A stretch of DNA of 43,249 nt from an uncultured Ectothiorhodospiraceae bacterium (GTDB lineage: Bacteria; Pseudomonadota; Gammaproteobacteria; JAABTG01): assembly GCA_937867305.1 (NCBI GenBank), contig CALMKJ010000201.1:1-43249 (forward strand), written 5' to 3'. The number at the start of each line of letters is the position of its first letter. Position 1 is the stretch's first letter. Position numbers and translations under genes: made by a program. A model generated the notes under the pieces. It ran no database searches. It worked only from the letters and a program-made list of their open reading frames with translations, and was not told the DNA's origin. This document shows, in pieces, positions 1 to 43,249 of this stretch.

Positions 1-1287
<1,287 letters not shown>

Positions 1288-1314
1288 CGCCGCTGGCGTC
1301 GCTGACCTCGCAAG

Positions 1315-1593
1315 GTGCGCTGGCTGCTGCTCATGTCGGTGCTGTTCGTGCTGCTGGTGGGTCTCCAGCAGCGGCTCTGGCTCGGTGACGGCAGCCTCGA
1401 GGAGGTCCGTGACCTGGAGCGCCGCACCCGGGCCCAGCAGGGTGAGAACGAGGGATACGTGGAGCGCAACCGGGCGCTCGACGCGGAGGTCCGGGACCTC
1501 AAGGGCGGACTGGACGCCATCGAGGAGCGGGCCCGTCGGGAGCTCGGCATGACGCGCAAGGACGAGACGTTCTACCTCCTGGTGGAAGAGTGA
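1315..1593 (+). CDS. ftsB: Cell division protein FtsB
   Basis: Small bitopic divisome protein that pairs with FtsL and FtsQ in the inner membrane and helps activate septal peptidoglycan synthesis. The 92 residues show a short cytoplasmic start, one membrane helix (about residues 3-20), then a charged coiled coil (about 28-75) with the family's ERARRELGM segment near the C-terminus. The start is GTG, with only a weak ribosome-binding site in the short gap after eno. Its stop overlaps the GTG of ispD (GTGA), implying coupled translation. Position between eno and ispD is the conserved location of ftsB. Confidence 0.93.
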   Translation: MRWLLLMSVLFVLLVGLQQRLWLGDGSLEEVRDLERRTRAQQGENEGYVERNRALDAEVRDLKGGLDAIEERARRELGMTRKDETFYLLVEE

Positions 1594-2312
1594 GCCCGAC
1601 GAGCGTGCGGCCCCCGCGCCACTGGGCCGTCATCGCCGCGGCGGGCGGCGGGAAGCGGATGGGCGCCGACCTGCCGAAGCAGTACCTGGTGGTGGCCGGT
1701 CGGCCGGTCATCGCCCACGCCGTCGGGCGGGTCGCGGGTCATCCCAGGGTCTCGGGGGCGGTGGTCGTCCTGGCCCGTGACGACGTGCTCTGGGATGCGG
1801 TCGAGCTGGGGCCCGTGCCCCGGCCGCGCCGGGCGACCGGTGGTGCCGAGCGCTGCCATTCGGTGCTGAGCGGGCTCGAGACCCTCGCCGGCGAGGCTGC
1901 CGAGGACGACTGGGTCCTGGTCCACGACGCCGCGCGCCCCTGCGTGCGGCGCGAGGACATCGACCGGCTCATGGACGAGCTCGCCGGGCACCCGGTCGGC
2001 GGCCTGCTGGGGCTGCCGGCGCGCGACACCCTGAAGCGGGCGGCCCCGGACGGCAGCGTGCGGGAGACGGTCGCCCGCGCCGGGCTCTGGCACGCCCTGA
2101 CGCCCCAGATGTTTCGCTTCGGGCTGCTGCGCCGGGCGCTCCGGGTGGCCGTCGGCGGTGGGCTCCTGGTGACCGACGAGGCCCAGGCCATGGAGCTTGC
2201 GGGTCACGTTCCCCGTCTGGTCGAGGGCAGTCCCGACAACCTGAAGGTGACGACGCCCCGGGACTTGGCGCTCGCCGAGGTGTTCCTGAGGGCCCAGGAG
2301 GCTGCGAAGTGA
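1590..2312 (+). CDS. ispD: 2-C-methyl-D-erythritol 4-phosphate cytidylyltransferase
   Basis: Third step of the MEP (non-mevalonate) isoprenoid pathway: transfers CMP from CTP to methylerythritol phosphate. The 240-residue protein has the nucleotide-binding loop [10 protein letters not shown] followed by LPKQY near the N-terminus, the VHDAARP segment in the middle and the TPQMFR and TDEAQAME segments that line the MEP site. The start is GTG overlapping the ftsB stop by four bases, and the stop in turn overlaps ispF, so ftsB-ispD-ispF-truD read as one translationally coupled operon. About ten residues precede the conserved core, so a slightly later start is possible. Confidence 0.96.
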
Positions 2313-2806
2313 GAATCGGTCACGGCTTCGACGCACACCGTTTCGGTGCCGCCCGGCCCCTCGTGATCGGAGGCGTGACGGTGCCTCACCCCCAGGGCCT
2401 CCTCGCGCACTCCGACGGGGACGTCCTGGTGCACGCCCTGTGCGACGCCCTGCTCGGGGCGGCGGGTCTCGGCGACATCGGCCGGCACTTCCCGGACTCG
2501 AGCGCCGAGTACGCGGGCGTCGACAGCCGGGTCCTGCTGCGCCGCGTGGTCGCCCTCCTGGGGGAGCAGGGGCTCGAGGTGGGCAACGCCGACCTCACGG
2601 TCGTGGCCCAGGCGCCGAAGCTTGCACCCCACGTGCCGGCCATCCGCGCCACCCTGGCGTCGGACCTGGGCGTCGACCCGTCGCGGGTCAACGTGAAGGC
2701 CACCACGACCGAGGGGATGGGCTTCACCGGGCGCGGGGAGGGGATGGCCGCCCACGCCGTCGTCCTGCTCGTGGAGCGCAAAGCCTCGCCGGTCGCGCCG
2801 GCGTGA
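2309..2806 (+). CDS. ispF: 2-C-methyl-D-erythritol 2,4-cyclodiphosphate synthase
   Basis: Fifth step of the MEP pathway: cyclises CDP-methylerythritol 2-phosphate with loss of CMP. The protein is 165 residues, near the usual 157-160. Zinc ligands D8 and H10 sit in the N-terminal GFDAHRF motif and the third histidine in LLAHSDGD. The conserved IGRHFPD and [16 protein letters not shown] segments are both present. The GTG start overlaps the ispD stop. The last few residues are a short non-conserved tail overlapping the truD start by four bases. Confidence 0.97.
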
Positions 2807-3876
2807 CCGGCGACCGACCGGACCACTGCCCGCCGATCCCCTGGGAGGATCTGCCCCGGGCCCACGGGGACCCGCCCGCCCGGGCACGCTGGCGGGTCGC
2901 GCCGGAGGACTTCGCGGTCGACGAGGTCCTGGGCTTCGATCCGCTCGGCACCGGGCAGCACGTCCTCCTGCAACTGCGCAAGCGCGGGGCGAACACCGTC
3001 TGGGTGGCCGGCCAGCTCGCACGCCTCGCCGGCGTGCCCCCGGTGGCGGTCGGTTACTCGGGGCTGAAGGACCGCGACGCCGTGACCACCCAGTGGTTCT
3101 CCGTCGACCTGGCGGGCCGTCCCGAGCCCGACTGGGGGCAGGTCGCACCCGGCACCGTCGAGGTGCTCGCCGCGCAGCGCCACGACCGCAAGCTGCGCCG
3201 GGGCAGCCACCGCGCCAACCGGTTCGTCCTGGTGCTGCGGGACCTCACGGGGGCGCGGGCCGCGGTGGAAGAGCGGCTCGGCGTCCTGCGTGACCGGGGC
3301 TTCCCCAACTATTTCGGCGAGCAGCGGTTCGGCCGGGACGGGTCGAACCCGGCGCGGGCGCTGGCGATGCTGGGGGGGCGCCTGCGGGTCCGGGACCGCG
3401 CCGAGCGCGGGCTCTACCTCTCGGCCGCCCGCTCGGTCCTCTTCAACCGCGTCCTCGCCGCCCGGGTCGGTGGCGGGACGTGGGATCGCCCCCTCGCGGG
3501 CGAGGTGCTGATGCTGGACGGCCGCCACAGCCGTTTCCTGGCCGAGGAGCCAACGCCGGAACTGATGGAACGGGCCGCGCGGGGGGAGGTGCACCCCACG
3601 GGGCCGCTCTGGGGCCGGGGCGAGCCGGAGCCCCGCGAGGGGGCCCGGCAGTTCGAGGAGGAGGCCCTCGCCGGCTGCGGGGACTGGTGCCGGGGGCTCG
3701 AAGAGGCGGGGCTCGAGGCGGACCGGCGTGCGCTGCGCGCCCGGGCCCACGATCTCGCCTGGCGCTGGCGCGGGGAGGACGCCCTGGAGCTCGCCTTCAC
3801 GCTCGCGAGCGGGGCCTACGCCACCGCCCTCCTGCGAGAGGTCGCAGCCCCCGGTCAGGCCTTCAGGAGCACGTAG
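2803..3876 (+). CDS. truD: tRNA pseudouridine(13) synthase TruD
   Basis: Converts uridine 13 to pseudouridine in tRNA-Glu. The catalytic aspartate is D90 in [12 protein letters not shown], and the family motif [11 protein letters not shown] follows near residue 170. The N-terminal DFAVDEV segment carries the conserved FxVxE-type motif. The reading frame is open well upstream into ispF, but the GTG at 2803 overlaps the ispF stop (GTGA) exactly as the previous two genes do, giving 357 residues, close to E. coli TruD. The last 22 bases overlap the end of the convergent Smr-domain gene. The ispD-ispF-truD order is typical of Gammaproteobacteria; the surE/pcm genes that often follow are absent here. 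Confidence 0.95.
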
Positions 3877-4391
3877 ACCGCGCCGGTGCCGCCGTCCACG
3901 GGACGGGCCGAGCAGAACGCGAGCACCTCCTCGCGCTGGCGCAGCCAGTGGTTGACCTTCACCTTGAGCACCGGCTGACCCTGGCGGGAGCGCAGGCCCT
4001 TGCCGTGCACGATGCGCACGCAACGTCGGTGGCCCCGCTGGACCTCGTGCAGGAAGGCGCCGAGCGCGGTCCTCGCCTCGTCCACCGTGAGACCGTGCAG
4101 GTCGAGTTGCGGGCCGACGCTGAACTGGCCCCGGCGCAGACGCCGCAGCAGGGAGTAGGGCAGGCCCGGCCTCAGGTAGACGAGCTCCTCGCCGGTCTCC
4201 AGGTCGGCCGGGTCGAGGCCGTCGGAGAGGAGGTCACGCAGCACCTGCCTCTCGTCGCGCAGGCGCTGGGAGGGCACCGGCGCTGGCCCCGGCGTCTGCG
4301 GGACGTGGCGGTCGTGCTCCAGGGTCCGGACCGGTCCGACCGCCTCACGGAAGAGCCGGACCTCCTCCTCGCTGGGTGTGTGCCGCTTCAC
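3855..4391 (-). CDS. Smr-domain protein (SmrA/SmrB-like nuclease)
   Basis: A 178-residue protein with a C-terminal Smr domain: DLHGLTVDEAR near residue 97 and the RIVHGKG loop near residue 127 are the two hallmark motifs. The N-terminal half is a charged region found in stand-alone gammaproteobacterial Smr proteins. In E. coli the SmrB relative cleaves mRNA at collided ribosomes; SmrA is less understood. I cannot tell which subgroup this belongs to. The gene is convergent with truD and its 3' end overlaps truD by 22 bases, so no terminator fits between them. Confidence 0.85.
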   Translation of the reverse strand: MKRHTPSEEEVRLFREAVGPVRTLEHDRHVPQTPGPAPVPSQRLRDERQVLRDLLSDGLDPADLETGEELVYLRPGLPYSLLRRLRRGQFSVGPQLDLHGLTVDEARTALGAFLHEVQRGHRRCVRIVHGKGLRSRQGQPVLKVKVNHWLRQREEVLAFCSARPVDGGTGAVYVLLKA

Positions 4392-4515
4392 GCCCTCGCT
4401 CCGCCCCGCAACGCCTCCGCCTCACCCGTTGCCCTCCGCCCGTCCCCTGCGGGGCTGGGAGTGCCGTGGACTCTGTGGTACATCATGCTCCCTTGCCATC
4501 GGGAGGGGACCCCAC

Positions 4516-5094
4516 ATGAAGTGGCTTGAGAGTACCTTCGAGTCCATGCTCTGGCAGAGCCGGGTCGTGGTGCTGTTCGCGGTGATCGCCAGCCTGCTGT
4601 CCGCGTTCGCGATGTTCTACCTTGCCACCGTCGACGCGGTCTACATGTTCGTGCACCTGGCGCATTACTGGGAGCCCGGGCTGGACGCGGTCGCCCGCGC
4701 CGACCTGCACGGCGAGGCGGTCGCCCACGTGGTGGAGATCGTGGACGGCTATCTGCTCGGGGCCGTACTGCTCATCTTCGCCCTGGGGCTCTACGAGCTC
4801 TTCATCAGCAAGCTGGACGTGGCCAAGGGGTCGGAGACCTCGAACAACGTGCTGCTGATCGGAAGCCTGGACGACCTGAAGTCGCGGCTCGCGAAGGTCA
4901 TCCTGATGATCCTGATCGTGAAGTTCTTCGAGCACGTCATCGACATGCACTTCGACCAGCCGCTCGACCTGCTCTACCTGGCGGGCGGGATCGCGCTCAT
5001 CGGCTCGGCGCTCTGGCTCACCCACTCCGACGACCACGGGGAGGGGAGCCACCAGGGCGCGCCACGGGGCGAGCCGACCGACGAGCATCCGTGA
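4516..5094 (+). CDS. YqhA/UPF0114 family inner-membrane protein
   Basis: A 192-residue integral membrane protein with three or four hydrophobic helices (roughly residues 17-39, 78-101, 117-136 and 151-169) and a His/Asp-rich cytoplasmic-type tail. The motif around SKLDVAKGSE and the overall layout fit the UPF0114 (YqhA) family, whose biochemical role is not established. The ATG at 4516 is chosen because a strong GGGAGGGG ribosome-binding site lies at 4501-4508; the frame is open farther upstream but that part is proline-rich and non-conserved. It is convergent with the Mg2+ ATPase gene, only ten bases away. The 124 bases before it contain no feature I can support. Confidence 0.82.
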   Translation: MKWLESTFESMLWQSRVVVLFAVIASLLSAFAMFYLATVDAVYMFVHLAHYWEPGLDAVARADLHGEAVAHVVEIVDGYLLGAVLLIFALGLYELFISKLDVAKGSETSNNVLLIGSLDDLKSRLAKVILMILIVKFFEHVIDMHFDQPLDLLYLAGGIALIGSALWLTHSDDHGEGSHQGAPRGEPTDEHP

Positions 5095-5104
5095 GGTAGC
5101 TCGC

Positions 5105-7648
5105 TCAGCCCGGCCGGAAGAATCGCCGCTTGGCCGCCTCCGTCGCCACGAGGTAACCCGCGACGACCAGGCCCGTGACCGCGAGGACCTGCCACGGCAG
5201 GGAAACGAAGCCAAAGCTCGCGGAGAGCGGGCCGAGGTACGGACTGAACAGTGCGACGGCTCCGACGAGGACCGTCGTCCACAGCAGCAGGCCGCTCGGC
5301 CGGCTCCGTATCGCGGCCTGCTCTGTCCGCAGGACCAGCACCACCGCCAGCTCGGTCATGAGGGAGACCACGAACCACGCGGTCCGGAAGGTGGGCTCGT
5401 CGGCCCGGAACAGCTTCAAGAGAACGACGAACGTCAGCAGGTCGAACAGGGTGCTGAGCAGGCCGAACACGAGCATGAACCGGCGGACGTCCTGGACGTG
5501 CCAGCGCTGGGGCACGGCGACCTTGGCAGCGTCGACGTTGTCGGTCGAAATGGCGAGCGATGGCAGGTCGGACAGGAAATTGTTCAGCAGGATCTGCTTG
5601 GCGGCCAGGGGCAGGAAGGGCAGGACCGGGGTCGCCAGGGCCATGCTCACCATGTTGCCGAAGTTCGCGCTGGTGGTGATGCAGATGTACTTCAAGGTGT
5701 TGGCGAAGGTACGGCGGCCCTCTCGCACGCCCGCGCCGAGCACCTTGAGATCGCTCTGCAGCAGGATCACGTCCGCGCTGTCTCTGGCGACGTCGACCGC
5801 CCCTTCGACCGAGATGCCGACGTCGGCGGCGTGCAAGGCAGGAGCGTCGTTGATGCCGTCGCCCATGTAGCCGACGGCGCAACCGGTTCGCTGCAGCGCC
5901 CTGACGATGCGCTCTTTCTGCTGCGGGTCGACCTCCACGAACAGGTCGGCTCGCCCGACTCGATACCAGAGTGCCTCGTCCTTCAGTCCGGCGATCTCTT
6001 CGCCGGTGATCATCGCCTGCGGGTCGAGCCCGATGCTGCTGGCCACGTGTGCCGAGACGTAGCGGTTGTCACCGGTGATGATCTTGATTCGAATGCCCAG
6101 TTGGGCCAGGTCTTCGATCGTGTTCCTGGCGTCTGGCCTCGGCGGGTCGAAGAAGAGCAGAAGGCCCCGCAGGCACATCTCCGTCTCGTCGCTGCGAACG
6201 TACTCTTCTCTCGCCGCGACACGCCTCGTTGCGAGCGCCAGCACCCGAAAACCCTCCGTGCTCCTCGCGCGGAAATAGGCGTCCAGCCGTTCGCGAGCGG
6301 CGTCGTCCATGGGGACCTCGCTGCCTTCCTGGTCGAGCGAGGAACAGACAGCGAGCATCTGCGCGAAGGCGCCCTTGGTGACCATCCAGTGATGGCCGCT
6401 GTCCTCGGCCGGGGCGGCCACGATCGTGAGGCGCTTGCGGACGAAGTCATAAGGGATCTCATCGACCTTCTTCCAGCCGTCGGTGGTGAGCCCTTCCCGC
6501 GCCCCGGCCGCCATCAGCGCCTCGTCCAGGGGGTTTTCGATGCCCGTCTCGAAGGCCGCGTTGAGGTAGGCGAGGCGGAGAACCGAGTCCGAGTCCCGGA
6601 AGTCCAGGTCGACTGCGGCCTGCAGAGCGATGCTCCCCTCGGTGAGGGTGCCGGTCTTGTCCGTGCAGAGGACATCCATGCTGCCCAGATTCTCGATCGC
6701 TTCCAGCCGCCGGATGATCACCCCGCGCCGTGCCATGGCGCGCGCCCCGTGGGAGAGGGTCACGCTCACGATGGCGGGCAGCAGCTCCGGCGAAATCCCC
6801 ACGGCCAGGGCCACCCCGTACAACAGCGATTCGATGGCAGGCCGGTCCAACCAGTGATTGACGGCCAGCACGAACACCACCATCAGGAGCATGACGCGGA
6901 CGAGAAGGTGCCCGAACTGTCGCACGCCTCGGGCGAACTCGGTTTCCGGTGGCCGCGACTTCAATTGCCTGGCGACGGCGCCGAAGGCCGTGTCCAGACC
7001 TGTCTTCACGACCAGCACCGTCGCCGTGCCACTGCGCACGGACGTGCCGAGGAATACGCAGTTCGTCCGGGCGGCCAGGGGTGTCTGCGCTGGCACGACA
7101 CCGGGACGTTTCTCCACCGGCAAGGATTCGCCGGTGAGACTCGCCTCGGTCACCAGGAAGTCCCTCGCCTCGAGGATGAGCCCGTCCGCGGGAACCAGGT
7201 TGCCCGCGGAAAGCTCGATCACGTCGCCCGGGACGATGGCGCTGGCGCTGATCGTTCGGGCCGGGCCGTCGCGGCGTACCTGTGCGGTCAGGGCCAGTCG
7301 GCGACGCAGCCTGGAAATCGCGGAGGATGCCCGGTGTTCCTGGACGAACCCGAGCAGGGCGCTGCCGGTCACGATGGCGAGAATGATTGCGGCGTCGACC
7401 CAGTCGCCGGCGACGATGGAAACGGCGGCGCCGAAGACGAGGATCAGCACCAGCGGACTCTCGAACTGGCTCAGCAGGAGCCTGGCGGAGGTCCGCCGGG
7501 TTTGCTCGTCGAGCGAGTTGGCTCCGTATTGCCGGAGCCGTTGCGCGGCGGTCGTGGCGGGCAGTCCTTGCGGGCCGCTCCCGAGGTGGTCCATCACCAC
7601 TCGAGCCTGCTCGCTCCAGTAGGAGGCGCGCGGCCCCTGCCCGCTCAC
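5105..7648 (-). CDS. mgtA: Magnesium-translocating P-type ATPase (MgtA/MgtB type)
   Basis: P3B-type ATPase that imports Mg2+ across the inner membrane. The 847-residue chain has the N-terminal cation-ATPase region, the actuator loop TEASLTGES, the TM4 signature GISPELLPAIV characteristic of MgtA/B, the phosphorylated Asp in CTDKTGTLT (about D331), the hinge GDGINDAP and the C-terminal membrane helices. The start is GTG with no clear ribosome-binding site, three bases after the purL stop, so it may be co-transcribed with purL; ATG at 7594 is an alternative. There is no room for the usual long Mg2+-sensing leader. Base composition is lower than its neighbours: a hand count of 6061-6120 gives 33/60 G+C against 45/60 for 9061-9120 in purL, suggesting later acquisition. 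Confidence 0.93.
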   Translation of the reverse strand: MSGQGPRASYWSEQARVVMDHLGSGPQGLPATTAAQRLRQYGANSLDEQTRRTSARLLLSQFESPLVLILVFGAAVSIVAGDWVDAAIILAIVTGSALLGFVQEHRASSAISRLRRRLALTAQVRRDGPARTISASAIVPGDVIELSAGNLVPADGLILEARDFLVTEASLTGESLPVEKRPGVVPAQTPLAARTNCVFLGTSVRSGTATVLVVKTGLDTAFGAVARQLKSRPPETEFARGVRQFGHLLVRVMLLMVVFVLAVNHWLDRPAIESLLYGVALAVGISPELLPAIVSVTLSHGARAMARRGVIIRRLEAIENLGSMDVLCTDKTGTLTEGSIALQAAVDLDFRDSDSVLRLAYLNAAFETGIENPLDEALMAAGAREGLTTDGWKKVDEIPYDFVRKRLTIVAAPAEDSGHHWMVTKGAFAQMLAVCSSLDQEGSEVPMDDAARERLDAYFRARSTEGFRVLALATRRVAAREEYVRSDETEMCLRGLLLFFDPPRPDARNTIEDLAQLGIRIKIITGDNRYVSAHVASSIGLDPQAMITGEEIAGLKDEALWYRVGRADLFVEVDPQQKERIVRALQRTGCAVGYMGDGINDAPALHAADVGISVEGAVDVARDSADVILLQSDLKVLGAGVREGRRTFANTLKYICITTSANFGNMVSMALATPVLPFLPLAAKQILLNNFLSDLPSLAISTDNVDAAKVAVPQRWHVQDVRRFMLVFGLLSTLFDLLTFVVLLKLFRADEPTFRTAWFVVSLMTELAVVLVLRTEQAAIRSRPSGLLLWTTVLVGAVALFSPYLGPLSASFGFVSLPWQVLAVTGLVVAGYLVATEAAKRRFFRPG

Positions 7649-7651
7649 GAC

Positions 7652-10600
7652 TCAGCCGACCCAGTGGCGGGCGTTGCGGAAGAACCGCATCCAGGGTGAG
7701 TCCTCGCCCCAGCCGTCGGGGTGCCAGGACCACTGGGGTGTGCGGAAGAGTCGCTCCGGGTGGGGCATCAGGATGGTGAAGCGGCCATCCGGAGTGGTGA
7801 AGCCGGTGGCGCCGCCCGGGGAGCCGTTGGGGTTCTCGGGGTAGCGCTCCGCCGGCTGGCCGCGGCCGTCCACGTAGCGCAGGGCCAGAAGGCCGCCGGT
7901 CCCGACAGCCGCCGCGTGGGCGGGGTCGCGATGCTCGACCCGCCCCTCGCCGTGGGCTACCACGACCGGCAGGCGCGACCCCGCCATCCCGGCGAAGAAG
8001 AGCGAGGGGCTCCCGGTGACCTCCACCATCACCAGGCGCGCCTCGAACTGCTCCGAGCGGTTGCGCAGGAACCGCGGCCAGGCCTCGGCGCCCGGGATCA
8101 GGTCGTGCAGGAGCGAGAGCATCTGGCAGCCGTTGCAAACCCCCAGGGCGAAGGTGTCCGGGCGGGCGAAGAACGCCGCGAAGGCCTCCCGGGCCCGCGG
8201 GTTGAAGAGGACCGAGCGGGCCCAGCCACCGCCGGCCCCCAGGACGTCGCCGTAGGAGAAGCCGCCGCAGGCCACCAGGCCGCGGAAGCCCCCCAGCCCC
8301 GAGCGTCCGGACAGGACGTCGCTCATGTGCACGTCCACCGCTTCGAAGCCCGCCCGGTCGAAGGCCGCCGCCATCTCCACGTGGCCGTTCACCCCCTGCT
8401 CGCGCAGGATGGCGACCCGCGGGCGGGCGCCGGCGAGGTGGGGGGCCGGGGGTGCGGCGGGGTCGAAGGTGAGCGTGACCGAGAGCCCCGGGTCGTCCGC
8501 GTCGAGCAGGCGGTCGTATTCCTCCCGGGCGCAGTCCGGGTGGTCGCGCAGGGCCTGCATCCGACAGGTCGTCTCCGACCAGGCCCGGTGCAGGTCGACC
8601 CGCGAGAGGTCGAGCAGGGTCTCGCGACCCCGGCGCACGACCACCCGCCCGTGGGTCGCCGGCGCTCCGATGCGGTGCACGTGGCCGCCGAGCCCGGCGC
8701 CCTCGAAGGCGCCGAGCACCGCCTCACGGTCCGCGCGCCGGACCTGCAGCACGGCGCCCAGCTCCTCGCTGAACAGGGTCTCCAGCGCCCCGCCCGAGAG
8801 CGGGGTCAGGTCCACCTCGATTCCGGTGTGGCCCGCGAAGGCCATCTCGCAGAGCGTCGCCCAGAGCCCGCCGTCCGAGCGGTCGTGGTAGGCGAGCAGG
8901 AGCCCTTCGGCGTTCAGGCGCTGGACGGCTGCGAAGAAGCCCTTCAGGTCCCCGGGGTGGTCGAGGTCGGGCACCCGGTCGCCCAGCTGGCCGTAGACCT
9001 GGGCGAGCGCCGAGGCCCCGAGGCGGTTCCGGCCGCGGCCCAGGTCCACGAGCAGCAGGTCGGTCTCCCCCCGGTCGGTCCGTAATACCGGCGTCAGGGT
9101 GCGGGCGACGTCCGCGACCGGCGCGAACGCGGAGGCGATGAGCGAGAGGGGCGCGGTGACGGCGCGCTCTTCCCCGGCCTCGTGCCACACGGTCTTCATG
9201 GACAGGCTGTCCTTGCCTACCGGTACCGCGATCCCGAGGGTGGGGCAGAGCTCGAGCGCCACCGCGCGCACGGTGTCGAAGAGGGCCGCGTCCTCACCGG
9301 GGTGCCCCACGGCAGCCATCCAGTTCGCCGAGAGGACCACCTGGCCGAGGTCCTCCACGGCGGCCGCGGCGAGGTTCGTGAGGGCCTCCGCCACGGCCAT
9401 GCGCCCGGATGCCGGCGCGTCCACGAGCGCGAGGGGGGTGCGCTCGCCGATGGCCATCGCCTCGCCCGTGCGGGACCGGTAGCCGGTCGCGGTGACGGCG
9501 CAATCCGCCACCGGGACCTGCCACGGGCCGACCATGGGGTCTCTCGCCACCAGGCCGGTCACGCTGCGGTCGCCGATGGTCACGAGGAAGGTCTTGTCCG
9601 CGACGGCCGGCAGCCGGAGCACCCTCAGGGCCGCGTCGCGCAGGTCGACGCCCGAGAGATCGAGGGGCGGGCGGGGTGGGCGCGCGTGGACCACCTCCCG
9701 GTGCATCCGGGGCGGCTTGCCGAGCAGGACCTCGAGCGGCAGGTCGATGGGGGTGTTGGCGAAGTGGCGGTCGTGCATCACCAGGCGCCCGTCGTCCGTC
9801 GCCTCCCCGAGCACGGCGTACGGGCAGCGCTCGCGCTCGCACAGGGCCGAGAAGCGCGCCAGGTCCTCGGGGCGCACGGACAGCACGTAACGCTCCTGGG
9901 ACTCGTTGCACCAGATCTCCAGCGGCGACATCCCGGGGTCGTCGCTCGGCACGGCGCGCAGCTCCAGCTGTCCGCCGCGGCCACTCTCGTGCAGCAGCTC
10001 GGGGACCGCGTTGGACAGGCCGCCGGCACCCACGTCGTGGATGGCCACGATGGGGTTGGCCTGGCCCAGCTCCCGGCAGCGGTCGATGACCTCCTGGGCC
10101 CGGCGCTGCATCTCGGGGTTGGCCCTCTGCACCGAGGCGAAGTCGAGCGCCTCCTCGCTCGCCCCGGAGGCCATCGAGGAGGCCGCGCCGCCGCCGAGTC
10201 CGATCAGCATCGCCGGTCCCCCGAGGACGATCACCCTGGCTCCCGTGGGGATGCGCCCCTTGGCCACGTGGGGTGCGCGGATGTTGCCGACCCCGCCGGC
10301 CAGCATGATGGGCTTGTGGTAGCCCCGGACCTCGGGTCCTTTGACCCCGGGGACGCTCTGCTCGTAGGTCCGGAAATACCCCACGAGGTTCGGGCGCCCG
10401 AACTCGTTGCCGAACCCGGCGGCCCCGACCGGGCCCTCGATCATGATGTCGAGCGCGGAGGCGATCCTGCCCGGCTTGCCGTGGTCCACCTCCCAGGTCT
10501 GCTCGAAGCCCGGGATCCGCAGGTTCGAGACCGAGAAGCCCACCAGCCCGGCCTTGGTCCGGGCCCCGCGGCCGGTGGCGGCCTCGTCGCGGATCTCACC

Positions 10601-11548
10601 CCCCGTGCCGGTGGCGGCGCCGGGGCCGGGGGAGATCGCGGTGGGGTGGTTGTGGGTCTCCACCTTCATCAGGATGTGGACAGGCTCCTCGACGTAGCGG
10701 TAGCGCCCGTCGCCGGGGTCGGGGGCGAAGCGGGCGGCGGGGAAGCCGCGCACCACGGCCGCGTTGTCCCGGTAGGCGGAGAGGACGTCCCCCGGGCTGC
10801 GCCGGTGGGTCTCCTTGACCATCCCGAAGAGGGTCCCCTCGCCCGGGGCGCCGTCCAGGGTCCAGGTGGCGTTGAAGATTTTGTGCCGGCAGTGCTCCGA
10901 GTTCGCCTGGGCAAACATCATCAGCTCGACGTCGTGGGGGTTGCGCCCCAGCGCCCGGAAGCTGGCGAGGAGGTAGTCCACCTCGTCGTCCGAGAGGGCG
11001 AGGCCGAGCTCGCGGTTGGCCCGCTCGAGGGCTCCCCGTCCACCCTCCAGCAGGTCCACGGACTGCAGGCGGGCCGGCTCGGCGTGCTGGAAGAGCCGGT
11101 GTTCGGCCTCGGCGAAGTCGGCCGTCACGACCTCGGTCATGCGGTCGTGGAAGAGCCCCTGGATGACCGCCAGTGACCGCGGGTCGAGCCCCGTGCCCCC
11201 TTCGCTCTCGAGATACCAGGCGACGCCCCGCTCGATGCGCGACACCGCCGCCAGCCCGCAGACGTGGGCGATGTCGGTGGCCTTGGTGGACCAGGGCGAG
11301 ATGGTGCCGGGGCGGGGGACCACGAGCTGGAGTTGCCCCGGGGGCGGCAACGGGGCGGCTGCCGGCCCGTAGTCCAGCAGCTGGCGCAAGACGGCGAGGT
11401 CCTGTGGGGCGAGGGGCTCGCGCAACTCCACGAAGTGGACGTACTCGGCGAAGGCGCCGGTGAGCGCCCCGGCTCCCGCGGCTCGGGCCTGGTCGAGGGT
11501 CTTGTCCAGGCGAAATCGGGAGAGGGCGGGGGAGCCGCGCAGGTACAT
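7652..11548 (-). CDS. purL: Phosphoribosylformylglycinamidine synthase (FGAM synthetase)
   Basis: Fourth step of de novo purine synthesis: converts FGAR, glutamine and ATP to FGAM. This is the long single-chain form of Proteobacteria: 1298 residues, against 1295 in E. coli. The N-terminal PurS-like part begins with the family's YLRGSPALS, the central synthetase halves carry the KVETHNHPT motif, and the C-terminal class I glutamine amidotransferase has nucleophile C1138 (GVCNGCQ) with H1263 and E1265 (PHPERL). The frame is open 25 codons upstream, but ATG at 11548 gives the conserved start and has a GAGG ribosome-binding site. Confidence 0.97.
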
Positions 11549-11675
11549 GGCCGGGCCTCGGGGTGGGAGCGAGCCCCAATGATAGGGCAGGGTCGCCCCG
11601 GGCGCGCGGGCCGGGCGCGTCACTGTGCTACCCTCTCGGCTCCACGCCGGACCAGACCGTCAGGAGGGCGCCACG

Positions 11676-12395
11676 ATGGCCCGTTCCGAAACCACCCCCC
11701 AGCGAGACATGGAGCCCCCGGTTCCACCGGTCTCCGCCGGCCCCTCGCCGCGGACCGCGCCACCGGGCCAACTCCCCGCGGTCTCCCCGGAGCGTGAGGC
11801 GGCCATCCGGGCGCGGATGGACGAGTTGGGGCTGTCCCGGGACTCGCTCTCGCGGCGCCCCGCCGGCCGGCGCGGGCGCAGGGGGCTGCTCGTGGGGGTG
11901 GCCGGAGGTGCGGTGGCCCTGGCCCTGGTCTGGCTCGTGAGCGGCCCGTCGGAACAGACACCCGAGGCGACGGGGGTCCGTACGGCGTCTTCCCCCGGGA
12001 CACCCACCCGGCCGGGCGCGGCGCCGACGGCGGAGCGGCCATTGGCGGCGGCGCTCCCGGAGCCTGTCTGGCCCGCTCCGGGGCCGGAGCCGCAAAGGGC
12101 TTCCCGGCAAGCAGCGGAGGTGGCATCGGGGAAGGCGAGCGCCCCCGCGCCCTCGACGACACCCGCTCCTGCCCCTGGGCCCGTGCCCACGCCTGCACCC
12201 GCCCCTGCGCCCGTGCCCACGCCTGCACCCGCCCCTGCACCCAGGCCTGCGTCCGAGCCCGCTCCGGCAGCGGTGCCCGCGTCCGCACCGGCGCCGTCCT
12301 ATCCCTCCTACCCGGCGTACCCGGGGTATTCCTCCCCCTACGGCTGGGCCCCTCAGCCCTACTACCCCTACGGGGCGCCGGCCCGCAGTCCGTAA
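11676..12395 (+). CDS. Proline/alanine-rich single-pass membrane protein, function unknown
   Basis: A 239-residue protein I do not recognise. The ATG at 11676 has a perfect AGGAGG at 11662-11667. Layout: a proline-rich then charged cytoplasmic part (1-69), an Arg-rich patch (RRGRRG) before one membrane helix (about 70-88), a Pro/Ala-rich periplasmic stretch (about 90-205), and a Tyr/Pro tail (207-236) built of PSYP, PAYP and PYYPYG units. The Pro/Ala part contains a perfect 30-bp tandem duplication. The shape resembles envelope-spanning linker proteins, but no enzymatic domain is visible and the role is unknown. It is transcribed divergently from purL, 127 bases away. Confidence 0.75.
   Translation: MARSETTPQRDMEPPVPPVSAGPSPRTAPPGQLPAVSPEREAAIRARMDELGLSRDSLSRRPAGRRGRRGLLVGVAGGAVALALVWLVSGPSEQTPEATGVRTASSPGTPTRPGAAPTAERPLAAALPEPVWPAPGPEPQRASRQAAEVASGKASAPAPSTTPAPAPGPVPTPAPAPAPVPTPAPAPAPRPASEPAPAAVPASAPAPSYPSYPAYPGYSSPYGWAPQPYYPYGAPARSP
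12179..12238 (+). repeat. Perfect 2 x 30-bp tandem repeat in coding sequence
   Basis: Positions 12179-12208 and 12209-12238 are identical. Each unit is ten codons encoding PVPTPAPAPA-type sequence, so gain or loss of a unit keeps the reading frame of the surrounding proline-rich protein. A degenerate third copy begins on each side. This looks like slipped-strand expansion in a low-complexity linker. Confidence 0.9.
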
Positions 12396-12448
12396 CGGGA
12401 CAACAGCCGGCGCTGCGGAGCCGGCGGGCCTCAGCCGGGCGACGGGCC

Positions 12449-14881
12449 TCAGCCGTGGGGCGGGACGAGGTCCGGAGTGGGGACGGGATCCGCGGAGGAG
12501 ATGGGGGCCGGCAACGGCTGGGTGTCCGAGAACGCGTCGGCGATGGCGTCGTCGACCGTCTCCAGCCAGATGAGGTCGAGCTGTCCGCGGGCGGCGGCCG
12601 GGATCTCCTCGAGGTCCTTGCGGTTGCGCGCCGGGAGGAGCACGCGCTTCAGGCCTGCCCGGGCTGCCGCGAGCGTCTTCTCCTTGATCCCGCCGACCGG
12701 CAGCACCAACCCGCGCAGGCTGATCTCACCGGTCATCGCGGTGTCGCTGCGCACCGTGCGGCCGGTGAAGAGCGAGACCAGCGCGGTGAACATCGCCACG
12801 CCTGCGCTCGGGCCGTCCTTCGGGGTCGCGCCGGCCGGCACGTGCACGTGGACGTCGCTCTTCTGGAAGGCCTCGCCGTCGATGCCGAGCGCGGCCGAGC
12901 GGCCCTTGACGAGGGTCAGCGCGGCCTGCGCGCTCTCCTTCATGACGTCGCCCAGCTGTCCGGTGAGGATGAGCCGGCCGCTTCCCTCGACCCGGCTCGC
13001 CTCGATGAAGAGGATGTCGCCGCCCACCGGCGTCCAGGCGAGCCCCGTGGCCACCCCGGGGACGGACAGGCGCATGGCGACCTCCCCCTCGAAGCGGCGT
13101 GGTCCGAGGACCGGCGCCAGGTCGTCGACATCCAGGTGGACGGCTGCAGCGGTACCCTCGGCGACCTGCATCGCCACGCGGCGGAAGACCTTGCCGATCT
13201 CGCGCTCGAGGTTTCGTACCCCCGCCTCGCGGGTGTAATCGCGGACGATCGCGCGCAGGGCCTCGTCGGTGAGCGAGGCCTGCCCGGGAGTGAGTCCGTT
13301 GGCCTCGAGCTGGCGCCTGACCAGATAGCGCCGGCCGATCTCGACCTTCTCCTCCTCGGTGTAGCCGGGTAGCTCGATGACCTCCATGCGGTCGCGCAGG
13401 GGGCGGGGCACCGTGTCCATCATGTTCGCGGTGCCGAGGAACATGACCCGGGAGAGGTCGAAGGGCACGGCCAGGTAGTTGTCCCGGAAAGTGGAGTTCT
13501 GCTCCGGGTCGAGCACCTCCAGCAGCGCCGAGGAGGGGTCGCCGTGGAAGCCCCCCATGCCGAGCTTGTCGAGCTCGTCGAGCATGAACACCGGGTTGCG
13601 GGCGCCCGCCTTGCGGATCGCCTGGATCACGTTGCCGGGCAGCGCCCCCAGATAGGTGCGCCGGTGCCCGCGGACCTCGGACTCGTCGTGCACGCCCCCG
13701 AGGGCCACCCGCACGAACTTGCGCCCCGTGGCCCGGGCGATGCTCTGCCCGAGCGAGGTCTTGCCGACGCCGGGTGGGCCGACCAGGCACAGGATGGCGC
13801 CGCGGGCACCGGGATTGAGCTTGCGCACCGCGAGGAACTCGAGGATGCGCCGCTTGACCTTCTCGAGCCCGTAGTGGTCCTCGTCCAGGATCCGGCGGGC
13901 CTCGGCGATGTCGATGGGCGCCTCCGCCGGCTCTGCCCAGGGCAGCGCCGTCAGCCAGTCCAGATAGCTCCGCACCATGGAGTACTCGCCGGAGGCCTCC
14001 GACATGCGCTCCAGGCGCGCCAGCTCGCGCCGGGCCTGCTCTTCCACCTCCGCAGGCATCTTCGCCCCGGCGATCGCGCTCGCGATCTCCTCGAGCTCGG
14101 CCGCCTTCGGCTCGATGTCGCCCAGCTCGCGCTGGATCGTCTTCAGCTGCTCGCGCAGCAGGAATTCCCGCTGGCGCTTGTCCACCGACTCCTTGGTCTG
14201 GCGGTCGATCTCGTGCGACAGGCGGAGCACGGCCAACCGGTGGGCGAGGAGGTCCGCCACCCGGGTGACGCGCTGCTGCACGTCGAAGGTCTCCAGCAGC
14301 CCCTGCTTCTCCTCCGGCTTGATGTCGAGGAAGTGGGCCACGAGGTCGGCGAGTGCCCCCGGCGCGGGGATGGCCTTGATGGTGCCGGAGAGCTCGGTGG
14401 GGACCTGGGGCAGCAGCTCCACCGCCTCGAGCGCCTCGCGCCGGAGGTGGTCCATGCGCGCCTCGAGGTCGGGCGTGAGCGTGTCCGGGTCCTCGACCCG
14501 TTCCACCCGCGCCACGAAGAACGGGTAGCCGTCCAGGAACTCGAGCACGCGGAAGCGGTTGTCACCGTGCACGATCAGGTGATGAGAGCCGTCGGGGGCG
14601 GTGACGTACCGGAGCACGGTCGCCACGGTGCCGACGGTGGAGAGGTCCGACGGCGCGAGCTGGTCCAGTGCGGGGTCCAGCTGCTGAAGCACCGCGATGG
14701 GCCGCTCGGACTTGACCGCCTCCTGGGCCGCAGCGACCGAGCGCTTGCGCCCCACGGAGAGGGGGATCACCACACCGGGGAACAGCACCGTGCTGCGCAC
14801 GGGCAGCACGATCACGGCGTCGTCGGGGATCTCGGGGACGGAGGTCGGCGCGGCGCCGCCTTCCTTCTCTTCTTCGCTCAT
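12449..14881 (-). CDS. lon: ATP-dependent Lon protease
   Basis: Cytoplasmic AAA+ serine protease that degrades misfolded and regulatory proteins. The 810 residues contain the N-terminal LAN substrate-binding domain (VLPVRSTVLFPG near residue 25), a central coiled coil (about 215-290), the Walker A GPPGVGKTS near residue 367, Walker B VFMLDELDK, and the C-terminal protease with the Ser in KDGPSAGVA (about 689) and the Lys in GGIKEKTLAA (about 732). The ATG at 14881 is chosen over one 24 bases upstream because a GAGGA ribosome-binding site precedes it. It lies seven bases after the hsp20 stop, so the two are probably one heat-shock or proteostasis transcript. Confidence 0.97.
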   Translation of the reverse strand: MSEEEKEGGAAPTSVPEIPDDAVIVLPVRSTVLFPGVVIPLSVGRKRSVAAAQEAVKSERPIAVLQQLDPALDQLAPSDLSTVGTVATVLRYVTAPDGSHHLIVHGDNRFRVLEFLDGYPFFVARVERVEDPDTLTPDLEARMDHLRREALEAVELLPQVPTELSGTIKAIPAPGALADLVAHFLDIKPEEKQGLLETFDVQQRVTRVADLLAHRLAVLRLSHEIDRQTKESVDKRQREFLLREQLKTIQRELGDIEPKAAELEEIASAIAGAKMPAEVEEQARRELARLERMSEASGEYSMVRSYLDWLTALPWAEPAEAPIDIAEARRILDEDHYGLEKVKRRILEFLAVRKLNPGARGAILCLVGPPGVGKTSLGQSIARATGRKFVRVALGGVHDESEVRGHRRTYLGALPGNVIQAIRKAGARNPVFMLDELDKLGMGGFHGDPSSALLEVLDPEQNSTFRDNYLAVPFDLSRVMFLGTANMMDTVPRPLRDRMEVIELPGYTEEEKVEIGRRYLVRRQLEANGLTPGQASLTDEALRAIVRDYTREAGVRNLEREIGKVFRRVAMQVAEGTAAAVHLDVDDLAPVLGPRRFEGEVAMRLSVPGVATGLAWTPVGGDILFIEASRVEGSGRLILTGQLGDVMKESAQAALTLVKGRSAALGIDGEAFQKSDVHVHVPAGATPKDGPSAGVAMFTALVSLFTGRTVRSDTAMTGEISLRGLVLPVGGIKEKTLAAARAGLKRVLLPARNRKDLEEIPAAARGQLDLIWLETVDDAIADAFSDTQPLPAPISSADPVPTPDLVPPHG

Positions 14882-14888
14882 GGCGTCC

Positions 14889-15293
14889 TCAGGGCACCCG
14901 GGCAAGGCTCAGGACCAGGCAGCCGTCGACCATTTCGTGGCGGTCCACGCGAAAGCGCCCGGCAGGTAGTTCCAGGCGGCGCTCGAAGCGGCCCTGGGGG
15001 ATCTCGAGACGGTGGACCTGGGCCTCGCGGACCGCGGCGGGCAGGGGCCGCTCCCCGGAGACGATGACCGTGCCACCCTCGACCCGCACCTGGACCCGGT
15101 CGACCGGCACCCCGGGGAGCGCGACCACGAGCCAGAGGTCGCGCTCCGTCTCGAAGACGTCCACCGGCGGGTGCCAGGCCGTCCGCCCCCCGCGGGGCGC
15201 GGGGCGGAAGAACTCGCGGCGCATCCGCTCGGCCTGCTCGAGCATCTCGCAGGCCTCCGCCCACATCCAGTTCCGAGGGTCACGTCCAGGCAT
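14889..15293 (-). CDS. Small heat shock protein (Hsp20/alpha-crystallin family)
   Basis: ATP-independent holdase chaperone of 134 residues. A short helical N-terminus (with an MRREFF segment) is followed by the alpha-crystallin beta sandwich: VDVFETERDLWLVVALPGV, VRVEGGTVIVSGER, then FERRLELPAGRF and a final strand ending in LVLSLARVP. The C-terminal extension with the IxI motif is very short or missing, which would weaken assembly into large oligomers. The ATG at 15293 has a GGGAG ribosome-binding site. It is directly upstream of lon, seven bases apart, and divergent from the glutamine synthetase family gene. Confidence 0.9.
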   Translation of the reverse strand: MPGRDPRNWMWAEACEMLEQAERMRREFFRPAPRGGRTAWHPPVDVFETERDLWLVVALPGVPVDRVQVRVEGGTVIVSGERPLPAAVREAQVHRLEIPQGRFERRLELPAGRFRVDRHEMVDGCLVLSLARVP

Positions 15294-15488
15294 CACGGCA
15301 CTCCCCGAGGCCCACGTCCAGCATAGCGGTCCCGGGTGTGGCGGTCGAGGGCGCGGGCGGCGTGCCCCGGGGCCGGCAGTCGCTTGCATTGGAGCCGGGG
15401 GCGTGCGAGGTTCCCACGGCCCCATTGGCCCGTTGCCGGCGGTCGCCACCGCGCGGCTCGGATCACGTTGCGCGCAGCGAGGACAGGA

Positions 15489-16913
15489 ATGGACACGCCG
15501 CTCCGTCGTTTTCTGGAGATCCCGTACGAGCAGCTCGAGGAAGTGAATCTTCAGGCCAAGGCCGAGCGCGTGGCCGGAGAGGACCCGGGAGAGATCCGCG
15601 AGGCGCGCGTCAAGCGGCTGACCGACGAGAAGGGCATCAAGGCCGTGACCGTCTGTTTCACGGACCTCGAGGGCCGCCTCCACATGCTGGACTACGACAA
15701 GAAGTTCCTCTTGAAGTCCCCGGACAGCCTCACCTTCGACGGCTCGTCCATCCGCGGCTTCTCGCGTCAGGCGGAGTCGGACCTGCGCCTCGGGGTCGAC
15801 TGGGCAGCGCTGTACTGGTTGCCCTCGGACGTCTTCGGACCCGGCAAGGTGCTGGTCTTCGGCGACGTCCGGGACCAGGAGGGGACCCCCTATCCCGGTG
15901 ATTTCCGCTCGCGGCTGAAGGCCTTCGGCGAGGAGTTGCGCCAGAAGGGGATGGTGGCCCACGTGGCGAGCGAGGTCGAGGGATTCCTCTTCCGGGGCCG
16001 CGACGCCGAGCGCCGCTACTTCGAGACCGGCCAGTTCGAGTACGTGTCCACCGGCGGTTACTACCACTCGCTGCCCGGCGACGCGCTGCGCCGGTTCATC
16101 GACACCTCGGCCGAGGTCCAGCGGGCGCTCGGGTTCGGCAACGAGAAGGACCACCCGGAGGTCGCTCCCTCGCAGTTCGAGATGAACTACGCCTACACGG
16201 AGGCCACCGTGGCCGCCGACCAGGTGCAGCTCTACAAGCTGATCGCCCGGCAGGTCGCGGCCCAGATGGACCTCACCGCTTCGTTCCTGCCGAAGCCGGT
16301 CGCCAACGTGAACGGCAGCGGCTGCCACACCAACGTGTCCATCGCCCGCAACGGCAGGAACCTCTTCCACGACGGCAAGGGACCGTACGGGCTGAGCTCC
16401 CTGGCCTGGGGCTTCGTGAACCGGGTGCTGGCGACCGCGGGCGAGACCTGCCTCGTCTTCAACTCCAGCGTGAACGCCTACCGGCGTCTCGACCCCCACT
16501 TCGAGGCCCCCAACCAGATCAAGGTCTCCGCCTCCGACCGGGGGTCGATGGTCCGGATCCCCATCGGCAACGAGCGCACGGCCCGCATCGAAGTACGCTC
16601 GATCGCGCCGGACGCGAATCCCTATCTGGTGATCTTCGTCCTGTTGAAGACCGGGCTCGAGGGGCCCGGGGGCGACGGCGCGAAGTCCCAGCGGGTGCGC
16701 CTGCTCCCCGGCAACATCTACGACGCGGTCCGTTCCTTCGGGTCGAGCCGATACCTGCGGGAGCTGCTGGGGCGCGAGGTGCACGCGAAGTACGCCGAGC
16801 TGAAGCTCGCCTCTGCCGAGCGTTGCCCCAAGGCGCTCGGCTCGCGCGTCAAGCGCGGCGAGATCCAGTTCCACCACGAGGTGACGAACCAGTACCTCTG
16901 GGGCCAGTTCTGA
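15489..16913 (+). CDS. Glutamine synthetase family protein
   Basis: A 474-residue type-I-sized glutamine synthetase fold enzyme, ligating ammonia (or an amine) to a carboxylate using ATP. The beta-grasp motif is FDGSSIRGF. Metal and substrate ligands appear in EVEGFLF, HPEVAPSQFE and IEVRSIAPDANPYL, and the ATP signature is KPVANVNGSGCH. The EAP loop after NAYRRL and the RIP arginine are kept, so it is likely active. The adenylylation-type tyrosine region reads GNIYDAV rather than NLYDLP, and the C-terminus (HHEVTNQYLW) differs from canonical GlnA, so substrate and regulation are uncertain; it could be a GlnA paralogue acting on another acceptor. The start is ATG 15489 with a GAGG upstream. 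No glnB, amt or ntr gene is adjacent. Confidence 0.85.
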   Translation: MDTPLRRFLEIPYEQLEEVNLQAKAERVAGEDPGEIREARVKRLTDEKGIKAVTVCFTDLEGRLHMLDYDKKFLLKSPDSLTFDGSSIRGFSRQAESDLRLGVDWAALYWLPSDVFGPGKVLVFGDVRDQEGTPYPGDFRSRLKAFGEELRQKGMVAHVASEVEGFLFRGRDAERRYFETGQFEYVSTGGYYHSLPGDALRRFIDTSAEVQRALGFGNEKDHPEVAPSQFEMNYAYTEATVAADQVQLYKLIARQVAAQMDLTASFLPKPVANVNGSGCHTNVSIARNGRNLFHDGKGPYGLSSLAWGFVNRVLATAGETCLVFNSSVNAYRRLDPHFEAPNQIKVSASDRGSMVRIPIGNERTARIEVRSIAPDANPYLVIFVLLKTGLEGPGGDGAKSQRVRLLPGNIYDAVRSFGSSRYLRELLGREVHAKYAELKLASAERCPKALGSRVKRGEIQFHHEVTNQYLWGQF

Positions 16914-16940
16914 CGCTTTCTGGTCCCGACGCCGCGGGCC

Positions 16941-17792
16941 TTACGGCACCTCGTCGACCCGCAGGAGGATGACGCGGTTCGTCTCCCCCCGGCGCCGGGT
17001 CGAGTAGACGGTACCGGTGCCGCGGTCCTGGGCGGACTCCACGGAGCTGGCGATGACGACCCACTCGCCGAGCCGGGTGGACACCACGGTACTCGCCGCC
17101 TGGGTGTCCACGACCCCGCCACCCCCACCCGCGGGGCGGGCGGCGAAGGGGGAGAGCTCCAGGGTCACGCGGTCGCCGCTCAGCCGGGGGAGGGCGTAGA
17201 AGCCGGTCGCGAGGTCGAGATAGCGCACGGTGCCCGCAACCCCGGGGCCGCCGGGGCCGACGAAGACGTACTGCTCGCCGACGGGCACCGAGGTCCCGGC
17301 ACGCACCAGCGCGGCCCGGCCCTCCAGGGTCTGCACCTTCTGGGTCGTCACCCCTTCGTCGCGGGAGTCGGTGCCGTAGACCTCGACGCGGGCGCGGTTT
17401 CCCGCACCGGGGCCGGGGCGCCCGGCCGTGACCGTCGCGTCCCCCACGCGGACCCGGGCGCCGACGGAGGCCCCGAGGGCGTCCAGGTCCTCTTCCCGCT
17501 CCTGGCGCACGCTGATCATCAGGCGCCGGGGCTCCCGGTCCAGCTGGCTCAGGACCTCCTCGACGGTGGAGAGATTCCCCGGCGAGGTCTTCACCACCAG
17601 ACGGTCGCCGAGGCCGGTCACCGCGCCGGGCTCGGGCACGAGCGGGCGCAGCACGGGGGCGACCTCCTCCACGGTGCGGTACTGCAGGGCGTACACCTGG
17701 ATGACGAGCTCCTCGGCGGCGGCGCCGAGCGCGCTGGCGACGAGGACGAGGCCGACGAGGGCGCGGCCGAGGGCGCAGCGCAGTTCTCTCAT
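16941..17792 (-). CDS. Short secretin-like (NolW-type) exported protein
   Basis: A 283-residue protein with a clear signal peptide (cleavage near AAA-EE, residue 27). The mature N-terminus (VIQVYALQYRTVEEVAPVLRPLV, split here as an N1/NolW repeat with KTSPGNLSTVEEVLSQLD) is the RNA-binding-like fold of secretins. The second half has beta-rich segments ending in RLGEWVVIASSVES, similar to the C-terminal part of secretin domains. It is far too short to form a full outer-membrane channel, and no pilus or secretion genes are nearby. Start and upstream stop overlap by four bases (ATGA), so it is the last gene of a three-gene operon. Role unknown. Confidence 0.72.
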   Translation of the reverse strand: MRELRCALGRALVGLVLVASALGAAAEELVIQVYALQYRTVEEVAPVLRPLVPEPGAVTGLGDRLVVKTSPGNLSTVEEVLSQLDREPRRLMISVRQEREEDLDALGASVGARVRVGDATVTAGRPGPGAGNRARVEVYGTDSRDEGVTTQKVQTLEGRAALVRAGTSVPVGEQYVFVGPGGPGVAGTVRYLDLATGFYALPRLSGDRVTLELSPFAARPAGGGGGVVDTQAASTVVSTRLGEWVVIASSVESAQDRGTGTVYSTRRRGETNRVILLRVDEVP

Positions 17793-18298
17793 ACGCCGAG
17801 GGTGCGGAAACTGGGGTCGGGCTCGGCCGTGTCCCAGATGGGTTGGAAGGCCCGGAGCAATTCCCGGGCCCTCGCGGGGGCGTGGAACGACGCCGTGCCT
17901 TCGAAGCGGTCGGCCAGACTGCGGTGCAGATAGCCGGTACCGTCGGCCACGACGAAGGCCTGGTTGAAGGTGCGGTACTCCTCCGCCGGCACCCGGATCT
18001 GCAGGAAGCTCGGCAGGCGCTGGGAGAGCACCACCAGGCGGTGTCCATCCCGCAGCACCGGCTCCACGTCCTGCACCAGGACGCGCACCTGCGCCCGCCG
18101 TGATCGCAGGACCAGCTGCGTCACGGCCTCGGCAAACTCGGCCGTGTCGAAGAGCCGTGGGTCCATCTGCCGGCTCACGATGTCCAGGGTCCGCCCGGCC
18201 TGGCGGGCGAGGGCGAGGGCGACCGCCGCGGCCTCCTCGAGCGTCGTCACCTCGAGGGGGGCGAGCGTCTCGCCGAGCCGGTAGCCGTCCAGCCGCAT
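17789..18298 (-). CDS. DUF7931-like hypothetical protein
   Basis: A 169-residue protein without signal peptide or membrane helix. Segments DIVSRQMDPRLFDTAEF, VRVLVQDVEPVLRDGHRLV and FNQAFVVADGTGYLHR resemble the domain often annotated DUF7931, which is commonly attached to GNAT acetyltransferases in Gammaproteobacteria; the layout is loosely like half of a phospholipase D-type fold, but the HKD motif is absent. The assignment rests on memory of the family and is tentative. ATG at 18298 shares a TGATG junction with the stop of the upstream gene, and its own stop overlaps the next gene, so all three should be translated together. Confidence 0.6.
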   Translation of the reverse strand: MRLDGYRLGETLAPLEVTTLEEAAAVALALARQAGRTLDIVSRQMDPRLFDTAEFAEAVTQLVLRSRRAQVRVLVQDVEPVLRDGHRLVVLSQRLPSFLQIRVPAEEYRTFNQAFVVADGTGYLHRSLADRFEGTASFHAPARARELLRAFQPIWDTAEPDPSFRTLGV

Positions 18299-19602
18299 CA
18301 GTCCCGGCCCGCGTGCTCGACCAGGAACGCCTGGAGGTCGTCGACCCAGAGGTCTACGGTGCCCGCGACCGAATCGCCGAGGAGGCGCTGCCAGGCGCTC
18401 CTGTGCGCCGTCAGCGTTCCGTGGGCCGCTGCCTCGACGTCGCTGCGGCGCACGGCGGCGGTCGCCGCGTGGACCAGGTAGTCGACCCCGAGGCCCGCTG
18501 CGCCGCCCAGGGCAAGGCCCACGGGCCCACCCCCGGCACCGACGCTGGCCCCGGCGACGCTCCCTGCCAGGCGAGAGAGGGCGGGCGCGGCGAGCCTTGA
18601 GCCCACGCGGGCGGCCGAGGGCGCGAGCGCCCGGCCGGAGACGCCCTGGGCGAGGGCTCGCCCTGCGGCCGTGCCCACGGCGCGTCCCGCCATGGCCCCG
18701 GCCGCGGCGAGGGTGAGTCCGCGCAGGGACTCGAAGCCGGTCTGCCCCAGGTCGGGGACGACCAGCTTGCGGGTCCAGGCCGCCCAGTCGAGGGTGAGGC
18801 GCGGGGCTGCCTGGGCCGAAGGGCTCTCCAGCACGCGGGACTCCCGGTCCAGGAATCGCAGGAAGTCGGCGTCGGTCTGGGCCGCCAGGGCCAGGGTCCG
18901 CCGGTGGGCGTCCACCAGGGCCTGCTCGTAGGCGGCGCGCACCAGGGGGTCGGACTCCTCGGGCTTGAGCACCAGGTCCCGGTACCGGCCCTCCACGTGG
19001 CGCTCCACGTCCTGGGCGACCGCGTCCCGCAGGCCCATGACTCCCGGGGTCAGCGCGTGGCCGGCGGCCGAGACCAGCGCCACCCGCAGCAGCTCGTAGC
19101 CGGTGCCCCACGCGAGGTACCAGTCGGTGAAGGCCGACACACGGCCTGCCATCGTCTCGAACAGGGGAGCGACCGCCTCCTCCGTGCCCGCCCGTGCCGT
19201 CCGGCGCAGTTCCGCGCGGGCCGACTCGAGCTGGTACACCTGTCCGGCCAGAAACGCCCCCAGGCGCTCCTCGTCGACCAGGGCGCGGACCTCGCGGCCA
19301 TCCGCGGCCCGGTAGGTGAGCCACGCGAGCGGCCGGGCCTCGCGGCGCACGCCGGAGTCGGCGCTCGACCGGTCGGGGTGCACGGCGCTCAGCCACTCCA
19401 GCCGGTCGAGGACGCTGTCCCAGATCCCCCGGCCGAATCCCACGGCGAGCGTCAGCAAAAGGGCGCCGAGGAGAACCGTCGAGAACCGCAGGCGGCGCCG
19501 GGGAGGGGACCGGACCTCGGCCCGCAGGCCGGCCAACGGGGTCAGATCCGTTACCGCGGCGGAGAGAGAGTGGCGGGACGAACCCTGGAGCACTGTCCGC
19601 AT
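18298..19602 (-). CDS. Membrane-anchored helical protein with C-terminal glycine-zipper region, unknown function
   Basis: A 434-residue protein I do not recognise. One membrane helix (about residues 40-58) follows an Arg-rich stretch. A long helical, charged body (about 60-290) follows, and then an Ala/Gly-rich amphipathic-to-hydrophobic region (about 290-400) with repeated small residues, ending in a glycine-zipper-like segment (AGASVGAGGGPVGLALGG) that could insert in or cross a membrane. The ATG at 19602 has a GAGGTGAG ribosome-binding site. It heads an operon with the DUF7931-like and secretin-like genes. A pore-forming or envelope-tethering role is possible but unproven. Confidence 0.65.
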   Translation of the reverse strand: MRTVLQGSSRHSLSAAVTDLTPLAGLRAEVRSPPRRRLRFSTVLLGALLLTLAVGFGRGIWDSVLDRLEWLSAVHPDRSSADSGVRREARPLAWLTYRAADGREVRALVDEERLGAFLAGQVYQLESARAELRRTARAGTEEAVAPLFETMAGRVSAFTDWYLAWGTGYELLRVALVSAAGHALTPGVMGLRDAVAQDVERHVEGRYRDLVLKPEESDPLVRAAYEQALVDAHRRTLALAAQTDADFLRFLDRESRVLESPSAQAAPRLTLDWAAWTRKLVVPDLGQTGFESLRGLTLAAAGAMAGRAVGTAAGRALAQGVSGRALAPSAARVGSRLAAPALSRLAGSVAGASVGAGGGPVGLALGGAAGLGVDYLVHAATAAVRRSDVEAAAHGTLTAHRSAWQRLLGDSVAGTVDLWVDDLQAFLVEHAGRD

Positions 19603-19707
19603 CGTACTCACCTCGAGGAATGCGCGCCCCGCCTGAACGCGGCGGCGACCGTTCGAAGGGCGATTATCCCACGGATGCCGGGGCACGGATGCCCGGGAGC
19701 CGGCTCC

Positions 19708-20613
19708 TCAGGAGTCTCCCTGGCGCGCGGCCGCGGTCCGGCGCGCGACCCGGGCCCCCTCGCCGACCGGGTGATTCGGGTGCGGGTAGTAGGAGGTGAC
19801 GCGCTGCACGTACGTCTGTGTCTCCTCGTACGGCGGGACCCCGCCGTAGCGGCTGACTGCCTGCTCGCCCGCGTTGTAGGCGGCCACCGCGTGCACCACG
19901 CTGCCGTCGAACTGCCCGAGCAGCCAGCGCAGGTAGGCCATCCCGCCCTTCAGGTTGTCCTCCACGTCGAAGGGGTCGCGAACGCCGAAACGCTCGGCGG
20001 TGTCCGGCATCAACTGCATGACCCCCATGGCACCCTTCGGCGACACCGCCCTCGGGTCGAAGGCCGACTCGGCCTGGATGACGGCGAAGACCAGATGCGG
20101 GTCGAGCCCGTAGCGGTCGGCCAGACGCTGGACCGTGTCCACGACGGTCTTGCGCTGGGGGGACTTCAGGTCGAGCCGCGCGGCCATCAGGGGGCGGGGC
20201 AGGGGCACCCGCGGCCCGACGCAGCGGGCCTTCACCGGCTTCGCCGGCTTCGCCACGTGCGCAAGCATGCGCCCCGCGTGCTCGTCGCCCTGCTTCGCCG
20301 CGAGCTGGAACCAGGCCGCGGCGAGCCCGTCGTCCCGGGTGACCCCTCTGCCGTTCGCGTACATCCACCCGAGGCGGTACTGGGCGCGCGGGTTGCCCTG
20401 GCGCGCCGCCGCGCAGTAGAGCTGGACCGCCTTGCCGTAGTCCCGGGCGACCCCTTCCCCGTGCTCGTAGCGCTCGCCCCAGGCGGTCTGGGTGACGGCG
20501 TCGAAGCGCAGGATGCGCTGGACCGAGGGGCTGGCGCCTGCGCCCACCGCCGCGTGGGCCGCGAGGGCGGCGGTGAGACCGAGCAGGAGGGCGGAGATCC
20601 GATGAGAGGCCAC
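19708..20613 (-). CDS. Lytic transglycosylase with Sel1 repeats
   Basis: Periplasmic murein-cleaving enzyme of the soluble-lytic-transglycosylase (SLT, family 1) type. From the GTG at 20613 there are 301 residues: a signal peptide (about 1-26), two Sel1-like repeats (about 45-115), and the SLT domain from about 150, with catalytic E182 in VIQAESAFDPRA, then GAMGVMQLMP and AVAAYNAGE. The GTG at 20613 is chosen because GAGGAG sits four bases before it and it gives a clean signal peptide; the frame stays open to 20757, and starts at 20625 or an upstream ATG are alternatives. Sel1 repeats suggest a protein partner in the envelope. Confidence 0.9.
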   Translation of the reverse strand: MASHRISALLLGLTAALAAHAAVGAGASPSVQRILRFDAVTQTAWGERYEHGEGVARDYGKAVQLYCAAARQGNPRAQYRLGWMYANGRGVTRDDGLAAAWFQLAAKQGDEHAGRMLAHVAKPAKPVKARCVGPRVPLPRPLMAARLDLKSPQRKTVVDTVQRLADRYGLDPHLVFAVIQAESAFDPRAVSPKGAMGVMQLMPDTAERFGVRDPFDVEDNLKGGMAYLRWLLGQFDGSVVHAVAAYNAGEQAVSRYGGVPPYEETQTYVQRVTSYYPHPNHPVGEGARVARRTAAARQGDS

Positions 20614-20860
20614 GATACTCCTCACGGCAGGGGGGCGGACCAGGACCGCCGTGAACGAAAGCATCCTGCGTGCCAGTGAGCCCGGGTTGCTGGCGCTCCG
20701 CGGGCCTCCCGCGGCCGCCGGCAGGCCTCCACGCAGGGCTGTAAAGTCTATCGACACCGCCGGGTGCGGCCTTGAGCCGGGGACAGGCTAGCCCCGCCGG
20801 CGCGCATGGGTCAACCAGGGTGTGGCGCGCAGGCCCGGCCCCGAAGCGACCGGGCGAGGT
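20614..20860. other. Intergenic stretch between divergent lytic transglycosylase and soxXA genes
   Basis: About 250 bases that hold the 5' region of the transglycosylase gene and the area upstream of the soxXA promoter candidate. The first part is open in the transglycosylase frame and may be coding if an earlier start is used. I see no further gene, RNA or convincing operator. Confidence 0.5.
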
Positions 20861-20889
20861 GTGACATCCCCCTCCCGGGGTGCTAGCTT
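20861..20889 (+). promoter_or_regulatory. Candidate sigma70-type promoter for soxXA
   Basis: GTGACA (20861-20866, five of six to TTGACA) and TAGCTT (20884-20889, three of six to TATAAT) are separated by exactly 17 bases, with a TGC extended -10 element. It sits 85 bases before the soxXA start codon. The -10 match is weak, so this is only a candidate. Confidence 0.35.
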
Positions 20890-20974
20890 TCGGGTGCAGT
20901 CCTCACGGCCTGCCGCTCGCGTCGGCGGCGCCGAACACAAGCACGAATAACGTGATGGAGTGGAGGAGTCCCCC

Positions 20975-22234
20975 ATGAGCGAGACGTCGATCCTTTCACG
21001 GGCGAGACGGTCCGTCGCCCTAGTCGTCGCTGGGTGTGCCCTGGCCTCGGTCGGTCTGGCAAGCGCCGCCGAAGTGAAGAAGGAGTCTCCGGCCATCGAC
21101 ACGAAGATGGTGGCATTCAAGGAGCCCTGGAAACGCTACGGTGGCTGGCCCCAGACGGATTGGAAGGACTACAACAGCCTGCCCAGGCTGGACGTGGCCC
21201 CGCCTCCGCAGAAGGAGCCGACCAAGATGGAGAACGTGGAGGGTGACGCCGCCAAGGGACTCGAGATCTCGAAGCGCCGCGGGCACTGCATGACCTGCCA
21301 CGTCATGGGCGACAAGAGCGACCAGGCGGGCAATCTCGGCCCGGACATCTCCCAGATCGCGACCTACCGCGACGATACCTGGCTCTATAACTATCTGAGC
21401 GACCCGCGTGTCTACAACCCGCTGAGCGCGATGCCGCCCTGGGGCACGAACAAGCTCCTGAACGAGGCGGAGATGAAGGACATCGTGGCGTTCATGAAGA
21501 CGCTGAAGGCGCCCGCGGTCTTGCGGAATCCGACTCTGGACGATCCGAACCTGCGGCCGGTGCCGGTGGAGACCCGGGACAACCTGGACCCGACCGAGAA
21601 CCCCGGCATGTTCAGCGTCGACGAGGGCAAGGCCCTGTTCGCGAAGGTGGGTCCGAGCGGGAAGTCCTGCGCTTCCTGCCACGAGAAGCCCGAGCAGGCC
21701 TTCAAGACCTGGGCGGCGTCCATGCCGAAGTGGGAGCCGCGGATGAACAAGGTCATGGTCATCGAGGAATTCGTGGCCCGGCACGCCAAGGCGACCACCG
21801 GGGCGGACCTCCTGATGGAGACGCAGCCCAACATCGACATGGCGGTCTACCTGCGGCATCTGGCGAACGGCACGCCGATAAACGTCGACCTGGCGAGCCC
21901 GGAGGCGAAGGCCGCCATCGAGCGGGGAAAGAAGCTGACCACGGTGAAGGTGGGGCAGCAGAACTTCACCTGCAACGACTGCCACGAGACGGGTGCCAAC
22001 CGCTGGGTGCGGGGCCAGTATCTGGCGGCCTACAAGGGGGCGTACGCCCACTTCCCGACCTTCCGCACGAGCCAGGGGGGGGTGTGGGACTTTCCGCGCC
22101 GGCTGCAGTGGTGCAACGTCGCGGTGCGGGCCAACGAGCTGATGCCCGACGCGCCCGAGTACGGTGAGCTGACGCTGTTCATCGCGGCCCAGAACCAGGG
22201 TATCCCCCTGAACGTTCCAGGCATTCGTCACTGA
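20975..22234 (+). CDS. soxXA: SoxX-SoxA fusion: triheme c-type cytochrome SoxXA
   Basis: A 419-residue exported cytochrome. Residues about 85-180 are SoxX-like: haem site C105-H109, then GNLGPDISQ, the distal Met in AMPPWG (M153) and NEAEMKDIVAFMKTL. Residues about 200-419 are SoxA-like: the diagnostic NPGMFSVDEGKALF, haem sites C232-H236 and C333-H337, RWVRGQYLA, and the active-site cysteine C380 in RRLQWCNVAVRA, ending in the family's NQGIPLNVPGIRH. SoxXA couples thiosulfate to the SoxYZ carrier oxidatively in the periplasm. The usual cysteine ligand of the first SoxA haem is absent; H270 is nearby. LVVAGC at residues 16-21 is a possible lipobox; otherwise cleavage follows ASA. The ATG has GGAGGAG at 20962-20968. 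No soxYZ, soxB or soxCD is in the window. Confidence 0.85.
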   Translation: MSETSILSRARRSVALVVAGCALASVGLASAAEVKKESPAIDTKMVAFKEPWKRYGGWPQTDWKDYNSLPRLDVAPPPQKEPTKMENVEGDAAKGLEISKRRGHCMTCHVMGDKSDQAGNLGPDISQIATYRDDTWLYNYLSDPRVYNPLSAMPPWGTNKLLNEAEMKDIVAFMKTLKAPAVLRNPTLDDPNLRPVPVETRDNLDPTENPGMFSVDEGKALFAKVGPSGKSCASCHEKPEQAFKTWAASMPKWEPRMNKVMVIEEFVARHAKATTGADLLMETQPNIDMAVYLRHLANGTPINVDLASPEAKAAIERGKKLTTVKVGQQNFTCNDCHETGANRWVRGQYLAAYKGAYAHFPTFRTSQGGVWDFPRRLQWCNVAVRANELMPDAPEYGELTLFIAAQNQGIPLNVPGIRH

Positions 22235-22274
22235 CGGGCCAGGGCCCCGGCGAGGGGCCGGGCGCTGCACGGCC

Positions 22275-22309
22275 GGTCAGGCCCCCGGGAGCCGCCCGGG
22301 GGCCTGACC
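22275..22309 (+). terminator. 15-bp perfect inverted repeat after soxXA
   Basis: Arms 22275-22289 and 22295-22309 are perfectly complementary, with a five-base loop. It lies 40 bases after the soxXA stop and just before the glycosyltransferase ribosome-binding site. No T-run follows, so it may be a weak terminator, a processing barrier or an mRNA 3' stabiliser rather than a classic intrinsic terminator. Confidence 0.6.
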
Positions 22310-22330
22310 TCTGGAGGGAGTCGAGACTCG

Positions 22331-23293
22331 ATGAGCGAGGTTGCCGAGCAGCTCCTGCTGACGACGAGCCGGGCCGGCCTGCGTGTGGCCGTCCTCCTGC
22401 CCTGTTACAACGAGCAGGAGGCCATCGGCAAGGTGGTGCGGGACTTCCGCCAGGCCCTGCCCGAGGCCATCGTCTACGTCTACGACAACAACTCCCGGGA
22501 CGAGACCCGCGCCCGGGCCGCGGCCGCCGGGGCGGTGGTGCGCAGTGAGACCCAGCAGGGCAAGGGCTTCGTGGTGCGGCGGATGTTCGCCGACGTGGAG
22601 GCCGACGTGTACGTGCTCGTGGACGGCGACGACACCTACCACGCCCCGTCGGCCCCGCTGCTGGTGGAGCGCCTGCTGGCCGAGCAGCTGGACATGGTGG
22701 TGGGGCGCAGGGTCACGGAGATCGAGCAGGCGTACCGCCCGGGCCACCGCCTGGGCAACCGGCTGCTGACGGGCGTGGTGGCCAGGGTCTTCGGCGACCG
22801 CTTCAAGGACATCCTCTCGGGGTATCGGGTGTTCTCGCGCCGGTTCGTGAAGTCGTTCCCCGCGCTGACCAAGGAGTTCGAGATCGAGACCGAGCTGACC
22901 GTGCACGCCCTCGAGCTCGACATGCCGATCGCCGAGGTCGACACCCCGTACAAGGACCGACCCGCGGGGTCGGTGAGCAAGCTGAGGACCTACCGGGACG
23001 GGGTGCGGATCCTCACGGCGATCCTGGTGCTGTTCAAGGAGGAGCGACCGCTCGCCTTCTTCGGGCTCGCCGGCCTCGCCCTGGCGGTGCTCGCGCTCGG
23101 CCTCGGCTACCCCGTGCTGACCGAGTACCTGAGGACCGGTCTGGTGCCGCGGTTTCCGACCGCGATCCTGGCGACCGGTCTGATGATCCTGGCCTTTCTC
23201 AGTTTCACGTCCGGGCTGGTGCTGGAGACGGTGACGCGGGGGCGCAAGGAGTTGAAGCGGCTCGCCTACCTGACCATCCCGGGCCCGCGCTAG
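22331..23293 (+). CDS. Family 2 glycosyltransferase, DPM1/GtrB-like
   Basis: A 320-residue membrane-associated glycosyltransferase expected to load a sugar onto a polyprenyl phosphate at the cytoplasmic face. The GT-A core has VAVLLPCYNEQEAI at the N-terminus, the nucleotide-sugar motif DNNSRDET, the metal-binding DGDDTY, and the acceptor-side SGYRVFSRRF. Two membrane helices close the protein (about 235-255 and 270-295). It is followed nine bases later by a GtrA-type gene, the usual pairing of transferase and lipid-linked-sugar flippase. The ribosome-binding site lies immediately after the strong hairpin at 22275-22309. Confidence 0.88.
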   Translation: MSEVAEQLLLTTSRAGLRVAVLLPCYNEQEAIGKVVRDFRQALPEAIVYVYDNNSRDETRARAAAAGAVVRSETQQGKGFVVRRMFADVEADVYVLVDGDDTYHAPSAPLLVERLLAEQLDMVVGRRVTEIEQAYRPGHRLGNRLLTGVVARVFGDRFKDILSGYRVFSRRFVKSFPALTKEFEIETELTVHALELDMPIAEVDTPYKDRPAGSVSKLRTYRDGVRILTAILVLFKEERPLAFFGLAGLALAVLALGLGYPVLTEYLRTGLVPRFPTAILATGLMILAFLSFTSGLVLETVTRGRKELKRLAYLTIPGPR

Positions 23294-23329
23294 CCCGCTC
23301 CCGTGCCCGGTTCGAGGGGAGAGTCCGCG

Positions 23330-23785
23330 TTGCGGGGGTACGTGTCCGAGAAGCCTCCCGTCGGCGAGTCCTCCTTGCGGGAGTCCACGGGCCAGTTCCT
23401 GCGCTTTGCGGTGGTGGGCGTGCTGGCCTTCCTCGTGGACGCGAGCGTCCTGCAGGCAGCGCTCGCGCTGGGGCTCGACCCCTACAGCGGACGCGTCGCC
23501 TCCTATCTCTGCGCGGCGACCGCCGCCTGGGCGATGAACCGCCGATACACCTTCCGGGTCCCGGGGCGAGAGGGGCTCGCCGGCGAATGGCTCGCCTATC
23601 TGGCCGCGAACGCCATCGGCGGGCTCGTGAACTACGGGACCTACGTGCTCGCGCTCTGGCTCTCCGGGGCGGTCCGGACCTGGCCGGTCCTGGGGGTGGC
23701 CGCCGGCTCGGTCGCCGGCCTCGCCTTCAACTTCGTGGTGAACAAGTACTGGGTGTTCCGGCGCAGTTGGCCCGCAAGCGCCTGA
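23330..23785 (+). CDS. GtrA family membrane protein
   Basis: A four-helix membrane protein (151 residues from this start) of the GtrA/DPMS family, thought to flip polyprenyl-phosphate-linked sugars. The conserved opening FLRFAVVGVLAFLVDA, the NRRYTF segment after helix 2 and the C-terminal FNFVVNKYWVFR are all present. The start is uncertain: TTG at 23330 has GGGGAG eight bases upstream; GTG at 23342 and GTG at 23303 are in the same frame. It pairs with the preceding glycosyltransferase in modifying a surface glycan. It is convergent with the pseudouridine synthase gene, eight bases apart. Confidence 0.87.
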   Translation: MRGYVSEKPPVGESSLRESTGQFLRFAVVGVLAFLVDASVLQAALALGLDPYSGRVASYLCAATAAWAMNRRYTFRVPGREGLAGEWLAYLAANAIGGLVNYGTYVLALWLSGAVRTWPVLGVAAGSVAGLAFNFVVNKYWVFRRSWPASA

Positions 23786-23793
23786 AGGTCTCC

Positions 23794-24672
23794 TCAATCG
23801 GTCGCGAAGGCCATCCGGTCTCCGCGCAGCGGGCAGCGGAAGGTGAGCCCCGCGGCCACGAGCTGCAGCCCCCGCGGGTCGGCGTTGCCCCGCCCGTAGC
23901 GGGGGTCGCCGAGGACCGGGTGCCCGAGGGCGGCGAGGTGGCGGCGGATCTGGTGGGTGCGGCCGGTCCGGATCCGGATCTGCACCACGCTCGCGTCACG
24001 CGCCCGGTCGTAGCGCTCGACGCGGTACTCGGTCAGGGCCGTTCGTCCGTCGAGCGGCAGGTCGATCCGGCCGATCGTACCGTGGCGTGCCGCGAGGTCG
24101 CCCCGGACCTCCGCCCGGTAGGTCTTTTCCGTGTCTTCGGCCTGCAGGGTCGCCGCCAGCCGGCGGGCGGCAGCGGGCGTGTGCGCTACCACCATGATGC
24201 CCGTGACCTCCCGGTCCAGCCGATGCACCGGGAACACCGGCCGCGGTCGCCCGCCCGCCTTCTCTGCCTGACGCAGCAGGCTCGCGTGGTCGCCGAAGCG
24301 GGTACCCTGGGCGAGCAGCCCGGCCGGCTTGAGCCACACGGTGTAGTCGCCGCGGTCCTCCAGGAGCGTCGCGTCCGGGGGGACGACGCCGAGTATCGCG
24401 GGGTCGTGGCAGAGGGTGATGTGGTCGCCCGGCTTGAGCTCGGTGGTCGCGCGGCGCAGGCGCCGTTCTCCGCCCGGGGTCCCGGGACGCCGGAGCCAGA
24501 CCGCCCCCTTCACCATGGCGTCCTTCACCGCGCTCCGGGACAGCCCGCACAGGCGGGCGAGGAGCTCGCTCGCCGCCGCCTCTTCCCCGGGCAGCACGCG
24601 GTGCTCGAGGACGAAGCGCCCGGCCTGGGGGCCGGGGGCGGGCGGTGAGGACGGGGGAGTGGGGATGGGCAT
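23794..24672 (-). CDS. RluA-family pseudouridine synthase
   Basis: A 292-residue RNA-modifying enzyme. An N-terminal S4-like RNA-binding part (about 20-95) precedes the catalytic domain, with the active-site Asp in PVFPVHRLDREVTG, the YRAEVRG strand, and the RTGRTHQIRRHLAALGHPVLGDPRYG motif. The substrate uridine (rRNA or tRNA) cannot be deduced; RluC/RluD-like or an orphan member are both possible. The ATG at 24672 is the first start giving the family N-terminus; the frame remains open far upstream across trkH, but that stretch is antisense and not conserved. Confidence 0.88.
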   Translation of the reverse strand: MPIPTPPSSPPAPGPQAGRFVLEHRVLPGEEAAASELLARLCGLSRSAVKDAMVKGAVWLRRPGTPGGERRLRRATTELKPGDHITLCHDPAILGVVPPDATLLEDRGDYTVWLKPAGLLAQGTRFGDHASLLRQAEKAGGRPRPVFPVHRLDREVTGIMVVAHTPAAARRLAATLQAEDTEKTYRAEVRGDLAARHGTIGRIDLPLDGRTALTEYRVERYDRARDASVVQIRIRTGRTHQIRRHLAALGHPVLGDPRYGRGNADPRGLQLVAAGLTFRCPLRGDRMAFATD

Positions 24673-24729
24673 CGGCGGTCGGCCGGGCTGGCCTGGCGAG
24701 GTGGGACAGCGGCTAGAATAGCCGCCACC

Positions 24730-26181
24730 ATGCGCCTGCGCACCGTCCTCTACCTGCTGGGGCTGCTGACGATGATGTTCAGCGTCTCCATGCTCCCACC
24801 GATGGCGATCGGCTGGTGGTACGGGGACGGCGAGACCGCCCCCTTCGGGGTCGCCTTCGGGCTCATGCTGGTCATCGGCTTTGTCTTCTGGGTGGTCACG
24901 CGTGGCCGCCGGCCCGAGATCCGGGGCTCCGACGGGTTCCTGGTGGTCACCCTGTTCTGGGTGGCGCTCTCGCTCCTGGGCGCTCTCCCCCTCATGCTCT
25001 CGGACCGGCCGCACATGGAGCTGGTCGATGCGTTCTTCGAGGCGGTCTCCGGCCTCACGACCACCGGAGGAACGGTCCTCGCGAGCGTCGAGAACCTCCC
25101 CCACAGCATCAATTTCTACCGCATGCAGCTGCAGTTCATGGGCGGCATGGGCGTGGTGGTCCTCGCCGTGGCCCTGTTGCCCATGCTGGGGATCGGCGGC
25201 ATGCAGCTCTACCGCGCGGAGACCCCGGGGCCGATGAAGGAGGACAAGCTGACGCCTCGCATCACCGAGACCGCCAAGAGCCTCTGGGTCGTCTACGTCG
25301 GTGTGAACGCGGCCTGTGCCGTGGCCTTCTGGATCGCGGGGATGGACCCCTTCGACGCGGTCACCCACGCCTTCGCGACCGTTTCGCTCGGCGGTTTCTC
25401 GACCCACGACGCGAGCATCGGGTTCTTCGACAACGCGGCCATCGAGGTCGTGGCCGGCCTGTTCACGCTGATCGCGGGGGTGAACTTCGCGCTGCACTTC
25501 CTCTCGTGGCGCTCCCTGAGCGCACGGGTGTACACGAGCGACCCGGAGTTCCGGCTCTATGCCGCGGTGATGGGCGGGCTCATCGTCGTGACGGTGGCTG
25601 TCCTCTACGCCAGTGGCACGTTCCCCTTCTGGGAATCCCTGTATCACGGTTTCTTTCAGGTCCCTTCGATCGTGGCCACCAACGGCCTGGCGACCGCGGG
25701 GTTCCCGGGCAGCTGGCCGGTCTTCGTGGTGATCCTTCTGGTGCTCGGGAGCTTCTTCGGGGGGTGCGCGGGGTCGACCTGCGGTGGCATCAAGTCCATC
25801 CGCTTCCTGCTCCTGTACCGCCAGAGCGGCCGGGAATTGAAGCTGCTCATCCACCCGCGCGGGAGCTTTGCCATCAAGCTCGGCAACCGCGTCATCGACG
25901 AGCGGGTGATGACGGCGGTGTGGGCCTTCTATTTCCTGTACATCCTCTCCTTCTGCGCGCTCTCGCTCGCCCTGGTGGCCACGGGGGTCGACGGTGCGAC
26001 GGCACTCGCCTCCGTCGCCGCGGGGCTGAACAACATGGGCGTCGGGTATGGGGGCACGGCGGCCGGCTTCGGCGGACTGAACGACATCGCCAAGTGGCTG
26101 CTCAGCTTCTCCATGCTGCTCGGTCGCCTCGAGGTCTTTCCTCTCCTGATGCTGTTCTACCCGGGCTTCTGGCGGCGATGA
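24730..26181 (+). CDS. trkH: Trk-type potassium uptake protein TrkH
   Basis: Membrane subunit of the Trk/Ktr K+ uptake system, 483 residues, the same length as E. coli TrkH. Four pore-loop repeats each carry a selectivity glycine: SGLTTTGGT, TVSLGGFST, TNGLATAGF and LNNMGVGYG. The GGCAGSTCGGIKSIR segment between repeats three and four is the TrkH signature. The cytosolic gating ring TrkA is not in the window. A CBS-domain gene follows 85 bases later and then a DASS/ArsB-type permease, suggesting a combined ion-homeostasis unit. Confidence 0.95.
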   Translation: MRLRTVLYLLGLLTMMFSVSMLPPMAIGWWYGDGETAPFGVAFGLMLVIGFVFWVVTRGRRPEIRGSDGFLVVTLFWVALSLLGALPLMLSDRPHMELVDAFFEAVSGLTTTGGTVLASVENLPHSINFYRMQLQFMGGMGVVVLAVALLPMLGIGGMQLYRAETPGPMKEDKLTPRITETAKSLWVVYVGVNAACAVAFWIAGMDPFDAVTHAFATVSLGGFSTHDASIGFFDNAAIEVVAGLFTLIAGVNFALHFLSWRSLSARVYTSDPEFRLYAAVMGGLIVVTVAVLYASGTFPFWESLYHGFFQVPSIVATNGLATAGFPGSWPVFVVILLVLGSFFGGCAGSTCGGIKSIRFLLLYRQSGRELKLLIHPRGSFAIKLGNRVIDERVMTAVWAFYFLYILSFCALSLALVATGVDGATALASVAAGLNNMGVGYGGTAAGFGGLNDIAKWLLSFSMLLGRLEVFPLLMLFYPGFWRR

Positions 26182-26265
26182 CCCGCCTGCGGAGGCCCGC
26201 CTTCACGGGCCGCGAGCCCGATGGCCTCGCGGCCGAGTGCCCTTTCTGACAGGGAGATAGCGCGC

Positions 26266-26730
26266 ATGACGGCACGGCAGTTGATGAAGGAAAGACCCAT
26301 GGTTCTCCCGCACACGGCGCGCCTGCGGGACGCCGCACGGCTCATCCTGGAGCACCGCTTCCGCAACGTCCCGGTGGTGGACGAGTCCGGCAGGTACCTC
26401 GGGGTGGTGAGCGCGAACCGCTTGCTCCAGATGGTCCTGCCGAAGGCTGCCTTCATGGAGCGGTCGGGCATCGACAGCCTGCCCTTCGTCAAGGACACGC
26501 TCGCGGATTTCCGGGAGCGGTGGCGGGAGGTCGCCTCCACCCCGGTCCTGGAGTGCCTCGACACGGACCTGGAGACCGTGACCCCGGAGACCTCGATTGC
26601 GGAGACCCTGCTCTCGCTGTACCACAATCGCACCAGCTTGCCCGTGGTGGACGCCACGACGATGCGGCTCGTCGGGATCGTTTCGCACTGGAGCGCGGGC
26701 GCTGCGATGGTAGGGGAGGGGTCGCCATGA
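26266..26730 (+). CDS. CBS-domain pair protein
   Basis: A 154-residue soluble protein made of two CBS motifs (about 3-60 and 95-148), a module that binds adenine nucleotides or related ligands and gates or regulates partner proteins. MTARQLMKERPMVLP begins repeat one, and TDLETVTPETSIAETLLSL begins repeat two. The ATG at 26266 is preferred over ATG 26221 because AGGGAG lies nine bases before it. The stop overlaps the next start (ATGA at 26727), coupling it to the permease. By position it may serve as the ligand-sensing subunit of the permease or of TrkH; this is inference. Confidence 0.85.
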   Translation: MTARQLMKERPMVLPHTARLRDAARLILEHRFRNVPVVDESGRYLGVVSANRLLQMVLPKAAFMERSGIDSLPFVKDTLADFRERWREVASTPVLECLDTDLETVTPETSIAETLLSLYHNRTSLPVVDATTMRLVGIVSHWSAGAAMVGEGSP

Positions 26731-28073
26731 GTCCGGATACCGTCCACTCCGTACAGTCCGTCGTCTTCGGCCTGGATCCGCGCTGGGTCGCGGGGGGGCT
26801 GTTCGTCGTCACCTACGCGGTCGTCATGAGCGAGCGCGTGAACCGCGCCATCGTCGCGCTGCTGGCCGCCGGCCTGATGATCTTCGCGGGCATCCTGACC
26901 CAGGACGCCGCGATCGACGGGGTGGACTTCAACACCCTGGGCCTGCTGACGGGGATGATGGTCATCGTGGCGGTCACCAAGCGCTCGGGGGTGTTCCAGT
27001 ACCTGGCGATCTGGTCGGCCAAGAAGGTCCAGGCCCGACCCTGGGGCATCCTGGTGATGCTCACGCTCGTGACCGCACTGCTGTCCGCGTTCCTCGACAA
27101 CGTCACGACCGTCCTTCTGATCGCCCCCGTCACCCTCCTCATCGCCGAGGAGCTGCGGGTGAGCCCCTACCCCTTCCTGTTCAGCGAGATCTTCGCCTCC
27201 AACATCGGCGGCACCGCGACGCTCATCGGCGACCCCCCGAACATCATGATCGGGTCGGCGGTCGACCTCACGTTCAACGACTTCGTGATGAACCTGAGCC
27301 CGGTGGTCTTGGTGGTCCTCCTGGTGACGCTGGTGCCCATCTACCTCATCTGGGGCCGGAAGATGCACGCCGAGCCCCAGTATCGGGAGCGGGTGATGAG
27401 GTTCGACGAGCGCGAGGCGATCACCGACCCGCGGCTCCTGAAGCAGTCGCTCTCCGTGCTGGGGCTGGTGCTCACTGCCTTCGTGCTGGCCCACCCGCTC
27501 CACCTGGAGCCGGCGACCATCGCCATGTTCGGCGGGGCGCTCCTGCTGCTCCTTGCCAACTGGCCTCACGGCGCCGACGAGCAGGCCCGCAACGTCCACC
27601 ACGCCTTCACCGAGGTGGAGTGGGTGACGATCTTCTTCTTCGTGGGGCTGTTCATCGTGGTGCACGGGCTCGACTCCACCGGGCTGCTGCGGATGCTGGC
27701 CGAGTGGCTCGCCGCGGCGACCGGGGGGGACCTGACCGTGACCGCGCTGTCCATCCTCTGGGTCTCGGCCATCGCCTCGGCCGTGGTCGACAACATCCCG
27801 TTCGTCGCGACCATGATTCCGCTCATCAAGTCGATGGCGCCGACCTTCGGGGGGCCGGAGGGGTTGATGCCGCTCTGGTGGTCGCTCTCGCTCGGGGCCT
27901 GCCTGGGAGGCAACGGGACCCTGGTGGGGGCCAGCGCGAACCTGATCGTGGCGGGCCTCGCGGAACGGGCCGGGCAACCGATCCGCTTCGTTCCGTTCCT
28001 GCTCGCCGCTTTTCCCCTGATGCTGCTCTCCATCGTGATCAGCACCGTATACATCTACCTGCGCTATCTCTAG
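26727..28073 (+). CDS. ArsB/NhaD-type ion permease (IT superfamily)
   Basis: A 448-residue transporter with about ten to twelve membrane helices and the two-fold repeat of the ion-transporter superfamily. Repeat one has FLDNVTTVLLIAP and GTATLIGDPPNIMIG; repeat two has VVDNIPFVATMIPL and GNGTLVGASANLI. Related proteins include ArsB arsenite exporters, P-protein-like permeases and NhaD Na+/H+ antiporters. Next to TrkH, a Na+/H+ antiport role is attractive, but arsenite or dicarboxylate transport cannot be excluded; no ars genes are nearby. It overlaps the CBS gene by four bases. Confidence 0.82.
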   Translation: MSPDTVHSVQSVVFGLDPRWVAGGLFVVTYAVVMSERVNRAIVALLAAGLMIFAGILTQDAAIDGVDFNTLGLLTGMMVIVAVTKRSGVFQYLAIWSAKKVQARPWGILVMLTLVTALLSAFLDNVTTVLLIAPVTLLIAEELRVSPYPFLFSEIFASNIGGTATLIGDPPNIMIGSAVDLTFNDFVMNLSPVVLVVLLVTLVPIYLIWGRKMHAEPQYRERVMRFDEREAITDPRLLKQSLSVLGLVLTAFVLAHPLHLEPATIAMFGGALLLLLANWPHGADEQARNVHHAFTEVEWVTIFFFVGLFIVVHGLDSTGLLRMLAEWLAAATGGDLTVTALSILWVSAIASAVVDNIPFVATMIPLIKSMAPTFGGPEGLMPLWWSLSLGACLGGNGTLVGASANLIVAGLAERAGQPIRFVPFLLAAFPLMLLSIVISTVYIYLRYL

Positions 28074-28099
28074 GCGCGGGGGGGCGAGACGTGGGAGCA

Positions 28100-28132
28100 C
28101 GGGGCCCCGCAGGGCCGGGGGCGCGGGCCCCG
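28100..28132. terminator. Candidate bidirectional terminator between convergent genes
   Basis: Complementary arms at 28100-28107 and 28125-28132 (CGGGGCCC and GGGCCCCG) enclose a 17-base GC-rich loop, between the ends of the permease and regulator genes. There is no T-run, so function is uncertain. Confidence 0.35.
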
Positions 28133-28137
28133 GGGGG

Positions 28138-28866
28138 TCAGCGGCGCGGGCGCTTCAGGGTGTCCTGCAGCGCGTCGGGCTCGGAGACCACGATCTGGTG
28201 GTCTGCGGTCTCGATCCAGCCCCGGCGCCGGAAGCTGGCGATCACCCGGCACAGGGTCTCGGTCGTGAGGCCGAGCATCGACGCCAGCTCCGAGCGCCGG
28301 GAGGGGTTCCCGCCGATGGGGAGCGCCGGCTCCTCCGGGTCGTGGTTCGCCAGAAGGTAGGAGGCCACCCGCTGCTCGGCGCTGTGCAGGGAGACGCTGC
28401 GGATCTGGCCCACCAGGGCGTGCAGGCTCCGGCTGATGACCGCCAGCATCTGCCAGGTGAGCTCCGGGTGCTGGCGGAGGTGGCGCATCAGCGAGAAGGC
28501 GTCGATGGCGACGAGACGGGTGACGTCCAGGGCCACGGCGTTCACAGGGTAACCCTGGCCCGAGAACATCGCCGCCTCCGCGAAGGTCTGGCCTGCCCCG
28601 ACGAACTCGAGCGCCTTCTCGTGCTGGTCGGAGCCGAGGAGATAGAGCTTGACGAGGCCGCTGATGCAGCAGTACACGGCGCTGCAGGGCTCCCCCTCGC
28701 GGAAGAGTTCCTCCTCGGGGCTGAAAGAGGCCAGCCGGGAGAAGCGCGCCACGGCCTCCAGGTGGGCGTCGGGAAACGCCGAGAAGAGGGTGGTGGCGCG
28801 CAGGGTCTCCGTCACCAGGGGTATCGGTGTGGTCGTCCCGGAGCCGTTGGGAGCCCTCATCCTCAT
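28138..28866 (-). CDS. Crp/Fnr-family transcriptional regulator, DNR-like
   Basis: A 242-residue regulator with an N-terminal cyclic-nucleotide-binding-type beta roll (about 25-140, GEPCSAVYCCISGLVKLY in its core), a long dimerisation helix (about 140-165) and a C-terminal winged HTH (about 180-225). The recognition helix, GLTTETLCRVIASF, keeps the Glu and Arg that read TTGAT in Fnr, with Cys in place of Ser between them. There is no N-terminal Fe-S cysteine cluster, so it is not an oxygen-sensing FNR; DNR-type nitric-oxide or nitrite response is likelier. Start ATG 28866, or 28860. A perfect FNR-type box lies 28-41 bases upstream of the start codon, and the octaheme nitrite reductase gene is divergent. 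Confidence 0.87.
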   Translation of the reverse strand: MRMRAPNGSGTTTPIPLVTETLRATTLFSAFPDAHLEAVARFSRLASFSPEEELFREGEPCSAVYCCISGLVKLYLLGSDQHEKALEFVGAGQTFAEAAMFSGQGYPVNAVALDVTRLVAIDAFSLMRHLRQHPELTWQMLAVISRSLHALVGQIRSVSLHSAEQRVASYLLANHDPEEPALPIGGNPSRRSELASMLGLTTETLCRVIASFRRRGWIETADHQIVVSEPDALQDTLKRPRR

Positions 28867-28893
28867 GGGCCTGAATGGTACCTCGACTGGCCT

Positions 28894-28907
28894 TTGATGC
28901 GGATCAA
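28894..28907. promoter_or_regulatory. FNR/DNR-type operator TTGAT-N4-ATCAA
   Basis: TTGAT at 28894-28898 and ATCAA at 28903-28907 form a perfect palindrome of the Fnr/Anr/Dnr consensus. It sits in the 306-base divergent region, 28 bases from the regulator start codon and 266 bases before the nitrite reductase start codon. If it acts as a class II activator site for the reductase, transcription would begin near 28942, leaving a leader of about 230 bases. It could equally mediate autoregulation of the regulator gene. Confidence 0.75.
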
Positions 28908-29172
28908 TCGGTCCATTGTCGACCCCACGAGCGGTGGGTCATCCTTCGAACGCAGCCCGATTTGTGTACTTTTTTTGCCTCTGCCGGGAACTTCGGCGGT
29001 GTCTGCTTTGTCGAAGGGCGTCGGCCCGGGTGGCGCGGGAGGTCTGCGGGCTTGCAGGGTGTGGCGAGTGCCTGATCGGGGTGAGTCCCCGCTCAGGCCC
29101 TTGCACAGAGGAAGGCAGCGGTTCGGGCGGTTTGGACGGGCGCTGCCGGTTGGGTTCACGAGGGGTCGAGCC
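28908..29172 (+). other. Leader region of the nitrite reductase gene
   Basis: No gene is supported here. The stretch is less GC-rich than its surroundings, with a run of seven T near 28969. An imperfect hairpin (28921-28928 with 28934-28940, one bulged C) follows the operator. A GAGGGG ribosome-binding site at 29160-29165 serves the ATG at 29173. A long leader is likely if transcription starts near the operator, but no riboswitch class is recognisable. Confidence 0.45.
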
Positions 29173-30855
29173 ATGCTACAAAAGAAGTGGGTGCACGTGG
29201 CGACGGGCCTGCTTTTCCTCGCCGGCGGCGCAGGGAGCGCCTGGGCGGCGGATAAGCCGGCACCGACACAGACGGTTCCCGCGGCGAGTTCCGGGGCCGT
29301 CAAGCCCGTGCAGGAAGAGGTTTGCTACGGGTGTCACGTCCAGATCAAAGAGATGCACGTTGCCGGCAAGCACGCCAGCATCAACTGCGCGTTCTGCCAC
29401 ACGGGAAGTGAGGAGCACATCGCCAAGGGGCCGATGTCCAAGCCGGTCACCCTCACGGGTCACTCCGTGTGCGGCACCTGCCACGCGGACCAGTACGGCT
29501 CCTTCCTCGAGATGCAGCTGAAGTCCGCGGCGCGCATCGAGAAGGCTTCCTTCGGAAGCCGGTCGCCGATGTTCGACAAGCTGATCCAGGGCCACGGCTT
29601 CGCGTTCGAGCACTGCGAGCCGCGCCAGCACGTGTTCATGTTGATGGATCACCTGATCGTAGACCGCGCCTACGGCGGCCGGTTCCAGCTGAAGAACTGG
29701 ACCGAGGTCACCAACACGAACGCGGCCTCCAAGGACCTGTGGTCGATCCTGGTGGACGTGGAGCCCTCCACCGACGAGCAGAAGAAGTTCCTCCCGTACT
29801 CGGCGACGGCGGCGAACCCGGTCTGCTTGAACTGCAAGACCCAGGACCACATCCTGAAGTGGAAGTACATGGGCGACCCCGATCCTCGCGCCAAGTGGGA
29901 TCGCACGTCCAAGACGGTGGCCTTCGCGCGTGACCTGAAGCACGGCCTGAACTGCTTCTACTGCCACGACCCGCACTCGACCGCGCCGCGCGTCGTTCGC
30001 GACGGCCTGATCCAGGCGGTGGTGGACCGCGGCCTCGGGACCTACCCCTACGACAAGGCGAAGAGCGAGAAGAGCCAGATCAAGAAGGTCATGTTCCGGG
30101 ACTTCCGGGCCATCGGCCTCCTGAGCCGGCCCGACTCCAACGTCATGTGCGCCCAGTGCCACGTGGAGTACAACTGCAACCCGGGCTTCGACACCCGGAC
30201 CGGCGAGTACTCCGTGAAGATGGACAGCCAGCTGACCAACTTCTTCCCGTGGGTCAACGTGCTGGACTACAAGGCGACCATGGACAAGGTCTTCTTCCGC
30301 GACTTCAAGCATGCGGTGACCGGCGCCCTGATCACCAAGATGCAGCACCCGGAGGCCGAGACCAACTGGGGCAGCAAGCACGAGCGTGCGGGTGTGGAGT
30401 GCAAGGACTGCCACATGCCGAAGGTGAAATCGGGCCTGCAGGGCAAGACCTACACTTGGCACGGTCAGCGGAGCGCGAAGTACCAGCTCCACGACACCTG
30501 CTCCAAGTGCCATGCCTGGACCGAGGAAGAGGCCGAGTATCAGATCGACAACATCCAGAACATGATCAACGGAAAGATCATCAAGGCGGAGTTCTGGATC
30601 TCGCAGTTCATCGATGCCTTCGCGAAGGCCAAGGCCGCGTGCGTGGACGAGGAGACCCTGAAGAAGGCTCGCGACATGCACGAGACCATGCATCCGCTCT
30701 GGGAGTGGTGGACTGCCGAGAACTCGGTGGGCTTCCACAACCCGGCGATCGCGCGTGAGTCCCTGACGAAGGCGATCACGCTGGCCCAGGACGGCATGAA
30801 GATGCTGAACGAGGCCGCTGCGAAGGCGACGAAGTGCGCCGTGGCCGCGAAGTAA
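29173..30855 (+). CDS. Octaheme cytochrome c nitrite reductase (ONR/TvNiR type)
   Basis: Periplasmic enzyme reducing nitrite to ammonium with six electrons. The 560 residues have a signal peptide (cleavage near AWA-AD, residue 26) and eight haem sites: CXXCH at C51, C72, C100, C261, C326, C410 and C443, and a catalytic CXXCK (CLNCK, C218-K222). Active-site residues of the NrfA/ONR family are visible: Arg in DRAYGGR (R165), Tyr in CHVEYNC (Y333) and His in MQHPEAE (H392). Y333 and C335 have the Tyr-x-Cys spacing of the cross-linked pair (Tyr303/Cys305) of the Thioalkalivibrio enzyme. ATG 29173 is chosen for its ribosome-binding site and signal peptide, although the frame is open far upstream. 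A strong terminator follows. Confidence 0.95.
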   Translation: MLQKKWVHVATGLLFLAGGAGSAWAADKPAPTQTVPAASSGAVKPVQEEVCYGCHVQIKEMHVAGKHASINCAFCHTGSEEHIAKGPMSKPVTLTGHSVCGTCHADQYGSFLEMQLKSAARIEKASFGSRSPMFDKLIQGHGFAFEHCEPRQHVFMLMDHLIVDRAYGGRFQLKNWTEVTNTNAASKDLWSILVDVEPSTDEQKKFLPYSATAANPVCLNCKTQDHILKWKYMGDPDPRAKWDRTSKTVAFARDLKHGLNCFYCHDPHSTAPRVVRDGLIQAVVDRGLGTYPYDKAKSEKSQIKKVMFRDFRAIGLLSRPDSNVMCAQCHVEYNCNPGFDTRTGEYSVKMDSQLTNFFPWVNVLDYKATMDKVFFRDFKHAVTGALITKMQHPEAETNWGSKHERAGVECKDCHMPKVKSGLQGKTYTWHGQRSAKYQLHDTCSKCHAWTEEEAEYQIDNIQNMINGKIIKAEFWISQFIDAFAKAKAACVDEETLKKARDMHETMHPLWEWWTAENSVGFHNPAIARESLTKAITLAQDGMKMLNEAAAKATKCAVAAK

Positions 30856-30879
30856 TCTAGGCTCGTACCCCTGAAGGAC

Positions 30880-30915
30880 GGGGGGGCCGGCGGATGCCGT
30901 GCCCCCCCTTTTTTT
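30880..30915 (+). terminator. Strong intrinsic terminator after the nitrite reductase gene
   Basis: Seven G at 30880-30886 pair with seven C at 30902-30908, extended inward by C-G and CGGC/GCCG pairs around a GGAT loop with one bulged T. Seven T follow (30909-30915). It lies 25 bases after the stop codon and 50 bases before ccmF, so the maturation genes probably receive only read-through or use a promoter of their own. Confidence 0.9.
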
Positions 30916-30964
30916 GTCGTATCCTCCGGGCTTCCCGGATTCCCCTTCGTCGAGCGGTCCCGAG

Positions 30965-33373
30965 ATGATTCCCGAGCTTGGCCACTTCGCCCTGGTTCTG
31001 GCCCTCGTCCTGGCGGTGGTCCAGGGGCTCGTGCCGCTGGCCGGTGCTGCCCGGCGCGACGAGATCTGGATGGGGATGGCCCCGCGGGTCGCCGTGGGGC
31101 AGTTCGCCTTCGTGGCACTCGCCTTCGGCGCGCTCGCCTACGCGTTCCTGGTGAACGACTTCTCGGTGGAGAACGTCGCCCACAACTCTTACACCAGACT
31201 CCCGACCCTTTACCGCTTCACGGCCCTCTGGGGGTCCCACGAGGGCTCTCTGCTGCTCTGGACCCTGCTCCTCGCGGGTTGGACGGCCGCGGTGGGCCTC
31301 GTCGGGCGGCAACTCCCCCGCGACCTGCTGGCACGGGTGATCGGGGTCCTGGGGCTCGTCAGCACCGGCTTCCTGCTTTTCCTGCTGACCACCTCGAGCC
31401 CCTTCCGCCGCCTCTCCCCGGCGCCCACGGAGGGTGCCGACCTGCACCCGCTGCTCCAGGATTTCGGCATGGTGGTGCACCCGCCGATGCTCTACCTGGG
31501 TTACGTCGGTTTCTCGGTGGCCTTCGCCTTTGCGGTGGCGGCACTGATCGCGGGCCGCATCGACGCGCCCTGGGCGCGCTGGGCACGGCCCTGGACCACC
31601 GCGGCCTGGGTCTTCCTCACCGCCGGACTCGCCCTCGGCAGCTGGTGGGCCTACTACGAGCTCGGCTGGGGGGGGTGGTGGTTCTGGGACCCCACGGAGA
31701 ACGCGGCCCTGATGCCCTGGTTGTCGGGGACCGCGCTCGTGCACTCGCTGGCGGTAGTGCACCGGCGGGGGGCGCTTCGGGTCTGGACCCTGCTGCTCTC
31801 GATCACCACGTTCGCCCTGAGCCTCCTCGGCACCTTCCTGGTGCGCTCGGGCGTGCTGTCCTCGGTGCACGCCTTTGCCATCGACCCCGCGCGGGGGGTG
31901 TTCATCCTGACCCTGCTGACTCTCGTGGTCGGCGGCCCTCTGCTGCTCTTCGCCCTGCGCGCGCACCGCCTGGCCGGGGCCCGGGGCTTCGCGCCCCTCT
32001 CCCGGGAGTCCCTCCTGCTCGCGGGCAACGTGCTGCTGCTCACCGCTACCGCCTTCGTGCTGCTCGGGACGGTCTACCCCCTGGTCCTCGACGCCCTCGG
32101 CTTCGGCAAGGTCTCGGTGGGCCCCCCGTACTTCGAGGCGGTGTTCGTGCCGGTGGCGCTGCCGTTCCTCCTGCTGCTGGGACTGGGCCCCCTGACCCTC
32201 TGGGGAGAGGACCGCCCGGGTGCGCTGGGGCGGAGGGTCCGGGGCGCGGTGTTCCTGAGCGCAGCCATCGCACTCGGAGCGGGCCTTGCGCTCCACCTCT
32301 GGCGTCCCCTGGTCGGGGTCGGTCTCTTGCTCGCCGCCTGGATTGCGGTGACGGCCCTCGGCAACGTGGTGGCGCGCTGGCGCGCCACCCCCGGGGGGGC
32401 GTTCGGACGGGCCGCCGCCCCGCCCGCGGGCTTCTACGGCATGACGCTCGCCCACCTGGGCGTCGCCGTGGCCGTGGTCGGCGTCAGTCTCGTCGGTGGC
32501 CTCGCCTCCGAGCGCCACGTCCGGATGGCCCCCGGGGACACCGTCAGCCTCGGCGGCTACACGCTGCTCTTCTACGGCGTGGCCCGCGTGGACGGACCGA
32601 ATTACGTGGCGGCTCAGGCCGCGGTCGAGGTGACGGGCGGGGCGCGGGAGACCTACCTCCTGCGTCCCGAGAAGAGGGTCTACAGCGCCTCGGAGATGAC
32701 CATGACCGAGGCCGCCATCGACTCGCACCTCACCCACGACCTCTACGTCTCCCTCGGACAGTCGCTCGGCAACGGGGCGTGGAGCGTCAGCGTGTACCTG
32801 AAGCCGTTCGTGTCCTGGATCTGGGGCGGTGCCCTGCTCGCCGTCCTGGGCGGGCTGGTGGCCCTGGCAGGCCGGTCGGCCGGGGTCCGGCCCGTCATGG
32901 GGGTGCTCCTGGTCGCCTGGCTTGCGGTGGGGGCGTCCTTTGCGCCGGACGCTGGGGCGCGAGAGGCCGAGCCCCTCGCCGACGACCCGGTGATCGAGGC
33001 GCGCCTCGTGCGGCTCGCCCAGGAACTGCGCTGCGTGGTGTGCCAGAACGAATCCCTCGCCGGCTCGCGGGCCGACCTCGCCGAGGACCTGCGCCGCGAG
33101 ATCCGCGACCTCATGCGCGCCGGGCACCCGGACGAGGAGATCGTCGAGTTCCTGGTCCAGCGCTACGGTGAGTTCGTGCTGTACCGTCCCCGGGTCAGGC
33201 CGGAGACGTGGCTGTTGTGGTTCGGACCGGCGGTGATTGCCGCTGCGGCAATCACCGGTCTGCTCGCGTACCTGCGTCGCGCCAGGGCCACGGGCGTCCC
33301 TCCCGCAGAGGGGGAGACCTCGCCGGCGCAGCAGGAATCCCTTCCCCTCGACCCGGAGTCACACCACTCATGA
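30965..33373 (+). CDS. CcmF-CcmH fusion: cytochrome c haem lyase
   Basis: An 802-residue membrane protein joining two cytochrome c maturation (system I) subunits. Residues 1-644 are a full CcmF: about 14 helices, the haem-handling WWD segment GWGGWWFWDPTENAA (about 232-246), and the four conserved histidines H172, H260, H302 and H497. From Met645 the chain is CcmH: a hydrophobic leader, the thioredox motif LRCVVCQ with C690 and C693, the three-helix domain, and a C-terminal helix. Topology is compatible: CcmF ends in the cytoplasm and the leader carries CcmH into the periplasm. ccmG, normally between the two, is missing. No stop or frameshift separates them. ccmI follows with ATGA overlap. 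Next to a CXXCK cytochrome, a dedicated NrfEF-like lyase is likely. Confidence 0.92.
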   Translation: MIPELGHFALVLALVLAVVQGLVPLAGAARRDEIWMGMAPRVAVGQFAFVALAFGALAYAFLVNDFSVENVAHNSYTRLPTLYRFTALWGSHEGSLLLWTLLLAGWTAAVGLVGRQLPRDLLARVIGVLGLVSTGFLLFLLTTSSPFRRLSPAPTEGADLHPLLQDFGMVVHPPMLYLGYVGFSVAFAFAVAALIAGRIDAPWARWARPWTTAAWVFLTAGLALGSWWAYYELGWGGWWFWDPTENAALMPWLSGTALVHSLAVVHRRGALRVWTLLLSITTFALSLLGTFLVRSGVLSSVHAFAIDPARGVFILTLLTLVVGGPLLLFALRAHRLAGARGFAPLSRESLLLAGNVLLLTATAFVLLGTVYPLVLDALGFGKVSVGPPYFEAVFVPVALPFLLLLGLGPLTLWGEDRPGALGRRVRGAVFLSAAIALGAGLALHLWRPLVGVGLLLAAWIAVTALGNVVARWRATPGGAFGRAAAPPAGFYGMTLAHLGVAVAVVGVSLVGGLASERHVRMAPGDTVSLGGYTLLFYGVARVDGPNYVAAQAAVEVTGGARETYLLRPEKRVYSASEMTMTEAAIDSHLTHDLYVSLGQSLGNGAWSVSVYLKPFVSWIWGGALLAVLGGLVALAGRSAGVRPVMGVLLVAWLAVGASFAPDAGAREAEPLADDPVIEARLVRLAQELRCVVCQNESLAGSRADLAEDLRREIRDLMRAGHPDEEIVEFLVQRYGEFVLYRPRVRPETWLLWFGPAVIAAAAITGLLAYLRRARATGVPPAEGETSPAQQESLPLDPESHHS

Positions 33374-34326
33374 CCATGCCTCGAGAGACCATCCTGTTCT
33401 GGGTCCTGGCGGCCGCCCTGGTGGCGGTCGGACTGGCCTTCATCCTGGCGCCTCTCCTGCGCCGGCGCGACGCGGAAGACACCGGCGGCAAGGCCCGGCG
33501 GCCCCTCGCGCTCCTGCTGACCGCCCTGGTCCCCGCCGCTGCGATCGGTCTCTACGTCTTCCTGTCGCGGATGGAGCCGCCCCGGCCCGCGGCGGAGCCG
33601 GTCCCGGGCGCCAGCGCCGAGGCGACTCCCGCGGTTTCCCCGAGCGAGGCGACGGTGGCCGCCCCCCTGCCCGGTGCTCCCACCGCGACGCTGGAGGGCG
33701 CCCCGGTTGCCCCTGCGGAGGGGACCCCAGCCGCTCCCGGGGGGGAGGGCGCGGCCCAGGCGGCCGAGCCCACCCTGACGCAGCTGGAGGCGCGGGTCCA
33801 GGAACGGCCCGACGACGGCGAGGGCTGGTTGCTGCTCGGCCAGCGCTACGTGCAGCTCGAGCGCGCCGGGGAGGCCGTGGAGGCCCTGAAGCGCGCGACC
33901 GAGCTCCTGCCCGAGAAGGCGGGCGCCTGGTCGGCGTACGCCGAGGCCATGGCCATGGAGCGGGGCACCGACCTCGACGGCGAGCCGATGGCGACCGTGT
34001 ACAAGGCGCTGGAACTGGACGTGAAGGACCCGAAGGCGCTGGAGCTTGCCGGGCTGTACCACTTCAGCAAGGGCAACTACAAGCAGGCGGGCTTCTACTG
34101 GACGCGCCTGCTGCGCGTCCTCCCCGAGGGCACACCCTTCGCCGAGGAGATCGAGTCCGCCGCCCGGGAGGCCCGCCGCCGGGGGGAATCGGGTCTCGGC
34201 GTGACGCTCGGAGAGACGCTCGAAGATGCGTTGCCGCGGCAGAGCCCGACGCCCGCGGAGGCCCCGGCGCAGACCCCGTTGCCCCTGCCAACCCCGGCGA
34301 CGGAATCGCCGCCACCCGCGTCCTGA
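33370..34326 (+). CDS. ccmI: Cytochrome c maturation protein CcmI (NrfG-like) with TPR domain
   Basis: A 318-residue apocytochrome chaperone that presents the C-terminal part of unfolded c-type cytochromes to the haem lyase. Two membrane helices (about 8-28 and 45-65) are separated by a short basic loop; a Pro/Ala-rich periplasmic linker (about 70-135) leads to the TPR domain (about 136-265, GEGWLLLGQRYVQLERAGEAVE in its first repeats) and a proline-rich tail. The start overlaps the CcmF-CcmH stop (ATGA). In E. coli the equivalent for the nitrite reductase CXXCK haem is NrfG. No other ccm gene is in the window. Confidence 0.9.
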   Translation: MTMPRETILFWVLAAALVAVGLAFILAPLLRRRDAEDTGGKARRPLALLLTALVPAAAIGLYVFLSRMEPPRPAAEPVPGASAEATPAVSPSEATVAAPLPGAPTATLEGAPVAPAEGTPAAPGGEGAAQAAEPTLTQLEARVQERPDDGEGWLLLGQRYVQLERAGEAVEALKRATELLPEKAGAWSAYAEAMAMERGTDLDGEPMATVYKALELDVKDPKALELAGLYHFSKGNYKQAGFYWTRLLRVLPEGTPFAEEIESAAREARRRGESGLGVTLGETLEDALPRQSPTPAEAPAQTPLPLPTPATESPPPAS

Positions 34327-34347
34327 TCCGTTACGCCTCTCCGGCCG

Positions 34348-34384
34348 AACGGCCGCCGCCAGCCCCTTGCGGCGGCCGTTTTTT
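34348..34384 (+). terminator. Intrinsic terminator after ccmI
   Basis: Twelve-base perfect stem (34348-34359 with 34369-34380), nine-base loop, then six T at 34379-34384. It begins 22 bases after the ccmI stop and closes the nitrite reductase/maturation cluster. Confidence 0.92.
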
Positions 34385-34485
34385 CCCAACATCATGCCGC
34401 CGCCCGCAGTCCCGGTCCGGCATCCGCCCGAGCCTGTCCTGCGGCGCATTCGAGCACAGGCGCGGACTGGATCGGAGGGGACGGC

Positions 34486-34950
34486 ATGCTGGGCCCAGGC
34501 GACAAGGCTCCCGATTTCTCATTGCCGGACACCGAGATGCGCCTGCGCACCCTCGGCGAGTTCGCGGGGCGCAAGCTGGTGCTGTACTTCTACCCCAAGG
34601 ACGACACCCCGGGGTGTACCCTGATGGCCACGGATTTCAGCGAGCTGCTCGACGAGTTCGAGGCCGCGGGCGCGGCCGTGGCCGGAGTGAGCCCCGACGA
34701 CTGTTTCAGCCACCAGGCCTTCCGGGACAAGTACGGCCTGAAGGTCACTCTCCTCGCGGACGTGGACCGGGAGGCGTGCGCAAGCTACGGGGTGTACCAG
34801 GAGAGGGAGAAGAACGGGCTCAAGGCCATGGCCATCGTGCGGTCGACCTTCGTCGTCGACCCGGATGGGAAGGTCCGCATCGCCGAGTACGGGGTCTCCC
34901 CGAAGGGCCACGCGGCGCGGGCCCTGGATTGGGTGAAGGAGATGGGGTGA
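34486..34950 (+). CDS. bcp: Peroxiredoxin of the BCP/PrxQ family
   Basis: Thiol peroxidase of 154 residues that reduces hydrogen and organic peroxides. The peroxidatic cysteine is C44 in PKDDTPGCT. The resolving cysteine five residues later in E. coli Bcp is missing (the position is Ala/Thr), while C73 and C97 are present elsewhere, so resolution may be atypical or depend on another thiol. The fold segments FSLPDTEMRLRTL, GVSPDD, STFVVDPDGKVR are standard. ATG 34486 has a GGAGGGG ribosome-binding site. Monocistronic by appearance, after the ccmI terminator. Confidence 0.9.
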   Translation: MLGPGDKAPDFSLPDTEMRLRTLGEFAGRKLVLYFYPKDDTPGCTLMATDFSELLDEFEAAGAAVAGVSPDDCFSHQAFRDKYGLKVTLLADVDREACASYGVYQEREKNGLKAMAIVRSTFVVDPDGKVRIAEYGVSPKGHAARALDWVKEMG

Positions 34951-34990
34951 GAGGGGCGGGGCAGCCCGCCTGCCCGCCGGGGTCGAGCCG

Positions 34991-36823
34991 ATGACCGCTC
35001 CGGAGCCCGTCGTTTACCGGGTCGCCGCCGAGGAGCCGGCCGCCCACCGATTCCAGGTTACCTGCACCGTCGCCGACCCGGACCCCGCGGGCCAGCTCTT
35101 CCGTCTACCCGCCTGGATCCCGGGTAGCTATCTCGTCCGGGAATTCTCGCGCCACGTGATCGGCTGCCGCGCCGAGGCCGGGGGCAGGCCCGTTGCCGTC
35201 CGGAAGGTCGACAAGCAGAGCTGGCGCTGCGCCCCGGTGGCGGGGCCGCTGTCCCTCGTCTACGAGGTCTACGCGCACGACCTGTCGGTCCGCGGCGCCT
35301 ACCTGGACCCCGACCGGGCCTACTTCAACGGCGCGAGCCTCCTGGTCCACGCCGTGGGGCGCGAGCACCGTCCTTGCCGCATGGACCTGGTCTGGCCCGG
35401 AGCCGAAGGGGCGGCGGACTGCCGTGTGGCGACGACGATGCCGCGCGCAGGGGCCGCGCCCCGGGGGCTCGGGACCTACGCGGCGGCCGACTACGACGAG
35501 TTGATCGACCACCCGGTCGAGGTGGGCCGGTTCACACTCGTGGAATTCGAGGCCGGCGGGGTCCCCCACGAGGTCGCGATCTCGGGCGTGCACCGCGCGG
35601 ATTCCGAGCGTCTCGCCCGGGACCTTCGCCGGGTCTGTGAGTGCCACCTCGGTCTCTTCGGCGGCGCCCCGCCGTTCGCGCGCTTTCTGTTCCTGGTCAC
35701 GGCGGTCGGCGAGGGTTACGGCGGCCTCGAGCACCGCGCCAGCGCGAGCCTGCTCTGCCGGCGGGACGACCTCCCGCAGCCCGGGGAGGAGTCCGTCGGA
35801 GAGGGATACCGGACCTTTCTCGGGCTCGCGAGCCACGAATATTTCCACGCCTGGTTGGTCAAGCGGATCCGTCCCGCGGCCTTCACCCCCTACGACCTGA
35901 CCCGGGAGCAGTACACCACGCTGCTCTGGGCCTTCGAGGGCGTCACCTCCTACTACGACGACCTGGCGCTCGCGCGGGCAGGGGTCATCGAGGCGTCGGA
36001 CTACCTGCAGCTCCTCGGGGAGACTGCCACCCGTGTGTGGCGCACCCCGGGGCGATTTCGCCAGACGCTCGCGGAGTCGAGCCTCGACGCCTGGATCAAG
36101 TTCTACCGCCCCGACGAGAACACCCCCAACGCGGTGGTCAGCTACTACGCGAAGGGGGCCCTCGTGGCCCTCGCGCTGGACCTGACCCTGCGCCAGCGCA
36201 CGGGGAGCGCGCGGAGCCTGGACGACGTCCTGCGGGCACTCTGGGAGCGTTACGGTCGCGCCGGTGTCGGAGTGCCCGAGGACGGTGTGGAGCGCGAGGC
36301 CGAGACGGTGGCCGGGGCGCCGCTCGGGGAGTTCTTCGAGCGGTTCGTGCGCGGCACGCAAGACCCGCCGTTGGCCGAGCTGCTCGCCTGGGTGGGTGTC
36401 GATTTCCGCCTGCGGGCTGCCGAGTCGGCGGAGGACCGGGGTGGGAGACCGGCGAGCGGCCCGGTGCGTGCCGAGCGCCCCGCACTGGGGGTCCGTACGG
36501 AGGCTGCGGAGGGTGGAGCGCGCCTGACACACGTGTACGATGGAGGCGCCGCCCAGGCTGCAGGCCTCTCCGCCGGCGACCTGGTGGTGGCCCTGGACGG
36601 GTTGCGGGTGAGCCACGGGACCCTGGACCGGGCGGTGGCCCGATACCCGGTCGGAAGCCGGGTCCAGGTCCACGCCTTTCGCCGGGACGAGCTCGTCGAG
36701 CGGTCCGTGACGCTCGCGCAGGCCCCCCTCGACACCTGCGTCCTCACCCTGCGGGAGGATGTGGACGAGGCGACGCGCGAGCGCCGCGGCGCCTGGCTCG
36801 GGGTGGGTCGGCCCGCCCGCTGA
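34991..36823 (+). CDS. M61 family glycyl-aminopeptidase-like peptidase with PDZ domain
   Basis: A 610-residue zinc metallopeptidase. The N-terminal beta domain (PAWIPGSYLVREFSRHV near residue 40) precedes the gluzincin core with HEYFHAW (about residues 282-288) and the downstream Glu ligand in WAFEGVTSYYDD. A PDZ domain follows near residues 495-580 (ALGV, then AAQAAGLSAGDLVVALDG). No signal peptide is apparent, so the protein is likely cytoplasmic, or exported only if the start is misplaced. It follows bcp by 40 bases. Physiological substrates of this family in bacteria are poorly defined. Confidence 0.9.
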   Translation: MTAPEPVVYRVAAEEPAAHRFQVTCTVADPDPAGQLFRLPAWIPGSYLVREFSRHVIGCRAEAGGRPVAVRKVDKQSWRCAPVAGPLSLVYEVYAHDLSVRGAYLDPDRAYFNGASLLVHAVGREHRPCRMDLVWPGAEGAADCRVATTMPRAGAAPRGLGTYAAADYDELIDHPVEVGRFTLVEFEAGGVPHEVAISGVHRADSERLARDLRRVCECHLGLFGGAPPFARFLFLVTAVGEGYGGLEHRASASLLCRRDDLPQPGEESVGEGYRTFLGLASHEYFHAWLVKRIRPAAFTPYDLTREQYTTLLWAFEGVTSYYDDLALARAGVIEASDYLQLLGETATRVWRTPGRFRQTLAESSLDAWIKFYRPDENTPNAVVSYYAKGALVALALDLTLRQRTGSARSLDDVLRALWERYGRAGVGVPEDGVEREAETVAGAPLGEFFERFVRGTQDPPLAELLAWVGVDFRLRAAESAEDRGGRPASGPVRAERPALGVRTEAAEGGARLTHVYDGGAAQAAGLSAGDLVVALDGLRVSHGTLDRAVARYPVGSRVQVHAFRRDELVERSVTLAQAPLDTCVLTLREDVDEATRERRGAWLGVGRPAR

Positions 36824-36893
36824 GGGGTGTGACCGGCGGGAGACAGACGACCGGCCGAGCCCGTTCCCGGGGACCCGGCCGAGGAGGGAGAGC

Positions 36894-37610
36894 GTGTCCG
36901 ACACGACCCCTGAGCGCCGCGACGTCCTGGTGTCGCTGCGGGGTGTGCACAAGGGCTACCGGGAGGGCGACCGGGAGCGGGTGGTCTTCGCCGGCCTGGA
37001 CGCCGAGATCGAGCGGGGGCGGGTGACGGTCCTCCTGGGGCGCAGCGGCACCGGCAAGTCGACACTCCTCAACCTGGTGAGCGGCATCGACCTGCCGGAC
37101 GCCGGAGAGGTCCTCGTGGACGGCCGGAGCCTGACCGCGCTCGGGGAGCGGGAGCGCACCCTGTACCGCCGGCGCCACATCGGCTTCGTCTTCCAGTTCT
37201 TCAATCTGGTCCAGACCCTGACCGTGCGCGAGAACCTGCGCCTGCCCCTGGAGTTGAACGGGGTGCGCGGGGCCCAGGCGGAGTCCGCCGTCACGGCCCG
37301 TCTGGAGCAGGTGGGGCTGGCCGACCGGGGGGAGAGTTTCCCCGATCAGCTCTCCGGGGGGGAGCAGCAGCGGGTTGCCATCGCGCGGGCGCTGGTGCAC
37401 GACCCGCTGCTGCTCCTCGCCGACGAGCCGACCGGGAATCTGGACGGGGAGACGGGGCGGGGGGTGCTGGAATTACTGGCGCGCCTCGTCCATGGAACCG
37501 GCCGCACGCTGGTCATGGTGACCCACAGCAGCGAGGCGGAGGCCTACGCGGACCGCTGCCTGGTCCTGGTGGACGGACGCCTGCAGGAGCGGGAGCGGGG
37601 GGCGGTGTGA
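36894..37610 (+). CDS. ABC transporter ATP-binding protein (LolD/YbbA class)
   Basis: A 238-residue ATPase of the MacB/LolD/YbbA class. Walker A is GRSGTGKST (about residues 49-57), the Q-loop FVFQFFNLV, the signature [15 protein letters not shown], Walker [14 protein letters not shown] and the switch histidine VTHSSEA. The start is GTG 36894, with a perfect GAGGAGGGAG ribosome-binding site at 36881-36890. Its stop overlaps the GTG of the permease gene, so the two form one transporter. Such ATPases power extraction of lipids or lipoproteins, or mechanotransmission, rather than transport through the membrane. Confidence 0.92.
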
Positions 37611-40153
37611 GCCCGTTGCTCGGTGTCGCCGTCTGGCGCCACGCCCTGCGACACCCCGTGCAGCTCGCCCTGGCGGTGCTCGGCATCGCGCTCGGGGTGG
37701 CCGTGGTCGTGTCCATCGACCTTGCCAACGGGAGCGCCCTGCGGGCCTTCGAGCTCTCCGCCGAGGGGCTCGCCGGGCGGGCGACCCACGCCATCGAGGC
37801 GGGCCCCGCCGGGTTCCCCGAGCAGGTCTACGTGGACCTGCGCCTGGGCGCCCGCGTGCCCGCCGCACCGGTGGTCCAGGGGCACGTGGCGCTGCTCGAC
37901 CACCCGGGCCGTGCGCTCCTCCTGCTGGGCGTGGATCCCTTCGCGGACCACCTGGTGCGCTCGTTCGTGGCCGGACCCGGGGAGGCCCGAGCGGGGCACC
38001 TGCCGGCCCTGCTCACGCAGCCGGGGGCGGTCCTGCTGTCGGTCCCCCTGGCGCGGGCTCTCGGCGTCGGCAAGGGCGACCGGCTGGCCCTGAGAGCCGC
38101 GGGGCTGCGGGTGGCGGTCACCGTGGTGGGGCTCCTGGAGCCGGCGGACGAGCTGGCGCGCCAGACCCTGGAGGGCGTCATGGTCGCCGATGTGTCCACC
38201 GCCCAGGAGGTGCTGGGGCTGGTGGGGCGCCTGTCCCGGATCGACCTCGCCCTGGGCCCCGATGGCCCGGGTGACCTGGAACGGGTGCGGGCCCTGCTTC
38301 CGCCCGGGGTGAGCCTGGGGCCGGCCGGGTCCCGGGCCACCGTGCTCGACCAGATGACGCGCGCCTTTCGCCTGAACCTGACCATGCTGAGCCTGTTGGC
38401 CCTGCTGGTCGGGGTCTTCCTCATCTACAACACCATGACCTTCTCCGTGGTCCAGCGCCGGGCCCTGTTCGGAACGCTCCGTGCGCTCGGCGCCACCCGG
38501 GGCGAGGTCTTCGCCGCCGTGCAGGGCGAGGCGCTGCTCGTGGGCGCCGTGGGCACCGCTCTCGGGCTCATGCTCGGGGTGGTCCTCGCGGACGCCTTCC
38601 TCGCCCTCGTCACGCGCACGATCAACGACCTCTACTTCACCCTCCACGTGCGCGCCGTGCACGTGGAGTGGCTGTCGCTGGCCAAGGGGGTGGCGCTGGG
38701 GGTCCTGGCGACCGCGGCCGCGGCGGCCCTGCCGGCCCGCGAGGCGACCCGCATCCCGCCCCGGGCGACGCTGGCGCGATCCACCCTCGAATCCGGCGTA
38801 CGGCGCCGACTGCCGGCCGCCGCGCTCGCGGGAGCGGGGATGCTGGGTGCGAGCGCCGCCCTGCTGGCCCTGCCGGGTCGCAGCCTCGCCGTGGGCTTCC
38901 TCTCGCTCTTCGGGGTGATCCTGGGCTTCACGCTTCTCACTCCCGGCGCCCTGGTCCTGGTGCTGCGCCCCCTGCCGGCGTGGCTCGGGCGCGCCGGCAG
39001 CGTGCTCGGCCCGCTCGCGGTCCGGGGTGTCTCCGCGGGGCTGAGCCGCACCGGCGTGGCGGTCGCGGCGCTCATGGTCGCCGTGGCTACGACCGTGGGC
39101 GTCGGGGTCATGGTCGACAGCTTCCGGCGCAGCGTGGCCGTGTGGCTCGAGCAGACGCTTCGGGCGGACATCTACGTGTCGGCGCCCACCGCCATGTCCG
39201 CCCGCGGCGGCGGCAGTCTCGACCCGCGCCTGCTGCCGCGCCTCGCCGCGGTTCCCGGGGTCGAGGGCACCAGCACCGCACGCACGCGCGAGGCGCTCTC
39301 GTCGCTCGGGCCGATCAAGCTGAGCGCCTACTCCCTGAACCCGTCCAGCCGGCGGGGCTTCCGTTTTCTCGAGGGTGAGCCGGCCACGGTGTGGCCCGAG
39401 CTCGAGGAGCAGGAGCGGGCCATCGTCTCCGAGTCCTTCGGTTACCGCCACGGAGTGGGGCGGGGCTCGCGGATCACGCTCACCACGGACCGGGGCGAGC
39501 GTGAGCTCACCGTGGCCGGGGTGTACCGGGACTACGGATCGGACCGGGGGGTGGTGGCAGTGAGCCGCCGGACCTACGACCGGTACTGGGACGACCCCGG
39601 CGTGGCGGCCATCGGGCTGTACGCCGGAAGGAACGCCGACCTGGCCGCGCTCCTGTCCGAGGTCCGCGCCGTGGTGGGGGTGGACGACGCGGTGGTCGTC
39701 CAGTCCAACCGCGACCTGCGCCAGGCTTCGCTCGCGGTATTCGACCGCACCTTCGCGATCACCTACGCGCTGCGGGGACTGGTCACCCTGGTGGCCTTCG
39801 TGGGTGTCCTGAGCGCTCTGATGGCCCTCGAGCTGGAGCGGGGCCGGGAGGTCGCCATCCTGCGGGCCATCGGCGCGACCCGCGGCCAGGTCTGGGGCCT
39901 GGTGCTGTCCCAGACCGGGCTGCTGGGCACGCTCGCGGGGCTCTTCGCCGTTCCTCTCGGCCTCACCCTCGCGCTCATCCTGATCCGGGTGATCAACTGC
40001 CGCTCCTTCGGCTGGACGCTCGACGTGCACCTGGACCCCTGGCTTCTGGTCCAGGCGGTCGCCCTCGCGGTGGTGGCCGCGATCGCGGCGGGCCTCTACC
40101 CGGCCCGCCGGATGGCCGGCACGTCACCGGCACGGGCGCTGCGCGAGGAGTGA
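37607..40153 (+). CDS. FtsX-type ABC transporter permease
   Basis: An 848-residue permease of the YbbP/LolCE class with two FtsX-like units. An N-terminal helix (about 18-38) precedes a large periplasmic domain (about 40-255); three helices (about 258-375), a further group (about 405-505), a second periplasmic domain (about 510-715), and three last helices (about 721-835) follow. The cytoplasmic coupling segment LRALGATRGEV and its partner LRAIGATRGQVW mark the two FtsX units. The pair resembles operons that usually add a lipocalin/AttH-like exported gene; none follows here. Substrate unknown. Confidence 0.9.
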   Translation: MSPLLGVAVWRHALRHPVQLALAVLGIALGVAVVVSIDLANGSALRAFELSAEGLAGRATHAIEAGPAGFPEQVYVDLRLGARVPAAPVVQGHVALLDHPGRALLLLGVDPFADHLVRSFVAGPGEARAGHLPALLTQPGAVLLSVPLARALGVGKGDRLALRAAGLRVAVTVVGLLEPADELARQTLEGVMVADVSTAQEVLGLVGRLSRIDLALGPDGPGDLERVRALLPPGVSLGPAGSRATVLDQMTRAFRLNLTMLSLLALLVGVFLIYNTMTFSVVQRRALFGTLRALGATRGEVFAAVQGEALLVGAVGTALGLMLGVVLADAFLALVTRTINDLYFTLHVRAVHVEWLSLAKGVALGVLATAAAAALPAREATRIPPRATLARSTLESGVRRRLPAAALAGAGMLGASAALLALPGRSLAVGFLSLFGVILGFTLLTPGALVLVLRPLPAWLGRAGSVLGPLAVRGVSAGLSRTGVAVAALMVAVATTVGVGVMVDSFRRSVAVWLEQTLRADIYVSAPTAMSARGGGSLDPRLLPRLAAVPGVEGTSTARTREALSSLGPIKLSAYSLNPSSRRGFRFLEGEPATVWPELEEQERAIVSESFGYRHGVGRGSRITLTTDRGERELTVAGVYRDYGSDRGVVAVSRRTYDRYWDDPGVAAIGLYAGRNADLAALLSEVRAVVGVDDAVVVQSNRDLRQASLAVFDRTFAITYALRGLVTLVAFVGVLSALMALELERGREVAILRAIGATRGQVWGLVLSQTGLLGTLAGLFAVPLGLTLALILIRVINCRSFGWTLDVHLDPWLLVQAVALAVVAAIAAGLYPARRMAGTSPARALREE

Positions 40154-40199
40154 CGGCGAGAGGCCCCCGCCCCGGGCCGGCGCGCCTGCGTACGCGCGG

Positions 40200-42980
40200 C
40201 TAGGGCAGGAGGTCCAGCAACCGCTTCGCCTCCGCCTTCCAGGCTGCCTCGCCGGCCCCCGCGATCGCCGCCTCCAGCTCCTGGCGCGCGCGGGCCATGT
40301 CTCCCGAGCGGGCCAGGGCAGCCCCCAGGTGGTACCGGATCTCCGCCTCCCGCGGAGCCTTCTCCGCCGCCTGGCGCAGGAGCTGTACACCCTGTTCCAC
40401 CTGCCCCTGCTGCACCCGGATCCAGCCGACGGTGTCCAGGATGGCGGGGTTCTCCGGGGCCTCGGCCAGGGCGCGCTGCGCGAGGTCCGCCGCCCGCGGG
40501 TCCTTCGATTCGAAATAGAGCCAGGCCAGGTTGTTGAGCGCTACGGCGTTCTTGGGCTGCTGCGTGACCAGGAGCTCGTATTCCTTCACCGCCGCGTCCC
40601 GCGCGCCCGAGGCCTGGAGCGAGCTCGCGAGCCCCAGGCGCACCGCGCCGTCCTGGGGGTGCTGGGCCAGCCAGTCGCGCATCGCCTGCAGGCCGCCGGT
40701 CTCGTCGCCCGCGGCCCGGCGGGCCTGGGACAGCTTCAGCACCAGGTCCGCGCCGCCCCCCTTGGCCAGGGCGTCCTGGTAGGCCGCCACGGCCTCGGCC
40801 GGTTGTCGGGAGGCAAACAGCATGTCCCCCTCGAGACCCGGGCCCGCGGGGGACGCGGGGTAGAGGGTCTTCAGCCGCTCGACCCGCTCGCGGGCCGCCT
40901 CGGGCTTCCCTGCGGCGATGTCCAGGCGCCCGAGCCCCAGAAGCGCCCCCGCGTGCTTGCCCTCGGAGAGTTCCAGGGCGCGGGAGAACGAGGCGCGGGC
41001 CTCGTCCCGCTTGCCGGTCCCGAGCTGCGCGGCAGCGAGGCGGGCGTGCAGGTCGGGGGTCTTCACGCCCTTCGCTACCAGGGCCCCGAAGGTGCGCGCC
41101 GCATCGGCCGGATGGCCCGACAGCAGCTCGGTCTGGCCCTGCAGCCCCAGCGCGACGGTGTTCTCGGGGGCGAGCTTGATCGCCTCCTGCGTCACCTCGA
41201 CCGCCTTCGCGAGAGGGCCGTTGTCGAGATAGTAGGCGGCGAGCATCAGCCGAGGCTCCAGGGCGCTCGGGTGGTGCTGGCGCGCCCGCTCCAGGAGCTC
41301 CACCGCGCGCGCCCCTTCGTTCGCCTCGCCGGCCAGCCGGGCGAGGCCGACCAACGCCTGCACGTTGTGCTCGTCGCGGGAGAGTACGGACTCGTAACGG
41401 GCGCGGGCGGCGTCGCGCTTGCCCTCCCGCACGTCCAGCTGAGCCAGGTTGAGGGCGGCCGGCGCGAAGCTCGCCGAGACCCTCAGGGCCTGCTCGAAGG
41501 CGGACCGGGCGCTGGCTGTGTCCTGCTTCGCCAGGTAGGCCGCGCCGACGAGATTGTGGGTCAGGGGGTTCTCGGGCTGGCGCTCGGCAAGCCTGCGCGC
41601 CGCGGCCAGGGCCTCGTCGGTCTGGCCCTGGCGCAGGTGGGTCAGCACCAGCAGGACCTCGGCCTGCCCCGTGCCGACGCCGAGGTCGACCGCCGACTGC
41701 AGTTCGGCCACGGCCTCTTTGGCCTCGCCGGCGGCCAGGTGAGTCAGGGCGAGCTGCGTGCGGATGGCCGCGACGTCGGGCGCCAGCTGGCTCGCCTGGG
41801 TCAGGTACTCCTCCGCTCGGGCGGCGTCGCCCTTGCGCAGGTGGGCCGTGCCGAGGAGTGCGAGGAGCTGCGGATCCCCGGCGGCCTCCTTCGCGGCCGG
41901 GGCGAGCGCCTCGAGGGCCCGGTCGGGCTCGTTGCGGGCGAGCCGCACCGCCGCCAGGAGCTTGCGCGAGGCCATGTGGTCCGGGACCGCGGCGCTGTAG
42001 CGGGAGAGGTGCTCCTCGGCCTGCTCGAGCCGGCCCTCGGCGTAGTCCACCGTCCCGAGCAGCAGGAGGCTCGGCAGGTGGTCGGGGACGACCCGCAGTA
42101 CGTCACGCAAGGCTTCCTGGGCCCCGCCCATGTCCTTGCGCTGGTAGGCGACCGCCCCCCGCAGGTAGTTGGCGAGCGGCTCCTGGGGCGAGTGCTTGCG
42201 CACCTGCTCCACCTGCGCCGAGGCCCCGTCCAGGTCCCCGCGGGCGAGCCTGGCGCGGGCAAGCGCGAGACGGGCGGTCGTGTTGCGCTCTCCGCCCACT
42301 TCGAGGGCCTTCGCGAAGGCCGCCTCGGCACCCTCCAGATCCCGGCGGGCCAGCAGCAGCTCGCCGCGCAGCAGCAGGGCCCGGAGGTCGTCGGGGTTCT
42401 TCTCCAGGGCCAGAGTCACCTGCTTTTCCGCATCCTCCGTGCGACCCTCGGCGAGGGCGAGGCTGGCGAGACCCAGACGCGCGGCGGCCAGGCCGGGCTC
42501 GGTCTCCAAGGCCCGGTTGAAGGCGGCGCGGGACTCCTCGCGCCGCCCGAGGCCGAGGTGGGCCTCGCCCTGCAGGACCAGCACCCGCGCCGAGGGCGGG
42601 TCGGCCGGTGCCCTCGCCAGCTGGTCCAGGGCCTCCTGGTACTTGCGTTCCAGCAGCAGGGCGCGGGCGAGCGTGACGGGCAGGTCGGGGTCGGAGGCCC
42701 CGAGGCGCCCCGCGCGCGCCAGCTCCTTCTCGGCCCCGGCGCCGTCGCCGAGGTCGAGGTAGACCTTGCCGAGCAGCAGGCGCGCCTGGGGGTTCTCGGG
42801 CTCCTTCTGCAGGGCGTTCTTCAACTCGATGACCGAGGCACTGAGGTCCCGCTTGTCCACGAAGGCCCGGGCGCGGTCGACGTGCTCGGCAGCCGTGGGC
42901 CCCGCGTCACAGGCGGGCAGGGCGAGGGCGAACAGGACGGGGAGGGCGAGGCTCTGGCGTAGGCTCGGGGTGCGCGGCAT
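40200..42980 (-). CDS. prsT: PEP-CTERM-system TPR-repeat lipoprotein, PrsT-like
   Basis: A 926-residue protein made almost wholly of tetratricopeptide repeats, about two dozen. The N-terminus is a signal peptide ending in LALPAC, a plausible lipobox, so an outer-membrane lipoprotein is expected. The opening after the Cys (EHVDRARAFVDKRDLSASVIELKNALQ) and the length match the TPR lipoprotein found beside exosortase/PEP-CTERM exopolysaccharide loci, where it is thought to help assemble or export surface polymer or protein. Exosortase and the other prs genes are not in the window but may lie just beyond the right end. The gene is convergent with the ABC permease. ATG 42980 has GAGAG upstream. 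Confidence 0.85.
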   Translation of the reverse strand: MPRTPSLRQSLALPVLFALALPACDAGPTAAEHVDRARAFVDKRDLSASVIELKNALQKEPENPQARLLLGKVYLDLGDGAGAEKELARAGRLGASDPDLPVTLARALLLERKYQEALDQLARAPADPPSARVLVLQGEAHLGLGRREESRAAFNRALETEPGLAAARLGLASLALAEGRTEDAEKQVTLALEKNPDDLRALLLRGELLLARRDLEGAEAAFAKALEVGGERNTTARLALARARLARGDLDGASAQVEQVRKHSPQEPLANYLRGAVAYQRKDMGGAQEALRDVLRVVPDHLPSLLLLGTVDYAEGRLEQAEEHLSRYSAAVPDHMASRKLLAAVRLARNEPDRALEALAPAAKEAAGDPQLLALLGTAHLRKGDAARAEEYLTQASQLAPDVAAIRTQLALTHLAAGEAKEAVAELQSAVDLGVGTGQAEVLLVLTHLRQGQTDEALAAARRLAERQPENPLTHNLVGAAYLAKQDTASARSAFEQALRVSASFAPAALNLAQLDVREGKRDAARARYESVLSRDEHNVQALVGLARLAGEANEGARAVELLERARQHHPSALEPRLMLAAYYLDNGPLAKAVEVTQEAIKLAPENTVALGLQGQTELLSGHPADAARTFGALVAKGVKTPDLHARLAAAQLGTGKRDEARASFSRALELSEGKHAGALLGLGRLDIAAGKPEAARERVERLKTLYPASPAGPGLEGDMLFASRQPAEAVAAYQDALAKGGGADLVLKLSQARRAAGDETGGLQAMRDWLAQHPQDGAVRLGLASSLQASGARDAAVKEYELLVTQQPKNAVALNNLAWLYFESKDPRAADLAQRALAEAPENPAILDTVGWIRVQQGQVEQGVQLLRQAAEKAPREAEIRYHLGAALARSGDMARARQELEAAIAGAGEAAWKAEAKRLLDLLP

Positions 42981-43249
42981 CGGTCTCTCTCGCTGTGCGG
43001 GGGGACGCCGGCAGACGCCGACGGGATCCCCACGGACGTGACTCGGCGGTCGGCGGAAGCCGACCCCATCCGCATGGATAGCGTCCGGTGCGGGAGAGGA
43101 TACACCCGAGGTTCGTCGCCGCTGAGTGGGGCGGCGAGCCGGACTCCTGCCCCGAGGGGGCCGTCCCTGGACCCCGAACGGACTCGGGTACTACCGGAGA
43201 GAGGGTGGTTCCGGGGAGTGACCGGTTGGGGGGCACCCCCCCACGAGGA
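42981..43249. other. Upstream region of the TPR lipoprotein gene, to the window end
   Basis: About 270 bases with no supported gene. A perfect seven-base-pair hairpin with a GGAA tetraloop is at 43048-43065, which would fall in the 5' leader of the TPR lipoprotein mRNA (where the loop reads TTCC). A G/C-run hairpin closes the window (43227-43243). I see no convincing sigma54 or sigma70 promoter. Confidence 0.4.

Follow-up and report, generated by a model that had tools for sequence, protein, structure and literature searches.

The window is a stretch of 43,249 nucleotides from an uncultured Ectothiorhodospiraceae bacterium, in which a sequence-only reading had named a regulator with its box, an octahaem nitrite reductase (ONR), a CcmF-CcmH fusion and CcmI; all were recovered at the positions given there. 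The regulator, a DNR-like member of the Crp/Fnr family (28138-28866, minus strand; PF00027 and PF13545) with cNMP-binding and Crp-like HTH domains, is divergent from ONR. Its best PDB relative was the DNR protein 3dkw (E 3.5e-20), and the nearest NCBIfam model was FtrB, with a score below the cut-off of that model. The gap between regulator and ONR holds a perfect FNR/DNR box, TTGATGCGGATCAA (28894-28907), the one perfect match to TTGATN4ATCAA in the window, where 0.01 is expected by chance. The box is also perfect in G398, a congener of the window genome, and carries one mismatch in G400, from another genus of the same family (0.09 expected there by chance). A divergent Crp-family frame adjoins ONR in both genomes.

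ONR (29173-30855, plus strand) was identified by motif counts and by its match to the solved eight-haem nitrite reductase 2zo5, to which it is 58% identical, the CHVEYNC motif with its Tyr and Cys being the same in both. The protein of 560 amino acids carries eight haem motifs, seven CXXCH and one CXXCK (CLNCK), the combination stated for ONR in PMC5433712. It was the only match to PF02335 (Cytochrom_C552) in the window genome, and no match to the ONR protein was obtained in the viral contigs scanned. Exactly one CXXCK was counted in 76 of 77 ONR frames, the exception being a fragment with four motifs.

Following an intrinsic terminator (30879-30915, plus strand; a bulged, G+C-rich hairpin with seven T), two lyase genes were found on the same strand. 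The first, ccmFH (30965-33373), encodes 802 amino acids with Cytochrom_C_asm, CcmF_C and CcmH within one frame; by domain matches, CcmF spans about residues 1-640 and CcmH, with LRCVVC, about residues 656-790. The CcmF part keeps the WWD motif (WGGWWFWDP) and four histidines (H172, H260, H302 and H497), which we take to correspond to the E. coli positions. The second gene (33370-34326; PF23914) overlaps ccmFH by ATGA and encodes a CcmI/NrfG-like, membrane-anchored TPR protein, among whose PDB matches was the NrfG structure 2e2e (E 4.7e-9). Against NCBIfam curated cut-offs, the lyase genes passed TIGR00353 and NF007691 and missed TIGR03145 (NrfE), TIGR03147 (NrfF) and NF007692 (NrfG); orthology of the lyase to E. 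coli NrfE is not supported by these comparisons. The neighbouring gene at 34486 encodes a peroxiredoxin. When the window frames were searched by phmmer for CcmA, B, C, E, F, G, H and I, with weak ABC-ATPase matches filtered out, no further ccm genes were listed.

Compared with G398, most 1-kb steps of the window were 87-96% identical, and each step from 24001 to 30000 was 99.8-100% identical. This near-identity changes at about 30.8 kb, at the junction of ONR and ccmFH, so that the tract comprises the regulator and nearly all of ONR without the lyase genes. A recent exchange of regulator and ONR that left out the lyase genes would explain the tract, as would a chimeric assembly of one of the two genomes. 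The tract does not bear out the earlier description of the module as transferable with its cofactor machinery.

The window genome (2.80 Mb in 222 contigs, listed as 100% complete with 4.1% contamination) holds a second ccm set. Contig C53 carries ccmA, ccmB, ccmC, ccmE, ccmF, ccmG, ccmH and ccmI, which are the eight genes covered by the search (ccmD lay outside it). The ccmF, ccmH and ccmI copies at the ONR locus are therefore not the only ones in the genome, and the genes at the locus constitute an extra lyase. They were thought to form a self-contained unit; CcmABCDE and CcmG must instead come from the C53 set. ResB gave no match in the genome. A CcmC-like match on contig C96 was considered as a lyase and set aside; it is a protein of 278 amino acids, presumably of the YpjD/HemX type, beside what looks like a membrane protein of a type we take to be CorB.

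Among 56 related genomes, ONR proper was present in three, namely the window genome, G398 (99% identical) and G400 (60-61%), and a second full-length CcmF was present in exactly the same three. G399, of the same family, was rejected as an ONR bearer because its match (30%) is a different protein. It encodes an NrfA-like protein with CXXCH motifs only, beside a four-haem NrfH-like protein, and gave a single CcmF match in a genome that is 85% complete.

Linkage of ccm genes to ONR was surveyed in a species-genome collection using an ONR alignment and two peptide patterns, a procedure that misses ONRs with neither pattern. The survey gave 74 loci from other species, and a same-strand CcmF lay within 10 kb of ONR in 35 of these, so the linkage looked for across genomes does recur. 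A full ccm set was located downstream of ONR in 14 of the linked loci and upstream in 5; 12 carried ccmF-ccmI without ccmG or ccmH, one carried ccmFGHI, and in three ccmF or ccmF-ccmG ran into the contig end (in L074, about 3 kb downstream). The CcmF_C search covered all but 24 of the 74 loci. Where a CcmF was shown in the genome, 34 of 45 loci were linked, and five of the 11 unlinked loci end within 300 bases of ONR. Downstream of ONR, L091 (about 8 kb away) and L108 carry ccmABC or ccmABCE; upstream of it, L073 has a ccmI fragment at the contig edge. L096 has ccmA at the contig end, with no CcmF_C found in its genome. No ccm gene was present near ONR in L102, L103 and L138, although their genomes bear CcmF. 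ResB exceeded its cut-off in 25 of 32 genomes (G000 and those of 31 loci, most without ccm genes), 24 of the 25 matches having E 1.4e-32 or better; ONR loci devoid of ccm genes thus belong largely to System II bacteria. Second ccm sets were also observed near other cytochromes, in G246 and G086.

CcmF copies were counted in 53 genomes, a set that includes many draft MAGs and in which two of the second copies are fragments; the numbers divide the loci almost cleanly. Each of the 19 genomes in which a full ccm set adjoins ONR gave one CcmF. Of the ccmF-ccmI genomes searched, 10 of 11 held two CcmFs, the exception being L084, a 1.7-Mb MAG (L086 lay outside the search). Two CcmFs each were also found in the window genome, G398, G400 and the Thioalkalivibrio-type genomes G466, G473, G475 and G486; both copies are ONR-linked in G466, which together with L084 makes two partial-set genomes with no separate main CcmF. 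Most partial sets thus share their genome with another set, which is what dependence on borrowed CcmABCDE would predict. A single CcmF appears to be enough in the 19 full-set genomes, so the need for a separate lyase is not universal.

A quick tree was built from 87 CcmFs, leaving out E. coli NrfE, L097 and L086. The 41 ONR-linked rows, which count L164 (the other CcmF of the MAG holding L142), fell on one side of a single branch with an SH-aLRT of 95.4. Full-set sole CcmFs were within this group, which is distinct from the main CcmF in most of the genomes. A tree uniting four main CcmFs of the family with the ONR-linked CcmFs of G398, G400 and the window as one group was rejected (AU p 3.6e-70), so the linked copies did not arise by duplication within the family. 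In a tree including E. coli NrfE, a set of 43 was supported at 86 and 38 of these at 99; NrfE was placed far outside the ONR-linked set on a very long branch. With seven further rows, in a quick FastTree run, two changes rather than one were required for the ONR-linked set. Co-variation was assessed by a Mantel test on 17 genomes with both copies, excluding the MAG of L142 and L165, which has two different ONRs; in G450 and G475, two of the 17, ONR and the presumed partner CcmF are on different contigs. ONR distances followed those of the linked CcmF (r 0.911; partial 0.813) more closely than those of the main CcmF (r 0.749; partial 0.354).

The same ccmFH fusion, 92% identical, is present in G398. 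In G400, ONR is followed by unfused ccmF, ccmG, ccmH and ccmI, from which the fused form could be derived: starting from an ancestral ONR-ccmF-ccmG-ccmH-ccmI order, loss of ccmG would have brought ccmF and ccmH into one gene. The fusion had been presented as different from both known solutions to CXXCK haem attachment; with the unfused ccmFGHI of the sister genus at hand, it looks rather like a condensed NrfEFG. A CcmF-CcmH fusion is also found without ONR. At least one further stop-free CcmFH fusion, in G246, was found among the matches listed from a 398-genome sample (E at most 1e-150). The G246 genome gave no match to the ONR query, its CcmFH lies near cytochromes with CXXCH motifs only, and by path length the closest neighbour of its CcmF is a main CcmF of another relative. 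A CcmF-CcmH fusion alone is therefore no marker of CXXCK specificity. CcmH rows in a mixed CcmF/CcmH alignment showed 17-23% identity, a sign of misplacement. A cassette that includes a fusion was also noted on L165, a 3.6-kb contig in the same MAG as L142 (titled Thiobacillaceae), with 85% identity at the ONR end and about 77% in CcmF; its ONR differs from that of L142. Because L165 may be mis-binned, it was not counted as proof of transfer between lineages.

We consider it likely that ccmFH and ccmI form an accessory System I haem lyase, the second in the genome, which serves the neighbouring ONR as its client and works like E. coli NrfEFG. By analogy with NrfEFG, the trio would be specific for the CXXCK site. 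In short, the housekeeping CcmABCDE of C53 would move haem out and load CcmE, and the CcmF half of the fusion would accept holo-CcmE. Handling of the cysteines would fall to the tethered CcmH half, with its LRCVVC motif, while the TPR protein would hold apo-ONR and present the active-site CXXCK. The seven CXXCH sites would probably be filled by the main CcmFGHI.

Another explanation has an ONR-dedicated lyase in common with this one and differs in the CXXCK step: the trio would be dedicated to a client rather than to a motif, maturing all eight ONR haems or boosting capacity on induction. In the 19 full-set genomes, one CcmF of the same group must do everything, so CXXCK competence need not be a separate function, and the CcmF of S. 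oneidensis appears to serve both motifs according to an excerpt of PMC6976685. A residue of the WWD motif was also compared. Leu occupies window CcmF position 249 in 21 of 21 dedicated ONR-linked CcmFs (with L086 and the incomplete L097 dropped) and the same place in five NrfE-type proteins (that of E. coli and four more, one of which falls slightly short of the TIGR03145 cut-off); elsewhere it was seen in 4 of 53 other CcmFs and at 1 of 26 further loci. One of these four is the main CcmF of the window genome itself, and among the sole-set CcmFs (with L164) Leu occurs in 5 of 20. Leu249 was therefore not retained as a marker of CXXCK lyases; the relation is a correlation only, and a Phe/Leu difference that does not cleanly separate the classes suits a client-dedicated trio. 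Against such a trio, E. coli Ccm alone fills the CXXCH sites of NrfA, NrfEFG being needed for CXXCK (PMC3601427 and PMC12285233, from the portions available), and exactly one CXXCK is retained in every ONR frame other than the single fragment. A lyase serving the client as a whole is thus possible, though on the improbable side.

The hairpin at 30879-30915, between ONR and ccmFH, is strong (z -3.47). It was not remarked on in the sequence-only reading, and a simple terminator scan of 28000-34600 did not list it. The 200 bases after ONR were surveyed in 73 loci, five of 78 having been dropped for lack of sequence. Among 42 loci that have ccmF or ccmA on the same strand as ONR, 40 showed a comparable terminator (35/37 with ccm genes downstream and 5/5 with ccm genes upstream), as did 19 of 31 loci without linked ccm genes; in the controls, such a site turned up in 21 of 365 sequences shuffled by dinucleotides and at 17 of 355 random places. 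Hairpin sequences vary among lineages, while the pairing is kept. Since many unlinked ONR genes also have the terminator, it may have belonged to the ONR gene from early on instead of serving to set the dose.

The hairpin could alternatively be a full terminator, with ccmFH expressed independently of ONR from its own promoter. Room for a promoter exists in some loci, the distance from the T-run to the lyase start being 49 nt in the window, about 150 nt in G400 and 162-164 nt in three Thioalkalivibrio-type loci, and the terminators at unlinked loci agree with this arrangement. In all 12 ccmF-ccmI cassettes, however, only 12-30 nt separate the T-run from the ccmF start (as set by alignment to the window CcmF), a space hardly wide enough for an ordinary promoter, and a sigma-70 scan of 28000-34600, covering that one promoter type, found none. 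An own promoter is accordingly regarded as doubtful. For the ccmF-ccmI cassettes, the spacing suggests read-through at a reduced level as the simplest way to express the lyase; the terminator would probably pass only a fraction of the transcripts, giving little lyase per enzyme.

That ccmFH and ccmI are merely a spare set for general cytochrome c maturation, adjoining ONR by chance, is very improbable: CcmF, CcmH and CcmI are general maturation proteins and the sets of G246 and G086 have other cytochromes as neighbours, but same-strand linkage to ONR recurs in several arrangements, second copies among the 56 relatives occur only in ONR-bearing genomes, and the ONR-linked CcmFs are a separate group that co-varies with ONR.

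Taken together, ccmFH and ccmI probably make up an extra System I lyase dedicated to ONR, comparable to NrfEFG but in a new, fused and reduced form. As in E. coli, where the separate ccm operon is complete, CcmF-, CcmH- and CcmI-like proteins stand beside a CXXCK nitrite reductase in a genome with a second ccm set. Unlike E. coli, the client would be the octahaem ONR rather than NrfA, CcmF and CcmH are fused, and the window CcmF part is placed far nearer to the ONR-linked and the ordinary CcmFs than to NrfE. The nearest precedent is the NrfA-NrfEFG operons of PMC3601427, excerpts of which report NrfA in 55 species, a few with seven CXXCH motifs, and an operon shared with NrfEFG in 18 of them, and state that NrfF is not essential. 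Shewanella SirEFG is likewise a second CcmF/H/I-like set serving one multihaem client alongside the main Ccm (PMC6976685, in part); the odd site of SirA is CX12NKGCH and not CXXCK, and the likeness is drawn from its published description. The Thioalkalivibrio ONR (TvNiR) is 58% identical to the window enzyme and has the same CXXCK and Tyr/Cys motifs. In Thioalkalivibrio-named MAGs, ONR is followed by ccmFGHI (L090) or by ccmF running into the contig end (L097); unlike in the window, these lyase genes are unfused and ccmG is kept. Wolinella NrfI is also a lyase dedicated to a CXXCK haem (PMC12285233, in excerpt). It is a CcsBA-type System II protein, and the window genome, as noted, has no ResB match.

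No description of ONR-linked ccm genes was found in the literature searched, where sources were available in part and subscription papers were mostly outside the scope. Neither ccm nor lyase genes came up in term searches of PMC5433712 and PMC6449678, CXXCK and NrfE did not come up in one of PMC10746174, and the available portions of PMC6146748 and PMC4429474 held nothing bearing on such genes. The maturation of NrfA is reviewed in PMC12285233, whose accessible sections mention ONR without its lyase. In the portions at hand, the reviews examined discuss NrfA and do not treat active-site haem attachment in ONR.

In a wider reading, on which we are evenly divided, ONR co-evolved with its own travelling group of CcmFs, which was repeatedly trimmed as hosts kept or lost a general set, the dose being set by read-through of the conserved terminator. 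The series would lead from a full ccm set to ccmFGHI, ccmFH-ccmI or ccmF-ccmI, with travel between proteobacterial lineages. The window locus and its relatives offer natural lyase variants of decreasing size, with or without CcmG and with CcmH separate, fused or absent, which could tell which System I parts a CXXCK haem needs. The Leu-for-Phe exchange in the WWD motif, which ONR lyases have in common with NrfE, is a candidate for motif choice, with exceptions. The terminator between enzyme and lyase may be a simple, testable way to set the ratio of enzyme to maturase.

Between positions 24001 and 30830, the window was found to be 99.8-100% identical to contig C2 of a congener (G398), against a background of 87-96%. 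This tract spans the region from a TrkH-like gene to the end of the octahaem nitrite reductase (ONR) gene, and it stops at the junction between ONR and the CcmF-CcmH fusion gene ccmFH. Its near-identity reflects either recent recombination or a chimeric assembly.

A CcmF-CcmH fusion is also present in G246 (L175:8394-10925), a genome in which no match to the ONR query was obtained; the fusion lies in the vicinity of CXXCH cytochromes and of genes for an NHL-repeat protein and a PPIase. In the window's own family, genome G399 carries an NrfA-like protein (L072:4918-7305) with haem motifs of the CXXCH type only, adjoined by a four-haem NrfH-like protein.

Two ONR-ccmFGHI loci, L090 and L153, were detected in a single Thioalkalivibrio-named MAG (G466), and each of the two CcmF copies found in this MAG is ONR-linked. 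The Proteobacteria MAG Cu122P3bin14 (G495) has two ONR loci (L138 and L141), just one of which is adjoined by a ccm set.

Within the WWD motif of the window CcmF, position 249 is occupied by Leu where Phe is usual. Dedicated ONR-linked CcmFs share this Leu with NrfE proteins, though not without exceptions. At L082, L083, L112 and nine similar loci, the partial lyase set consists of CcmF and CcmI only, neither CcmH nor CcmG being found adjoining ONR. Such sets lacking CcmH beside ONR agree with NrfF being reported as not essential in PMC3601427.
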